DNA from: Clostridiales bacterium
GTDB lineage: Bacteria > Bacillota > Clostridia > Christensenellales > Borkfalkiaceae
DNA: 64,000 nt
Direction: 5' to 3'
NCBI GenBank assembly: GCA_015069495.1
Contig: SVIN01000001.1
Span: 1 to 64,000 of the forward strand
Below the pieces are notes generated by a model. That model was not told where the DNA came from. It made no database searches and was given only the letters and a program-made list of their open reading frames with translations. The translations under genes were made by a program, and so were the position numbers. Positions 1-64,000 of the stretch are shown here, one piece after another; position 1 is the stretch's first letter, and the number at the start of each line of letters is the position of its first letter.

Positions 1-728
1 TTGTTATACCCTTTGTCAACCTTCGTCAATGCGTTGATTGCTTCTTTCATCTGCGCTTCCGTTGCGCTGTAAGAAGTTTCACTGCCCGTGTTTTCTCTAC
101 CGATTTTTTCGTAGAGGGATTGCAAGTGCATCATTCTCGTACTTGCGTAAGAAGCCGCCTGCTTTGCCATCAAATCGCTGGTATCGGTCGTATCGCTTTC
201 AGGTTGTTGATATCTGTATTCGTACAAACCGTCGATATTAATGGAGTACATCGTCGACGAGCCAGTGTAAACGGGGTCCAAATATTCGTAAATATTGAAC
301 ATAACGTCGTTCATCGTAAGGGGTTTGCCATCCGAGAATTTCAAACCGTTTTTCAAAACGAACGTGTATACCGTCTTCGCGTCTTCCTTACCTTCGTTTT
401 CGATTTTGTAATCGTAATCGAGAACTACGGTTGCCTGATCCTCACCCGCTACGGTTTTACCGTCTTTGTCCGTGGAAAGCATACCGATCTGCGTCATACC
501 TACTACGTCCATATCTGCACCGGACGTTGCATAGAAAGGGTTGAACAAACCGCTCAATTCTTCGGTCATGATAACGATACTATCTCTCCGCTTACCGCTG
601 GGGATAGAACTGGAAGAACTGTCGCTGTTATCACCATTGTTGCCTTTACAGCCGCTTGCCGCAACCGTAAACCCTGCCATCAACGTACCAAGAAACAGAC
701 TTAACACTCTAATTCCTTTTTTGTTCAT
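1..728 (-). CDS. Peptide/oligopeptide ABC transporter substrate-binding lipoprotein (SBP_bac_5-like), 3' end outside window
   Basis: Minus-strand reading gives MNKKGIRVLSLFLGTLMAGFTVAASGCKGNN (lipobox), then ELSGLFNPFYATSGADMDVVGMTQIGML and LKNGLKFSDGKPLTMNDVMFNIYEYLDP, typical of SBP family 5; GGAGG RBS just upstream; open to the window edge. Confidence 0.85.
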   Translation of the reverse strand, partial: MNKKGIRVLSLFLGTLMAGFTVAASGCKGNNGDNSDSSSSSIPSGKRRDSIVIMTEELSGLFNPFYATSGADMDVVGMTQIGMLSTDKDGKTVAGEDQATVVLDYDYKIENEGKEDAKTVYTFVLKNGLKFSDGKPLTMNDVMFNIYEYLDPVYTGSSTMYSINIDGLYEYRYQQPESDTTDTSDLMAKQAASYASTRMMHLQSLYEKIGRENTGSETSYSATEAQMKEAINALTKVDKGYN

Positions 729-753
729 GTTTTGCCTCCTATATATACTTTAA

Positions 754-2295
754 TTAATATTCGCCTATAAAATATTCCGCTTCCGCTTTCTTACGCATGT
801 CAACGTTGCTCGAAACCGACATCAAAATATATTCGTTTTCTACCTGCACCGAATCCACTTCTATGATGTAATCGTAGCATTCTTCTGCCCACAAATACTC
901 ACCATATACGGAAACCTTCACCGCCGTACGCGTGATGCCCGACGTGTTGCCGTTTGCGCAAAGGTGCAAATCGTAATTCTCCGTCCAGTTTTGCGCTTTA
1001 CCGATACGAATCGCGCCGCCGACCGTGATATTGGAAACCCTCGCGCCGTCTTCAATCTGCCCTGCGAATAAACCGAAATATCCTTCGTTTTTCTTGGAAG
1101 GCGCGCTGTTGAAATTCAACGTTGCATTTTCAAAGGTCAAGTTTTCAATCACTGCGCCGTCTGCGATTTTTGCAAACATACCGCCGACCGTACCCGAACC
1201 ATTGTGGTTTGCCGTTACGTTGGAAATTTTGACAATTTTATTATTTTCCGTGGTAATCGAACCCGTAAACGTACCCGTACCGAAAATCGAGGGCCATTTC
1301 ACGTCGGTGAAATCAAGGTCGGACGTAATCACATAATTGCCTTTCAAATCCCCGTTTTTACTAAGGTCGGAAGCTTTGTCGATGCGATAATAATTGTCGC
1401 CCGCTTTCGTCTTGATATAGATTTTTTGTACGGGATTGACCGCAGTACACGTTTCATAATCCAACGTACCCGTATGCGTAAACGTTTTACCGCTGATTTC
1501 CTGCGTGCAGTTTGCATCGGTGTACGCCGAAACGAACGTTTCGCCTTCCTTTTTCGGGAATTCGTAAAGCTGTTGGTTTGCATAACGGTAGCTATGGTTC
1601 ATAACCCCGTCTTTCCAATCGGGAAGCTGAATCGTATCCCAATCGTGCGTTTCCGAATTTTCAGCGTTTGTCGCCTTGTAATCGAATACGGTCGTGCTTG
1701 CCAACGTCCAATCGCCTTGCGCGTCTTGGTAGTAATATTCGAAGCAGTAATTGGGTACCCAACCTGCATACAAGGTCATCTTTAAGGGTTCGCTGTCTGC
1801 AACCGCATAATCCACGGTGTCTTCTTTGAAATCCCAATATCCGCTGTAACGATAAGCAGGCGTTACCACGTCTTCCGTACCAGGACGATAATAAAGGCCG
1901 TCCTTTTCTTCCAACTCGTTATTGTCAACGTCAACAACTTTTCCCGCAGCGTTTTTCACAACTTCACGGTTTTGATACCAACCTGCAAAGAAGCAACCTG
2001 ACATAGTCAACGTCACCTCTGCCCCTGCCGCTGTACGGGAAGAATCCGTGGGTTCAGTCAACTGAATATGCACTTTACCGCTTTCATCCGCTTGGTACTT
2101 GGAAGGATTGAACAAGTCGATGACCGTAACCCCCGTTCGGCCGGTAAAGCGACCGCCGTTGGCATCGTACGTTACTTGTATCGTATAGCCTTGTTTTTGA
2201 TATTGATCCAACTCATCCCCAGCAGAGCAGCCTACAATACAGCAGGCGCTCCCCAAGATGGATAAAGCTAAAATCGCTCTGAATTTTTTTCTCAT
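754..2295 (-). CDS. Lipoprotein with InlB/Listeria-Bacteroides-type repeat (YDANGG...FFAGWY) and C-terminal beta-rich region
   Basis: 513-aa ORF; signal peptide with lipobox IVGC; VTYDANGGRFTG...CFFAGWYQN motif. Confidence 0.8.
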   Translation of the reverse strand: MRKKFRAILALSILGSACCIVGCSAGDELDQYQKQGYTIQVTYDANGGRFTGRTGVTVIDLFNPSKYQADESGKVHIQLTEPTDSSRTAAGAEVTLTMSGCFFAGWYQNREVVKNAAGKVVDVDNNELEEKDGLYYRPGTEDVVTPAYRYSGYWDFKEDTVDYAVADSEPLKMTLYAGWVPNYCFEYYYQDAQGDWTLASTTVFDYKATNAENSETHDWDTIQLPDWKDGVMNHSYRYANQQLYEFPKKEGETFVSAYTDANCTQEISGKTFTHTGTLDYETCTAVNPVQKIYIKTKAGDNYYRIDKASDLSKNGDLKGNYVITSDLDFTDVKWPSIFGTGTFTGSITTENNKIVKISNVTANHNGSGTVGGMFAKIADGAVIENLTFENATLNFNSAPSKKNEGYFGLFAGQIEDGARVSNITVGGAIRIGKAQNWTENYDLHLCANGNTSGITRTAVKVSVYGEYLWAEECYDYIIEVDSVQVENEYILMSVSSNVDMRKKAEAEYFIGEY

Positions 2296-2321
2296 AAAAT
2301 CCTCTTTATTTTACAAAAATC

Positions 2322-5300
2322 TTACTCAGCAGTATTTTCTTCAGGTGCAGCCTCGGTCGTTTCCGATTGCGCATCCTCTGCTACTTCTTTCTCGATGATA
2401 ACTTCAGGTTCTTCCGTCTTCTTTTCCTTGAAAAAGTTGAACGTTCCGTTTTTGTTTTCACGCCAGAAGATGAACCCTGCAAGTCCAAGCACTGCAACCG
2501 AAAGCATGACAATCGCTACCACGTAGCCAACCTTGCCAGGTGCAGTTACGGTCGAATCGTTGGACGAAGAATCACCCGAACTGCTCGAATCGTCCGTGTC
2601 GCCAGGAACGTCTGTACCAGGATCTTCAGGCTCAACGGGTACGTTTAACTTCAAATATTCCAACGTAGATTCCGCATTGCTCAGTTTGCTGTAAGCGTCC
2701 GTAATCAATGCTCTTTGTTCAAGCGAAGTAAGTTTATCGTATGCCGCGCGTGCAATCAAGATTGCATCTTCATCCGCAAGCGAGATGCTGGTGGGAAGTT
2801 TGTTGATTAACCCGACAACGTCCACCGCTTCCTGCGTCAATGCATTGCCGCCGTCTACAATCATGCTGAAATATTGATTCATGATGAACGTGTTATAGTT
2901 TTTACCGTTTGCAGGTTTTACCATAACGATATTCTTATCCACGTCACCGATGAAATCTACGAAGTTTGCACCAAAGTAGAAGTTGCTGAACTGCGCCGTA
3001 GGATTCCACATGTAGTATTTCACGATACCCAAACCTTCGTAATCGCCAATCTTACCCGTCATTGCAAGGCAATCGTAGGAAAGACGCGAGGTGTCGTAAT
3101 CTTCTTCCAAGATAGGTGCGTCATAGCTCTTGAATACAACCAATGCAAGGTTGTTACAATCGTAGAACGCCTTATCGCCCACTGCTTTCAACGACCAAGG
3201 AAGGGTTACGTTTTCAAGGCTTGCGCCGTAGAATGCTCTTGCCGTGATTCTTACCGTGTTCTCCGCTACGCTGTAAGCCTTCACATCTTTCAACGTAGGA
3301 TAGGAAATCAATTCAAGACCATTGTTTACACGTTGATACAATACACCGTCGATGACCTGAATCTTATCATTGATTACGTAGGTTTCTACCAATTCCTGTT
3401 TCAAAACAGCACCATTGAAGGTTACGTCTTGTATTACGCCGTAGGTTTCAATTGCACAGCCGTAGAAAGGATTTTCACCAAAGCTTTCGATTTTATCGCC
3501 AAAGATGACTTCCGTCACGTTCGAATCACCGAATGCAAAGTCACCAATCTCGGTAGCCGCACTGAGGTCTGCCTTCGTGATTGCCGTACCTTGGAACGCC
3601 ATCGCGCCAATCGAAACCGTCTTCGAAAGGTCAACGCTCGTCAAGAATTCACATTCGCTGAATGCCGCTTCACCAATCGTTGCGCCGTCTTTCAAGACAA
3701 CGGACGTGATTGCCGTATCGGTATAAGCGTAAGCACCGATTTCTTCTACATTGCTCAAATTCAATTCATCGGCAAGACCCGTCTGGTAGAATGCATATTC
3801 GCCAACCGACTTCACACTGCTAGGCAACGTGACGTTCGTCAACGAGGAGCAAAGTGCAAACGTGTAATTGGAAATGGCAGTCAAGCTGTCGCTCAAAGTT
3901 ACCGTTTCCAAATCACGGTTGTAAGCAAACGCACCTTCACCGATTTTCGTTGCACCAGAAACGTTTAAGGTTTTAAATACAGGTGCGAAAGTGCTCAATT
4001 GGTAACCAAGGATCATTTCCTGACCCTTTTCACCATTTTCACCGGGTACGTAAACAAGTCTGTATGCTTCCGAAATATATTGTCTTGCTTTTTCCGTCGT
4101 TTCGTCAAGCGTCGCGATGATTTGGTAGTCATTCAAGCTTGTACCCGAGAATGCGTATTTGCCAATCGAGGTTACGCCAGAAAGATCCAATTCGCTTAAT
4201 ACGGTTGCGCCTTCTTTATAGAACGCCGCGTTCATAAACGCATAATCGTTCACCGTTATGCCCGTACCGAAGGTAAGCGTATGAATCTTCGCGTTACCTG
4301 CAAAGGCGTATTCGCCAACCGTTACGTTGTTACCGATGGTAACTTTCGTAAGCAACGAAGGTATTAATTTTTCATGTTTTGTATAATCGTATTTGTAGTA
4401 GGTATACGATTTCGCCTGCGATTGATCCGCAACGACGTTGCCGTCTTTATCAATATAATTACCGTCTTCGTCTTGGAGATAATATTGATATGCGGTATAG
4501 TAACTGAGGCTGTTCGTATTTTCAAACGTTTGGAGATAGATGGGTGCATTGAATGCGCCTTTTCCCAACGTAACGTTGTCATTGATGACAACTTCCGTCA
4601 ACGTTTCCGCAACGTATCTAAGTTTGTTACCTACTTGATATTCGCCAAATGCGTATTCGCCTACCGTAACTTTAGCGTCTACCGATTCGCCTGCTACAAT
4701 TTCAACTTTTTCAAGAAGCGTACCTGCAAATGCATACGCGCCGATTGTCGTAAGCGTACTGGGCATTGCGGTCAAATTCGTACCTGCAAATGCGTATTTA
4801 CCTACGGATTTCACGTTCGGCATTACCACTTCTTCCAAGCTGGAGCATTCTGCAAATGCGTAATCGCCAATCGTTTCTACGTTTTCAGCCGTGAATTTTC
4901 TAATGACGGTATTGCCTGCAAATGCACCCGACGCAATCTTGGTTGCCGTCGTCGGAAAGTTGAACGAAGCGCCTTTCGGTGCGACCAAAATCAATTCGCC
5001 ATTCTTCAACAAGCATGCGCTGTTTGTCTCGTCAACGGTAATTGCACCACCTTCTTCCACGGTGAAGGTCGAGATGTTCGTACCCGTGAATGCAAATTCA
5101 CCGATAACGGCAACGTCTTTACCAAGGGTAATCGTTGTCAACGCTTCACAATCATAGAATGCATAGGAAGAAATAACCGCCGCGTTTACCTTAACGTTGT
5201 TCAATTTGGGACAGTTTTCAAATACGTAAGAACCAAGCTTCATCTTGGGAGCTTCGAAGTTTACGCCTCTCAATTCCTTATTGTCCGCAAATGCACCGAT

Positions 5301-8300
5301 ACCAAGCGATTGCGAGGATGCAGGCAAGTTCACGTTAGACAGCTTCGTGTTTTGGAAGGTGTAGTTACCGATGGATACAATCGAAGAAAGGTTTACAACG
5401 CCCAAAGGACAGTTCTTAAATGCTTCTTCGTTGATGAATTTTGCGTTTTCAAGGTTAATCTTTGTAAGCTTGGTACAACCCGTGAATGCGCCAACGCCGA
5501 TTCTGACAAGCGTAGAAGGCAATACCACTTCTTCCAATTCCGTTATGCCGGCAAATGCATACGATTCAATTGCCGTTACGCCTTCGGGAATGATTACCTT
5601 CTTAATTTTACTTTCACCAAGATACCAAGGTTTAATCTTGTAAGGGTCTTCTTCGTCAATGATATCATTCTCATCCTTAGCAATGTAATGATAGTTGGAG
5701 AATGCATATTGATAAATTGCCGTAATACCGCGGTTGCCGGGAATTTCTACTACGTCACAGTCACCTTTATAGCTGTACAAGTACATACCGTTTACAGTGA
5801 ATGGATCTTTTACCTTTACGGCGATAATTGCAGAGTAGAACGTACCGCTCCATTCGCCGTCTTCGTCCAAGTAATAAACGTCTGCGCTGACATACGTTTT
5901 ACCTTTCGCTACGGCGGTGATAAGCCCCGTCTCAGAATCTACCTTCGCAATCTCCTCGTTCATCGATTCGAAAACAACCTTCGTATATCCGTCGGGATAG
6001 TAGGAATCAAGCGTGTACGTGATTCTAACTTCTTCTGCAGGATACATAGACAACGATGCGCCGTCTTTACCGAATGCGTTGTTCGAATCCGTATCGCCAA
6101 TTTCTCTATCATCACTGCTGTTGCCGTGATATGCCTTTTTCGTGTAGAAGCCGGTCAATTCGAACTTGTTCACCGCTTCCGTTCCGCCAAAGCCAGTGCT
6201 TTCCGTAATCGTCAAAGGAATTTCCGCAAGGGGAATTTCATTGTTTCTGCTGTCTTTCTTGAACGCTCTGAGAACGGTTTCACCTACTTGCTTTGCATAA
6301 ATCGTACCGTTTTTGATTTCTGCAAGGGTAGGATCGTCTACCTTGAAATCAACGGTTTGTGCCCAGCTGGTAGAAGGGAAAACATCCAACATCAAGGTCA
6401 AGTCTTTCGTCTTGCCTGCTTCCATGGTCAAGGATTCTTCTTTGAAGCTTGCCGACAGAATTTCATCAGGAATGCGGAGTTCATACGTTGCCGAGTTCAA
6501 AGCATAGTCGTAACATACCGCGATAAACGTGTTACTGTTATATTCTACCTTGCTCGCATCGTTCTTATCCATCGCAATGGAGTTGTTTCTAATACGATCG
6601 ATGTAGTCCGTCAATTCTACCGTTACCGTCGAGGTCGAGTTGTAAGAAGAATATACGGGGTTGATATATTTACCGAAGGAATCCATGCTGTACGTATACT
6701 TAGGATCTTCAGACTTCGTAATTTGACCAACCTGCATTGCCATTGCGTAATGGTTATCGTAAATATCGATATCTGCATACAACTTCGTTTTCTTGGTTGT
6801 CTTATCGTATTCACTGCGATATCTTACGTCCGTAACCGCAGGCGCTTCAAAGTCGATATAAAGCGGGAAGGTAAAGGTATTTCTCGTATTATTCTGTTCC
6901 CCTTCATAATCGATGAAGCCTGTAAGCGTAACCGTGTAACGCGTGTTGTTCTTCAAGTTTTGTTCAATCGCCGAGAATTCGATGTCAACGTTTGCCCCGC
7001 CAATCGCACCACCGTAATTGTAGGATTTGGTAACGTTGCTTTCCGTACGCTCGAATACGACTTCACCCGTAGAATCTTCCACAATGGAGATGTCCATGGT
7101 TTTAACGTTTCTAAGCAAACCTGCAGATATGCTTCTCAAAGAGTTCACGGCAGACGTGTTATTGGTTTCCGATTCATCTCTTTGGTTAGAAATTGCAATA
7201 TAATTCTTGTTTGCAGCGATTTGCGTTGCGGTGGGGTCTTGCTTGAAGCAATACGTACCAAGCGTGAAGATGTAATCGCTGTAAAGTCCGCCGATCGCTC
7301 TCGTTGCATAAGCGTCAGCCATGACCTTGTCTTGAATATCAAGGCCTTGGTTGAGTTCGTCTTTGTTCGTGTCGTAGAATTCTTCGTCGAAGATGGGCGC
7401 TTCCGTCCAGTCGCCGTAATATGCAAGTACGGGCACGTTCAAGTTTACCTTCGAACCGCTCTTACCCGTTAACTTAATGAAGCCTTCCACGTACATACCG
7501 TGTTCAAAGTATGCTTCCAAATATTGCTTATCCGCATCGGAAAGGGTTACCTCTACCGTTACGGTCGCTTGCTGATTGCCCGATACCGTAATGGTATTAC
7601 CCGACAACGAACCGCCGTCTACGCCTTTTACTTGAACCGCAGGATTCAAAAGATAACCGTCCTGCGTTACCGTATGTTCATCGTGGCTGGTGTACGTTTC
7701 ACTGATGCCTTCCGTAATAAAGATAGCATCCAAATCATACACAGCGGAAGTATTTCTGATGTTATTGATGGCAAACTTCATGGTGTAGACGCCGTCTTTA
7801 TCTTTGTCGTCGCCCAATTCCAATTTGGTTTTGTCCATCACACTGCCGTCCTTCGCAAAGGTGGTAAGGTAAGCGTCTGCCGTCGTTGCTTTGGTGAGGT
7901 TCATAAGACCTGCACCCTGCTTTCTTACCGCGTAAGGAAGACCGTTTTTGTTCATAACGATATCCGCGGTGGACATCATCAATTGGTTTACCAATGCCGT
8001 TACTTCACGGGCAACTTCCTGATTGTAGGTTTTGCCAGTGAAACCAAACGTGTTATTTTTGTCATATCTTACGTACTGACGAATGAGTGCCGCCGCACCT
8101 GCTTGGTTAGGCGCCGCCATCGACGTACCCGACATTCTTTCATAACCGTTACCGGGTACAGCGGACAAAATTTCCCCGCCGTGCGCCGTGATTTCGGGTT
8201 TAATCTGCAAATCGGACGTAGGACCCCACGAGGAGAATTCCGACATGAAAGGACCTGCAACGTTTTCTCTGCTGACGCTTACAAAACCCGAAGGCTGTGC

Positions 8301-9986
8301 CGCCAGCATTTCGCCTTCGTCCTGCGAAATGGAACAGATGGGACCTGCGTTGTCACCAACGGACATACCGATGGTACCAGATACGTTATTATAAATAATG
8401 ATACCCGTTGCGCCCATAACTTTCAACGCGATTCTTACCTTTTCTTCGAAGGTCGATTCACCACGTTTTACAAGTACGATTTTACCCGTATAATCAACGC
8501 CTGCCATATAATCGGATTCACGGCCGATACCAGGAATCGTGATATATTCAAAGTCATGGCTATCGGTTTTGATACCCGTTTGCGCTTCGTAATTATTTAA
8601 CAATTCATCTACGAAGTTTCTCTTCTTGCCATCCGATGCAGAAGCTTCGTTGAAGTAAATGATTTCTTCGCCGTATTTAATGTAAGGGGTCTTTACACCG
8701 TCAACCGACGCTACGGACAATGCCGCCGCGTAGGTAGAAGGCGAACCTACCGTACCAGAGTCGGGGTTAGACGTCAAAGGCAAGCTACCGTTTTTCTCCG
8801 AGCTAAGCGTTGCGTTGTAGCTGTTTGCAGCCGATGCAATCAAGGAAATGCCCGCATCGCGTACGAGATCGTACACTCTGTTGACTTTTTCCTTATCCAC
8901 TTCTCTTGCGAAACCGCACGCCGAACCAAGCGACATGTTGATAACGTCTACGCCAAGGTTTACAGCGTCTTCAACACCTGCCATAATCCAGGAACTTTTT
9001 GCACCCGATTTCGTATCGGAGAATACCTTCATGATGGCAAGCTGCGCATTGGGCGCAACACCCATGATGGTATCGTCCTTACCTGCGATAATACCTGCTA
9101 CGTGCGTACCGTGTTCATTGTTAATCGGTAAAACGTCAGGGTCTTTATCTGCATAGTCGTACGCGTAAGGTACTTTCTTGTTCAAATATACGTCTTCCGC
9201 CGTCAAGCCTGCCGTAGAGGTTGCAGCTACCGTATTGCCGATTTTCTCAGCGATGGTGTCCTTTGTGAAGGCAACACCCATATCAGGGAAGTTGTCAGGG
9301 TTGAATGCAGTATGCGTATAGTCAAGCCCCGTATCCAAGACAGCAACCAAAACGCCGTCCCCTTTATAATTGTCCAAGCCCTTGAAAATACCCGTATCAT
9401 ATACGTCGACGTCGTTTGTAACAATCTCCGTAACGGCAGGATTGTACACTTCGCCTATCATCAACGATGCATCATCTTTCAACAGTTTGCCAACTTTTTC
9501 GAAATCCTTCGCTTTGAGTGTAATTTCAAAACCGCTCAATACCGTATCGTACTGTTCACCCAATTCATATTGGATGCCCGCGTAATTCAACTGCTTAATC
9601 AAGGCTTTACGTTCGCGCTCAATGTTGCTTTCAATCTTTCTTGCTTCACGCGTAGCGATATAGTCCGTCACGCTCTTCTTGCTGTTGCTATCAAGATACG
9701 TTTCCAAAATCGAAGCCGTGTTCATGGTTACGATAACGGAAATTTCATCGTCCATAGCCACCGTGTCGGGAAGCTGATAAACCACGCTTTCGTCATAGAA
9801 TGCTTCCTTCTTCGTATCAATCGTACTATTTACTTTTTGAACGTAACTCGCTTCCGTTTTAATGGGATTGAGCGCATTGTCCGCCTTTGCGAAGGTATCT
9901 ATACACACAGCCCCAAGGAAAGTCGCCGCCCACAAAATCGATGACGCTTTTATTGCTTGTTTTCTAAATTTTTTCAGTATTTTCAT
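2322..9986 (-). CDS. Giant cell-surface subtilisin-like (S8) serine protease with PA insert, Big_2-like domains, BspA-type LRR_5 repeats, C-terminal TM and acidic cytoplasmic tail
   Basis: 2554 aa; catalytic motifs VAVLDTGLDYTHTAFN (Asp), NNEHGTHVAGIIAG (His), MSGTSMAAPNQAGAAAL (Ser); PA-like GKIVLVKRGESTFEEKVRIALKVMGATGIIIYNN; many 'IGEYAFAGC..L..V.LP' LRRs; TM VGYVVAIVMLSVAVLGLAGFIFW near C-terminus. Confidence 0.92.
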   Translation of the reverse strand: MKILKKFRKQAIKASSILWAATFLGAVCIDTFAKADNALNPIKTEASYVQKVNSTIDTKKEAFYDESVVYQLPDTVAMDDEISVIVTMNTASILETYLDSNSKKSVTDYIATREARKIESNIERERKALIKQLNYAGIQYELGEQYDTVLSGFEITLKAKDFEKVGKLLKDDASLMIGEVYNPAVTEIVTNDVDVYDTGIFKGLDNYKGDGVLVAVLDTGLDYTHTAFNPDNFPDMGVAFTKDTIAEKIGNTVAATSTAGLTAEDVYLNKKVPYAYDYADKDPDVLPINNEHGTHVAGIIAGKDDTIMGVAPNAQLAIMKVFSDTKSGAKSSWIMAGVEDAVNLGVDVINMSLGSACGFAREVDKEKVNRVYDLVRDAGISLIASAANSYNATLSSEKNGSLPLTSNPDSGTVGSPSTYAAALSVASVDGVKTPYIKYGEEIIYFNEASASDGKKRNFVDELLNNYEAQTGIKTDSHDFEYITIPGIGRESDYMAGVDYTGKIVLVKRGESTFEEKVRIALKVMGATGIIIYNNVSGTIGMSVGDNAGPICSISQDEGEMLAAQPSGFVSVSRENVAGPFMSEFSSWGPTSDLQIKPEITAHGGEILSAVPGNGYERMSGTSMAAPNQAGAAALIRQYVRYDKNNTFGFTGKTYNQEVAREVTALVNQLMMSTADIVMNKNGLPYAVRKQGAGLMNLTKATTADAYLTTFAKDGSVMDKTKLELGDDKDKDGVYTMKFAINNIRNTSAVYDLDAIFITEGISETYTSHDEHTVTQDGYLLNPAVQVKGVDGGSLSGNTITVSGNQQATVTVEVTLSDADKQYLEAYFEHGMYVEGFIKLTGKSGSKVNLNVPVLAYYGDWTEAPIFDEEFYDTNKDELNQGLDIQDKVMADAYATRAIGGLYSDYIFTLGTYCFKQDPTATQIAANKNYIAISNQRDESETNNTSAVNSLRSISAGLLRNVKTMDISIVEDSTGEVVFERTESNVTKSYNYGGAIGGANVDIEFSAIEQNLKNNTRYTVTLTGFIDYEGEQNNTRNTFTFPLYIDFEAPAVTDVRYRSEYDKTTKKTKLYADIDIYDNHYAMAMQVGQITKSEDPKYTYSMDSFGKYINPVYSSYNSTSTVTVELTDYIDRIRNNSIAMDKNDASKVEYNSNTFIAVCYDYALNSATYELRIPDEILSASFKEESLTMEAGKTKDLTLMLDVFPSTSWAQTVDFKVDDPTLAEIKNGTIYAKQVGETVLRAFKKDSRNNEIPLAEIPLTITESTGFGGTEAVNKFELTGFYTKKAYHGNSSDDREIGDTDSNNAFGKDGASLSMYPAEEVRITYTLDSYYPDGYTKVVFESMNEEIAKVDSETGLITAVAKGKTYVSADVYYLDEDGEWSGTFYSAIIAVKVKDPFTVNGMYLYSYKGDCDVVEIPGNRGITAIYQYAFSNYHYIAKDENDIIDEEDPYKIKPWYLGESKIKKVIIPEGVTAIESYAFAGITELEEVVLPSTLVRIGVGAFTGCTKLTKINLENAKFINEEAFKNCPLGVVNLSSIVSIGNYTFQNTKLSNVNLPASSQSLGIGAFADNKELRGVNFEAPKMKLGSYVFENCPKLNNVKVNAAVISSYAFYDCEALTTITLGKDVAVIGEFAFTGTNISTFTVEEGGAITVDETNSACLLKNGELILVAPKGASFNFPTTATKIASGAFAGNTVIRKFTAENVETIGDYAFAECSSLEEVVMPNVKSVGKYAFAGTNLTAMPSTLTTIGAYAFAGTLLEKVEIVAGESVDAKVTVGEYAFGEYQVGNKLRYVAETLTEVVINDNVTLGKGAFNAPIYLQTFENTNSLSYYTAYQYYLQDEDGNYIDKDGNVVADQSQAKSYTYYKYDYTKHEKLIPSLLTKVTIGNNVTVGEYAFAGNAKIHTLTFGTGITVNDYAFMNAAFYKEGATVLSELDLSGVTSIGKYAFSGTSLNDYQIIATLDETTEKARQYISEAYRLVYVPGENGEKGQEMILGYQLSTFAPVFKTLNVSGATKIGEGAFAYNRDLETVTLSDSLTAISNYTFALCSSLTNVTLPSSVKSVGEYAFYQTGLADELNLSNVEEIGAYAYTDTAITSVVLKDGATIGEAAFSECEFLTSVDLSKTVSIGAMAFQGTAITKADLSAATEIGDFAFGDSNVTEVIFGDKIESFGENPFYGCAIETYGVIQDVTFNGAVLKQELVETYVINDKIQVIDGVLYQRVNNGLELISYPTLKDVKAYSVAENTVRITARAFYGASLENVTLPWSLKAVGDKAFYDCNNLALVVFKSYDAPILEEDYDTSRLSYDCLAMTGKIGDYEGLGIVKYYMWNPTAQFSNFYFGANFVDFIGDVDKNIVMVKPANGKNYNTFIMNQYFSMIVDGGNALTQEAVDVVGLINKLPTSISLADEDAILIARAAYDKLTSLEQRALITDAYSKLSNAESTLEYLKLNVPVEPEDPGTDVPGDTDDSSSSGDSSSNDSTVTAPGKVGYVVAIVMLSVAVLGLAGFIFWRENKNGTFNFFKEKKTEEPEVIIEKEVAEDAQSETTEAAPEENTAE

Positions 9987-10191
9987 GCTCTTTACCTAAC
10001 TTTTTTCCTTTCTTGTTGAAAGCGTTTCGCACTCTTCCATACGGACGTTTCCGCCGTATGGAAGCGCGCTGTTTTTTTGTTTATGGCTCGTGTTTGCTCG
10101 GTTACAGACCGCTAGGGGTATGCGCCCTCACAAAACACTTGTCTTTCTTGTATTTTTCTTGTCAAGTCGCTGAAAAAAATTTCAGCTAAAA

Positions 10192-13100
10192 TCAACCATT
10201 CTCTGTGACATCGCCTTGATATATTATGCCATTGTAAATTTCTTGTGCGTAGAGGTATTCCACCGTATTTCCGTCTACCACAATGGTACGGATTTGTACT
10301 ATGAATTCTACACCCTTTGAGGTCGTTACCTTGTATGCTTTCACAATTTGAACGGTCCCAACCGCAGCCTTGTGCGCATCCTCTACTAAACCAGACTCTT
10401 TATTCTTGTACATTTCGTGCAAGTCATCCACTGCAACTTCCTCAGTAGCCGTACCGATAAGCGTTTCTCTTACAAGGGTAATTACGCCAATGCGGTCATT
10501 GATGAAGTCTGCGAAATATTTACCGTTGAGGTCGTACACAATCTTGGTAACGGTTGCCTGTTGTGCAATGCTTGCAGCGGTGTACATAGGCACGCTCGCT
10601 TCGCCTTCCCCATCGTCTACAATAGGCGCGGATTCTAAGGTTACGTCATAATAGGTTGCACCCGTATACTTGTCGCCGTCCTTCGTACGTACAACGTAAA
10701 GCGCTTTACCGTCTACAAATTGGATAGCGCCCTCGCTTTCAACAAGCGAACCGCCCAAGTCAACGCCGTTCTTCTTGACCGTCACGCTGAACAAGTCGCC
10801 CTTGTCATAAGTAATCACTTCGGTGCCAACCACTCTTTCCGTCAAGATTTCATATTCGCCAACGGTAAACGTTTGATGACGGGTCAATGCAAGTACCTGG
10901 TATGCGTATGCGCCAATTTTATGAGGCCCCATCTTGAAATAGAGGGTGTACGTGTACGATTTTTCCAAACCTTCGCCTGCCGATTCATTTTCAATCGTAA
11001 ACGTTGCACTGCGATACTCTTCGTGTACTTCGTAGGTAGCATTCTTAAACTTGATAAGGTTACCGTATTCGTCTTTCAAGGTCGAATCCTTCAAGAAGGT
11101 TGCGTCTGCAACAATTTCTTTTGCCGTACCGTCTTCATTGAATGAACCGTGAACAATGATTTCACCAAGCGTGTTTTCGACTTTATAACCGAACCCTGCA
11201 TAGTAAGCATAGCTGTTCAAGAAGTTGTATGCATACACTACCTGATAGGTTTCCATATCAACAATCGTATACGAGCTTACTCTTTCACCACCCGTAACTT
11301 CGGCCATGAAGGTCAATTCTACTTCAAAGCGGTAATCAGCCAAGATAACGTACGTCTTTTCTACCCCGTCTTCAACCTCACGAAGAACCACACATTTTTC
11401 CTTCGAGGTATTGCCGTCGGCGGTAATTTCAATCAACCCGTTCACTTCGAATTCCGTTTCATCGGACGCATCGAAGATAAGTGTACCCAACGTGTAAGAC
11501 TTTCCACTTTGAAGAATTGGATAGCGATCGTCTTCACGAGCAAACGACAACGAATCGCCGTCCGTGTTTTTGATGTACGTCTTCTCTGCAAACGTTAAGG
11601 TATTGGTCAATTCGCTGTCCATCGTCATCGTGACGAAACCGTAAGCGTTTGCATTCACGTTCTTCGAATCAGAAACGTAGATTTCCAAGCTACCGTTGTT
11701 TTTATAATAGAAATAACGTTCTTGGTCGCCATCTTTATCCGTGGAAATGATATAACCATATTCGTAGAAGGTCAATGTTTCCATGTCTTCTGTCAAATAT
11801 CTCGTCTTTTCCGCGTATTTAACCTGCGTAGCCGTACGGTTTTCAATGTCGTATACGTACAAGCAAGCGTCCGTGTTTGCCTTATTTACATAATAGAGCA
11901 AGTCGTCTGCGATTACGGTGTAGTAACCTACTTCCTTTTCGCCTTCGTCCGCATACTTGATTGCGTTACCGATGTCATCCAAGATCAAAACCGACCAGTC
12001 GTTTTCATTGATGTACAAGCCAACAACCTTGTTTTCATCTTCTTCTTTGTCTTCTTCCTTAAGCTTAACGATGAATGCGTCTCTGCCGCCGTATTTACCA
12101 AGCTCGCCTTCCAATCCTTCTTCACATTGATTCCAAACAAGCGTGAACACTTTGCCGTCCTGCGTGTACGTACCGTTTTCATCAATATATACACGTTCGT
12201 TGTTCGTTTTATTTATGGTATATACAATGAGCTTGCCGTAGCCGTTCAATTCGAAATAGGTCTGCCCAATCCAGGTTTGGTTTTCAACCCAAATATAAGA
12301 ACCGTATTCTTCCGAACGAACGGTAAAGCCTTCGCCAACGATATCGAAATAGAAGGTTTTACCGCTTGCGCTGTCTTTCAAGGAAATGACGTTTTCTTCC
12401 ACCACAAGGTATTGACCAGTGTAGGTCTTGGTGCTGGTAATATACGAACCAACCGTACCGTAACCGTTCAATTCCAAAATGGCGTCAGCGGTTTCATATT
12501 TTTCTTCATAATCCTCGTTTTCGCGGATGAAGATTTTTGCCCCGCTCTTGCTTGCAAGCAAGAACTTGAACGTAAGGTCGGCAGAGGTAAATTCATAAAC
12601 GTCGTAATCGCCTTCCGTACCGTTTTTGCTGATCGTACCTTCGATTTCCGCCCCGCCGTTGTCCACGTACGTAGCGTTGCCTTTACCGTCAAAATACATA
12701 GAAACGGTTTTGCCGTCTTTGTTGTGGATTTCACCGTCCGCGCTATACCAATATGCCGTATACGGTTGATATTCCAAAGGCGTAAACGTCTTATTCACGT
12801 CGTCGATTGCAACGTAGAAGGTTTTACTACCCGTTGCGTCGCCCGACATAACGGCGATGTAACCTTCTTCTTCGTTCAATGCATAAGGACCGGAATAAGG
12901 CACGCCTTCCAATTTATAATAAGCGAAACCGCCTACCAATTTCAATGTCGTATCCGTTGCCGTTGTCGTGCAGGTATAATTTTCTACGTAAGGAGTTGTA
13001 ACGTCGTTTTTGTCAACGAAGTATTCCAAGTAGAACACTTTATACGAGGTCGTTTCGCTGTCCAAAGCAAACTTGAACGATTTGATTTCAGCGGGAGCAA

Positions 13101-15456
13101 TCGGCGTATTGATAAGCGAGTTTGCATCCACGTCGCTGTAGGATTCAGCTTCATATATGAAGTATCCTTCTTCACCGTCAACGGGAGTGTATTTACCCTT
13201 CGATACTTCCTTATAGGTATTCACCTTCTTATCGTGTCCGTAGAAGGTCATATTTTCTTCGTCATCGATCACAATCAACGCCGCGTTGTATACTTTACCT
13301 TCGGACAAATAACGATATTCGTTGTACGCATTGTCTATTACTTTTACCGTGTAACCAGCGTCCAACGTACCATCGTCCTTCCAAGTACCCGTTACTCTAA
13401 ACGTGTATTGTTCATTTTCCGTGGACTTCATGCGGATGATATAACCGCCCAAGTTGGATTCTTCCGCGGTGTAATAACCCTTGATTTCTTCCGACCCGTT
13501 GGTATAAACAGCATTTATACCGCCATCCATCTTCAACGTACCGCCGCCTACCACGTTCAACTCGGTATCTTGCCATTTGCTATACAGCACGTACCCGGTT
13601 TGGCCTTGGATGGTCATAACGATTGCGTCACCAAACGCACCGCCGTATTGCGACGTCAACGAAATAACGCCGTTTTTATAGGTGTAGTAATAGTTTGACG
13701 AACCGCTCGTCGTCGTATAAGTTGCTACACCGTAGCCGTTCATCTTAATATCCGCAACACCGGTAGCATACTGCATAATGGAGTTTTGCGCTTGGTTATA
13801 ATAGAATCTCGACAACGTACCCATGTCGCGTTCTGCTTCATTCAACATGATGAAAGCATTGGCGTTGTCATAAGTACCAGTTATAAATGTAAGGGTTTTG
13901 CCCATCACGTAACCGCTGGTTGCCTTGGTGAAATCTGCCACGTGTTCGCCATCTTCATTGATGGTTTGCGTACCTACCGTATCGGCTTCACCATTCACTT
14001 TATAGGTAACACCGTTTGCGTTGTCGAAGACGATTTGAATGTTTTGGTCAAGGCCTTCGCCGACTACGTAGTAGTATGCCGTATACGCGCTGCGCTTTTC
14101 ACTGGAATATGCGAAGGTATTATCTTCGTAGAATTTACCTTCCAAAATGAATTCTCCGTTCCCATCCACAAAGTAGAAGGTTTTGCTGTCGTCGCCGTCA
14201 TATTCACCCTTGAAGAACAAGTTCCCGCGGGAAAGATATACCACGGTTTCGTCACCTTCTTCAACCAAGTAAATATGGTCGTCACCGCCAAACATATCCG
14301 TATAACCCTTTGCCCAAATACCAAACAACGTAACGTTTTCAAAGTCGTTTGCATTCGGTTCAAAAATATCCGATTCTCTCGGGGTGAACCCTTCGGGTTT
14401 ATTATGCAACAACGCATCTACAGCGTATGCATTAAATTCGGGGGTCGTGTCATTTTTATCTCTTGACCAACCCATCAAGCAATAACCTTCCTCCGTATAA
14501 TTATTGGGCATGTAGATAGGATCGCCGTACGTCTTCGTGATAACGATTTCTTCCGCAACCCCACCGTTGGGTTTGTTGGCTACAAACGTTACCGTGTACG
14601 TTCTTGGATTGAAGTAGTGTTTGAACACGTTGTTGCTTGCTGTTTCGCTCAATACTTTTTCAACCACTCTATCCGCGTGCGCGGTATTTTCCGTGTACCC
14701 TACCTTGGTTTGGGAAGAGGTATACTTTGTGCCTACGTATTCACTGCCTTCGATGGTATCGTTGATGGTATACGTACCGTCTGCATTCTTCGTGTAAAGT
14801 TCTACCGTATAAGCAACCTTATATTTCGGGGTAACCGTCAAGCCGTTTTGGGTAAGAACCGTCGTTTTATCCAAAGCCTTGCCGTTGCTGAACCATGCGC
14901 CAAACGTCAAACCGCTCTTGTTGGGGATATGTGCTTGCAATACGTCGTATACTTTTTCCCCTGCTTTCGCATAAACAGGCGTTTCAACGCCGTCAATGAC
15001 GATTTTTGCCAGCTGTGTCCATTTTGCATAATAGGTTTGGTTTGCTTCTACCACCACACTGGTCACAGGCGAGCCTTCAAACGTTTCGGTCAAATACCAA
15101 CCTTCAAAAACGTAGCCCTCTCTTGCCTCGGGGGTGGGAAGGGTATATTCTGCGCCCTTTTCCAAGGTAACCTCTTCCATCGCAACACCACCCATTACGT
15201 TAAAGGAATAGGTGAACGTATCCTTGTCAGCGCCATTGTTTTTACAGCCCTGCGCAAGAATAATACCAAGCGCCGCGCCTACACAGCATACGCCTGCAGC
15301 CACGGGCAACAAAACCTTTTTGTTGAGCAATTTCTTCAATACGTTTTTGCCTTCTTCCGTGGTTTCTTCTTTGTTTTCTTCCGTCACCGTCGTTTCTTCT
15401 ACGGTGATTTCTTCATTCTTTTCTTCCATCATGAAATCTTCATTCTTTTCTTCCAT
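10192..15456 (-). CDS. Giant membrane-anchored InlB B-repeat protein with many degenerate beta repeats (L.LNGYG.a.Y type)
   Basis: 1754 aa; N-terminal acidic tail then TM KKVLLPVAAGVCCVGAALGIILAQGC; InlB/Flg_new repeats (FNVMGGVAMEEVTLEKGAEYTLPTPEAREGYVFEGWYLTE). Confidence 0.82.
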   Translation of the reverse strand: MEEKNEDFMMEEKNEEITVEETTVTEENKEETTEEGKNVLKKLLNKKVLLPVAAGVCCVGAALGIILAQGCKNNGADKDTFTYSFNVMGGVAMEEVTLEKGAEYTLPTPEAREGYVFEGWYLTETFEGSPVTSVVVEANQTYYAKWTQLAKIVIDGVETPVYAKAGEKVYDVLQAHIPNKSGLTFGAWFSNGKALDKTTVLTQNGLTVTPKYKVAYTVELYTKNADGTYTINDTIEGSEYVGTKYTSSQTKVGYTENTAHADRVVEKVLSETASNNVFKHYFNPRTYTVTFVANKPNGGVAEEIVITKTYGDPIYMPNNYTEEGYCLMGWSRDKNDTTPEFNAYAVDALLHNKPEGFTPRESDIFEPNANDFENVTLFGIWAKGYTDMFGGDDHIYLVEEGDETVVYLSRGNLFFKGEYDGDDSKTFYFVDGNGEFILEGKFYEDNTFAYSSEKRSAYTAYYYVVGEGLDQNIQIVFDNANGVTYKVNGEADTVGTQTINEDGEHVADFTKATSGYVMGKTLTFITGTYDNANAFIMLNEAERDMGTLSRFYYNQAQNSIMQYATGVADIKMNGYGVATYTTTSGSSNYYYTYKNGVISLTSQYGGAFGDAIVMTIQGQTGYVLYSKWQDTELNVVGGGTLKMDGGINAVYTNGSEEIKGYYTAEESNLGGYIIRMKSTENEQYTFRVTGTWKDDGTLDAGYTVKVIDNAYNEYRYLSEGKVYNAALIVIDDEENMTFYGHDKKVNTYKEVSKGKYTPVDGEEGYFIYEAESYSDVDANSLINTPIAPAEIKSFKFALDSETTSYKVFYLEYFVDKNDVTTPYVENYTCTTTATDTTLKLVGGFAYYKLEGVPYSGPYALNEEEGYIAVMSGDATGSKTFYVAIDDVNKTFTPLEYQPYTAYWYSADGEIHNKDGKTVSMYFDGKGNATYVDNGGAEIEGTISKNGTEGDYDVYEFTSADLTFKFLLASKSGAKIFIRENEDYEEKYETADAILELNGYGTVGSYITSTKTYTGQYLVVEENVISLKDSASGKTFYFDIVGEGFTVRSEEYGSYIWVENQTWIGQTYFELNGYGKLIVYTINKTNNERVYIDENGTYTQDGKVFTLVWNQCEEGLEGELGKYGGRDAFIVKLKEEDKEEDENKVVGLYINENDWSVLILDDIGNAIKYADEGEKEVGYYTVIADDLLYYVNKANTDACLYVYDIENRTATQVKYAEKTRYLTEDMETLTFYEYGYIISTDKDGDQERYFYYKNNGSLEIYVSDSKNVNANAYGFVTMTMDSELTNTLTFAEKTYIKNTDGDSLSFAREDDRYPILQSGKSYTLGTLIFDASDETEFEVNGLIEITADGNTSKEKCVVLREVEDGVEKTYVILADYRFEVELTFMAEVTGGERVSSYTIVDMETYQVVYAYNFLNSYAYYAGFGYKVENTLGEIIVHGSFNEDGTAKEIVADATFLKDSTLKDEYGNLIKFKNATYEVHEEYRSATFTIENESAGEGLEKSYTYTLYFKMGPHKIGAYAYQVLALTRHQTFTVGEYEILTERVVGTEVITYDKGDLFSVTVKKNGVDLGGSLVESEGAIQFVDGKALYVVRTKDGDKYTGATYYDVTLESAPIVDDGEGEASVPMYTAASIAQQATVTKIVYDLNGKYFADFINDRIGVITLVRETLIGTATEEVAVDDLHEMYKNKESGLVEDAHKAAVGTVQIVKAYKVTTSKGVEFIVQIRTIVVDGNTVEYLYAQEIYNGIIYQGDVTENG

Positions 15457-15500
15457 TATGAAATCTCCTCTGTTTCAGGTATTTAACCTTTCAACGACTT

Positions 15501-18374
15501 TTAAATTTCTGCATTATCTGTATTATTGGGATCTTCAACGTCTTCCGTTTCGACCGTAGCTTCCGTCCATACCGCATATAAAGTGGTACCAACTGCCGCT
15601 TTGTCAATATCCGCCGCCGCGTATATAACCGCGCCGTTTGCTTGCGTTGCCCAGCCCGCAAAGTCATACCCTGCGCGTTCGGGCGCCTTGATACCAAACT
15701 TCGCCATTTTGTTGGAGATACTATCTTCCGTTATCGTTACCGATACAACGTACGATTTATCTTCCGATAAGGTGCAACCCCAAATGACAGGACGGAACGT
15801 AGAGTTAAATTTATCGCTCCATTCGTTATCCGCTTTCACGTTGTCCGTGTAAATCGTCATTTCATTGCAACCATAGAATACGTGATCGCTGATAATTGCA
15901 ATATCTTTGCTCAACGTCACCGAGCTCAAGCCGTCCCAACCTTTGAATGCATACCCGCCAATTTCCTTCAAGCTGGAAGGAAGCTGTAAGGTATCCACAG
16001 CGTTCATACCATAGAACGCATACGCGCCAATCCATACTACGCTATTGCCAAGATCCAACGACTCAACGCCCTTGCACTTGTAGAAAGCATTGTTGTAGAT
16101 ATATTGTACAGTATCGGGAAGGCTAATTTTCTTCAAAGCCTCACAGTTACCAAATGCATAGCCGCCAATCGTCACAAGACTTTCACCAAAATCAACCGCT
16201 TCCAATGCAGTGTTTTTGTAGAATACTCTTTCCCCAAGTACTTGCAACGTATCGGGAAGAACCAATTCTTTCAGCGACGTGCATTTATAGAACGCATAAC
16301 TGTCAATGGTGGTCAGCGACTCACCGAGGTTCATCTTCGAGATGGACGAACACCAAGCAAAGGCATAAGGTCCAATCGAAGTGATATTTTTCGCTTTACT
16401 CAAATCCACCTCTAACAAAGCTGTACAGCTGTAAAATGCCGAACGGCCGATGGTTTTCAACGCACGAGGGAAACCGTTGGTAATCATGTTCAGTCGAGAA
16501 CAGTTATAGAAGGCGTAATCACTGATTGTCGTCAAGTTTGCGTCAAACTGTACTGCACTCAATGCAAAGCATTGATAGAATGCCGCACGGCCGAGATATT
16601 TTACACCCGAAAGGTTTACCGAAGCAAGGTATGCACAATTAAAGAATGCGTAATCGGAAACACCAACCGTTCCGCTCTTCAAGGACACATTTACAATACT
16701 GTCCTTCGCAGCACCTACCACCCAGTTACCTACGTATACAAGGCCGTCGCCTGCTTCATCCTCCTCTGCCTTCGTCCAATACGCCGTTTTCTTAAACGCA
16801 TACGTACCAATTGTACGCAACGTATTCGTTTCAGGTAAATGGAACTTATCCAAGGCAGAACAACCATAGAAGGCATAGTCACCGATTTCTACAAGCGCAT
16901 TGCCGGAATAAACCGTGCTCAAAAGTTTACAAGCATAGAATGCATAAGCATCTATCATTTCAGTCGACTCCAAGTCAACTCTCATCAAGTTGGGGCAATA
17001 TGCAAATGCGACGTCACTGATTGTACGTACCGAAGCAGGCAACTTGATACGTTCCAACGCAGGGAAGCCTGCAAACGTACTGCCTGCAATCCCAACGGTA
17101 TCCGCACGTAAAAACATGGTGTCTGCCGCGGGAATCTTATCCAATTCCGTTGCAGAAAGCGCCTTTTTGGTCTCCATCAACGAACTATCAGCCGATACGA
17201 GCCATTTGTCGATATACACTAATTTCGTGGTTTCATCTAAACCCTTATTAAATGCTTTCGTACCATGGAATGCTTGCGCGCTCATTCTCATCAGTGAATC
17301 AGGCAAATCAATATTTTCCAAGTTCGTGCATTGATAGAAACTATCCGCGTCCAACTGCACCAATTTAGAAGGAAGTACAAGGCTTGTCAACGCTTCGTTT
17401 TGGAAGAATGCACGCTGACCGATGTAAAGAAGATTGCTGTCTTCAGCAAAGGTAAGCGCTTTCACTTTCTTACACATTTGGAAAGCCATATTGCCAATGG
17501 TTTGTACGTTTTTACCAATCTTTATGGTTTCTACAGCGGTACAACCCGAAAATGCGTCATCCCCAATCGAACGTACGGAATCAGGAATTGTAATCTCCGT
17601 CAAGCTGGTACAATCGGAGAATGCCGACTGTCCAATTTTTTGTACGTTTGTACCGATGGTCAATTTCTTGATTGCTTTACAAAGGGTGAACGTCGATTCG
17701 TTAATCGTTGTTACTTTACTGGGGATAACCACTTCTTCCAAAACGATACAACGTTGGAATGCGCGCTCCCCGATGCTGATAACCGATTCGGGGATAACGA
17801 TGGATTTCAAAGATTCACACTTGTAAAATGCATTCTTACCGATACTTCTAATGTTGCTACCAAGCACCACGTCGGTGATACGCTGATTGCCTTTGAATGC
17901 ATTGTCTGCAATCGACGTAACGGGCTTTCCGCGGTAGAAATCTTCTATAACGATGCTACCAGAAGCTGTACCGCCCTTGGTAACCTGATACTCCATATTA
18001 TTGATCAGCGTATATACGCAACCCGTTTCATAAGGTCTGTAAAAATCAAAACTTTCCGACCAATTTGAAATTTCATCTTCTTCAGAACCGAGCGCTCTAA
18101 CGCGAATCGTATAATTCCCTATCTCTAATTCTTTTAAAGAATAGGATTCTTTATTCTGTTTTTTACTGCTAACTACTTCGCCATTTTCGTCTTTGATTTC
18201 AATTTCATATCGACGCGCCTGCTCTATTTCGTCCCACGTCAACAGGTGGTCCAAATCCACACTGATATTCGTAGGGGTAGCCAATTCGTAATTACCACAA
18301 CCCGTCCAACTAAAAAGTGCTGTGATTGTACAAATCATAAATACGATTACGGCGAATATTTTCAGTTTTTTCAT
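15501..18374 (-). CDS. BspA-like LRR_5 lipoprotein with N-terminal Fn3-like and C-terminal InlB-type repeat
   Basis: ORF 15501..18395; internal ATG at 18374 has a better RBS (AGGAGG) and gives MKKLKIFAVIVFMICTITALFSWTGCGN lipobox; repeated 'VTSIGD.AF.GC..L..I.IP' units. Confidence 0.88.
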   Translation of the reverse strand: MKKLKIFAVIVFMICTITALFSWTGCGNYELATPTNISVDLDHLLTWDEIEQARRYEIEIKDENGEVVSSKKQNKESYSLKELEIGNYTIRVRALGSEEDEISNWSESFDFYRPYETGCVYTLINNMEYQVTKGGTASGSIVIEDFYRGKPVTSIADNAFKGNQRITDVVLGSNIRSIGKNAFYKCESLKSIVIPESVISIGERAFQRCIVLEEVVIPSKVTTINESTFTLCKAIKKLTIGTNVQKIGQSAFSDCTSLTEITIPDSVRSIGDDAFSGCTAVETIKIGKNVQTIGNMAFQMCKKVKALTFAEDSNLLYIGQRAFFQNEALTSLVLPSKLVQLDADSFYQCTNLENIDLPDSLMRMSAQAFHGTKAFNKGLDETTKLVYIDKWLVSADSSLMETKKALSATELDKIPAADTMFLRADTVGIAGSTFAGFPALERIKLPASVRTISDVAFAYCPNLMRVDLESTEMIDAYAFYACKLLSTVYSGNALVEIGDYAFYGCSALDKFHLPETNTLRTIGTYAFKKTAYWTKAEEDEAGDGLVYVGNWVVGAAKDSIVNVSLKSGTVGVSDYAFFNCAYLASVNLSGVKYLGRAAFYQCFALSAVQFDANLTTISDYAFYNCSRLNMITNGFPRALKTIGRSAFYSCTALLEVDLSKAKNITSIGPYAFAWCSSISKMNLGESLTTIDSYAFYKCTSLKELVLPDTLQVLGERVFYKNTALEAVDFGESLVTIGGYAFGNCEALKKISLPDTVQYIYNNAFYKCKGVESLDLGNSVVWIGAYAFYGMNAVDTLQLPSSLKEIGGYAFKGWDGLSSVTLSKDIAIISDHVFYGCNEMTIYTDNVKADNEWSDKFNSTFRPVIWGCTLSEDKSYVVSVTITEDSISNKMAKFGIKAPERAGYDFAGWATQANGAVIYAAADIDKAAVGTTLYAVWTEATVETEDVEDPNNTDNAEI

Positions 18375-18466
18375 GAACGAAACGTCCTCCTTCATTTTGA
18401 ACGAACGTCAAAACAATTTTCCCTGCCGCAGCCGCTGTTCACGGCTGCGACAGTCTTTTTTAATAC

Positions 18467-21277
18467 TTATTTTAACTTTTTCTCTCTATATTCACGAATA
18501 ATTTCGTGAGGCCACTTAAATTTGAACTTACGAACGGCTACGTCTGTAAGGAAGAGTACGATGACGATAATCATAAACAAGATTCTCGGATCGTAAGTCT
18601 TATCAATACGGGTCACGAAGCCGTCTAAAACTTCCGAGGGTGCACTAAGGTCTTTGATAACCGCACCATTACCGCGCGTCGCAACGGTTTCCAACTTCCC
18701 GTAGGCAGTCTCACCTTCTTGCTTCGTAACTAAATCGTATTCTTCAGAATATGCAAAGGATTTGTATATTTCCTCGGTTATATTTTCACCGTTGACGTTC
18801 TTAAGAACGTTGCCGTCCTTATCGCACAAGCTAAGACGAATCTTATACACACCGCTCTTTCTTACGACAAAGTCACAACGGCTGTAATGGTTCGCCGCGG
18901 ACAAAGCCGACGTTACGTAGCAAGTGCTTTGGCGAAGGGTCGCCGCATCTGCTTGCGTCACTTCATTTAAGGAATGTGAAACTTCCTGCCCGTCTACGTA
19001 TTCGATCAACTCACCCTTGATGTATTGACCGTCTTGAAGGTTTGTGAATACACTCAGCTGATTGGTATAGTTGTCTTCCGTAATGTTATACGAAATTTGG
19101 CTGGGACGAACGCTTTCGCTCGGCATCAAATTATTGACTACGTTACGGATAAAGGTTTTACCCGCAGAACTTGTCATAAAGGCTGACGACCACTCGGACT
19201 TTTGCAAGTCGCACATGAAGCTGCCGACCATACCGTTGCCGTATTCCCACTGTGCATAAACAGGAACACTGTAATCGCCCGTCATGATGACTTCCGCCTC
19301 CGTACGAGGTTTTACACCGTAGAAACCGCCCAACGTAGTAGCCAATCTGTTTCTTTCTATGTCCAAACCAAATTCTACACCTTTCCAAATAGGCGATGCC
19401 AAATTGGTTGCAATCGGGCTAAACGTTTCATGGTTTACCTGCTTAATGGCAGGCGCGGTCAAATCCTTGCCGATTTCGTGAATCAATTGATCTGCGGTCG
19501 TTACGTATAATTGACCGTGACCCCATTCAGCCGCTTGTTTCATGTTTTTATAGATTACATCGCTCGCCGACGTCGACATATTTACACCGACAATCGAAAG
19601 GGTAGTGCCGTTTTCTTCGTAATAACCTTTAATTATATTTTCATAATGTTCAGGCATATCCGATACACCGCCGTCCGTGATAACGATGATGTGACGTCTT
19701 GCAACGTTTACCGTACGAAGTGCTTTCCCTGCACGGTCAACAGCACCCGACAATACCGTACCGCCGCCCGCTTCTTTGATCGAATTGATTGCAGAAGAAA
19801 TTCTCGAACGTTGGGTCTGAGGCGTCAAGTCCAAAATTGTCGCTTCCGTGCTATCCAACGTCATGACACCGATATAGTCACGTTCGGTCAAAAGGTCGAT
19901 ACACGAGAATGCACCCGCCTTCGCCCAGTCGAGCATATTGTTACCATAGTTATCCTCTTCCGCCATGGAACCGGAACGGTCGATGACGAGCATAACGGCT
20001 ACGGGAGGGGTATAATCGATTGCCTGCACGGGCAACATTTCTTGATACGCTGTACCATACATATCCTTACGGCTGTACGCTTCATCACCGCCAACGGTAA
20101 ACAAGCCTCCGCCGTAATCCGCTACGTACGAGTGAAGGTTTTTCACAAAACCGTCGGGCAGCGATTTGTTGGAAATGTTGTTCATGATGATTTGGTCATA
20201 CTTACGAAGTTCCTCTACTTCATAAGGCAAATCCTGACTGCCGATACCCTTAATGGTAACTTGGTAAGGCACTTCATTTTCAGCGTTCAGCATCTCGACA
20301 AGCGCGTTCGAAGTACCTTCTTGTTTTTCAATAATCAAAATTTCGTTAAACGTATCAATATATATATAGGAAGTATATTGACTGTTTTCAGCCATCTCGT
20401 CTTTGGTCGTATCCACAACGCTGAAGGTCATTTCATGCAACCCTTCGTTGGCAAACTTGTGAGTAAACACAATCGGCTGCTCGCCTTGTTTCAACGTTGC
20501 CTTGATTACCCCATTCGGTTCACTCAGCACACCATTGTCATACAATTCAATGGTCGCGGTGGTATCAACCGAGCTGTTTACCTGCAACGTGATCTTGCAT
20601 TCTTCATTTTGATTGATATGATGATTGGGATATTCCACACCAAGAATTTGAATGTCGTTTTTTCCATAATTTGCACCGATGTAAGCAACGTCAATCTTTG
20701 TACCCTGCGCCGCAATTGTACGAACCACAGAGGTCATTTCCTTATCCGTTTCTTTACCATCCGTAATCAAAACGATTTTCGAAGTTTCAGGGTGGTTAAA
20801 CAAAGTTCTCGTATATTCCAACGCCCCTGCAATGTTCGTTGCACTGGTATCAGGCAACGTAGCCGCAAGATAGCTGTCGTATACGGTCTCGATTTCATTG
20901 GTTAAAGGTACTGCATATTCTTGGTCAAAACCAAACGTAACGATACCTACGTTAAAACCGTCGTGTTTGCAATCGTCTAATACCTCTTGAATGAAGGTTT
21001 CACGTTGCTCTTTCGCCCAAGATTCGGTATCCGATACGTCCACAAGAAGAATGATTTCATTCTTTTCATTGGGGATTTGGTAACGGAATTCTAAGCCTGC
21101 AAATGCAAAAATGGACAAAACGATTACAATCAAGTGTAACACCATAGAAGTGATACGGTTACGTGTTCTTCTATAACGTTTCGACAAGGTAAAGTAAGGG
21201 ATCAACGTCGCTGCAAATGCAAGGATGATAAGCAATAAGAACCAAGGGTAAGCGAAATAAAGATGTAAATTTTTCAT
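18467..21277 (-). CDS. Membrane protein with two VWA-type regions and glutamine-amidotransferase-like segment (BatA/BatB-type, class I GATase-like)
   Basis: 936 aa; N-terminal TM helices, LVIDRSGSMAEE MIDAS motif, upstream VWA region IILLVDVSDTESW, GGGLFTVGGDEAYS, C-terminal TM. Confidence 0.82.
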   Translation of the reverse strand: MKNLHLYFAYPWFLLLIILAFAATLIPYFTLSKRYRRTRNRITSMVLHLIVIVLSIFAFAGLEFRYQIPNEKNEIILLVDVSDTESWAKEQRETFIQEVLDDCKHDGFNVGIVTFGFDQEYAVPLTNEIETVYDSYLAATLPDTSATNIAGALEYTRTLFNHPETSKIVLITDGKETDKEMTSVVRTIAAQGTKIDVAYIGANYGKNDIQILGVEYPNHHINQNEECKITLQVNSSVDTTATIELYDNGVLSEPNGVIKATLKQGEQPIVFTHKFANEGLHEMTFSVVDTTKDEMAENSQYTSYIYIDTFNEILIIEKQEGTSNALVEMLNAENEVPYQVTIKGIGSQDLPYEVEELRKYDQIIMNNISNKSLPDGFVKNLHSYVADYGGGLFTVGGDEAYSRKDMYGTAYQEMLPVQAIDYTPPVAVMLVIDRSGSMAEEDNYGNNMLDWAKAGAFSCIDLLTERDYIGVMTLDSTEATILDLTPQTQRSRISSAINSIKEAGGGTVLSGAVDRAGKALRTVNVARRHIIVITDGGVSDMPEHYENIIKGYYEENGTTLSIVGVNMSTSASDVIYKNMKQAAEWGHGQLYVTTADQLIHEIGKDLTAPAIKQVNHETFSPIATNLASPIWKGVEFGLDIERNRLATTLGGFYGVKPRTEAEVIMTGDYSVPVYAQWEYGNGMVGSFMCDLQKSEWSSAFMTSSAGKTFIRNVVNNLMPSESVRPSQISYNITEDNYTNQLSVFTNLQDGQYIKGELIEYVDGQEVSHSLNEVTQADAATLRQSTCYVTSALSAANHYSRCDFVVRKSGVYKIRLSLCDKDGNVLKNVNGENITEEIYKSFAYSEEYDLVTKQEGETAYGKLETVATRGNGAVIKDLSAPSEVLDGFVTRIDKTYDPRILFMIIVIVLFLTDVAVRKFKFKWPHEIIREYREKKLK

Positions 21278-21295
21278 AATCTTACTCCTCCCCCC

Positions 21296-23278
21296 TTATA
21301 CACTCGCGCGGCTTTGCAGCCACCATTCTATGAAGAGAATTGCAACCAGGGCACCTGCCAAATACACCAGCAAATCGTTATAATAATTGGTTTCATCTAT
21401 CGTCTTATAAGGATTTTCCAAGGCGTCTTCGGTCACCCAAATATTGCTTTCTTCCTTAGGGATTCTCACATAAATTTTTTCCGAAATAATCTTATCCCCA
21501 AACGTAGTTTGCTGAAGCACGTATACCCCAGGGTTTTCTACGCTCAACGTAGCGGGGAATTGCGTGAATTCCCAACTGTCTTCTACGTAACCGTCACGGG
21601 TTACGTAAAGCGCATCACTGCGCGCATTTAACGCAATATTTTCCTGCACTTCAAACGAGTTGGAGCTTACCGTAGCAGGAATAAAATATTCGAAAACGTT
21701 ATACATCAAAATGGAAATATGTTCGGAAATTGCCAAGGTGGAGTAGTGTACGCTGAAGCTGGTTACGACGATTTTTTTATCGTCTTCATTGCATACCGCA
21801 AGCGTAGGAACGCCATCGCAGGTTAACAACGTTTCGTAATCCAACCCAAATTGCAACGCCTTCGTCATCGTAATGCCAAGTCGGCTTGCGTCCAAATAAT
21901 TCAAGATCGGGTGAGTCTCGCTTTCCGCTGTCATGTACTTGGTCTTACCACCCCAATTCTTTTCAGCACCGACACGGAAATCCGCTCCGTTAGGCGCTAC
22001 GTCAGGGTTGCTAAGGAATACAATACCGTCTTTGGGCAATTTTTCAGGCATTTGATGCTCGAAGAAATAGAAGTCGTAACCGCTGTAACCTTCGGGAGGT
22101 ACTTTGTCGGAAGGTCTAACTTCCGTTACCCAGAAATCCCATTTATCCTTATAAATTGTTTTCAAGTTTTGCAAAACACCAGGGAAGAAGGGGTTAGGTT
22201 CTGCACTGCGATACAATACCTTAATAATTTCCTTTTGTCCGCCAAAAATAGAGAAACTGTTATCCGCTGTAAACGAGTCGCTTTCTTGGATATACACGTA
22301 AATATTTTTATACGAGAAGAATTTTTCTTCCGGGGACAAAGGATAATACATGGTGGTCTGATTCGCCCCTTCCACTTCTTGATAGAGGTCTTCTTTGAGG
22401 AAAATCAATTTCGTTGTACCATCACGAGAACAATGTACCGTATAGGAAAGTTCGATTTCTGTACCAGTGCTGTCTTCGCCTTCAAAGTTTGCGCCGCTAA
22501 CCAAAACGTTCACGGTAACGTCACGTTCTCTGCCATAGCAAGCAACGTCTACGTACAACGAGTAGAAGTTGTCTTCCAATACCGTATACGCATCCAACAC
22601 CGCTACGTTCCATTCGTCTTCAAAGGTTACGTCCACTACGTTCAATTTACCCGAGTTGGGAACGTAAGAATAATGCGTATCCGTATACAAGAAGATTTCC
22701 GTATCGGGATTGTCATCAAGGATTGCTTCACAAAGCCCAAACGCAGCTTCAATATTGGAAACACCATACGAGCAAACGTTGTTGTCGATGAGATTATCCA
22801 ATTCTTCCGTTAGCTCACTTTGGTTCTCGGTGCTGCATTTTTCCACAAGGAATGCAGGCGTGTTGTCCGCAAGAATTACAGAAAAGATACCATTTTCAGC
22901 CAATACTTCGTCGGCAAGAGTTTGCGCTTTATCCACAGCTCTTTCAAAACGGGTTAAACCGTCACCCAAGGACTGCATACTTGCAGAAGAATCGATGATT
23001 GCGACAACCTCTCTGCGTTCTACCTTATGTCCAAGTACCTGTGCAGGTTTCGCCAAAATCATCGCCGCCGACGTCAAAATCAAAATTTGACAAAGGATGA
23101 TGAGGAGGTTCCGCAACTTACTGGTAGGAACTTTCTTCTTTCTGTATTTCAAACTCAACTTCCAAATATACGTACTGGAAATTAATTTTTGTTGGTAATT
23201 CGGTTTGATTATGTAAATGATAATCAATATGATTATACCAATCAAACCGATTAACCCTAAAGGTGCTAATAATGTCAT
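21296..23278 (-). CDS. BatA-like membrane protein with VWA domain
   Basis: 660 aa; N-terminal BatA-like hydrophobic module PLGLIGLIGIIILIIIYIIKP; VVAIIDSSASMQ MIDAS; C-terminal TM; start overlaps DUF58 stop (ATGA). Confidence 0.82.
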   Translation of the reverse strand: MTLLAPLGLIGLIGIIILIIIYIIKPNYQQKLISSTYIWKLSLKYRKKKVPTSKLRNLLIILCQILILTSAAMILAKPAQVLGHKVERREVVAIIDSSASMQSLGDGLTRFERAVDKAQTLADEVLAENGIFSVILADNTPAFLVEKCSTENQSELTEELDNLIDNNVCSYGVSNIEAAFGLCEAILDDNPDTEIFLYTDTHYSYVPNSGKLNVVDVTFEDEWNVAVLDAYTVLEDNFYSLYVDVACYGRERDVTVNVLVSGANFEGEDSTGTEIELSYTVHCSRDGTTKLIFLKEDLYQEVEGANQTTMYYPLSPEEKFFSYKNIYVYIQESDSFTADNSFSIFGGQKEIIKVLYRSAEPNPFFPGVLQNLKTIYKDKWDFWVTEVRPSDKVPPEGYSGYDFYFFEHQMPEKLPKDGIVFLSNPDVAPNGADFRVGAEKNWGGKTKYMTAESETHPILNYLDASRLGITMTKALQFGLDYETLLTCDGVPTLAVCNEDDKKIVVTSFSVHYSTLAISEHISILMYNVFEYFIPATVSSNSFEVQENIALNARSDALYVTRDGYVEDSWEFTQFPATLSVENPGVYVLQQTTFGDKIISEKIYVRIPKEESNIWVTEDALENPYKTIDETNYYNDLLVYLAGALVAILFIEWWLQSRASV

Positions 23279-24174
23279 GCCATAATACCTACTTTTAACA
23301 ATTCACCAAACAACACCCTCTCAATCGGGGTATCAGTAGAAACGGTGATAAAATCCACACCGCGTTTCGAACAAAATGCCTTCATGTCTTCCTTGAAGTC
23401 CTTCAATGCCTCGTCGTACGCTTCTTGCATACTGCGCGTAATACGTATCTTCAAGTTTCTGAAATCCGCCGCGTCCACCGATTCCGAGTCAATCAAATTA
23501 ACACGTCCGTCGTAAGCAGGGTCGATTTCATCAGGCGTCATTACCTGAATCAAAAGCACTTGTCTTTTCTTATAACACAAATAGTCCACAGCTTTTTTCC
23601 AATTGCTTTCTGTAAAGAAGTCGGAAATGATGACCGTCAAACCATTGTTCGTGCTCATATCAGGGGTGTTGGTTATACATTTTTCAATGTCAACGTCATC
23701 CGTAAATTCTAAAGAATCGAACGTACCCATAGCGCGGAAAAATGCATTTTTACCAATCATCGTCCCGAACGGATTTTCCGCTTTTTCTTCTTTCATAAAA
23801 TGGAAGGAAACCTTGTCCATGTTATGTACAGCCAAAAATCCAAGCGCAGCCGCAGCCCCTATCGCATAGGCAGATTTTTTAGGATTATCTTTGCCCATCG
23901 ACGCGGAACAATCCAAAAAGATTTGCACCTGCATCTGTCTTTCATCGGTAAACAATTTCAGGAAATATTTTTCGAAACGGCTGTACAAATTCCAGTCGAT
24001 TCTACGGATATCGTCCCCTAACTGATATTCTCTAAAGTCGGAAAATTCAACCGTTTGTCCGTATGTGCTGACAAGGTGTTTCCCGCCGAAATAACCCGCA
24101 AGGCTCTTTCTTAAATTTAATGCTAACGTTTCCAAACGACTGAAAAATTGGTCGTTCAAATATGATTCTTTCAT
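23275..24174 (-). CDS. DUF58 domain-containing protein
   Basis: 299 aa; GKHLVSTYGQTVEFSDFREYQLGDDIRRIDWNLYSRFEKYFLKLFTDERQMQVQIFLDCSASM is characteristic of DUF58. Confidence 0.92.
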   Translation of the reverse strand: MKESYLNDQFFSRLETLALNLRKSLAGYFGGKHLVSTYGQTVEFSDFREYQLGDDIRRIDWNLYSRFEKYFLKLFTDERQMQVQIFLDCSASMGKDNPKKSAYAIGAAAALGFLAVHNMDKVSFHFMKEEKAENPFGTMIGKNAFFRAMGTFDSLEFTDDVDIEKCITNTPDMSTNNGLTVIISDFFTESNWKKAVDYLCYKKRQVLLIQVMTPDEIDPAYDGRVNLIDSESVDAADFRNLKIRITRSMQEAYDEALKDFKEDMKAFCSKRGVDFITVSTDTPIERVLFGELLKVGIMA

Positions 24175-24217
24175 TGTACGCTCCCTGGTACTGTTTTTAC
24201 GTATAATCCTTTATGGA

Positions 24218-25234
24218 TTATTTTACTTTCTTGTATTTGGGATTACCGCTAACTTCTTCAACGATCATCTTGATAACGTCGTCCGTCGTGATACGTTCTG
24301 CAATCGCTTCAAAGTTAAGCTTGATACGGTGACGGAGTACAGGGTATGCAAGTTCTTCGATATCCGAGAACGCTACGTTGAATCTACCCTTAATCAACGC
24401 TTTTACCTTCGCCGCGGAGATCAATGCCTGACCTGCACGGGGGCTGGCGCCGTTACGAACGTACTTCTTTGCCGCTTCCGATGCGCATTCGCTGTCGGGG
24501 TGGGTTGCACTGGTCATAATCATTGCATAGCGCAAAACTTCGTCCGCTACGGGGATTTGGTTTGCGGTAGTGCGCATGCGAAGGAGTTGTTCGCCGTTAC
24601 ATACGCTTTCTGCAACTTCCGCCATCGTCTTCTGCGTCATGTTGACAATCTGCATCAATTCGTCAAGGCTGGGGTTAGGAACGATAAGCTTGAACATGAA
24701 ACGGTCCATCTGTGCTTCAGGCAAAGGATACGTACCGTCTTGTTCGATAGGGTTCTGCGTTGCAAGTACGAAGAAAGGTTCTTTCAATTTTCTCGACGTA
24801 CCCATAACGGTTACCGTATGTTCCTGCATGGCTTCGAGCAATGCCGACTGCGTCTTAGGCGTTGCACGGTTGATTTCGTCCGCAAGGATAATGTTGCTGA
24901 AAATAGGACCGGGTTGGAACTTGAACGAAGAGTTACCGTTTTCGTCCTTTACGATGATGTTCGTACCGGTTACGTCGGCAGGCATCAAGTCGGGCGTGAA
25001 CTGAATACGCGCGAAAGGCAAATCGAATACGCGGCCGAGCGATCTTACAAGACGGGTTTTACCAACCCCAGGCACACCTTCAAGCAATACGTTACCGCCT
25101 GCGATCATGGCGATAATCGTGCCTTCAACAACTTCTTTCTGACCGATAACGTCACGGGAAACCTGCTTAAAGATTTCCGCACACTGCTTACCAAATACGT
25201 CAATGTCATTCTTTTGAACATTCATGTTTTCCAT
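24218..25234 (-). CDS. MoxR-family AAA+ ATPase
   Basis: Walker A GGNVLLEGVPGVGKTRL, ARIQFTPDLMPADVTG, Walker B NIILADEINRATPKTQSALLEAMQE; start re-assigned to MENMNVQ (25234). Confidence 0.93.
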   Translation of the reverse strand: MENMNVQKNDIDVFGKQCAEIFKQVSRDVIGQKEVVEGTIIAMIAGGNVLLEGVPGVGKTRLVRSLGRVFDLPFARIQFTPDLMPADVTGTNIIVKDENGNSSFKFQPGPIFSNIILADEINRATPKTQSALLEAMQEHTVTVMGTSRKLKEPFFVLATQNPIEQDGTYPLPEAQMDRFMFKLIVPNPSLDELMQIVNMTQKTMAEVAESVCNGEQLLRMRTTANQIPVADEVLRYAMIMTSATHPDSECASEAAKKYVRNGASPRAGQALISAAKVKALIKGRFNVAFSDIEELAYPVLRHRIKLNFEAIAERITTDDVIKMIVEEVSGNPKYKKVK

Positions 25235-25289
25235 AATATTTCTACCTTCACTTAAATTATTTTTTTTCTTTTTGTTTTTGTTGTTCGAG

Positions 25290-26360
25290 TTACTTAGAAG
25301 CGTCTTCGCCGCCCTCACTGCCTTCACTGCCTTCGCCGTTCTCACCGTCGTTACCGCCGACCTTGATTGTGTCAAAGTAATTCGAGATAAGCAATTTCAA
25401 TTCTTCAGGCATTGCATTGTCTTGTGCCAAGAGCCCCAACACTTCTTCCAAGGCAACGTTGTATTCATGCCCGTAGTAGGTGTTACCGTCGATGACTTGG
25501 TTAACGGGTTTGTATTCACCGCCCGCGCCGTCGCCTTGACCGGAATTTCCTTCCTGCTCGCCCGCATCTTGGGGTAAGTCAGTCGCCTCGTCATTCGGGC
25601 TGCCGTCGTTGTCGGCTTCTTCCAACGCGATGAACTTCGCAATCACCGTGAAGCTTTCCGTCACCCCTTCGTCTACACGGTAAGGATCTGTTTTACCGTC
25701 CGACCATTCGAGGAACGCCCAGCCGTCCTTGGGCACCGCGCGAACCGGGGAAGCGTTTTGTCCTTCTTCCACCACCTGGCGAACTTCCCCTTCCAAAGAG
25801 CCGCCTTTCGCTTCGGCTTCATAGATCAGTTCGATCTGCTGAGGCGGTTCAGCCAACAGCCCCGCGAGCCATTCTTTACCGCTCATGATAATCCCTGCCG
25901 AACTCAACGTGGTTACCGTCGTCATACCCAAACCAAAGACTGCCGAAATAGAAGTGCAAATGATGAGCGGTATGGAAACGATAATCTTAATCAAATTCTC
26001 GTTCACCGTTTCCAACGCCTCAAGGGCATCTTCACGCTGGCGCATCGCAATGTAGGATTCGTCCCCTTCCAACTGCGCCATGGTCAACATTCTTTCTTCC
26101 AAACCAAGTTCGTCGACGCGTCTTGCGATTTGTTTGGTTGTGGGGCGGAATTTCTTTTCGTACAAGAAGTACGCCGCGCCCGCTGTGACCAGTGCAAATA
26201 ACAGGATTGCAACCCAGAATAAATTGGGGTTTACAAACCAAAATACCGTCGCTGAGAGGAAGAGAACCGCGAACCCCAAAACCAAGCCGAGAAGCAATGA
26301 TTTGAGGATGCCTTCCCTCGCAATTCGCGAATAATATTTCTGAAATAATTTAGCTGACAT
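25290..26360 (-). CDS. Membrane protein with divergent InlB-type extracytoplasmic domain, first gene of the MoxR operon
   Basis: Start re-assigned to MSAKLFQKYY with AGGAGAG RBS; several TM segments; KGGSLEGEVRQVVEEGQNASPVRAVPKDGWAFLEWSDGKTDPYRVDEGVTESFTVIAKF resembles InlB_B_2. Confidence 0.75.
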   Translation of the reverse strand: MSAKLFQKYYSRIAREGILKSLLLGLVLGFAVLFLSATVFWFVNPNLFWVAILLFALVTAGAAYFLYEKKFRPTTKQIARRVDELGLEERMLTMAQLEGDESYIAMRQREDALEALETVNENLIKIIVSIPLIICTSISAVFGLGMTTVTTLSSAGIIMSGKEWLAGLLAEPPQQIELIYEAEAKGGSLEGEVRQVVEEGQNASPVRAVPKDGWAFLEWSDGKTDPYRVDEGVTESFTVIAKFIALEEADNDGSPNDEATDLPQDAGEQEGNSGQGDGAGGEYKPVNQVIDGNTYYGHEYNVALEEVLGLLAQDNAMPEELKLLISNYFDTIKVGGNDGENGEGSEGSEGGEDASK

Positions 26361-26421
26361 AAACTCTCCTTTCACGTTAAAAATAACGAAACGGCATAAC
26401 ACCGCAATTTTAACATCGTAT

Positions 26422-26450
26422 ATTATAGCACAAATGATTCAAAAAGTAAA
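26422..26450 (-). promoter_or_regulatory. Candidate sigma-A promoter TTTACT-17-TATAAT for the MoxR/VWA/surface-protein operon
   Basis: Minus-strand TTTACT, 17 nt, TATAAT about 60 nt upstream of the first ATG (26360). Confidence 0.6.
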
Positions 26451-26712
26451 TACAAATGACGGGTAAAAAAGATTTTTTGCAATAAAAAAGCAAAAATTTC
26501 ATAAAAAATTCACCTTAAAAATCCCGTTTTTTCCACGGTTTTCCAAGAAAAAATCCGCTTTGTGAGAAACGAAAATAAAATGTAAAATGCTAACATTTTT
26601 TTGTTTATATTTTTGTATTTTCACATGGATTGAATACCATCAAAAAAAAGACGAATTTTGTCGCAAATCCCCCCACTTTTGCGAAAAGATGAAATGACGG
26701 TTAAAGTTGTTG

Positions 26713-26864
26713 AAACTCTATCACTGCGTGCCAGAATGACGCAACCTGACGTTGCACGCAGGCAAGATAATCTTGCAGCTAGTAAGGTGTCTTATCGTGC
26801 GTCTTTATAGTTAGCTACGCCCATTCACTAAGTGAGACTCTATCGCTGCGCGCCCAAATGACGG
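26713..26864 (-). repeat. Dispersed intergenic repeat R1 (GCGATAGAGTCTC...TTAGTGAATG...GATAAGACACCTTACT)
   Basis: Reverse complement shares long blocks with 43071-43191 and in part with 48554-48602; contains palindromes gcaacctgacgttgc and gcaagataatcttgc. Confidence 0.65.
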
Positions 26865-26879
26865 TGGAAGTGTGCGATA

Positions 26880-26995
26880 GGCTCCCTTGTGTAAAGGGAG
26901 CTGTCAGCAAAGCTGACTGAGGGATTGTTGATAAATGCGAAAGACAATCCTTCCACCGCTTACGCGGTCCCCTGTCCTTTACACAAGGAAGGCTA
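26880..26995. repeat. MITE/REP-like repeat R2 with terminal inverted repeats (aggctcccttgtgtaaaggga ... tcctttacacaaggaaggct)
   Basis: About 20-bp imperfect terminal inverted repeats enclosing internal palindromes (ctgtcagcaaagctgac; ccgcttacgcgg). Confidence 0.7.
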
Positions 26996-27016
26996 AAGTG
27001 TGGGATATATCGCCAT

Positions 27017-27054
27017 GAAAAAAGATAAAACCGCCGCGAGGATTCTCGCGGCGG
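27017..27054 (-). terminator. Rho-independent terminator downstream of the 2883-aa LRR gene
   Basis: accgccgcgag-gatt-ctcgcggcggt stem followed on minus strand by TTTTATCTTTTTT. Confidence 0.8.
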
Positions 27055-27089
27055 TCTTCGCCTATCGGTTTTCACCGAATGATTTTGGC

Positions 27090-30000
27090 TTATTCAGCTA
27101 TATAACCATAAACGATGGTTGCGTTCGAATTCTTGTACCAGTCAAGGTTCCACACGGATGCAGCTTGGTATGCAGTCTTCGGCGTGTTGATCGTCTGTTC
27201 AGCCGTCCAACCTTCAAATGCACCGCTGTAAACAACCGTAGCGTCAGCAATCGTGATGCTGTTTATCTTGCTGTTTGCAAATGCATAGTTACCGATGAAC
27301 AATACCGATTCAGGGATGACAACGTCGCCCAAGCTTTCGCAATTTGCAAATGCATAGTCACCGATGATTTCAACCGTGTTAGGAATCGTGATGTTCGCAA
27401 GCTTCGTACAGCCTTCGAACGAATACCAACCGATGTACGTTACGTTGCCAAGGAAGGTAACCGTTTCAAGGTTTGCACAACCCGTGAAGGTATGACCGTT
27501 GGGGTTCTGCATGATAGGACTCTTCTGCGTTGCGCCCGTCTGGTAAAGGTTGTTCGCGTCAGCAACGTAGGTATCCGCCAAGTTGTTCGGCGTACCAACC
27601 ACCGTCAAGCTTGCAGGAAGCGTAATCGAGGTCAAGCCCGCATAAGCGAACGCATAACCGCCGAGTTCGGTAACCGTTTCGGGAAGAGTGATATTCTTCA
27701 ACGAGGTACAGCCGTAGAACATGTAATCTTCCACAAACGTCATCTTGCTGGGCAAGGTTACGTTTTCAAGCGCGGTACAGCCTTCGAAGGTGTGCCCCGT
27801 CAATTTCGGATTTTCGCCAAGGAATACAACCGTCTTCAACGAAGTACAATTTGCAAATGCGTAGGAACGCTTTTGGTTCGAAACGCTACTGCTACCAGGT
27901 TCAGAAACATTAATGGTGGTACCAAATTCGGTCACGCTTGCAGGAATCGTAATGCTTTCAACGCCCGATTCAGCAAATGCGTAAATCTCAATCGTTTCCA
28001 AACCTTCAGGCAAGGTAACGCTGGTCAATCTCTTCGCGCCATAGAATACGCCCTCAGGGATGTTCTTCATGGTAGCGGGAAGGGTGACAGACTTCACGCC
28101 GGATTCTGCAAACGCATAAGTACCATAGCTGGTAATCTTTTCAGTAGCTTCAACGTCCAACAAAGCACATCCAGCGAATGCATACGACTGAACCGACGTT
28201 ACGTTGGTCATATCCACCGTTGTAAGAGCCGACGCGCCATCAAATGCATGCATCTGAATCGACGTTACGCCAGGCATAACAACCGTTTCAAGAGCCGTTG
28301 CACCTGCAAATGCATAAGAGCCGACGTCGGTAACCGTTTCAGGCAAGGTAATCTTCTTCAATGCAAGCATGTCTGCGAAGAAGTAGGAAGGAACACTCGT
28401 CCAGTTTGCCGTAACAACAACCTCGGTAATCGTGGTATTGCCAGCGAAAGGCGATACACCCGAAGCTGCCTTAAAGCTGTCATCCGTGATGTAAAGGACG
28501 CCGTCCGTTACTTGGTAAGCAGGCAATGCCAATACGATGTGACCGCTTGCTTTCTTGAGTGCGTTATCCTCAACCACAAACGCCGTATTTGCTTCATTTA
28601 CCGTGAACGAAACGATGTTGTTGCAGTAAGCAAATGCATTCTTGCTGATGCCCGTTACATTTGCAGGAATGGTCACTTCCGTCAAAGCCGTACCCATGAA
28701 GGCTTGCGCACCGATGGATGTCAAGGTGTCAGGCAATGTGAAATTCGTCAACGAAGTACAGTTTGCAAACGCACTTTCGCCGATGGTCTTCACCTTAGGG
28801 CATTCTACCTTGGTAAGGTTTTCGCAATCCATGAAGACTTCTTTGCCAATCGCAGACGTGGTAAGAGATACTTCTTCAAGACCAGAACCCTTAAATGCGG
28901 CATCGCCAAGAGCGGTGGAACTAGTAAACTTAGTAAAGTCGAAGGATTTAAGAGCCTTCGTACCTTCGAAGGTATTTTTCTTAAGCGAAGTAAGAGAACC
29001 AAACGTTACGCTTTCCAATCTTTCTGCACCTCTAAATGCATACGTACCCAACGTAGTAACCTTCGGCAACGAAATTTCTACGATGCCCGAATTTTGGAAT
29101 ACGTAATCACCCAAGGTCGTAAGTTTATCCGTGTTGTGAATCGTCGTCAAGTTGGAACATTCTGCAAACGCATACTTACCGATTTGTTTCATCCCCGTGG
29201 AAAGCGTCACTTCTTCAAGCGAGGTACATCCGTACAACACGTAGGAGTTTGCCGTAGAAGACCACGACGTGCCAGCACCCAAGAAGGTCATGGATTCAGA
29301 GAACTTAATCTTCTTCATGCTGGTACAATCACGGAATGCATAGTTCGCAACGCTGGTGACCGAGTCAGGAATGATGACGCCAGCCGTTTCATCGTCCGAC
29401 GTGCTGACAAGGCTGGAACAACCGTCAAACGTGTAACCCTTGATAGCAGACATATTGCTAGGCAATTTCACCGTTCTCAATTCGGTACAGCCAGCAAACA
29501 TATAGGTAGCCATCCCAGGATTTTCGTGCTTAAATTCAAAGCTCGTCAAACCGCTGTTTCTGAAGGCAGCTTGGCCGAATTCCTTCACACTTGCAGGAAC
29601 GTCAATCGTTTGAAGGGACGTACAGCCGTAGAACATAGTATAACCAAGTTTTTCAACACCTTCAGGTATGGTAACGCTTGCAAGCGACGTACAGTTATAG
29701 AAAATACCTGCACTGCCCGTCGCACCAGTAGACGTAAGGCTCTTGATTGTCAATTTGCTAGGCACTTTGATACTCGTTAAACCTGCGCCATAGAATGCGT
29801 AACTGTAAATCGTGGTCATGTCGTCATTGAGGGCTACGGTTTCAAGTGACGTACAGTTCGCGAACGCATAATAACCAAGCGTCGTAACACCCGCCATCTT
29901 GAGGTCGGACAATGCATAGCAGTAACGGAATGCATAACTACCAAGCTTGTTAACACTGTTCGGAAGTTCGATCTTACGAAGGGCATGACAGTTGTAGAAC

Positions 30001-33000
30001 GCGTAATCAGAAATCGTCGCACAAGTCGAAGTTTCAGGATTTTCGAAGATAACCTCTTCAAGGTTGATACATCCTTCAAATGCATTGAGACCAATGGTTT
30101 GCACCGATGCAGGGATGTAAAGTTTCTTAATATCTACTTGGTTTTTGAATGCGCCGTTGGTGATGGACGTTACGCCGTTTGCAATGCGGTATACGCCTTC
30201 GGCATCCGTTTCCGCAGCGCCGCTGAGGAATTGAATTGACGTCTTATCCGCATTGAATACCGTACTGCCTTCCACAGAAAGGTTTTCATTGGCAGGATCG
30301 ATGATAACCTGTTTCAACGAACCGCAACCCATGAAAGTGCCTACTGCGCTGACAACCGATTTGGAAAGTTCCACTTTCGTGATATCCGTACAGTATTGGA
30401 ACAAGGACGCGCCCAACGCGATACCATTCGCATCGGTGCTTTCGGGAATCTTCAATTCCGTAATACCGCATTGACGGAATGCAAATTGCTTGATTTCCTT
30501 CAAAGCAGAACCAGCCTGGAAGGTGATACTGTTGCAGTTTGTTGTATAAGCAAATGCATATTCACCAATGCTGGTCACCGTTGCAGGAACCACAAAGCTG
30601 GTGATAGCCGTGTTTGCAAATGCGTAGTTGCCGATGGTTGCCAACTTGCTGTTGCCTGCAAAGTTGATTTCCGTAAGGGACGTACAGTTTTGGAATGCAT
30701 AGTTACCGATGGACGTTACGTTTTCAGGGATGGTAATCGAGGTGATATCCCTGCCCTTGAACGCGTAAGCACCAATCGCCTTTGTTCTCGAAGGCAAGTT
30801 CCATTCGCAATCAGCAGGAAGGTAAGCAAACATGTAGGTACCAATGGTCAATCCATAATCCGCAGGATCCTGCCCTTCGCCAACGTCTGCAATCACCAAT
30901 TTCTTAAGGTTTTTACAACCGCTAGTTTTATTGAAGATATCGGCATTGATGGTCGTAACCGACAAAGGAAGATACAATTCTTCCAAAGACGTAAGGCCTA
31001 CAAATGCATAGTTGTTAATCGTCTTAACACGTTCAGGCAATCTAAGTACCTTTAACCCAGTCAAGCCAGACAAACCAACCGACGTACCTTGGTAACCGCC
31101 GCTAGAGGATTGCCCAGGGATCTTCAATTCTGCACCTGCGCCTTCTTCAAAGATAAGCTCTGTCAACGACGAACAACCCTTGAATGCGTTTGCTTTAATT
31201 TCCGTTACCGACTTAGGAATGAACAAGTATTCCAAAGAAGTACAGCCAGCAAACATGTTTGCCGTAATGGTTGCGATACCGTAACCCAAGGTTACTCTCT
31301 TAAGATTTGCCGCACCTGCAAATGCATTCGTCTGAATGGTAAGACCGCTCGTGGTTGTACCTTCAGGCGCTGCAGCGAAAGCAAGTTCTTGGATATCGCT
31401 GTTGCCGTTGAATGCGTATGCATAAATAATAGAAACAGTGTAAGGAACGGTGAATTTACCATTGAGGGATTCATCAAACTTATACTTTCTAGGACAATAT
31501 ATAAGCGCGTTAGGCACACCGCCTTCATGCGCATACAATGCGCCATTTTCCGTCATATACGTTGCGTGGCCATCTGCAACCGTAATCGATTCCAAGTTAG
31601 TACAGCCGTTGAGCATCGTCAACCCATCCGTCGTCGAAACACCCAAATCTGTCAAGGTGGTAGGAATCTTAATCGAGGTCATCTTCGAACAGTTTTGAAG
31701 CGCACCTGCACCGATGGTCGTTACACCTTCGGGAATTACAAATTCACCGCTGATACCACTCTTCATGAATGCGCTTGCGCCAATCGTCTTCGTGTACGAA
31801 GGCAATACAAGCGTAGCAAGTTGCGAGCAGTTTTCAAATGCGCTATCCGCAATTGCCAAACCAGTATTTTCAGGCGCACCTGCGGGTTTTTCCCTGAAGA
31901 TAACCTGCTTAAGCGAGCTACAGCCCTTGAATGCGCCTTCGCCAATCGAGGTCATGCTGTAAGGAATCGAAATTTCCGTGAAAGGCTTACCAGCAAATGC
32001 ATTACTGCTGATGCTGAGAACCCCGTCGGGGATGTTGTAGGTCGTGCTCGTTTTCGAATCGGGATAATAAAGGATTTGCGTTACGTCTTTATCGTAAAGG
32101 ACGTCATCGATTACTTTCATGTAATCACTTTCGCCGTTTTCGTAGAATATTACTTCTTCAAGCATCGTACCAAATGCACCGATGTTGAATGCAGGCGTGC
32201 ACTTTGCAACCTTTACGGTAGTGATGGTATACGCGCCCGTATCTGCATTCTTAAACGCACCGTCTGCCAATGCAAAGCTTGCGTCACCCGACTTGATGGT
32301 AACTTCTTCCAATTCAATTTTACCAAATGCATACTGACCGACAGAACCCGTGTTGCCAGGCAATTCAAGAGAAGTCAATCTCGTACCGTAGAATGCTCTC
32401 GCGCCGATATTAAGCGTGCCGTCGCCAACAGTGCCTTTGAACGTCAACGTTTCCAAACCAATACAATCTTCAAACGCACTGTCTTCGATGGTGGTTACGC
32501 TTGCAGGGATGATAACAGACTTAATAGCTACGTTGGGATCAGTGGTCGAGTATCCATAACCCTCAATATCAATGTATACACCGAATGCATTCGTTTTAAT
32601 CGTCTTCGTACCATTGGGGATTTCTACTACGTCATCGATACCGCGAGGGCAGTACAACAAGGTGGTACCGTCCGCATTAAATAACATGTTGTAGCTTGTG
32701 GTGGTCGAATTAGCAGGTTTCGAGCTGTAATATTTGTTGCCTTCGGAAACCGTAATCGATTTCAATTCTTCAACCTGACGGAACATGAGGTTAAAGCTTG
32801 AAACCTGACCCATACGCGCGGGAATATTGAAGGATGCAATGTCTGACAATGCAAACAAATTTTCCCCAACAATAAGTTCGCTTGCACCTTCACCGTCTTC
32901 GAAGATAACTTCCATACCCTTAGCACCTTGGAATGCGTTGTCACCGATTTTTTGAACGGTAACGGGTACGATAATCTTATTGAAGTTCTTGTACATTCTG

Positions 33001-35741
33001 AACAAGTACGGTGCGATATCCGTAACTTCTGCAGGGATGGTATACTCACCCGTCTTCGTTACAGGGACAAAGGACAATTCCTTCGCGCCAGTTTCGTATA
33101 CACGAACGAGCGCACCGTCGATAGACATGTAATTCTTCTGATAATTGCCGTCCATCGAAGCGCTTGCATCGTAAACGTTGATTTCTTCCAAGTTAGAGCA
33201 ATTATAGAATGCAGAACCAGTACCCGAATATGCACCTTCCAAACCAAGGTAGATAAGTTCAATGCTGTCGGGAATGTTCATCTTCTTAAGGTTTGTATAG
33301 CTCGCAAATGCACCTGATTCAATCCAAGCAACGGGTTTGCCCTTGTACATTGCAGGGATGGTAATTTCGCTAAGCGCATTAAAATCTGCACCTGCCGAAA
33401 TGCTGTACCCAGCCTGACCGCCAGCCGTGGTAATTTCGTTGTATTTGAACGCTTCTAAAATGGATGCGTAAAGCGTAACATTTTCAGCGTTACCCCACGT
33501 AGAAAGGCTGTTACCAACTTCGTCGGTGTATTTAACACCTTGACCGTTCTTTTCCGTGAACCAACCGAAGAACGTCTTACCTTCTTCTTCATATTTTTCA
33601 GCGGAGTAAGGCGATGCAATCGTGTAAGACTGACCATACGTAACTTGCATCGAACTTTCTTTTTCGTCACCAGTTGCAAGGTCAACGTATTTGCAGGTAA
33701 TCGTATAGGTGTTTGCATCCCATTGAGCGTATACAGTAATGTCTTCAGTAACGCCCGCCAATACAAAGTTTTCAGGCAATTGCGCACCGTTTTCTTCCGC
33801 GCTAAACCAACCCTTGAAGGTATAACCAGGGGTTTCAAGGTTCGAATCCAACGTCACGCTGTCACCGTTTGCCAAGTATACAGGCGCATTCGTATCCGCG
33901 TAAACACCATAATTGAAGTTAACTTTATAAGCCGTTACCGTCGTTTCAACCCATTCGGATGCTTTGTCTGCGTTATCGATAACTCTTACCTTAATAACGT
34001 GTTCACCGCTCTGCGTGAAGGTGATTGCCGATTCTTCAACGTCACCTGCTACGGAGATGATATCACCGTTGTTTACCTGAACTTCATATGCTTTTGCGTT
34101 AAGTACGGGTTGCCAAGCAACTTTACCGTTGCTATATACAAGCGAGTCAGACATTACGCCGAAACCAATTTGTACTGCATCCGAGTAAATCGAATCTGCG
34201 TCTGCCGTTGCACCAGTTACTTTTACCGATACCGAACAACTCGTTGCATCTTCCGCAATGTTGTCTGCCGTGAAGATATCGAAAGATTCGCCCGTAACGG
34301 TGTATTCTTTATTGTCGATTTTTACAACGTAACCCGTTGCGCCGTCTACTGCATTCCAAACAATGCTCGAACCAACCAATTTGATACCGGTAGGTACGGG
34401 CAAGGAAGTTTTCGTCATTGCCAATTCAGTAGCCGCAGGAGAGTTGTAACCAAACGTAACGGGAACAACCGAAATCGTGAGCGCACCCGTCAAGTTTTTA
34501 ACGCTGATGCTGTTGGTGTTCGTCGTCGTGGTTTCCCCATTGATGGTTACGCTGTAGCTTGCAGCCTCTTCAACAGCATCCCAAGTGAACGAAGCCGTAG
34601 CCGCATCATATGCCAAACCGCTTACCGCGTCAAGAGTTTTCAAAACGACAAATTCGGTCGCGTCGCTCGTCATGTAGCCGTCTGCTACTGCTTTTACGGT
34701 GAATTTGATACCAGAAGATTTCATTGCGCAGTTTGCGAAATCGTATGCATTCGTCGTAACGACTTCTTCAATGTGCGTATGAGCAGCGTCACCGCATTCA
34801 AGGGATACAAGGTAGGACGTTGCGTTGGGTACTGCTGTCCACGTCAAAATAGTGCCTTCAGACGCATAACCGCTAACCTTTGCCAACGCTTTATTCTTGC
34901 AATATGCTTTCCCAGTATTGCCGTTTAAGGTTACTTCTACCGTGTAGTTACCTTCCGCCGCGCTTGCAAAATCGAACGTGTAGGAAGATTGCGAAGTAAC
35001 CGTCTTTGCAACCTCACTACCGTCTTCTGCAAGCACTTTTACAGAGTATTGGTTGTTTGCACCCTTTGCCGTCCAGGAAATGGTGTTGCCGTTAATCGAT
35101 ACGTTGGGCGCATTGCTTTCCCACACTGCGTACAACGTGACGTCTTCTGCGATTTCCGTGCCGTCTTCGAACTTTGCCGTTACCTTTGCAGCATCGTTGT
35201 AATCACTCTTCCACCAACCTGCAAACGTTGCTCCGTCTTTGGTAGGAGTAGGAAGTTGATATACCGCGCCGTTTACCGTGGTCGCGGTTGCATATACGTT
35301 GCCATCTACAACGTAGTTTACGTTGTAAACTGCAGCGTCAGCTTCTACTTGTACAAACTTTGCGTAAACCGTCGTATCCGCTTTGATTGCCGTCGTACCG
35401 AACGCAAAAGGCGTCGTGTAGGTCTTGTTCATGTACCAACCTACGAATACATAACCGTCTTTCGCAGGGTTCGTGGCAGGTTTTGCAACGGTTTCGCCCT
35501 CTTCAACCGTCACGGAGTCAATAGCACTGCCGCCGTCTACGTCAAACGTAACGGTGTAATACTTTGTAACTTCGCTCGTGCTGTCATCACTAGCCGAAAC
35601 AGAGCTGTCGTTGTTCGTACTGCTGCTGTCCTTGTTTCTGTTGCAGCTGGCTGCACCTGCGGTACAACCAACCATGATCAAACTTGTCATGAGTAAAGAT
35701 AAATTGCGTTTTTTATTTTTCATCATGTCCACAAATTTCAT
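27090..35741 (-). CDS. Giant BspA-like LRR_5 lipoprotein with N-terminal Flg_new/InlB repeats and Fn3-like repeats
   Basis: 2883 aa; RBS AGGAGG; YTVTFDVDGGSAIDSVTVEEGETVAKPATNPAKDGYVFVGWY; Fn3-like ('ISWTAKGANNQYSVKVLAEDG'); most of the length is 'VTSIGNYAFQNCTSLTEI.' LRRs. Confidence 0.93.
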   Translation of the reverse strand: MKFVDMMKNKKRNLSLLMTSLIMVGCTAGAASCNRNKDSSSTNNDSSVSASDDSTSEVTKYYTVTFDVDGGSAIDSVTVEEGETVAKPATNPAKDGYVFVGWYMNKTYTTPFAFGTTAIKADTTVYAKFVQVEADAAVYNVNYVVDGNVYATATTVNGAVYQLPTPTKDGATFAGWWKSDYNDAAKVTAKFEDGTEIAEDVTLYAVWESNAPNVSINGNTISWTAKGANNQYSVKVLAEDGSEVAKTVTSQSSYTFDFASAAEGNYTVEVTLNGNTGKAYCKNKALAKVSGYASEGTILTWTAVPNATSYLVSLECGDAAHTHIEEVVTTNAYDFANCAMKSSGIKFTVKAVADGYMTSDATEFVVLKTLDAVSGLAYDAATASFTWDAVEEAASYSVTINGETTTTNTNSISVKNLTGALTISVVPVTFGYNSPAATELAMTKTSLPVPTGIKLVGSSIVWNAVDGATGYVVKIDNKEYTVTGESFDIFTADNIAEDATSCSVSVKVTGATADADSIYSDAVQIGFGVMSDSLVYSNGKVAWQPVLNAKAYEVQVNNGDIISVAGDVEESAITFTQSGEHVIKVRVIDNADKASEWVETTVTAYKVNFNYGVYADTNAPVYLANGDSVTLDSNLETPGYTFKGWFSAEENGAQLPENFVLAGVTEDITVYAQWDANTYTITCKYVDLATGDEKESSMQVTYGQSYTIASPYSAEKYEEEGKTFFGWFTEKNGQGVKYTDEVGNSLSTWGNAENVTLYASILEAFKYNEITTAGGQAGYSISAGADFNALSEITIPAMYKGKPVAWIESGAFASYTNLKKMNIPDSIELIYLGLEGAYSGTGSAFYNCSNLEEINVYDASASMDGNYQKNYMSIDGALVRVYETGAKELSFVPVTKTGEYTIPAEVTDIAPYLFRMYKNFNKIIVPVTVQKIGDNAFQGAKGMEVIFEDGEGASELIVGENLFALSDIASFNIPARMGQVSSFNLMFRQVEELKSITVSEGNKYYSSKPANSTTTSYNMLFNADGTTLLYCPRGIDDVVEIPNGTKTIKTNAFGVYIDIEGYGYSTTDPNVAIKSVIIPASVTTIEDSAFEDCIGLETLTFKGTVGDGTLNIGARAFYGTRLTSLELPGNTGSVGQYAFGKIELEEVTIKSGDASFALADGAFKNADTGAYTITTVKVAKCTPAFNIGAFGTMLEEVIFYENGESDYMKVIDDVLYDKDVTQILYYPDSKTSTTYNIPDGVLSISSNAFAGKPFTEISIPYSMTSIGEGAFKGCSSLKQVIFREKPAGAPENTGLAIADSAFENCSQLATLVLPSYTKTIGASAFMKSGISGEFVIPEGVTTIGAGALQNCSKMTSIKIPTTLTDLGVSTTDGLTMLNGCTNLESITVADGHATYMTENGALYAHEGGVPNALIYCPRKYKFDESLNGKFTVPYTVSIIYAYAFNGNSDIQELAFAAAPEGTTTSGLTIQTNAFAGAANLKRVTLGYGIATITANMFAGCTSLEYLFIPKSVTEIKANAFKGCSSLTELIFEEGAGAELKIPGQSSSGGYQGTSVGLSGLTGLKVLRLPERVKTINNYAFVGLTSLEELYLPLSVTTINADIFNKTSGCKNLKKLVIADVGEGQDPADYGLTIGTYMFAYLPADCEWNLPSRTKAIGAYAFKGRDITSITIPENVTSIGNYAFQNCTSLTEINFAGNSKLATIGNYAFANTAITSFVVPATVTSIGEYAFAYTTNCNSITFQAGSALKEIKQFAFRQCGITELKIPESTDANGIALGASLFQYCTDITKVELSKSVVSAVGTFMGCGSLKQVIIDPANENLSVEGSTVFNADKTSIQFLSGAAETDAEGVYRIANGVTSITNGAFKNQVDIKKLYIPASVQTIGLNAFEGCINLEEVIFENPETSTCATISDYAFYNCHALRKIELPNSVNKLGSYAFRYCYALSDLKMAGVTTLGYYAFANCTSLETVALNDDMTTIYSYAFYGAGLTSIKVPSKLTIKSLTSTGATGSAGIFYNCTSLASVTIPEGVEKLGYTMFYGCTSLQTIDVPASVKEFGQAAFRNSGLTSFEFKHENPGMATYMFAGCTELRTVKLPSNMSAIKGYTFDGCSSLVSTSDDETAGVIIPDSVTSVANYAFRDCTSMKKIKFSESMTFLGAGTSWSSTANSYVLYGCTSLEEVTLSTGMKQIGKYAFAECSNLTTIHNTDKLTTLGDYVFQNSGIVEISLPKVTTLGTYAFRGAERLESVTFGSLTSLKKNTFEGTKALKSFDFTKFTSSTALGDAAFKGSGLEEVSLTTSAIGKEVFMDCENLTKVECPKVKTIGESAFANCTSLTNFTLPDTLTSIGAQAFMGTALTEVTIPANVTGISKNAFAYCNNIVSFTVNEANTAFVVEDNALKKASGHIVLALPAYQVTDGVLYITDDSFKAASGVSPFAGNTTITEVVVTANWTSVPSYFFADMLALKKITLPETVTDVGSYAFAGATALETVVMPGVTSIQMHAFDGASALTTVDMTNVTSVQSYAFAGCALLDVEATEKITSYGTYAFAESGVKSVTLPATMKNIPEGVFYGAKRLTSVTLPEGLETIEIYAFAESGVESITIPASVTEFGTTINVSEPGSSSVSNQKRSYAFANCTSLKTVVFLGENPKLTGHTFEGCTALENVTLPSKMTFVEDYMFYGCTSLKNITLPETVTELGGYAFAYAGLTSITLPASLTVVGTPNNLADTYVADANNLYQTGATQKSPIMQNPNGHTFTGCANLETVTFLGNVTYIGWYSFEGCTKLANITIPNTVEIIGDYAFANCESLGDVVIPESVLFIGNYAFANSKINSITIADATVVYSGAFEGWTAEQTINTPKTAYQAASVWNLDWYKNSNATIVYGYIAE

Positions 35742-35890
35742 CAGTATATCCTCCTAAAAAAAATTAAACTAATTTATAAAAACATGTATATTTGACAATG
35801 CTGACGCGCTGTGAGAAATTTCCCTTTCCCTGCAACGCTCTTCTCGAATTTTTTTCCAAGTGGAGCATTGTAATTGTATGTTTTGTTTAC

Positions 35891-35918
35891 TTTATAATAT
35901 AATACCGCTTTCTGTCAA
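35891..35918 (-). promoter_or_regulatory. Candidate sigma-A promoter (TTGACA-16-TATAAA) for the giant LRR lipoprotein
   Basis: Minus strand cttgacagaaagcggtattatattataaag about 150 nt upstream of the ATG. Confidence 0.6.
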
Positions 35919-36259
35919 GCGATTTTGCGAGTTTTTTTGTATCTTTTTTTGCATGATTGCAATCAAAAAAATCGATTGACAAAAAATATTTAATCAAAAT
36001 TTTCATGAAATGAAAAACAAAAATGATATTTCCGTCTGCGGAGTTTTTCCACATATATATTTTATTATGTTTAGAAAACACCTCTTTTTTACTCTTAAAG
36101 TTGGTATTTTTATTAAATTCAAAAACATAATTTACCATATTTATAGGATAAATTGTTGCAATTCTTATAAACAATTATGCCAAAAATTATCATACTTATA
36201 GGCAAAATTTACTAAAAAAATTTTTACACAGAAAAAAGTTTTATAATAAAGGTATAAAA

Positions 36260-36310
36260 AAATACAACCGCCCCATCGTAATAAAATACGTAAGACGGTT
36301 GTTTTTTGTT
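36260..36310 (-). terminator. Rho-independent (bidirectional-looking) terminator after the rlmD/rumA-type gene
   Basis: acaaccgcc...gacggttgt stem flanked by A- and T-tracts. Confidence 0.7.
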
Positions 36311-36396
36311 ATGATTTTTTTGCTCTTCTTATTGATTTTTCCTTTGCGGCTGATTACAACTTCCCTTGCCCGCAATGGCAACCTTAGTTGTTGAAA

Positions 36397-37824
36397 CTAT
36401 TGTTTGCAAAGACAAACAATAGTCTCCACATGTTTGGTCTGCGGGAACATGTCATAAGGCTGAATGCGTTCTATCGCATAATAGCCAGGCAAGATTTCCC
36501 CGTCCGCTACATTTTCATAGGCAGGATTTTTCGCCAATTCCCCCGATTCGTTTTCTATCAATCTACCCGTCAAAATCCCCAAATCGCGGGCGAGCGTCGC
36601 AGGATTACAGCTAATCAAGGTCATTTTTTCAATACCGCTGGCAAGCAACGCTTTTACCACACTGCGCGCAATCCCTGCGCGGGGCGGGTCAAGAATGAGA
36701 CGAACTTTTTCCCCTTTCTCTTTTTCCATCACGGCTGTCAAATGCTCTTCCACGTAACCGCAGATATTGGTCATATTAGTCAATTCGTTTTTCACCTTTA
36801 ACGAATCCGCACAACGAGAGGCTTCGGGTTCTAACTCAATACCATATACTCGTTTTGCTTTTTTGGCAATCATAGCAGTCAATAACCCGCCGCCCGAATA
36901 GGCGTCGATAACCACTTCGTCACCATCCTCGCAAACCGTCTTCAACGCATCCTTGTATAATTTCGCACGCACGTTTTCGTTGACTTGTAAAAAGGTCATT
37001 GGCCCCGCTTCATACGCAATCCCGCCTTCCTTGGCTTCAAAGACTCCTTCACCATGCACCAATTGAAATTCTTTACCCATAATCACGTTGGTATCTTGGT
37101 CGTTGAAATTGAGGTAGAGGGAAAATTCGCGTAAAACTTCCGTCAGCATACCAATTAAATAAGGTAAGTTGGGCAAACCGCGTTTCGCCGTAACCAACGT
37201 CACGATGTATTTATCGCCGATTTCCCGTGCAACAATATGACGGAGTGAACCCGTTTTTGTTTCCTCGTTATAACCTTTCACTGCGCATTCGGTCATATAC
37301 CGTTTGATAACGGCAATCAATTTTTCCGACCATTCGGGGTGAATCGCGCATGCCGTGATCGGTACGATGCGATGGCTGTGTTCGGCGTAGAACCCAATCA
37401 CGTTGTCACCGTTTTTGTCTACCCCGACAGGGATTTGCAATTTATTTCGGTAGGCGTAGGGAGCATCACTCTTGATTGCAATGGGCACCGATACGTTCAA
37501 TCCGCCGATTTTACGTAAAGCATCTTTCACAACGGTTGCCTTATGGCTAAGCTGAGCGGCATACTCCAAATGTTGCAAACAACACCCCCCGCAACGTGAA
37601 AATACGGGGCATTTCGGGCGCACGCGTTCTTCGGCAGGCGTGAGAATTTCTTCCACTTTACCATAGCCGATATTACCCTTGATCTTTAATACCTTGAAAC
37701 AAACCTTTTCTCCAGGCAAACACGCCGGCACGAAAAAGGTGATTCCTTCATGCTTAATGATGCCTTCGCCGTTGGAACCTATCCCATCTGTCATCGCGCA
37801 AATGATATCATTTTTCTCAATCAT
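36397..37824 (-). CDS. rlmD: 23S rRNA (uracil-5-)-methyltransferase, RumA/RlmD-type
   Basis: 475 aa; Fe-S motif CPVFSRCGGCCLQH; VVIDAYSGGGLLTAMIAKKAKRVYGIELEPEA; LILDPPRAGI, LISCNPATLARD. Confidence 0.92.
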   Translation of the reverse strand: MIEKNDIICAMTDGIGSNGEGIIKHEGITFFVPACLPGEKVCFKVLKIKGNIGYGKVEEILTPAEERVRPKCPVFSRCGGCCLQHLEYAAQLSHKATVVKDALRKIGGLNVSVPIAIKSDAPYAYRNKLQIPVGVDKNGDNVIGFYAEHSHRIVPITACAIHPEWSEKLIAVIKRYMTECAVKGYNEETKTGSLRHIVAREIGDKYIVTLVTAKRGLPNLPYLIGMLTEVLREFSLYLNFNDQDTNVIMGKEFQLVHGEGVFEAKEGGIAYEAGPMTFLQVNENVRAKLYKDALKTVCEDGDEVVIDAYSGGGLLTAMIAKKAKRVYGIELEPEASRCADSLKVKNELTNMTNICGYVEEHLTAVMEKEKGEKVRLILDPPRAGIARSVVKALLASGIEKMTLISCNPATLARDLGILTGRLIENESGELAKNPAYENVADGEILPGYYAIERIQPYDMFPQTKHVETIVCLCKQ

Positions 37825-37848
37825 AACCCCTCCTTATCTTATTTTCAC

Positions 37849-38373
37849 TTATTTCCCTATAATACGCTTTACCAGCATGTTAACTGCAAAGCGCCATTTA
37901 TACATGAGGTAATCATACCCCACAAACATGATTGTGCCAAATATCAATATAATGTAAAAAATGTATTGGTCTACAAAAGGAATCGTCGTTGTCATTGCAA
38001 AGACGAATCTCCAAATAACGTACATGGTAGAATCAAACCATACGGCTTTTATTCCGCACGCCAGCCAACGGTTGATTTTTACCTTTAACTGCAACTCATT
38101 GACAAGCGGATGTAAACCGAAAAACATAATAAACGGCAACAAATCAATAAAGCCCGACGCATTAAAAATCAGGGCAAGAATACAAGTTGCCAAATACGCC
38201 AATACGTACCCGCGATAGCTTTGCTTTGCCAACGGCATCATCAAGGCAATCCCCGCAAAGAGATAACCCGTAAACAGAAGAACTGCCGAATAAATCCCGA
38301 CGGTTAAAAAAATCGTCGCAACCGCACAAGCCAACGCGGACAGCGCTATTTCATGAGAAGATATTTTTTTCAT
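37849..38373 (-). CDS. Small integral membrane protein
   Basis: 174 aa with several hydrophobic segments; start overlaps upstream stop (ATGA). Confidence 0.65.
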   Translation of the reverse strand: MKKISSHEIALSALACAVATIFLTVGIYSAVLLFTGYLFAGIALMMPLAKQSYRGYVLAYLATCILALIFNASGFIDLLPFIMFFGLHPLVNELQLKVKINRWLACGIKAVWFDSTMYVIWRFVFAMTTTIPFVDQYIFYIILIFGTIMFVGYDYLMYKWRFAVNMLVKRIIGK

Positions 38374-38714
38374 GATACCGCCTTTGCAGTGGTAATCGAT
38401 GCAATCAACTTTCTTCGTATCGTACCATTCATATTTTTATATTGGTTGTATATCTCTTCACTAATCGCACGCACTCTATATAATATCTCCAACCAGTAAT
38501 CCGTCTCGTAACATTCTTTCAAGGCAATTTCCATCTTATGAACAAAATCCGCACGGCTCTGCGCATATTTCGCTTCACAGGCATTCGCCCCAATAGAAGA
38601 ACTTGCTCTCAATAATTGATTCACAAATACCGACCGACCGCTGATTTCATCACAAACACCAGTCAAGCCAATAGTCAATTCAATCGCTAAATCTCTAATA
38701 TTTTGCGTGCTCAT
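38370..38714 (-). CDS. Four-helix-bundle protein (23S rRNA intervening-sequence / TIGR02436-like)
   Basis: IRDLAIELTIGLTGVCDEISGRSVFVNQLLRASSSIGANACEAKYAQSRADFVHKMEIALKECYETDYWLEIL is the family signature. Confidence 0.9.
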   Translation of the reverse strand: MSTQNIRDLAIELTIGLTGVCDEISGRSVFVNQLLRASSSIGANACEAKYAQSRADFVHKMEIALKECYETDYWLEILYRVRAISEEIYNQYKNMNGTIRRKLIASITTAKAVS

Positions 38715-38726
38715 ACATATCCTCTT

Positions 38727-38932
38727 TACGATATACTCTCTTCGTTCGCACGATATAATTACATTACGATATAGGTTCGCCTTGCGCCCTACGATATGAT
38801 ATAAATCCTTTACGTTTTAGCAACCACGCTTCTGCGAGGTTTGCTAAAACATATCGTATCGCAGATATATCGTACGTATAACGTATATCGTAAATCCAAC
38901 GGATTTATATCGCTAAAAGACTTTGTCTTTTA
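38727..38932. repeat. Palindrome-rich intergenic cluster with ACGATAT/ATATCGT linkers
   Basis: Repeated acgatat and inverted atatcgt; hairpins gttttagcaaccacgcttctgcgaggtttgctaaaac, aaatccaacggattt, aaaagactttgtctttt. Confidence 0.75.
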
Positions 38933-39544
38933 TTATCTGCAACCGCAACACAAACTAAATAAGCAATCTACGCAAAGATAGGTGTAACAGCAGGAAATGC
39001 AATTGGAACACGCACTGCTTCCACCCATTTGGTCGTCGTAAGGCGAATTTTGATAAGGGTTTTGCGGGTTCGCATACGCTTGTTGCTGTTGGTAATTGTT
39101 TTTCGCATTTAATTTACCGTATTGCGTACGGTATTTTTGATTATCGGGATCCATTTGCATCGCAATTTCCAATTGCTTTTTACTATCGTTAATCCAATTT
39201 TTCTTGTAAAAAACAACTGCTTGCATATAATGCCATTCCGCCGAACGTTCGTTAAAATTATCCAAACGGGCTTGCGCTTCCGCAATTTTATTTTCCTTTA
39301 ATAATTGCGTAATTTCCTCAAAAGTATTTGGACCTTCCGTGTTCTTTTCTTGGTCTCTGCGATTGGTCATAATTTCACGGTACGCCGTTTCTAACTTCGT
39401 CAGCATGCGCGCCGCCTCGTTGCCCGCTTCGCCGTCCTGCCAACGCTCTTCACGGTATTTTTCCGTCAATTCGCTGTAACGGGCGGTAATCTCTTCGTCC
39501 GTGGCAGTTTCTTTTAAGCCAAGCAATTCGTAATATTCGTTCAT
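38933..39544 (-). CDS. DnaJ-like (degenerate J-domain) + TPR-like protein with Cys-rich C-terminus
   Basis: MNEYYELLGLKETATDEEITARYSELTEKYREE...; start set at 39544 by RBS TAGGAGA; C-terminal CSNCISCCYTYLCVDCLFSLCCGC. Confidence 0.8.
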   Translation of the reverse strand: MNEYYELLGLKETATDEEITARYSELTEKYREERWQDGEAGNEAARMLTKLETAYREIMTNRRDQEKNTEGPNTFEEITQLLKENKIAEAQARLDNFNERSAEWHYMQAVVFYKKNWINDSKKQLEIAMQMDPDNQKYRTQYGKLNAKNNYQQQQAYANPQNPYQNSPYDDQMGGSSACSNCISCCYTYLCVDCLFSLCCGCR

Positions 39545-39589
39545 CTTTCTATATTCTCCTAAGGGCATTTACCCCAATATTTTACTTTG

Positions 39590-40486
39590 TTAGTTTTCCT
39601 CTGTTTTCAAGGTTTTATCCTTGGATTTACATTTCCCGCTCGCTCCGCAACCGTCCATGATACGCTTGGTCATCATCGGCAAACCGCGAAGTAATACGTT
39701 ATCCACCAAATCACGATTGAAATGGAAGTGTAAATGGGACAGATTCTCTCGAATATCATAAAAGAGGGCGTGGAACACAAACCGCACGTCCTCAGCGTGT
39801 TTTCCGTACAGTAAAGCGCATCGGTTCTTTTCACCGTATGCCAAAACGAAGGGATTATACGCTCCCTTTTTCACGTCCTTGTCGTAATCATCCAAGGCGT
39901 CGATAAGGTAAATCCATTTCCCCAACGTATAAAAAAGGTTGTGGGAATATTCCGTTGTTTTCTTCCCTAACGCATAATCGCAAAATTCCGCAAGCATATT
40001 CGCTGTCGCATCTGCCGCACGGTCAATGCTGTCCGTTTGTGTTTTCTCCGTTTCCTCTTGCGCGTGCATATTCTCACGGACAATCCGCGCAATCTCAGGA
40101 TACGCTTTTTTTACTCGGCGAAACCCCTTTTTGAACCACAAGCGTTTCCCGCGCCCTTTATCGCCGTCTGCGATATCGTCGGTGTATTTGTAGTAAACCA
40201 AAGCGGTATTGAGCGCGCCCAATTGCCTTGTCATTTCGTCCACGTTCGCCATTTGACGGGAACGGATACAATGGGTCAAACAGTGGGATTTTTCTATTTG
40301 CACGTCAAGCCCCGCCAAATTGTGTAAAATAACCGAAAGAAACGTTACGTCGTAGGAAAGCCCCATCCGCGCGCTTTGCCCGCAGACCTCGGAAATACCT
40401 TTGCAGACCCCGCAATACATGGCGCGGTATAAATTGTCGTCTTTGATATATAAATACGGCGTATCCGTGCGAACGTATCCAAACAT
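39590..40486 (-). CDS. DUF5685 family protein
   Basis: MFGYVRTDTPYLYIKDDNLYRAMYCGVCKGISEVCGQSARMGLSYDVTFLSVILH; Cys pairs conserved in this family. Confidence 0.85.
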   Translation of the reverse strand: MFGYVRTDTPYLYIKDDNLYRAMYCGVCKGISEVCGQSARMGLSYDVTFLSVILHNLAGLDVQIEKSHCLTHCIRSRQMANVDEMTRQLGALNTALVYYKYTDDIADGDKGRGKRLWFKKGFRRVKKAYPEIARIVRENMHAQEETEKTQTDSIDRAADATANMLAEFCDYALGKKTTEYSHNLFYTLGKWIYLIDALDDYDKDVKKGAYNPFVLAYGEKNRCALLYGKHAEDVRFVFHALFYDIRENLSHLHFHFNRDLVDNVLLRGLPMMTKRIMDGCGASGKCKSKDKTLKTEEN

Positions 40487-40616
40487 TTTTTACCTCTACC
40501 CCCAACTTCGGCAAAATCATCTTATCATATTTTTCCCCTAATGACAAGGGCAAAGAACCCGCCCTTCCCATTATTCACGGAAAATGACGGATTTCTTCAC
40601 ACATTTTTCAAAAACT

Positions 40617-42155
40617 TTACTCTTTATCGGGTACGGGCACGATTTCACCGTCCGCGAAACGCAAAATCAAATCGGACATCTTCGCCAAATCATTGGCAAC
40701 GACCGTCTTGAAACGCAAAGGACGGTAACGCAGGTCAAGCAAGCACTTGGGCGGTTTCATCGCCGTCAAAAGGTTCAAACGCTTGATGCCTTTAAAGCTG
40801 TCCTTTACGTCATTCCCCGACAGCGCATACAATACGTCCTGCGGGAATTTGTAAGGATTTGCGGTAGAAAGTACAACCGAAGGCGTATCGTCCTTAGGGT
40901 CTTCCTTTTCCTTTTCTTCGTGATATTTCATGTGTACGGCAAGCGCAACCCCTGTATGAGTATCCATTGCATAGCCGTATTCATCAAAAATTTCGTACAT
41001 CGCTTCCACCGTATCGTCTTCGGAAGCAAAGCCCGCGTAAAAATCTTTATCTAATAAGTTTTTCTCTTTCTGTGTGATACAATATTCTTTTTCTTTCGCC
41101 AACTGTTGCATGCGTTGTGCGGTCAATTCAACATTTCTACCGCTGATTTCAAATAATAAACGTTCAAGGTTGGAAGAAACCAAAATATCCATTGAGGGGG
41201 ACATGGTACGGTGGAACGCACGTTTCACGTCATATACACCTTTGGCGAAAAAGTCCGTTAATACTTTGTTGCGGTTGGAAGCGCAAACCAATTTTCTAAT
41301 CGGCAAGCCCATTTGCTTTGCATACCAGCCTGCCAAAATATCCCCGAAATTACCCGTAGGCACAACAAAATCAATGGTATCGCCCATCTCAATTTGCCCC
41401 GAAGTCAACATATCCACGTATGCGGAAAAATAATACGCAATCTGCGGTGCAAGTCTGCCGAAGTTGATGGAGTTCGCACTGGAAAGACGCACCCCCTTAT
41501 CCGCAAGCTTCGCGTTGAATTCTTCGGAAGCAAACAAGCGTTTTACTGCGCGTTGACAATCATCAAAATTGCCTTTTACACCAGAAACGCAAACGTTGTT
41601 TCCGTCTTGAATGCACATTTGCAAACGCTGCATTTTCGCAACGCCCTCATCGGGGTAGAATACAGCCACCTTCATACCAGGTACGTCGCGGAAACCTTCC
41701 AACGCCGCTTTACCCGTATCCCCGCTGGTCGCCGCCAAAATGAGGATATCTTCCTTGACACCCGTCACTTCACAGCTCTTTTTCAAAAGGTAAGGCAATA
41801 CCTGCAACGCAACGTCTTTGAATGCGCAGGTCGGGCCGTGGAATAATTCCAACACGTACAATCCCACTTCCCCGTCCACTTTTATCAAAGGAATGGGGTC
41901 TTTTGTGGTGAAGGAAGCATACGCCTTTTCACAAGCTTCTTTGAGGTAATCCGCCCCCAAATCGTCCGCAAGATATTTACCCAAAATGAACGCCGCGCGT
42001 TCGGGATAGGACATTTCCGCCATGGACTGTAATTCGTCCGCGGATACGGAAGGGAACGTTTCAGGTACGTATAACCCGCCGTTTTTTGCCAAACCTTGCA
42101 CGATCGCTTGCGCACCCGTTACCTTTTCACCGCCTCGTGTGCTGATAAAATACAT
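40617..42155 (-). CDS. thrC: Threonine synthase
   Basis: MYFISTRGGEKVTGAQAIVQGLAKNGGLYVPETFP...FHGPTCAFKDVALQVLPYLL...ILAATSGDTGKAALEGF. Confidence 0.95.
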   Translation of the reverse strand: MYFISTRGGEKVTGAQAIVQGLAKNGGLYVPETFPSVSADELQSMAEMSYPERAAFILGKYLADDLGADYLKEACEKAYASFTTKDPIPLIKVDGEVGLYVLELFHGPTCAFKDVALQVLPYLLKKSCEVTGVKEDILILAATSGDTGKAALEGFRDVPGMKVAVFYPDEGVAKMQRLQMCIQDGNNVCVSGVKGNFDDCQRAVKRLFASEEFNAKLADKGVRLSSANSINFGRLAPQIAYYFSAYVDMLTSGQIEMGDTIDFVVPTGNFGDILAGWYAKQMGLPIRKLVCASNRNKVLTDFFAKGVYDVKRAFHRTMSPSMDILVSSNLERLLFEISGRNVELTAQRMQQLAKEKEYCITQKEKNLLDKDFYAGFASEDDTVEAMYEIFDEYGYAMDTHTGVALAVHMKYHEEKEKEDPKDDTPSVVLSTANPYKFPQDVLYALSGNDVKDSFKGIKRLNLLTAMKPPKCLLDLRYRPLRFKTVVANDLAKMSDLILRFADGEIVPVPDKE

Positions 42156-42365
42156 AATAAAATACCTACCTTTTACGTTGTATATCTGTGTATTGCCGTT
42201 TTTTTACGCGCAAAACGGGCAGTCCCCCGACCGCCGCATTATTTCCCCTTTACCAAAGTGTTACAATCAGCCAAAAAGCGCAAAATGCGACGGCTTTGAG
42301 GCTAGTGCGGATATATTGCTTTGGTTATCGCATCATAATATCAACCGTGAAAATCGGTTATTTTG

Positions 42366-42408
42366 TATTCGCGGCGGGGAAAAGCACTTTTTCCTCGCCG
42401 CGAAATAA
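42366..42408 (-). terminator. GC-rich stem-loop, putative terminator of the small P-loop ATPase gene
   Basis: ttcgcggcggggaaaaagcactttttcctcgccgcgaa long stem-loop directly after the stop. Confidence 0.55.
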
Positions 42409-42424
42409 ACACATGAATGTAAAA

Positions 42425-42838
42425 TTAAGCGTCCAAATACTTGCTTACGAAATCGGGCAATTCTTCTCTTGCAGCGGTTACAGATACCGTAACGGTAACG
42501 CTGGAATCTTTTGCAACTTTTTCAAGCATATAGAAGAATGCAGCCATTTCTTGAACGGGTTTGCCTGCAATACGAACAACGCCGTCGATGAATACGTATT
42601 CATTGTCGTTGTTGCCTGCGATAACGCCTTTGATGAACCCGCACAAAGCAGCTTCGCCTGCGATGTCATAATCGCTGGTATCAATGAAACGGATTTCACG
42701 TTCCAAATCGTACATACCGCGCTTGCTGTCGGTGATAAAAATCATATGTCCTTTTGCTACGGAAACGGTTTCGTTTGCCGCATCAATCATCATCTTGGTT
42801 TTACCAGTACCTTTTGCGCCGTAAATAACTTTAATCAT
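42425..42838 (-). CDS. Small P-loop ATP-binding protein
   Basis: MIKVIYGAKGTGKTKMMIDAANE Walker A; 137 aa. Confidence 0.75.
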   Translation of the reverse strand: MIKVIYGAKGTGKTKMMIDAANETVSVAKGHMIFITDSKRGMYDLEREIRFIDTSDYDIAGEAALCGFIKGVIAGNNDNEYVFIDGVVRIAGKPVQEMAAFFYMLEKVAKDSSVTVTVSVTAAREELPDFVSKYLDA

Positions 42839-43070
42839 AATAAAAATCCTCCCAATGTTTTGGTGATAACCGCTCGGAATTTAGCTTCCGTAGCTCGGTT
42901 TTCTATAGTTTAGCAGATTTTTCAAAGAATTTCAATACCTTTTTGAAAAATTTTCCTGGTTTTTTGAAAAAAATTTTTCGTGAAATAGAAAAAAGAGGGT
43001 TTCCACCCCCTTTTTTATCGATTATCGCATGTTTTTATGTATCGCACCCCCTGTCATTCTAGCGTCCCCC

Positions 43071-43191
43071 GCTGTCACTCTGGAGCGAAGCGATAGAGTC
43101 TCATGTTAGTGAATGCGCGAAACATTCTACAAACACGTCCGAAAAGACACCTTACTGCCTGCAAACTCAGCTTGCCGAAGCGATAGAGTCT
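43071..43191 (+). repeat. Dispersed repeat R1, second copy
   Basis: gcgatagagtctcatgttagtgaatgcgcg...agacaccttactgcctgcaa...cttgccgaagcgatagagtctc, matching the reverse complement of 26713-26864. Confidence 0.65.
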
Positions 43192-43205
43192 CTTATACCT
43201 CAATA

Positions 43206-43330
43206 TGCCTTCTCTTGCGAGAGAAGGTGTCTCGAATGTGAAATGTAATGAACTGAGAGACGGATGAGTAGTCAAACACCTCATCACCGCTCCACAAGCT
43301 CCGCGGAGCTTCTCCCACTGGAGAAGCCAT
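43206..43330. repeat. Dispersed repeat R3 with terminal inverted repeats (gccttctct...agagaagg / cttctcccactggagaagcc)
   Basis: Ends pair imperfectly; internal caagctccgcggagctt palindrome. Confidence 0.6.
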
Positions 43331-43403
43331 AAGCACAGCATTCATAAACCAAGGCGGACGGTCGCATATCGACCGCCCGCCCATTTAAAATCTCAGCCAC
43401 AAC

Positions 43404-43484
43404 GCAACGCTTGCGTTGCAATTCACGTGCCATAGGCGCAATTCACGGCAGAGCCAATTCACGACAGCTTTGCTGTCAATTCAC
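43404..43484 (-). repeat. AATTCAC-linked hairpin array A (4 linkers)
   Basis: AATTCAC at 43420, 43440, 43456, 43478; intervening gcaacgcttgcgttgc, gtgccataggcgc, ggcagagcc, gacagctttgctgtc are self-complementary. Confidence 0.9.
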
Positions 43485-43502
43485 TCTACAACGTCAGGTT
43501 GC

Positions 43503-44702
43503 TTACTTCAATTCCGAAACAAACTTCTTGATACGCGCAAGACCCGTTTCAATATCCGCTTCGCTCAGCGAATAGGACAAACGCAAACAATCATCCGCAC
43601 CAAACGATACACCAGGTACGGTTGCTACTTTTTCCCCTTCCAACAACGCGTCTGCGAACTCGATAGAGTTCGTCAAAGGCTTGCCGTTGTAACTCTTACC
43701 ATACAAACCGTCAATCACCAACATAACGTAGAACGCGCCGTCGGGTTCTACCGCTTGCACACCATCGATTTCCGCAATCAACTTCAAGAGTTTTTCACGT
43801 CTGCCGTCAAACACCTTGACCATTTCTGCAATTTCTTCTTCGGGAGCGTTCAACGCTTCGATGGTTGCATACTGCGAAATGGAACTCGCGTTCGAGGTTG
43901 CGTGGCTCTGGAAAGAGTCAATCGCTTTCGCGATATCCTTCGGCGCTGCCAAATACCCGATACGCCAACCGGTCATGGCATAAGTTTTCGATACGCCGTT
44001 GATGGTAATGGTTAAATCCTTCATTTTCTCGCTTGCCTTGGCAATCGAGAAAGGTTTTACACCGTTATAGCAAAGTTTTTCATAGATTTCGTCTGCCAAA
44101 ACGAAGATTTCTGCTTCTTCGCAGACTTTCGCAATCGCGCGGACTTCTTCCTCGTTGTAAACCGCACCCGTGGGGTTGGACGGCGAGTTGAAAATCAACG
44201 CTTTTGTCTTGGGCGTGATTGCCGCTTTCAATTCTTCCGCAGTGAATTTATACTTATTTTCCTTTGCGCAGGAAAGGTATTTCGGCACACCGCCGCATAC
44301 TTTTACCACTTCAGGATAAGTAAGCCAGTAGGGTTCGGGAATAATCACTTCGTCCCCTTCGTCCAAAATTGCATAACATGCGTTGAAAATCGAATGTTTC
44401 GCACCATTGGAAACGATGATTTGCGAGGGTTCATAGGTCAAGCCGTTGTCCTTTTCAAACTTTTCGCAAATCGCTTTACGCAAAGACAATAACCCCGATG
44501 AAGGCGTATATTTGGTATGGCCTGCGTCCAACGCCGCTTTCGCCGCGGAAATGATATGTTCGGGCGTATTGAAATCGGGTTCGCCGACACTGAAAGAAAC
44601 TACGCTTTCCCCTGCCTGCTTCATCGCTTTCGCTTTCGCGGAAATCGCCAAAGTCAACGAGGGAGATAAAGTTGTCATCCTTTGCGCTACTCTGTTTTTC
44701 AT
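43503..44702 (-). CDS. Pyridoxal-phosphate aminotransferase, aspartate aminotransferase type
   Basis: 399 aa; FSVGEPDFNTPEHI, NSPSNPTGAVY, NGVSKTYAMTGWRIGY (PLP lysine). Confidence 0.93.
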   Translation of the reverse strand: MKNRVAQRMTTLSPSLTLAISAKAKAMKQAGESVVSFSVGEPDFNTPEHIISAAKAALDAGHTKYTPSSGLLSLRKAICEKFEKDNGLTYEPSQIIVSNGAKHSIFNACYAILDEGDEVIIPEPYWLTYPEVVKVCGGVPKYLSCAKENKYKFTAEELKAAITPKTKALIFNSPSNPTGAVYNEEEVRAIAKVCEEAEIFVLADEIYEKLCYNGVKPFSIAKASEKMKDLTITINGVSKTYAMTGWRIGYLAAPKDIAKAIDSFQSHATSNASSISQYATIEALNAPEEEIAEMVKVFDGRREKLLKLIAEIDGVQAVEPDGAFYVMLVIDGLYGKSYNGKPLTNSIEFADALLEGEKVATVPGVSFGADDCLRLSYSLSEADIETGLARIKKFVSELK

Positions 44703-44888
44703 CTGTTTATTCTCCGTTTTTTATTTTTGGCTATGTCACCTTTCATATTGTACAAGTTTTACAAAAAAAAAGCAAGTTTTCACGCCCCACTTTTATGAAA
44801 TAGTTCAAAAATAATCGAAAAAGTTAGAGGATGGCTTGTTTGATATTCATTTCACTGATTGATGCAAACTTTATTTTTCAATTTCGTG

Positions 44889-44917
44889 TTGACTTTATCC
44901 ATTCACTATGGTATAAT
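44889..44917 (+). promoter_or_regulatory. Sigma-A promoter TTGACT-17-TATAAT
   Basis: Consensus boxes with 17-nt spacer upstream of the 44974 CDS. Confidence 0.8.
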
Positions 44918-44973
44918 GTGACAAATTATTCGCGAAATTTACATCAGCTGTTAAAAACAAAGGAGGAAATTTT

Positions 44974-45486
44974 ATGAAAAATTATCAATTGTTACCCAAC
45001 GAAGTCGTTCGTTTTCAAACGCAAATCACATTGCAAACAGAAAAAGGCGATATCCCAGCAGGATTGATTTTAACCAATTTAAACTTCATTTTTGTGACAG
45101 AACGCAAAAATTTCTTGTGGTTTAAGAGAAAGCCTTTCCATGCCGCTTACGCCAAGGAACTTGTCAAAGTTGACAAGGACGCCCCGCAAATCAAACAAAC
45201 GGGCACCTCAGTCAAAATTTGTTTCAGCGACAAAGATCGCACCCTTGTCTTCAACGACAAGAAAGAAGCGCGTGATTTTGTCATCAACGCGTGGGAATTG
45301 GTTACGGGTAAAAACACCTTCGAACGCAGCATCGACAAGTTGAAGCAAGCGCTTGACTGTATTGACGACGTTTTGAAATTCGACATCCGCGACATTATCA
45401 AGAGTGCGCTTGACAGTCGTGTTAACTTAGGCAACAGCATAGGAGAATTCGTAGCCAATCTACTGCCCAATAAAAAAGATGACTAA
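44974..45486 (+). CDS. PH/GRAM-like domain hypothetical protein
   Basis: 170 aa; RBS AGGAGG; LLPNEVVRFQTQITLQTEKGDIPAGLILTNLNFIFVTERK resembles bacterial PH/GRAM-like domains. Confidence 0.7.
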   Translation: MKNYQLLPNEVVRFQTQITLQTEKGDIPAGLILTNLNFIFVTERKNFLWFKRKPFHAAYAKELVKVDKDAPQIKQTGTSVKICFSDKDRTLVFNDKKEARDFVINAWELVTGKNTFERSIDKLKQALDCIDDVLKFDIRDIIKSALDSRVNLGNSIGEFVANLLPNKKDD

Positions 45487-45499
45487 TCCATTGCACAAA

Positions 45500-45527
45500 A
45501 AAAGTCGGGAAGACCCGACTTTTTTAT
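45500..45527. terminator. Bidirectional terminator between the PH-like gene and prfA
   Basis: aaaagtcggg-aaga-cccgactttttt. Confidence 0.85.
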
Positions 45528-45532
45528 TTATC

Positions 45533-46603
45533 TTATTCTTCAGACGATGCCAACAATGCTTCTCTGTCTGCAATCGCCAACGCTTCCACCATGCTGTCAA
45601 TATCCCCCGTCATAAAAGCTTCCAAATTGTATTGGCTAAGCCCAATGCGGTGGTCGGTCACACGGCTCTGCGGAAAATTGTAGGTACGGATACGCTCGCT
45701 GCGATCCCCCGACCCGACCATACTGCGACGGTTCTCCTCGCGCGCCTTGGCGTTTTGACCATTGTAAAAATCGTACACGCGCGAACGCAATACTTTAAAT
45801 GCGCGCTCCTTGTTTTTCAATTGCGAACGTTCGTCCTGACAAGTCACCACAATCCCCGTCGGGAAATGCGTAATTCGCACCGCGGACGCCACTTTATTGA
45901 CGTTTTGACCGCCTGCCCCGCCTGAATGGAATATGTCGATACGAATGTCTTTGTCGTGAATTTCCACCTCGACCTCTTCCGCCTCAGGAAGCACCGCCAC
46001 CGTTGCCGCTGAAGTGTGGATTCTGCCCTGTGTCTCGGTAGCAGGTACGCGTTGAACACGGTGAACGCCGCTTTCGTACTTCAACATTTTATACGCGCCC
46101 GCGCCCGTTACGTTGTAAATCGCTTCCTTTACGCCCCCCAATTCCGTGGCATTGATATCCATTTCTTCCACGCGTAAACGGTGCGCCGCACAGTAGTTGA
46201 GATACATACGGCAAAGTTCCCCTGCAAATAAAGCGGCTTCTTCCCCGCCCGTACCTGCGCGCACTTCTAGAATACAACTTCTTTCGTCGTTTTTATCCTT
46301 GGGTAAGAGTAGAATTTTCAACTCGTTGACGATTGCGGGCAAACGCTCTTTACAAGCATATCCCTCGTCCAACAACATCTTTTTCATTTCGGGGTCGGTT
46401 TCCAGTTCCGCCATCTCGAACGCATCCGTCATTTCACGGGAAACCCCTAAATATTCGTCGTATTTTTCCACCGTTTCCATGAGGTCGGATTGCTCCTTCG
46501 AATACTTCTGCCAAGTACCCATGTCTGCGATGACTGCCGAATCAGCAAGCTGTTCAGATAAAAATTCATACCGCTTTTTAACGTCTTCTAACTTCTTAAA
46601 CAT
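45533..46603 (-). CDS. prfA: Peptide chain release factor 1
   Basis: 356 aa; EVRAGTGGEEAALFA; HSGGAGGQNVNKVASAVRITHFPTGIVV. Confidence 0.96.
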   Translation of the reverse strand: MFKKLEDVKKRYEFLSEQLADSAVIADMGTWQKYSKEQSDLMETVEKYDEYLGVSREMTDAFEMAELETDPEMKKMLLDEGYACKERLPAIVNELKILLLPKDKNDERSCILEVRAGTGGEEAALFAGELCRMYLNYCAAHRLRVEEMDINATELGGVKEAIYNVTGAGAYKMLKYESGVHRVQRVPATETQGRIHTSAATVAVLPEAEEVEVEIHDKDIRIDIFHSGGAGGQNVNKVASAVRITHFPTGIVVTCQDERSQLKNKERAFKVLRSRVYDFYNGQNAKAREENRRSMVGSGDRSERIRTYNFPQSRVTDHRIGLSQYNLEAFMTGDIDSMVEALAIADREALLASSEE

Positions 46604-46650
46604 ATGCGTTCCTTTTGAAAATTACGCCCGATAAACCGAGCGCAATTTTT

Positions 46651-48492
46651 TTACATAACTATTTTTACGTAACGGTCAAAACCGTTGAAATCCTGCACGA
46701 CCATCGAATAGGAAGTACCGCGGAACATCTTCACAATTTCTTGTGCCTGCCCTGCCCCGACTTCCATAATCAACGTGCCCCCGCGGTTGAGATATTTAGG
46801 CGCTTCCGCCGCGATACGGCGGTAAAAATCCAAACCGTCCGCGCCGCCGTCCAAGGCAAGATGAGGCTCGTAATCTTTCACTTCACGCTGTAAAGTATCG
46901 ATTTCCGCCGTAGGAATGTACGGAGGATTGGTCACGATAACATCAAACCGACCGCGAATACGCTTGAAAAGGTCGGATTGAATGAACAAAATATCCGCTT
47001 CGTTCGCTTCCGCATTTTCTTTTGCGAGCGCCAATGCATCTTCGCTGATATCCACAGCCGTCACCTTTACTTTACGGTTACATTCTTCCAATCGCTTGTA
47101 AATGGCAATCGCCAACGCACCGCTTCCCGTACAAAGGTCAAGGACTTGGTTGCCCTCTTCCGCAATACCAACCGCCATCATCGCCATTTCTTCCGTTTCG
47201 GGACGAGGAATCAGCACGCGTTCGTCTACTTTAATGGTATAACCGCAAAAATCGGTATCCCCAATGATATACCAAAGAGGTCTGCCTGTCAAGCGTTCAT
47301 CCGCAATACGGATGATTTCTTTGGCTTGCGCTATGCGCAAAACCTTTTCTTTTTCCGCAACTTCGCTCTTGGGGATATTCAACGTCAAGGCAAAAATCCA
47401 TTCCGCTTCTTCGCCGTCAATATCTGCCGCCGCAAAACGTTTTTTCGTGTTGGCAAGCAACGCGCTCATTTTACCAGGCGTAGCAAATACTCGTTCGGGA
47501 ACGGTGGGGTCAGCCTCCATATCAAGGACGGTTTTGAACGCCGTAATAGCGCATTCTATCATGCCGTCTTCGGGTTCACGCGTGGTCAAACGCTGTAACA
47601 ATAAGCCAGGGAATTTAAAGATAAGGAAGAACTTACTTCTCGTCTTCGCCAATAAACGCAACACTTCGTACGAACAACCCGCCACGATGGGAAGCATCAA
47701 AACTTTCAAACCGACACGCACGAGATTGTAGAGTTTTTCATTGTCAATGGGAAGCCATTTTACCACGGCAAGATTAACAAGGGAGAAAACGACGATACTC
47801 ACCACCATAACGATGAAGAGGAAGGTCGTACCGCAACGGTCGTGCACACGCGAGCACCCGCGCACGTTTTCAATCGTTAATTCTTTCCCTTCTTCAAAAC
47901 AAGTGATGGTTTTATGTTCTGCACCATGGCACATAAACACACGTTTGAGGGAAGGAATCAAAGAAATCAACAGAATATACAAGATGAATAAGGCAATACG
48001 GATACCGCCTTCTGCAAGGTTAAACCACAACCCTTCCAAGCCCGTACTGGTCTTATCGAAAATACTTTCAGGTAAAAATCCCGTCAAAAATTGCGGAGCC
48101 CAAACAAAGATAAGGACGGCAAGCGCAATCCCTAACACCAACGCAAGACCGCTGAAAATACTGTCAAATGTGATATGGTGTTTTTCTTCCAGCCATTTCG
48201 AAGCTTTGGTCTGTTCTTCTTCGTCTTCCATGGCAACGTCCGCACTTCGCATTAAGACACGGTTGCCATCGATTAAAGAGGTAATAAAATTAACCACCCC
48301 ACGAATAAAGGGCAGTCGGGTGATTTTCTTTCGTTTGTCAGGGGGAGTCAAGCGTTCGGATTCAATTTGGATTTTCCCTTCGGGATCACGCACGGCGGTC
48401 GCCATAGCGGATTTTCCGCGCATCATAATCCCTTCCATAACCGCTTGCCCACCGATATGGGTACAAGTTTTCGTTACTTTTTCTTTTTTCAT
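46651..48492 (-). CDS. prmC: Fusion protein: N-terminal DUF1385 (YqhQ-like membrane) + C-terminal PrmC release-factor glutamine N5-methyltransferase
   Basis: 613 aa single ORF; THIGGQAVMEGIMMRGKSAMATAVR (DUF1385), HGAEHKTITCFEEG; C-terminal IPRPETEEM, VLDLCTGSGALAIAI, VTNPPYIP. Confidence 0.93.
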   Translation of the reverse strand: MKKEKVTKTCTHIGGQAVMEGIMMRGKSAMATAVRDPEGKIQIESERLTPPDKRKKITRLPFIRGVVNFITSLIDGNRVLMRSADVAMEDEEEQTKASKWLEEKHHITFDSIFSGLALVLGIALAVLIFVWAPQFLTGFLPESIFDKTSTGLEGLWFNLAEGGIRIALFILYILLISLIPSLKRVFMCHGAEHKTITCFEEGKELTIENVRGCSRVHDRCGTTFLFIVMVVSIVVFSLVNLAVVKWLPIDNEKLYNLVRVGLKVLMLPIVAGCSYEVLRLLAKTRSKFFLIFKFPGLLLQRLTTREPEDGMIECAITAFKTVLDMEADPTVPERVFATPGKMSALLANTKKRFAAADIDGEEAEWIFALTLNIPKSEVAEKEKVLRIAQAKEIIRIADERLTGRPLWYIIGDTDFCGYTIKVDERVLIPRPETEEMAMMAVGIAEEGNQVLDLCTGSGALAIAIYKRLEECNRKVKVTAVDISEDALALAKENAEANEADILFIQSDLFKRIRGRFDVIVTNPPYIPTAEIDTLQREVKDYEPHLALDGGADGLDFYRRIAAEAPKYLNRGGTLIMEVGAGQAQEIVKMFRGTSYSMVVQDFNGFDRYVKIVM

Positions 48493-48553
48493 TTATTTAC
48501 ACCAATATATAATATGGTTGAATTTTTTATTTACTACTCTCACAAGAGAAATC

Positions 48554-48602
48554 ATTTAGTGAATGCGTAGTGTAATCTGTTACGTGTGTGATAAGATACC
48601 TC
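48554..48602 (+). repeat. Partial copy of dispersed repeat R1
   Basis: ttagtgaatgcgtagtgtaatctgttacgtgtgtgataagatacct shares blocks with 43103-43150 and the 26713-26864 copy. Confidence 0.45.
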
Positions 48603-48610
48603 GCGAAGAG

Positions 48611-48694
48611 GTGAATTGCCCTACGGGCGTGAATTGAAAATTGAATTTTCGTGAATTGTACTATGCGTACATGAATTGCAACGCTTTGCGTTGC
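48611..48694 (+). repeat. GTGAATT-linked hairpin array B (4 linkers, one variant)
   Basis: GTGAATT at 48611, 48629, 48651 and ATGAATT at 48671; cores gccctacgggc, gaaaattgaattttc, gtactatgcgtac, gcaacgctttgcgttgc. Confidence 0.9.
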
Positions 48695-48800
48695 GTTGTG
48701 GCTTTTTTTAATAACAACTGTATAGCTGTCACTTCACTTTTGAGAGAAAGCACGGCTTTCCTGACGGACGCGCAAATACGCATCTCGTCTTAACAACGCA

Positions 48801-48903
48801 GATACAAGCAGTTCAAGGCGCGCTGAGCACCCCGACGGGAGTGTACATAGACGTACACGAGCAAACCGCGCGGAAACGCAACGAAGAAATGTGAAGTAAA
48901 TAC
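48801..48903 (+). repeat. Structured dispersed repeat R5, copy 1
   Basis: gatacaagcagttcaaggcgcgctgagcaccccgacgggagtgtacatagacgtacac... aligns with 59923-60026. Confidence 0.75.
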
Positions 48904-48922
48904 ACCATCAACAAAGTAGAAA

Positions 48923-48952
48923 GGGGTTTAGGACTTGGCAGTCCTAAACCCC
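48923..48952 (-). terminator. Terminator of rpmE
   Basis: ggggtttaggact-tggc-agtcctaaacccc perfect 13-bp stem just after the rpmE stop, T-rich beyond on minus strand. Confidence 0.8.
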
Positions 48953-48964
48953 ACGGCTTACCAA

Positions 48965-49168
48965 TTAAAGACCATATCTCTTTTTGAACTTATCGACACG
49001 TCCACCGGTATCAACCAACTTTTGCTTGCCCGTGAAGAAAGGATGGCAGTTGCTACAAATATCTACCTTCATAACGTCGCCGTCTTTCGTCGTACCAGTT
49101 TTGAACGTAGCTCCACAAGCGCAAGTAACAGTTACTTCATGATATTTAGGATGAATATCAGCTTTCAT
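48965..49168 (-). CDS. rpmE: 50S ribosomal protein L31 (zinc-binding type)
   Basis: [67 protein letters not shown]; start re-assigned with GAGGTG RBS. Confidence 0.96.
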
Positions 49169-49211
49169 TATTTTCACCTCGCTGTTAGTTTTTCTTTCAA
49201 TATGCTTACCA

Positions 49212-49240
49212 ATTATAACGCTTTTTTTCATACTCGTCAA
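49212..49240 (-). promoter_or_regulatory. Sigma-A promoter TTGACG-17-TATAAT for rpmE
   Basis: Consensus boxes on minus strand 44 nt upstream of the rpmE start. Confidence 0.75.
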
Positions 49241-49270
49241 CTGTTTTTAACACGAATTTATAAAAAATAC

Positions 49271-49299
49271 TTGCAAATTTCTCGAAAATAGTTTATACT
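49271..49299 (+). promoter_or_regulatory. Sigma-A-like promoter TTGCAA-17-TATACT
   Basis: Divergent from the rpmE promoter, upstream of the dehydrogenase CDS. Confidence 0.65.
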
Positions 49300-49378
49300 T
49301 AATCTGTAATTGCATACAATAGGCTATATTCCCACCCATTTTACGGGAAAATACCCAGCCTGTTTAGAGAGAATCTTT

Positions 49379-50380
49379 ATGAAAGTTTGGCAACTGCTCT
49401 ACCCCAACAACCTGCAACACGTCGTTGCACCCGACTTAAAACGTCCCGAAGATAAGGTCAAGGTCAAGGTCACCAAGGCTTTATTGTCCGAATCAGACAT
49501 CGCAATCTATTCGGGCATACAGAAAGTTCCCACCCCCATCATCCCCGGTCGATTTGCCATCGGTCAAGTCACGGAATCGGAGCAGGATTCTTTCATCCGT
49601 AAAGGCGAACGCGTATACCTTGCAGGCACAACGGAAGATGAAGAAACACCCGACGGCTTTCGTATCGCAGGCGAAACGTCGGACGGATTTTACCGTGATT
49701 TCGTTTTGGCGGGCGTAGATGACGTTTACCCCCTGCCTTCCTCGGTCTCCGACGAAGCGGCATTCCTCATCGATGCCATCGCACTTGCCGAACACGTCGT
49801 TGATGAAATGAATATCAGCGTAGGTCAGCATATCTTGGTTACGGGCGGCGGCTTGTACGGCAATATTCTTTGCCAAATCCTCATTTACCACCGCGCAGTA
49901 CCCATCCTTGCAGACAACAATCCCGAACGCTTGGCACGCGCAAAACGCAGTGGGATTTATTATACCTTCCCCAACGACGATACGTTAAAAGCCCGCGTAT
50001 TGGAAGTAACGGGCGGAAAGCTTGCCGACGGCGCAGTGTACCTCGCTTTTGCCAACCGCAGCGAACCCTCGACTCTTTTCTCCCTCGTGAAACGCGACGC
50101 GTACGTGTCCTTCTGTTCGTTGACCAGCAATAAACCCTTGCAGGTGAATTTGCAAAACGCCATGAAAAATAACGTGACTGTCAAAGGCATCACGGAAAGC
50201 CGCGCGTTCGTTTCCACCGCCATCAACCTTTTGGCAAACAAAGCGGTGAACTTCTCCGAATTCATTTTCCGCAGCCACCGCGAGGAAGAATTGCCTACAT
50301 TATTAAAACAATACGCAGAACTTTATACAAGCAACGCGTACCTGCCTGAACAGTTCGACATTATGAAATTTATCTTCTAA
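49379..50380 (+). CDS. MDR-superfamily zinc-type alcohol dehydrogenase-like protein
   Basis: MKVWQLLYPNNLQHVVAPDLKRPEDKVKVKVTKALLSESDIAIYSG...GQHILVTGGGLYGNILCQIL; start moved to 49379. Confidence 0.75.
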   Translation: MKVWQLLYPNNLQHVVAPDLKRPEDKVKVKVTKALLSESDIAIYSGIQKVPTPIIPGRFAIGQVTESEQDSFIRKGERVYLAGTTEDEETPDGFRIAGETSDGFYRDFVLAGVDDVYPLPSSVSDEAAFLIDAIALAEHVVDEMNISVGQHILVTGGGLYGNILCQILIYHRAVPILADNNPERLARAKRSGIYYTFPNDDTLKARVLEVTGGKLADGAVYLAFANRSEPSTLFSLVKRDAYVSFCSLTSNKPLQVNLQNAMKNNVTVKGITESRAFVSTAINLLANKAVNFSEFIFRSHREEELPTLLKQYAELYTSNAYLPEQFDIMKFIF

Positions 50381-50389
50381 ATAAATTGA

Positions 50390-50470
50390 GTGAATTAACG
50401 GCTCAGCCGTCGTGAATTGCGCTTTTGCGCGTGAATTGGTTTCACCGTGAATTGCAACGCTCTGCGTTGC
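50390..50470 (+). repeat. GTGAATT-linked hairpin array C, forward half (4 linkers)
   Basis: GTGAATT at 50390, 50412, 50431, 50447; cores acggctcagccgt, gcgcttttgcgc, ggtttcacc, gcaacgctctgcgttgc. Confidence 0.88.
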
Positions 50471-50494
50471 GTTATGGCAAATTTTAACAACAAC

Positions 50495-50582
50495 GACAGT
50501 ACAACTGTCATTTTACGAAAACAACGTTTTCAATTCACAAACTTTTGGTTCCATTCACGCAAAGCACTGCTTTGCATTTCAC
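50495..50582 (-). repeat. AATTCAC-linked hairpin array C, inverted decayed half
   Basis: gacagtacaactgtc, gaaaacaacgttttc + AATTCAC (50532), ATTCAC, gcaaagcactgctttgc, ATTTCAC. Confidence 0.7.
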
Positions 50583-50599
50583 CCTATAAGGAGTTTCTT

Positions 50600-51151
50600 A
50601 TGCAAAAAATCATCATTGCATCCGACATTCACGGTTCTGCGCGCTGGTGCGCGGAGCTTTTATCCGCCTTTGAAAACGAAGGCGCAGACAAATTGATCCT
50701 TTTAGGCGACCTTTTATACCACGGCCCCCGCAATGATTTCCCCGACGAATATTCCCCTCGCAAGGTATTCGACATGCTCAACGGCATGAAAGATAGAATC
50801 ACCTGTGTGCGCGGAAACTGCGACAGCGAAGTCGACCAAATGGTGTTGGAATTTCCCATCATGGCGGATTACGCATTGTTGGAAGTAAACGGCAAAACGC
50901 TGTTTTTGACGCACGGTCATCTATTCAACGCGGATATGCCACCTTTGTTGAAAAAGGGCGACCTGCTGTTGAATGGTCATTTCCACACTCCTTGTTGTAA
51001 GGAAATGGACAACGGCGCGACCTACGTCAATTGCGGTTCAGTTTCCCTGCCTAAGGACGGCACACCGCATTCTTATATTTTCATCGACGGCAATACGCTG
51101 TATTTAAAGGATTTGGAGACGGGCGGAATTTTTGATTGCCTTGATTTGTAA
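50600..51151 (+). CDS. Metallophosphoesterase, YfcE/MJ0936 family phosphodiesterase
   Basis: MQKIIIASDIHGSARWCAELL; LLGDLLYHGPRN; VRGNCDSEVD; LTHGHLF; NGHFHTP; RBS AAGGAG. Confidence 0.92.
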   Translation: MQKIIIASDIHGSARWCAELLSAFENEGADKLILLGDLLYHGPRNDFPDEYSPRKVFDMLNGMKDRITCVRGNCDSEVDQMVLEFPIMADYALLEVNGKTLFLTHGHLFNADMPPLLKKGDLLLNGHFHTPCCKEMDNGATYVNCGSVSLPKDGTPHSYIFIDGNTLYLKDLETGGIFDCLDL

Positions 51152-51174
51152 GGCATTTTTCGACGAAATATGAC

Positions 51175-51207
51175 AAAACACTTGGGGTTGTCCCCAAGTG
51201 TTTTTTT
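51175..51207 (+). terminator. Rho-independent terminator of the phosphodiesterase gene
   Basis: aaaacacttgggg-ttg-tccccaagtgttttttt. Confidence 0.9.
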
Positions 51208-51394
51208 GCGCATATTTTTCACCCCGCCGATAGGGGACTATACCCCAATATATGCGGTTCAACGCATACCTGCCCCCTTCTTTTCCATTTTTCGACGTAT
51301 GCGGTTTCCGATATATGCGGGTAACCCCATACGGGTGAAATCGACACAATCCGAGCGTCGAATTTCGTCTTATGTGTAAAAGGGCATATTTGGC

Positions 51395-51691
51395 TTACTT
51401 TAACAGCACGATCACCAACAGCACCGCAAGGCATATCCCGCCGAAAATCCAACGGATGGTTTTTTGTGTTTTTTCATCCATCGGGGTGTAAATGGTATGC
51501 CCGCAATTGGGACATTTTCCATTCTCCATCAGCGTACCGCATTTATGACAATGCACCATAGCAGGCGTTTTATCCTTTATCAATCCCACGCGTTTGGGTG
51601 CGTTTTCTGGGTTTTGCGTTTCTTTTTCGCGCATTGCTTCATCCATTTGCGCAAGAATTTTTGCCTCTTCTTCCTTTTTCTGCTGTTTCAT
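51395..51691 (-). CDS. Small zinc-ribbon single-pass membrane protein
   Basis: 98 aa; MVHCHKCGTLMENGKCPNCGHTIY; C-terminal TM. Confidence 0.75.
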   Translation of the reverse strand: MKQQKKEEEAKILAQMDEAMREKETQNPENAPKRVGLIKDKTPAMVHCHKCGTLMENGKCPNCGHTIYTPMDEKTQKTIRWIFGGICLAVLLVIVLLK

Positions 51692-51699
51692 AACTTACC

Positions 51700-53310
51700 T
51701 CAAAATAAAGTTTCAAATATACGCAACAAGGCGTCGAATAATTGTCCAATCAAAGTCCTTTCAATATCCTTTTGTCCGCAAAGTTTCGACACTGCAAAGG
51801 TTTCCTCACAATCCCGCTTCACCTCTAAAACCGCATCGTGCCCCGCGATATACACCGCATTTTCAAAATGGTGATATAGACTGCGGTAATCGAAATTGAT
51901 TGTCCCCACCACCGCGCAAGTATCATCCGAAACAATACTTTTTGCGTGTAAAAATCCAGGGGTATACTCGTAAATTTTTACCCCGCCCTTCATGAGGATT
52001 TCATAATTAGCGCGAGTCAAACGATAGGTCATCTTTTTATCAGGAATCCCAGGGGTCACAATCCGCACGTCCACCCCGCGCGCCGCCGCCTGCACCAGCG
52101 CCGCGCGCATATAATCATCCAAAATTAAATACGGAGTGAAAATATACACATACCTTGAAGCGCGCTGAATGATATCCAAATACACGCTTTCCCCTACGCT
52201 GACCTTATCCAGCGGTGAATCATCATACGGCGCAATCATTCGCCTATCTTCACCATTCAACGCATACATGGTATCCCCGTTTATGGGCGGCAGATATGTC
52301 TTCAGTTCTTCTTTATCCGTCCGAAAGGCATTCCACACGTTAAAAAACATCTTCACAAAGGACGCCACAGCCATGCCCGTGATACGCACCCCCGAATCCT
52401 TCCAATATCCAAACCGACGCTTTTCACCGATATATTCATCTGCAAGGTTGATCCCGCCCGTAAAGGCAACTTCACCGTCCACCACCAAAATTTTTCTGTG
52501 GTCGCGGTTGTTGAGATGCACCGCAAACACGGGCACCACGTTATTAAAAGTCATACATCGAATATTTTCGTGCAAGCTTTCCAAATAGCGGTCATAATGC
52601 GGAGGCAAGTGCATCATGCACCCAAAATCATCGTAAATGATACGAATCTGCACCCCAAGTTCCGCTTTTTCCAATAGGATTTTTAAAATTTCATTCCACA
52701 TTTTACCATGTGCAATAATGAAATAATCCAACAGAATATACTTTTCCGCCGAACGCAAATCATGGAGCATCGCGGGAAACATTTCCTCCCCGCTCTTGTA
52801 ATAAGCCACGTCCCCTGCCTTATAGGTAGGATATTGCGCGCACATCGATAAAAAATGCACGATGGATTGATTGCGGTTTTCCACCTTTTCCAACGCATAT
52901 TGCCCGTAAAAATCAATAAACTGCGCATCGTTTTTCACCGCAGTGTTGTTTATCCGCTCCTGCATCCAACGCGTGGGTCTGCCCTCGCCGTACAAAAGGT
53001 ACATCGGCACGCCGACAACGGGCGCAAGCAACATCATCAAAATCCAATTCAGCTTGATGGACGGTCGGTCGTTGTAATTAATCAAATACAAAACGGTAAG
53101 CACTGCGCACACACTGACCAATACCTGCAACAACACCCCTATGGCGGTATTATACACAAACAAATACGTAAGCAATACCAACCCAACCAGTTGCCCAAGC
53201 ACCAGCAGTAAAAAAATAAAAAATCGGTTGTATAAATACAGCTTGTAACTGCGGTTATTGGCAACCGTCCTTTCAATTTTTTGTTTTTGTCTTTCGCTTA
53301 ATCTTTTCAT
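51700..53310 (-). CDS. cls: Cardiolipin synthase (phospholipase D family)
   Basis: 536 aa; two N-terminal TMs; HLNNRDHRKILVVDGEVAFTGGINLADEY and FLHAKSIVSDDTCAVVGTINFDYRS (HKD motifs). Confidence 0.94.
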   Translation of the reverse strand: MKRLSERQKQKIERTVANNRSYKLYLYNRFFIFLLLVLGQLVGLVLLTYLFVYNTAIGVLLQVLVSVCAVLTVLYLINYNDRPSIKLNWILMMLLAPVVGVPMYLLYGEGRPTRWMQERINNTAVKNDAQFIDFYGQYALEKVENRNQSIVHFLSMCAQYPTYKAGDVAYYKSGEEMFPAMLHDLRSAEKYILLDYFIIAHGKMWNEILKILLEKAELGVQIRIIYDDFGCMMHLPPHYDRYLESLHENIRCMTFNNVVPVFAVHLNNRDHRKILVVDGEVAFTGGINLADEYIGEKRRFGYWKDSGVRITGMAVASFVKMFFNVWNAFRTDKEELKTYLPPINGDTMYALNGEDRRMIAPYDDSPLDKVSVGESVYLDIIQRASRYVYIFTPYLILDDYMRAALVQAAARGVDVRIVTPGIPDKKMTYRLTRANYEILMKGGVKIYEYTPGFLHAKSIVSDDTCAVVGTINFDYRSLYHHFENAVYIAGHDAVLEVKRDCEETFAVSKLCGQKDIERTLIGQLFDALLRIFETLF

Positions 53311-53345
53311 TTCCTTGTATAGTATGTTTTTATTGGTATGAAAAT

Positions 53346-53374
53346 ATTATACCACCCTTGTCAAATTTTGTCAA
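53346..53374 (-). promoter_or_regulatory. Sigma-A promoter TTGACA-17-TATAAT for cls
   Basis: Perfect boxes on minus strand upstream of 53310. Confidence 0.8.
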
Positions 53375-53474
53375 CGAATACAGAAAACTTTCACAATACT
53401 TCCATATTATATACATACGCGCGCGTAAAGAAAAAAATTTTTTAAAAATTTTCAAACTTTTTTTCAAAAAACTA

Positions 53475-53503
53475 TTGACAAATACAAAATTTTATATTAT
53501 ACT
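53475..53503 (+). promoter_or_regulatory. Sigma-A promoter TTGACA-17-TATACT for rubrerythrin
   Basis: Consensus boxes 55 nt upstream of the start. Confidence 0.8.
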
Positions 53504-53557
53504 ATTTACAGTTATTAAAACTAAATCCTAATAAGAAAAACAATAAGAGGTGCAATT

Positions 53558-54196
53558 ATGAAAAAATTTGAATGTAAAGTATGTCATTATGTAGCGGAAG
53601 GCAGCGCGCCTGAAGTATGTCCCGTTTGCAAGCAGAGCGGTAAATTTGAAGCCATCAATCCTTTGAAGGGTACGAAGACGGAAGCAAACTTGCAGACTGC
53701 ATTTGCAGGTGAATCGCAAGCAAGAAACAAGTACACCTATTTCGCAAGCAAGGCTAAGAAAGAAGGTTTTGTACAAATCGCGGCAATTTTCGAAGAAACT
53801 GCAAAGAACGAACAGGAACACGCTAAGATCTGGTTCAAGTTGTTGAACGGCGGCGACATCTCCTCTACCGCAGAAAACCTTTTGGAAGCTGCTGAAGGTG
53901 AAAACTACGAATGGACGGATATGTACTACGAATTTGCAAAAGTAGCACGTGAAGAAGGCTTCGAAGAAATCGCAAAATTATTCGACGGCGTAGCTGCAAT
54001 TGAAAAAGAACACGAAGAAAGATACAGAAAGTTGCTTGCAAACGTGAAAGGCGACTTGGTATTCTCCAAGGACGGCGACGCTGTATGGCAGTGCTCCAAC
54101 TGCGGTCATATCGTAGTTGGCAAGAAAGCTCCTGACGTTTGCCCTATCTGCGCACATCCTCAGGCATACTTCCAAGTTCGCGCTGAAAATTATTAA
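53558..54196 (+). CDS. Rubrerythrin with rubredoxin-like centres at both N- and C-terminus
   Basis: [21 protein letters not shown] (N-term), EEXXH-type helices ([26 protein letters not shown]), [22 protein letters not shown] (C-term). Confidence 0.93.
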
Positions 54197-54227
54197 TTTG
54201 CCCACACAATTATCCCTTATCATATAG

Positions 54228-54267
54228 AAACCCCGACGGGAATAACCTCCCTCGTCGGGGTTTTTTT
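54228..54267 (+). terminator. Rho-independent terminator of rubrerythrin
   Basis: aaaccccgacg...cgtcggggttttttt. Confidence 0.88.
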
Positions 54268-54302
54268 CTTACATTTAGCCATACCATGTACGCGTTGAGT
54301 AT

Positions 54303-54330
54303 AAAAAAAGAGCCTTTCGGCTCTTTTTTA
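54303..54330 (-). terminator. Rho-independent terminator of the 1163-aa lipoprotein gene
   Basis: aaaaaagagcc-ttt-cggctctttttt immediately after the stop. Confidence 0.85.
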
Positions 54331-57300
54331 CTACGCTATAGGCTTATAGAAGTAATAATCCGCGCTTCTTTCATCGCCAAAGCCTCGCCACCAACCGCGC
54401 AACTCTATCACGTCACCCGATTGCAAAGGTTGTTCCAACGTATACGTATATGCATACGTTTTTCCGGTCTGATACGAAAGTTTTGCCACGTATTCGCCGT
54501 TCACCCATAATTCAAGCAAAGCCGCTTCCATAGCACCAAACGAGACCACGGTACCGTCCTCAATAAAGAACGCTCCAATCCCTATGCAACAGCAATTCAC
54601 TTCCAACTCGACTGCTTCGGAAGAATGATAATATTCCCCGTTAGCCAGTAAAATATCCGCTTCCACAAACACGTTCACCCAGCCAAATTCAGGCAAATCC
54701 ACCACACACGTTCTATCCGTCGTCTTTATCGTTTTCCATACCGTGCCGTCGCGTAAATAGGACGTAAATACATAGTTCATGCCGTCGATAATATCCACGC
54801 CCGCGTCTACTTTCACCGTCGAAAATGCCGTTTTCTCCAAATCAAGCTTTGCGCTGAATAAATTTTCCGTTTGGCTTAAATCGTAATATACCGAACCTGG
54901 GGTATATTCCGTATACGTCGGGACAGCCGTCGGAGCCTCTTTCACCTCGTAGCTTACCCATTGAAGATAGGTGCGGTTGTCAAAGGCGAAAAATTTCGCC
55001 AACTCTTCCGACCTTGCCGATAAAGCCACCCCCATATTGTAGGTTTTGTACTCAAGTTCCGCAAACATTGCATTCACTTCTTCTCGCGTAAACGTAAATA
55101 TCCCCGTAGAAGAATACGTAGACATTTTGTAATATTCCATATGATACCGCCTATCCGTCAGTTTCGGGAAGGTTTCTACCGTTATCGCACCATCTTGTAT
55201 GGAAATATCTACCCACATTTTATAAATACTCTTATCGTGACGATCCAATACCTCATCGCCCGTCTTTAAGTAATAGGTATTTTCGTTGAGTTTCCCCGCA
55301 GGCAGTACAATACGCAACGTATGCTCGCCCTTTTCCAAAAAGCCCTCTGTATTATGGTCTGTCGCAGTATGAATCGGATAGGTTTGCCCCGAGGCAGTAC
55401 CCTTTGCCGAGTCAAGCACTTTTCCGCTGGGCGAAATCAACTGATAATCAAACCTTGCCCCGCTGATGGGAGTCTCCCAAAAGATTTGGCTGTAGTAACC
55501 GGTTGTATTTTCCATGGTATACGTCAACTGAGGATTGCGGGTTACGTAAAAAGAAACGCCCTCGCTGTTAATTGTTGTCACGCCGTTCCCTTTCACCTTC
55601 ACGTCCACACGGAATTTTTCATATTCTTTCAGGTATTCGGAAGCGACAAACTCAGTGTCGCCCGTATAGATCACCTCGCTGATGCCATCGCCAACCAACT
55701 GAAGTTGATACTCTTCTCCTTCCTCAACGGCATCCCACGCCACGCCGTAATCATCGTGTGTCAGATTCTCTACCTTTTCCAGCTTTTCCACAGTAATACG
55801 TTCGGAATACAGTCCGTTGACGTACCAAATTCCCGTGTCTTTTGCTTGGGTGTTATCCGCCAAAGCGCATACCGCAAAATCATCTTCCCCTGCGTTGTAA
55901 ATCTTTATCTCCCATTCTTCTTTCAACACAGTATATCCTGTGGATATAGCGTAAGATTGAATCGCTTCTACTCCCGCATAATCCCAATACAGCGTACTGT
56001 TTTCCACGTATAAATTTTCCGCGAGCCCCAACGTTCGAATGGTATATTCTTTCCATAACGAAGTTAAATTTGTATTGTATAAGGTAGCCGAACCAAGCTC
56101 GCGTACACGAATGGTAAATTCCTTTTCCTCTGTGCTTTCATAGATTTCGGCGGGAAGGAAATATACCTCGTCCACGGTGGTAATTTCCCCGTTGAACTCT
56201 ACCTCGAAATCCCCTGCTTCGTCTTGAAACTTTATCCTTGGAGTGCGCACGTACGAATTATTTACTTGCATCAACTCCAACACAACCGGCGTTGAGCGCA
56301 CTCGGACAGTGTGACTGCTTTTTCTGGGAATCACAATCAAGTGTTCAGGATACACCGCTGTCGCATATAAAGAATAGTCCACCCCTCTCTCTGTTGCCGT
56401 AATCGCAAAATCCTGCGACGCTTTCCCCTCTTGAACGGAAAGTTCTTTCGATTCTTCAAAGCTAATGGCTTTGCGTTTTTCCAATATACAGCCCGTTGCC
56501 CATTGGTCAAAGCCTGTTACGTCTGCACGTATACGTTCGTAAGCGGCAACTTCCGTCACCTCGATATCCAAGTCCGTAGGGAATATAACGGTATGAATTT
56601 TATCGGTATAATACCCCTCTATTTCTGTTTCAGGGATAACGTTAAAGGTCAATTCCCCCTCGTAGACCATATCTGGATTTGTCAAATATTCCTCTAAGGA
56701 GTAACTTGCCTCTTTACAATAAATTTCTTCCCCGTTGACGGTCAAGTAATAGGCGGATGCGCAATCTTCCCATTCCAAGCTGGAAGTTTTTGCGTTATAC
56801 GTTACCTCTTCCACCCTACCCTTATATTCAGGTTCGCATACGGTAGGGACAGAGGGTAAGAAATCATCACACCCCCTGCCTTTACGCAAGGTTGCCGTCA
56901 CCACGACGCGGAAATTATCCGTCTTCGCTCGGTACGGATATGCAAAACCCAAGCTATGAAATACGTCATAGACAAGATTGTCTTCGCAGATATATTCCTC
57001 ACCGTCGTAAATTTCTAATTTGTAAGAATAATCAAGCGAGTCCAAATTCTTCCCTTCGGGATTTTTTGCGAACGCGCCCGACCATCTTATATACTTTGTT
57101 GTGTGCCATACCGAAGGGGAATGCGCAATATTGACGGCAAGCTCCTGAGAAGCCGTGCTCATCCAAGCGCCGTTTTCTTCCCCCATCGCGCGTACGGTGA
57201 CTTTCAACGCCGTCCCTGCTTCAATGACAGGTAAAACGTTAAACGTAGGTTCTGTGACCGTGTATTCTTCATGATTGGCATAGACCAAATAATACTTCGC

Positions 57301-57801
57301 GCCATCTATCGCATTCCAATGTACCGCCCTCGTTTCTTGGGAAAGGTACAATTGCGGAGAAGCATATACTTCATAAGGCACACGCAAATGCCAAAGCGGA
57401 TTTTCATAAGAATCGCCGTAAGCAATCAACAATAAATTTACGTTTTTGGACATTTTATCGCCCGATTGCAACAAAGTATCTTTCGTTCTTACCCAAAGTT
57501 TCCCCTCGTCATTCACAAAATGATCTTCCGTTAACTTTGAAGCAAGCACATAAAGTTCCCCTTGCGAATCCTCTATATACACGCTGTATCGCCCCGCGCT
57601 GCCGTCGTGTTCCCAAACGACTCGATTTTCCACCCAATCATACGCCAGTCCTACGTCGTTTGTCTTTTTCTCCGTACCGTAATTTCTCAATTCGCTTTGC
57701 AAATTACTGATGATACCGCACCCCGAAAAGCATAAGGCACACAACAGTACGCATATACACAAAATGGCGTAGAAATATCTCTTTTTTATGATTGAACGCA
57801 T
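54331..57801 (-). CDS. Large lipoprotein with multiple Fn3-like repeats
   Basis: ORF 54331..57822; internal ATG at 57801 preceded by AAAGGAGG; lipobox MRSIIKKRYFYAILCICVLLCALCFSGCG; repeated 'VAWDAVEEGEEYQLQL' modules. Confidence 0.8.
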   Translation of the reverse strand: MRSIIKKRYFYAILCICVLLCALCFSGCGIISNLQSELRNYGTEKKTNDVGLAYDWVENRVVWEHDGSAGRYSVYIEDSQGELYVLASKLTEDHFVNDEGKLWVRTKDTLLQSGDKMSKNVNLLLIAYGDSYENPLWHLRVPYEVYASPQLYLSQETRAVHWNAIDGAKYYLVYANHEEYTVTEPTFNVLPVIEAGTALKVTVRAMGEENGAWMSTASQELAVNIAHSPSVWHTTKYIRWSGAFAKNPEGKNLDSLDYSYKLEIYDGEEYICEDNLVYDVFHSLGFAYPYRAKTDNFRVVVTATLRKGRGCDDFLPSVPTVCEPEYKGRVEEVTYNAKTSSLEWEDCASAYYLTVNGEEIYCKEASYSLEEYLTNPDMVYEGELTFNVIPETEIEGYYTDKIHTVIFPTDLDIEVTEVAAYERIRADVTGFDQWATGCILEKRKAISFEESKELSVQEGKASQDFAITATERGVDYSLYATAVYPEHLIVIPRKSSHTVRVRSTPVVLELMQVNNSYVRTPRIKFQDEAGDFEVEFNGEITTVDEVYFLPAEIYESTEEKEFTIRVRELGSATLYNTNLTSLWKEYTIRTLGLAENLYVENSTLYWDYAGVEAIQSYAISTGYTVLKEEWEIKIYNAGEDDFAVCALADNTQAKDTGIWYVNGLYSERITVEKLEKVENLTHDDYGVAWDAVEEGEEYQLQLVGDGISEVIYTGDTEFVASEYLKEYEKFRVDVKVKGNGVTTINSEGVSFYVTRNPQLTYTMENTTGYYSQIFWETPISGARFDYQLISPSGKVLDSAKGTASGQTYPIHTATDHNTEGFLEKGEHTLRIVLPAGKLNENTYYLKTGDEVLDRHDKSIYKMWVDISIQDGAITVETFPKLTDRRYHMEYYKMSTYSSTGIFTFTREEVNAMFAELEYKTYNMGVALSARSEELAKFFAFDNRTYLQWVSYEVKEAPTAVPTYTEYTPGSVYYDLSQTENLFSAKLDLEKTAFSTVKVDAGVDIIDGMNYVFTSYLRDGTVWKTIKTTDRTCVVDLPEFGWVNVFVEADILLANGEYYHSSEAVELEVNCCCIGIGAFFIEDGTVVSFGAMEAALLELWVNGEYVAKLSYQTGKTYAYTYTLEQPLQSGDVIELRGWWRGFGDERSADYYFYKPIA

Positions 57802-57840
57802 ACCTGCCCCCCTCCTTTTCATATTTTATAGAATAATTTT

Positions 57841-57853
57841 GTTCACTGTGAAC
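57841..57853. promoter_or_regulatory. Perfect palindrome GTTCACTGTGAAC in the 5' leader of the 1163-aa lipoprotein (operator-like)
   Basis: Perfect 6+1+6 dyad between promoter and RBS. Confidence 0.45.
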
Positions 57854-57879
57854 GCAAATTTTCTTACTTTTATATTCGT

Positions 57880-57908
57880 ATTATAGCACCGTTTTCCATT
57901 TTTGTCAA
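57880..57908 (-). promoter_or_regulatory. Sigma-A promoter TTGACA-17-TATAAT for the 1163-aa lipoprotein
   Basis: Perfect consensus on minus strand. Confidence 0.82.
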
Positions 57909-57931
57909 TACCCATTTTAAAAAGGTAAACA

Positions 57932-57957
57932 AAAAGCCTGCGCAAGCGCAGGCTCTT
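57932..57957 (-). terminator. Rho-independent terminator of trxA
   Basis: agcctgcgc-aa-gcgcaggct followed by T-tract on minus strand. Confidence 0.85.
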
Positions 57958-57960
57958 ATA

Positions 57961-58287
57961 TTACGAAAGATTCTTTTCCACGAACTTTTCCAACACCGCT
58001 TGGGGTACAAAACCCAAACTGTTGTCTACGGGTTTCCCGCCCTTGAACGCGATGATGTTGGGGATCGAAGTGATACCGTACTTCACCGCCGCCGCTTCGC
58101 TGTCCTCTTCGTCGATATCGATTTTTACAAATACCGCTTTGTCCTCGTACTTATCCGAAATATCTTCAAAGACGGGCGCAAGCATACGGCAAGGACCGCA
58201 CCAGCTTGCCCAAAAATCACAATACACCGTTTTGTCCGTCGAAGCAATCAATTCTTCCAAAGCTTCCGCATTTACATATTTTACCAT
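57961..58287 (-). CDS. trxA: Thioredoxin
   Basis: 108 aa; YCDFWASWCGPCRMLAPVFEDISDKYEDKAVFVKIDIDEE. Confidence 0.96.
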   Translation of the reverse strand: MVKYVNAEALEELIASTDKTVYCDFWASWCGPCRMLAPVFEDISDKYEDKAVFVKIDIDEEDSEAAAVKYGITSIPNIIAFKGGKPVDNSLGFVPQAVLEKFVEKNLS

Positions 58288-58299
58288 ATTTTTTCCTCC

Positions 58300-59550
58300 T
58301 TATTTCCCTTGAAAATATGTAACCATATCCTCAAAAACAACCATTTCATTCGTACCGTCCGCCATGCACTTGACGTTGGCTTTGCCTTCCGCCAATTCAT
58401 TACCGCCGATAACCGCAACGTATTTCGCACCGATTTTGTCTGCGTATTTGAACTGTGCCTTGACCGAACGGTCCATCAAGTCCACTTCCGCGTTCACGCC
58501 CTGCAAACGAAGCTGCGCCGCCAACGCAAACGCTTTTTTACGGCAATCCGCGTCCATACCCGCGATATACACGGTAGGAACGGGCGCCGCGGGAATTTCC
58601 ACACCCGTCTGTTCCATCACAATCAAAAGACGTTCGATACCCGCCGCAAAACCAACCGCAGGGGTGGGTTTTCCGCCAAGCTGTTCAATCAAGCCATCGT
58701 ATCTACCGCCCGCGCAAACCGTACCCTGCGCGCCAATCGAGGTCGATACAAATTCAAACACTGTACGGGTGTAATAATCCAACCCGCGCACGATACGGGG
58801 GTCGATTTCATATTCCACACCCGCAAGGGTCAAGCAAGCTTTGACTTCTTCAAAATGTGCATGGCAATCTTCACAAAGATAGTCCAAAATTTTGGGCGCA
58901 TTCGCGTTGATTTCCTTACAGCCCGCTTCCTTACAGTCAAGCAAACGCAAGGGGTTCTTTTCATAACGAGTTTTACAATCCCCGCAAAGCTTGTCCAAGT
59001 TCGGTGCAAAGAAATCCTTCAACGCCTTGTTGTATGCCGCACGGCAGGTCGGACAGCCAATCGAGTTGACGTAAAGCTTGATTTGCAAGCCCAACTTTTT
59101 CAACAAAGTATCCGCAATAAAGATGGTTTCCGCATCCGTCTGCGCCGCCGCAGAACCGTAAACTTCCACACCGAATTGGTGGAACTCACGCAAGCGCCCC
59201 GCCTGCGGACGTTCATAACGGAACGCGGGCGTGATATAATACATTTTTGCAGGCAATACTCCGTTTGCCATACCGTTTTCGATGAAGGAACGCGCCGCGC
59301 CTGCAGTGCCTTCGGGTTTCAGGGTAATCGAACGGTCGCCCTTGTCTTTGAAGGTGTACATTTCCTTCGTCACGATATCGGTGGTTTCGCCCACACCGCG
59401 CTGAAAAAGTTCGGTGTGTTCAAATACGGGGGTGCGAATTTCCTTTACGTTGAATAACGTGGAAACTTCACGCGCCATATTTTCTACGTATTGCCATTTA
59501 TAAGAATCTTGGGGCAGAACGTCTTTTGTGCCCTTGGGAATGTTAATCAT
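58300..59550 (-). CDS. hisS: Histidyl-tRNA synthetase
   Basis: 416 aa; MINIPKGTKDVLPQDSYKWQYVE; RPEGTAGAAR-type motif LKPEGTAGAARSFIE; RYERPQAGRLREFHQFGVEVYG; VRGLDYYTRTVFEF. Confidence 0.96.
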   Translation of the reverse strand: MINIPKGTKDVLPQDSYKWQYVENMAREVSTLFNVKEIRTPVFEHTELFQRGVGETTDIVTKEMYTFKDKGDRSITLKPEGTAGAARSFIENGMANGVLPAKMYYITPAFRYERPQAGRLREFHQFGVEVYGSAAAQTDAETIFIADTLLKKLGLQIKLYVNSIGCPTCRAAYNKALKDFFAPNLDKLCGDCKTRYEKNPLRLLDCKEAGCKEINANAPKILDYLCEDCHAHFEEVKACLTLAGVEYEIDPRIVRGLDYYTRTVFEFVSTSIGAQGTVCAGGRYDGLIEQLGGKPTPAVGFAAGIERLLIVMEQTGVEIPAAPVPTVYIAGMDADCRKKAFALAAQLRLQGVNAEVDLMDRSVKAQFKYADKIGAKYVAVIGGNELAEGKANVKCMADGTNEMVVFEDMVTYFQGK

Positions 59551-59578
59551 ATTATTTTGTCCTATTTTTTATTTTTAT

Positions 59579-59911
59579 CAATCCGCAAACCAGAGGTTTA
59601 CAATTCACGCCAAACATTTGCAATTCACGACAGTTTAACCGTCAATTCACGACAGCATAGCTGTCAATATCTAATTTTCTCAATCCGCAAACCAAAGGTT
59701 TGCAATTCACGAAAACGAAGTTTTCAATTCACGCAAAGCATTTGCAATTCACGCGCAAGCAGCGCAATTCACGACAGCGTAGCTGTCAATATCTAATTTT
59801 CTCAATCCGCAAACCAAAGGTTTGCAATTCACGAAAACGAAGTTTTCAATTCACGCAAAGCATTTGCAATTCACGACGGTTTAACCGTCAATTCACGACA
59901 GCGTAGCTGTC
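59579..59911 (-). repeat. AATTCAC-linked hairpin array D: three tandem super-units, 11 exact linkers
   Basis: Super-units start at 59579, 59681 and 59803 (caatccgcaaacca.aggttt.c); AATTCAC at 59602, 59622, 59644, 59704, 59726, 59746, 59766, 59826, 59848, 59868, 59890; cores are palindromes. Confidence 0.95.
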
Positions 59912-59922
59912 AAAACGGCGGA

Positions 59923-60026
59923 GATGCAAGCAGTTCAAGGCGCATCGAGCACCCCGCAGGGAGCGTACAAGAGGTACGTGACCAAGGGGCGCGGAAATGC
60001 AACGCCGAAATGCGAAGTATATACGC
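59923..60026 (+). repeat. Structured dispersed repeat R5, copy 2
   Basis: gatgcaagcagttcaaggcgcatcgagcaccccgcagggagcgtacaagaggtacgtg... aligns with 48801-48903. Confidence 0.75.
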
Positions 60027-60032
60027 CGTTTT

Positions 60033-61343
60033 TTAGAGAATATACTTTTTAAGGTTCCTATCCCCAGTCAATTTCTTTAAATGCTCATCCACATAATTGC
60101 GGTCGATGTTCAGGGTAAACATGGGATAATCCCCGCCTGCGTTGAAGGAAATATCTTCCAATAAATATTCCATGACCGTGTGCAAACGTCTTGCACCGAT
60201 ATCTTCCGACGTCAAGTTCAACTCTACCGAAACTTCGGCAATCCGTTCAATTGCGCCTTTATCAAATTGTAAATCAATGTTATCCACAGCAAGCAACTGA
60301 CTGTATTGGAAGACAAGCGAATTTTCCGTTTCTGTCAAAATACGCACGAAATCCTCTTTCGTCAAACTGCGCAATTCCACCGATACAGGGAAACGACCCT
60401 GCAATTCGGGAATCAAATCCTCAATCGCCGCCACGTGGAATGCGCCCGCCGCGATAAACAAAATGAAATCCGTTTTGATGGGACCATACTTGGTCACTAC
60501 CGTCGAACCTTCCACGATGGGCAAAATATCGCGCTGTACCCCTTCGCGGGAAACGTCCGCACCATTGCGGTTACCCTTGCCTGCAATTTTGTCAATTTCG
60601 TCGATAAACACGATACCGTCGTTTTCTGCACGGTATAACGCTTCCGACTTAATCGCATCCTCGTCCACCAATTTATCCGATTCTTCCGCGAGCGCAATTT
60701 GGAAGGCCTCACGTACCGTCAAACGGCGTTTCTTCTTTTTCTGTGGGAACATATCCCCGAAAATACTGCCAATGGAAATGGCTGTCGCACCAGGCATCAG
60801 CTCCATGGGTTGCTGAGGCACGTCCACCACTTCCATTTCAATGGTAAAGTTGTCATACGCGCCGCTGCGCAATCCGTCCAAAAGGTTTGCCTCAAACACT
60901 TCTTTTGCCGTATCGCCCTTTTCATCCTTTTTCGCCTCTGCAAGCACGCGCAAGATACGCTTTTCCGCCGCCGAAGTCGCACGGGCTTTTACCTCTTCTT
61001 CCTTTTCCGCTTTCACCAAACGATACGCGCATTCTGCCAAGTCGCGGATCATACCTTCCACGTCCTTGCCCACGTACCCAACCTCGGTGTATTTGGTCGC
61101 TTCCACCTTCACAAAAGGTGCTTTGACAAGCTTTGCCAAGCGACGGGCAATCTCCGTTTTACCAACCCCCGTCGGGCCTTTCATGATGATATTTTTCGGT
61201 GTGATTTCCTCACGGATTTCCGTAGGCAATTGCGCCCTTCTGTAACGATTGCGCAAAGCGATTGCCACCGCCTTTTTTGCCTCGTCCTGACCGATGATAT
61301 ATTTGTCTAATCTATATACGATTTGCTTGGGGGATAAATCCAT
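60033..61343 (-). CDS. hslU: ATP-dependent protease ATPase subunit HslU
   Basis: MDLSPKQIVYRLDKYIIGQDEAKKAVAIALRNRYRR; GPTGVGKTEIARRLAKLVKAPFVKVEATKYTEVGYVGKDVE; RBS AGGAGG at re-assigned start. Confidence 0.96.
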   Translation of the reverse strand: MDLSPKQIVYRLDKYIIGQDEAKKAVAIALRNRYRRAQLPTEIREEITPKNIIMKGPTGVGKTEIARRLAKLVKAPFVKVEATKYTEVGYVGKDVEGMIRDLAECAYRLVKAEKEEEVKARATSAAEKRILRVLAEAKKDEKGDTAKEVFEANLLDGLRSGAYDNFTIEMEVVDVPQQPMELMPGATAISIGSIFGDMFPQKKKKRRLTVREAFQIALAEESDKLVDEDAIKSEALYRAENDGIVFIDEIDKIAGKGNRNGADVSREGVQRDILPIVEGSTVVTKYGPIKTDFILFIAAGAFHVAAIEDLIPELQGRFPVSVELRSLTKEDFVRILTETENSLVFQYSQLLAVDNIDLQFDKGAIERIAEVSVELNLTSEDIGARRLHTVMEYLLEDISFNAGGDYPMFTLNIDRNYVDEHLKKLTGDRNLKKYIL

Positions 61344-61344
61344 T

Positions 61345-61968
61345 TCAATCCTCCTTTTTCGTGCGTTTGGCACGAGGTTTTACAGCCTTCTTTTCCTCAT
61401 TTGCAGGGGGCAGGGTTACGTTGAGTGCATCTTCACCCACCACTTCACAACGAATGTTATCGTTGGTGAATACGCAAATTTCCGAAGCGATTTTCAACGC
61501 CTTTTTCGCAATCGTTTCCGCATCGTAATCGGTTTCCTTGTACAATGCGCGCGCCGCCGCCAAAGCATAGTTACCGCCGCTGCCGATAGCGCAAACCCCT
61601 TCGTCGGGTTCAATCACTTCACCCGTACCTGACAAAATCAACAACGTGTTTTCGTCTGCTGTAATCATCATCGCATCCAACTTACGGCCGATTTTGTCAC
61701 TTCTCCAAAGTTCTGCAAGTTCCACAGCCGAACGCATGAGGTTACCGCCGAACTTGTTCAGCATCCCTTCAAAACGCTCGGTAAGCGCAAAGGCATCCGT
61801 CACTGAACCTGCAAAACCCAAAATGACTTTACCGCCGAAAATACGGCGAACTTTTACCGCTGTGTTCTTAAAAATAACCGATTCGCCCATCGTCACTTGT
61901 CCGTCGCCGGCAATTGCCGTCACGCCGTTACGCTTGACCGCGCAAATGGTCGTTCCTCTAAATTCCAT
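61345..61968 (-). CDS. hslV: ATP-dependent protease peptidase subunit HslV
   Basis: [58 protein letters not shown]; start chosen by RBS AAGGAG. Confidence 0.95.
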
Positions 61969-63283
61969 CTTCATACTCCTTAATCGTTGCTATCGCCCTT
62001 TCCGCCAACGCGCGGTATCTTTCCTTTTTGTCGCGGATACGCACGGGCATCGGCGCAAGAATACCAAAGTTCGCGTTCATGGGTTGGAAGTCCTTCGTCG
62101 GGGAAGAAATATGCGTCTGCAACGCCCCGCAAACAGTGCGTTCATCAAATACATGGGTGGGACGTCCAAGAATTTCATCCGCAATACGGATCGCCGCAAG
62201 CAACCCGCTTGCCGCGCTTTCAACGTAGCCTTCCACACCCGTAATCTGCCCTGCGAAAAACAGCCTTTGATTATTTTTAACCGAAAAATGCCGAGTTAAA
62301 ACATCGGGCGACTGAATATACGTATTTCTGTGCATAACGCCATAGCGTAAAAATTCTGCATTCTTCAATGCGGGAATCATGGAAAATACACGTTTTTGTT
62401 CGGGGAACTTCAAATTGGTTTGAAAACCGACCAAATTATAGGTCGTGCCTTGTTCGTTTTCCTTGCGAAGTTGTAACACCGCGTACGGGCGTTTACCATC
62501 CTCGTCAAACAATCCTACGGGTTTCAGCGTGCCGTAACGCAACGTATCCCGACCGCGGGAAGCCATCACTTCCAAGGGCATACAGCCTTCGAAAATTTCA
62601 CCCTTTTCAAACTCGTGCAAGTGCGCACGCTCTGCCGACAATAACGCGTCTACAAATGCGTAATATTCTTCCTTATTCATCGGGCAATTGATATAATCGC
62701 CCGTCCCCTTGCCGTAACGATCCCCCGTGAATGCGCAACTCATATCCACGCTATCCGCGGAAATAATCGGTGCGGACGCATCGTAGAAATGTAACCCGCC
62801 GCCAAACAAGCGCACAATATCCTCGCTGAGCGCATCCGAGGTCAGCGGCCCTGTGGCAATGATTACGTACCTGCCCCCGTCCTCTTCCGTATCAGGCACC
62901 TTGGTGACCTCGTCAGACACAAGGGTTAAGTTGGGGCAAGTTTTCAATTTTTCCGTAATATACGCGGAAAACTTATCTCTATCCACCGCCAAAGCCGCAC
63001 CCGCAGGCACTTTGGTCGCGTCCGCCGCCTCGATAATCATCGAACCGAGCAAACGCATTTCCTCTTTCAATAACCCGCAAGCATTGGCGTAGAAATCGTT
63101 ACTCTTTAACGAGTTCGAACACACCAATTCGCCAAAGTTTCCACTCTCGTGCGCGGGGGTAAACTTCTTCGGTTTCATCTCGACAAGGGTGGTTTCAATG
63201 CCGCGGCTAGCCAAATAGTACGCCGCCTCGCTGCCCGCCAAGCCCCCGCCGACAATCAACACCTTTGCTTTATTCATACTCAA
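61958..63283 (-). CDS. trmFO: Methylenetetrahydrofolate--tRNA-(uracil-5-)-methyltransferase TrmFO
   Basis: [75 protein letters not shown]. Confidence 0.96.
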
Positions 63284-64000
63284 TCCTCAAACCCCTCAGG
63301 AAAATATCCCGCATCGTCATAATCAAAATACAACGGTTCTTCGGGCATGGGCGGTTCAAAATCGTCCGCCATTTCCACATTTTTCTTTGCGGGTTTATCC
63401 GATTTTACCTTATAATCGCAATCCTTATTGCCGCATTTTACCGCACCGCGGCTCGTTTGAATCAACGGTGTTTGGCATTGAGGACATTTTTCACCCGTGG
63501 TGATATCCCAACTCATAAACTTGCAATCGGGATAACCCAAACAGCTGTAATATACTTTACCGCGCTTGGATTTTCTCACGCTCATTGCCGAACCGCAATC
63601 GGGACAAAGCCCCGCCAACTTCGGTTCTTCATCCGTAGGCATGGACATGGTGGATTTACAATCAGGATAGCTGGGACAAGCCAAGAATCTACCGAATTTA
63701 CCACTCTTAAACACCATGTTTTCCCCACATTTCGGGCAACGCACCGCGGACAATTCTTCCTTGCTTTCGCTGAGAATATTTTGACATTCGGGATAGTTCG
63801 AACAAGCCAGATATTTCCCAAACTTACCCATTCTTCTAAGCATGAAATGCCCGCATTTTCCGCAAATTTCCTGCGTTAAAGTATCACCGTACGCGGAAGC
63901 CTTGCGCAAGTTCTTTTCAAATCCAGGGTAGAAACCGTGGATAACGTCGCGCCATTCCACACCGCCGTCTTCAATATCGTCCAAGCGGGTTTCCATACCA
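63280..64000 (-). CDS. topA: DNA topoisomerase I, C-terminal portion with several zinc-ribbon repeats (5' end outside window)
   Basis: DDIEDGGVEWRDVIHGFYPGFEKNL...; repeated C..CG..M..R.GKFGK.LACSNYPEC modules; gene order topA-trmFO-hslV-hslU. Confidence 0.93.
   Translation of the reverse strand, partial: GMETRLDDIEDGGVEWRDVIHGFYPGFEKNLRKASAYGDTLTQEICGKCGHFMLRRMGKFGKYLACSNYPECQNILSESKEELSAVRCPKCGENMVFKSGKFGRFLACPSYPDCKSTMSMPTDEEPKLAGLCPDCGSAMSVRKSKRGKVYYSCLGYPDCKFMSWDITTGEKCPQCQTPLIQTSRGAVKCGNKDCDYKVKSDKPAKKNVEMADDFEPPMPEEPLYFDYDDAGYFPEGFED

Follow-up and report, generated by a model that had tools for sequence, protein, structure and literature searches.

The intervening sequences (IVSs) of 23S rRNA that carry an S23p ORF are considered selfish and possibly mobile (PMC4990558). 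The elements described here resemble them in having, between complementary ends that form a long stem, a four-helix-bundle gene of the S23/IVP family (PF05635/TIGR02436), and in being placed in sense within a transcribed unit. They differ in that they occupy the intergenic DNA of protein operons rather than rRNA, in that their stem is split into 7-bp steps by side hairpins, and in that gene-less copies are numerous in each genome. We know of no catalytic activity for the S23/IVP family. Avd, the accessory protein of diversity-generating retroelements, is a nucleic-acid-binding four-helix bundle that is thought to be S23-related; unlike at Avd loci, neither a reverse transcriptase nor a template repeat was noted beside the four-helix-bundle genes here, in what was an unsystematic look.

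Heptanucleotide repeats have been described in several bacteria, including TAACTGA in Beggiatoaceae (PMC4679880) and GGGAATC in Xanthomonas (PMC4692102). Neither paper mentions four-helix-bundle or S23 genes; one author has suggested that a repeat-binding protein might itself be the mobile element (PMC4679880). The family described here is like these repeats, and like the STRRs of cyanobacteria, in its 7-nt unit, its intergenic position, its high copy number and its frequent occurrence as inverted pairs, but its heptamers (AATTCAC) are spaced by hairpins of 9-18 nt rather than arranged head-to-tail. Our search of an open-access literature collection returned no paper tying heptamer or hairpin arrays to S23 or four-helix-bundle genes.

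Intergenic palindromes that occur in many copies and in inverted pairs, and that spread non-autonomously, are also characteristic of REP, BIME and REPIN sequences (PMC3116915, PMC8266576). However, REPs keep the sequence of their palindrome and are associated with a GTAG-type tag and a Y1 transposase, whereas the hairpins on AATTCAC linkers vary. BOX elements of Streptococcus pneumoniae are likewise modular, and the copy number of their inner modules varies while the module sequence is conserved; in the AATTCAC family it is only the linker that is conserved, and the modules vary.

A tandem hairpin array between hisS and hslU

The DNA analysed here (the window) is a 64-kb stretch of the genome of a rumen/gut bacterium (G000; 1.74 Mb in 50 contigs). 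AATTCAC occurs 36 times in the window as compared to 14.2 expected occurrences, a count that was reached in none of 100 shuffled sequences. Between hisS and hslU lies an array of hairpins joined by this heptamer, which we refer to as array D (Table 1). The original prediction, made from the letters of the window, described 11 exact heptamers in three tandem units, and we recovered all 11 (59602, 59622, 59644, 59704, 59726, 59746, 59766, 59826, 59848, 59868 and 59890) in three units of ~122 bp each, every one of which starts with CAATCC. Units 2 and 3 were correctly described as near-identical: they share 99% identity over 111 nt, apart from one exchanged core. In total, array D has 14 short self-complementary cores, each with G as its first base and C as its last. 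That description is accurate. The linker spacing of 20 or 22 bp applies inside the units and is 60 bp at the unit borders; the cores are palindromic, and unit 1 includes imperfect ones (GCAAACCAGAGGTTTAC, GCCAAACATTTGC and GACAGTTTAACCGTC).

No Rfam family reached its gathering score anywhere in the window, and assignment to REP/RAYT or CRISPR sequences is also unsupported, in agreement with the initial statement that no named family was known to have this design. The comparison with CRISPR that accompanied that statement found no support, the constant part being 7 nt long and the variable parts palindromic, whereas CRISPR arrays combine constant repeats of >20 bp with unique, non-palindromic spacers and cas genes. 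Array D is not inside a 23S rRNA gene, and the other elements described below likewise lie between protein genes. The S23/IVP gene is absent from array D and present in complete relatives with the same linker; similarly, two-armed elements have complementary closing ends, whereas array D consists of three copies of a single 4- or 5-hairpin arm and lacks the left one.

Immediately 3′ of array D (59912-60032) there is a 121-bp MITE-like repeat, AAAACGGCGGAGATG...ATATACGCCGTTTT, which has many copies in the genus, some of them tandem.

Table 1 Hairpin elements and associated gene in the window
Feature	Position	Strand	Basis
Four-helix-bundle S23/IVP gene, 114 aa, PF05635	38370..38714	-	profile match and protein tree
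Second hairpin array, linker ACGATAT/ATATCGY, 4 + 4 linkers, just upstream of the 38370..38714 gene	38728..38913	.	
One-armed element: GCCACAAC start, 4 hairpins, 4 AATTCAC linkers	43404..43484	+	sequence
One-armed AATTCAC-family element: 4 hairpins, one linker degenerate (ATGAATT)	48611..48694	-	sequence
Two-armed element with AT-rich centre: GTGAATT arm of 4 hairpins, second arm of ~4 on AATTCAC-like linkers	50390..50582	.	
Array D unit 1: CAATCC and 4 hairpins on 3 AATTCAC linkers	59579..59665	+	sequence
Array D unit 2: 5 hairpins on 4 AATTCAC linkers	59681..59787	+	sequence
Array D unit 3: 5 hairpins on 4 AATTCAC linkers	59803..59911	+	sequence comparison

A dispersed family in the genome and its relatives

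The pattern CAATTCACG-N7..30-CAATTCACG had 91 matches in G000 and a reversed-pattern control had none. This search, extended to related MAGs as the original prediction had advised, makes array D one of dozens of dispersed copies in its own genome. The same design had been overlooked at three other places in the window (43404-43484, 48611-48694 and 50390-50582), as well as at many genomic sites. Among 36 further genomes surveyed, AATTCAC-linked hairpins were found in 13 of the same genus and in one (G051) from another family of the same order. A scan for alternative linkers in the array-free relatives had a sole yield, an ATTTCAC variant in G031.

Other repeats accompany the family at individual loci. 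In G000, a short repeat that begins CAAGCTGAGCTTGGAGGCAGTAAGGTGTG and ends near GCATTCAC lies beside or inside many AATTCAC elements (L031, L032, L035, L039, L045 and L047). A GC-rich hairpin, GGGCGGTC...GACCGCCCGC, replaces the left arm before one-armed elements at 43360-43419 of the window and at L037, L038 and L043. In G031, hairpins linked by ATTTCAC or ATTTCAT are found within an inverted repeat, GTTAAGTTTTA...TAAAACTTAAC (L312 and L358), and also at the hisS-hslU site.

Complete elements have mirror-image arms and variable palindromic cores

A complete element consists, from 5′ to 3′, of about four GTGAATT-hairpin repeats, a centre of the form GTTRTGG...AT-rich...CCACAAC, and about four hairpin-AATTCAC repeats. 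This makes the unit larger than the one in the original prediction. The commonest count of exact linkers among 42 complete two-arm elements was 4+4 (17 elements), and most others had 4+3, 3+4 or 3+3, in many cases through mutation of one linker. The two arms of any one element carry different hairpins. Hairpins recur among the elements of one species and differ between species, with the plan unchanged.

We extracted the cores between exact linkers, blind to palindromy, and obtained 304 distinct sequences of 9 to >18 nt across the family, with AATTCAC as the only constant part. The mean outer perfect stem of these cores was 4.70 bp, as compared to 0.41 bp for composition-shuffled cores, for which the maximum in 500 trials was 0.58; shuffling with the first G and last C fixed gave 1.35. 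The cores are, as had been proposed, exchangeable modules that are linked by a constant heptamer and are variable in sequence yet self-complementary. On the AATTCAC strand, GNA accounts for 50 of 146 triloops and GNNA for at least 39 of 74 tetraloops, with loop closure mostly by C-G.

Template switching at quasi-palindromes turns imperfect palindromes into perfect ones with no need for selection, and such a mutation bias might by itself maintain palindromic cores in hairpins that have no function. However, it would leave unexplained the constant heptamer, the mirror symmetry of the arms, the loop bias, the complement of ~4+4 hairpins and the link to PF05635, and we consider this explanation hardly credible.

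When the 42 complete elements were folded in silico, 82% (RNA model) or 85% (DNA model) of left-linker bases were paired with right linkers. Because the arms are inverted copies of each other, this pairing does not constitute independent support for folding in the cell. In the predicted fold, 7-bp stems form a ladder and are joined at four-way junctions from which the hairpins project sideways. Many sets of different short hairpins on a single linker have evolved, and they are natural counterparts of nucleic-acid junctions made by design. A module found at many loci (for example, L236, L239 and L241), TGAGCG-NNN-GCGAA, is not a plain Watson-Crick palindrome, and could be closed by tandem sheared G-A pairs.

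Elements are insertions relative to closely related genomes

The gap between hisS and hslU is 509 bp in the window's genome and ~38-94 bp, without an array, in most relatives, among them G026, which at 83% identity is the closest that was found. Four relatives (G016, G024, G031 and G011) have other insertions in this gap, that in G016 including an ATTTCAC-linked array. A role of array D specific to hslU or hisS, which the original prediction had listed among candidate functions, is unlikely, given that the array is missing there from nearly all relatives. Similarly, a stop codon precedes the two-armed element at 50390-50582 and the ribosome-binding site of the next gene follows it; in five relatives no more than a short gap separates the two. 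Two elements of G022 (L236 and L243) are 97.5% identical over 244 bp and have different surroundings. Some sites have an element in several species, but with different hairpins or in the opposite orientation. No target-site duplication was seen when element borders were inspected by eye.

The patchy presence of elements among close relatives, together with recent near-identical copies that have differing flanks, favours mobility. These same observations weigh against the arrays being immobile sites for protein binding or cruciform extrusion that serve chromosome organisation. The high copy number and the ~20-22 bp linker spacing within array D are consistent with such a role, but helical phasing is not kept across the family since core length, and with it spacing, varies from 9 to >18 nt. 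We consider a role in chromosome organisation very improbable.

A further alternative is that the elements are vertically kept RNA elements of operons, such as mRNA stabilisers, processing sites or attenuators, whose palindromy is selected at the level of RNA. Their intergenic position within operons and strong predicted RNA structure would suit this explanation, as would changes that preserve pairing on both sides of stems at orthologous sites (for example, L041 and L265). However, orthologous sites are mostly empty, or are occupied by different hairpins or even by an inverted element. The loops and stems are also informative in this respect: cGNAg and cGNNAg are notably stable loops in DNA, whereas RNA favours GNRA, and the third base of the GNNA tetraloops is a purine about as often as a pyrimidine. 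Moreover, G-T mismatches are not in excess over A-C mismatches in the stems (15 and 8, respectively; p=0.21), such that no RNA strand is indicated. We regard vertically kept RNA elements as distinctly unlikely.

S23/IVP genes lie between the arms of some elements

In G000 (contig C40), and at the orthologous place in G006, AATTCAC arms enclose a gene of ~117 codons instead of a short centre. The product of the G000 gene matches the profile of the 23S rRNA intervening-sequence protein, PF05635, with E=9e-27 and that of the four helix bundle protein, TIGR02436, with E=8e-31, and a sequence search identified one solved relative, 2rld. When PF05635 loci throughout the genus were inspected for flanking arrays, a gene between AATTCAC arms was found at this one orthologous locus in four genomes (G000, G006, G028 and G030), and a gene with AATTCAT arms was found at a different locus in G011. 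Arms flanking other PF05635 genes are built on different linkers: ATATCGC in G000 (in the window), G004 and G017, ACTTCAC in G006, ATTTCAT in G013 and G016, and further linkers elsewhere. In G000, G019 and G021 there are also PF05635 genes with TTCACT-type heptamers that are free of hairpins. In a first-pass count, PF05635 loci had 5.6 hairpins near the gene and 1.6 at a distance of 1 kb (p=0.0003). Where PF05635 genes lie between co-directional neighbours, 38 are in sense and 4 are antisense (p=6e-8).

The linker follows the protein. On a tree of 17 proteins, some of which share a locus, the seven linker types require six changes, which is the minimum possible. Protein clade and linker thus match perfectly across the genus, with shared ancestry at the same locus accounting for part of the match.

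Since the window has a second protein lineage, with the linker ATATCGY, we searched for a second hairpin family, which was to be expected if linkers belong to protein lineages. The pattern ATATCGY-N9..22-ATATCGY had 86 matches in G000, as compared to none for the control. Nearly all of its cores are palindromic, with a mean stem of 3.9 bp versus 0.38 bp after shuffling. The gene of this lineage in the window adjoins its array, rather than being enclosed by it (Table 1).

Arrays and PF05635 genes showed no clear co-occurrence across the sampled genomes, which are incomplete. One genome that is 93% complete (G035) has 64 matches to the AATTCAC pattern and neither a PF05635 nor a TIGR02436 gene, and the single PF05635-type gene of G051 has GAGAAAT-like arms, unlike the AATTCAC arrays of that genome. 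These observations count against our reading of the family, as do the missing left arm of array D, the position of the ATATCGY gene beside its array, the absence of target-site duplications on inspection by eye and the lack of a known catalytic activity. Mobilisation of the gene-less elements by the four-helix-bundle protein is something that we infer.

Candidate mobilizing proteins

The original prediction had included a BIME-like REP element among its guesses. The part of this guess that is supported is that array D is an interspersed mobile repeat; an association with a REP-type Y1 transposase is not supported, and complete elements are tied to the S23/IVP family instead. The distribution of PF01797, which 15 of the 41 genus genomes have, does not track the arrays, G035 has no PF01797 match, and the Y1 gene of G000 itself is IS200-like, with no adjoining AATTCAC array.

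A different enzyme, such as a DDE transposase, a serine or tyrosine recombinase, or an HUH protein, might move the repeats in trans, in which case the four-helix-bundle gene would be cargo or a passenger. The persistence of arrays in genomes that lack a PF05635 match would be accounted for in this way, the inverted arms have the symmetry of a MITE, and the four-helix-bundle family has no known catalytic domain. On the other hand, the Y1 results argue against an enzyme of that type, and the lack of visible target-site duplications also counts against this explanation. Furthermore, passenger status would not explain why PF05635 genes have inverted heptamer arrays in several phyla (see below), or why the linker follows the protein clade. 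We consider mobilisation by another enzyme rather unlikely.

We conclude that array D is probably a tandem, one-armed and gene-less copy from a non-autonomous companion family of S23/IVP-gene elements. A selfish element of the IVS type is the most economical reading of the family, one in which a small gene for a nucleic-acid-binding protein lies between complementary arrays and gene-less derivatives can multiply and outlast the gene. We envisage that an element would insert in sense within transcribed intergenic DNA, where its GTGAATT left linkers would pair with its AATTCAC right linkers, in the transcript or in single-stranded DNA, to give the ladder with side hairpins. Each heptamer array would be the binding target of the four-helix-bundle protein whose lineage it matches, and spread of the element would resemble the presumed spread of 23S rRNA IVSs. 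Array D may have arisen by loss of one arm followed by tandem duplication.

Heptamer arrays flank PF05635 genes in other phyla

PF05635 genes on plasmids of Bacteroidota, Spirochaetota and Cyanobacteriota lie between head-to-tail heptamer arrays. On a Nostoc flagelliforme plasmid, for example, the gene is flanked by TTCGTAA x4 and TTACGAA x4, and among the cyanobacteria, plasmids of Nostoc, Planktothrix, Dolichospermum and Euhalothece all have PF05635 genes between heptamer arrays. We scored 54 PF05635 loci from genus, phylum and plasmid records for k-mers present in at least three copies upstream and, reverse-complemented, in at least three copies downstream. Such inverted k-mers surrounded the gene at 21 of the 54 loci, as compared to 1 in the distal flanks. 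Arrays with a period of 7 were found near the gene at 17 loci and in the distal flanks at 3, whereas other periods from 2 to 15 were each found at about one locus, except that 14, itself a multiple of 7, was found at 12 loci and 11 at 3.

S23-gene mobile elements with mirror-image heptamer arrays appear to be widespread and little-noticed. We tentatively propose, as a possibility that we rate below our reading of array D, that they form a new class of mobile element that lacks a recognised transposase. In this class one small four-helix-bundle protein would recognize a lineage-specific heptamer in inverted arrays, which may be plain or interrupted by orthogonal hairpins and which would form a ladder of four-way junctions, and would move both itself and large populations of gene-less copies. 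If true, this class would explain the heptanucleotide repeats, long unaccounted for, of cyanobacteria and many other bacteria, and S23-type rRNA IVSs would join it; three separate puzzles, namely the function of S23/four-helix-bundle proteins, the origin of heptanucleotide repeats and the hairpin arrays of Clostridia, would become one. The occurrence of one heptamer per protein lineage would amount to a testable protein-to-repeat code, and the elements would offer a candidate means of spreading through genomes that involves no known recombinase.

A search of viral contigs with the four-helix-bundle protein as query gave no match. Two unannotated human-gut contigs that are labelled as phage (L404 and L405) have a four-helix-bundle gene beside hairpin arrays with the linkers GTGATAT and TGAAAT. 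At three plasmid loci (L398, L401 and L403), four-helix-bundle elements are situated amid restriction or defence genes: hsdS/hsdR, a helicase with a methyltransferase, and DrmD with PglX.
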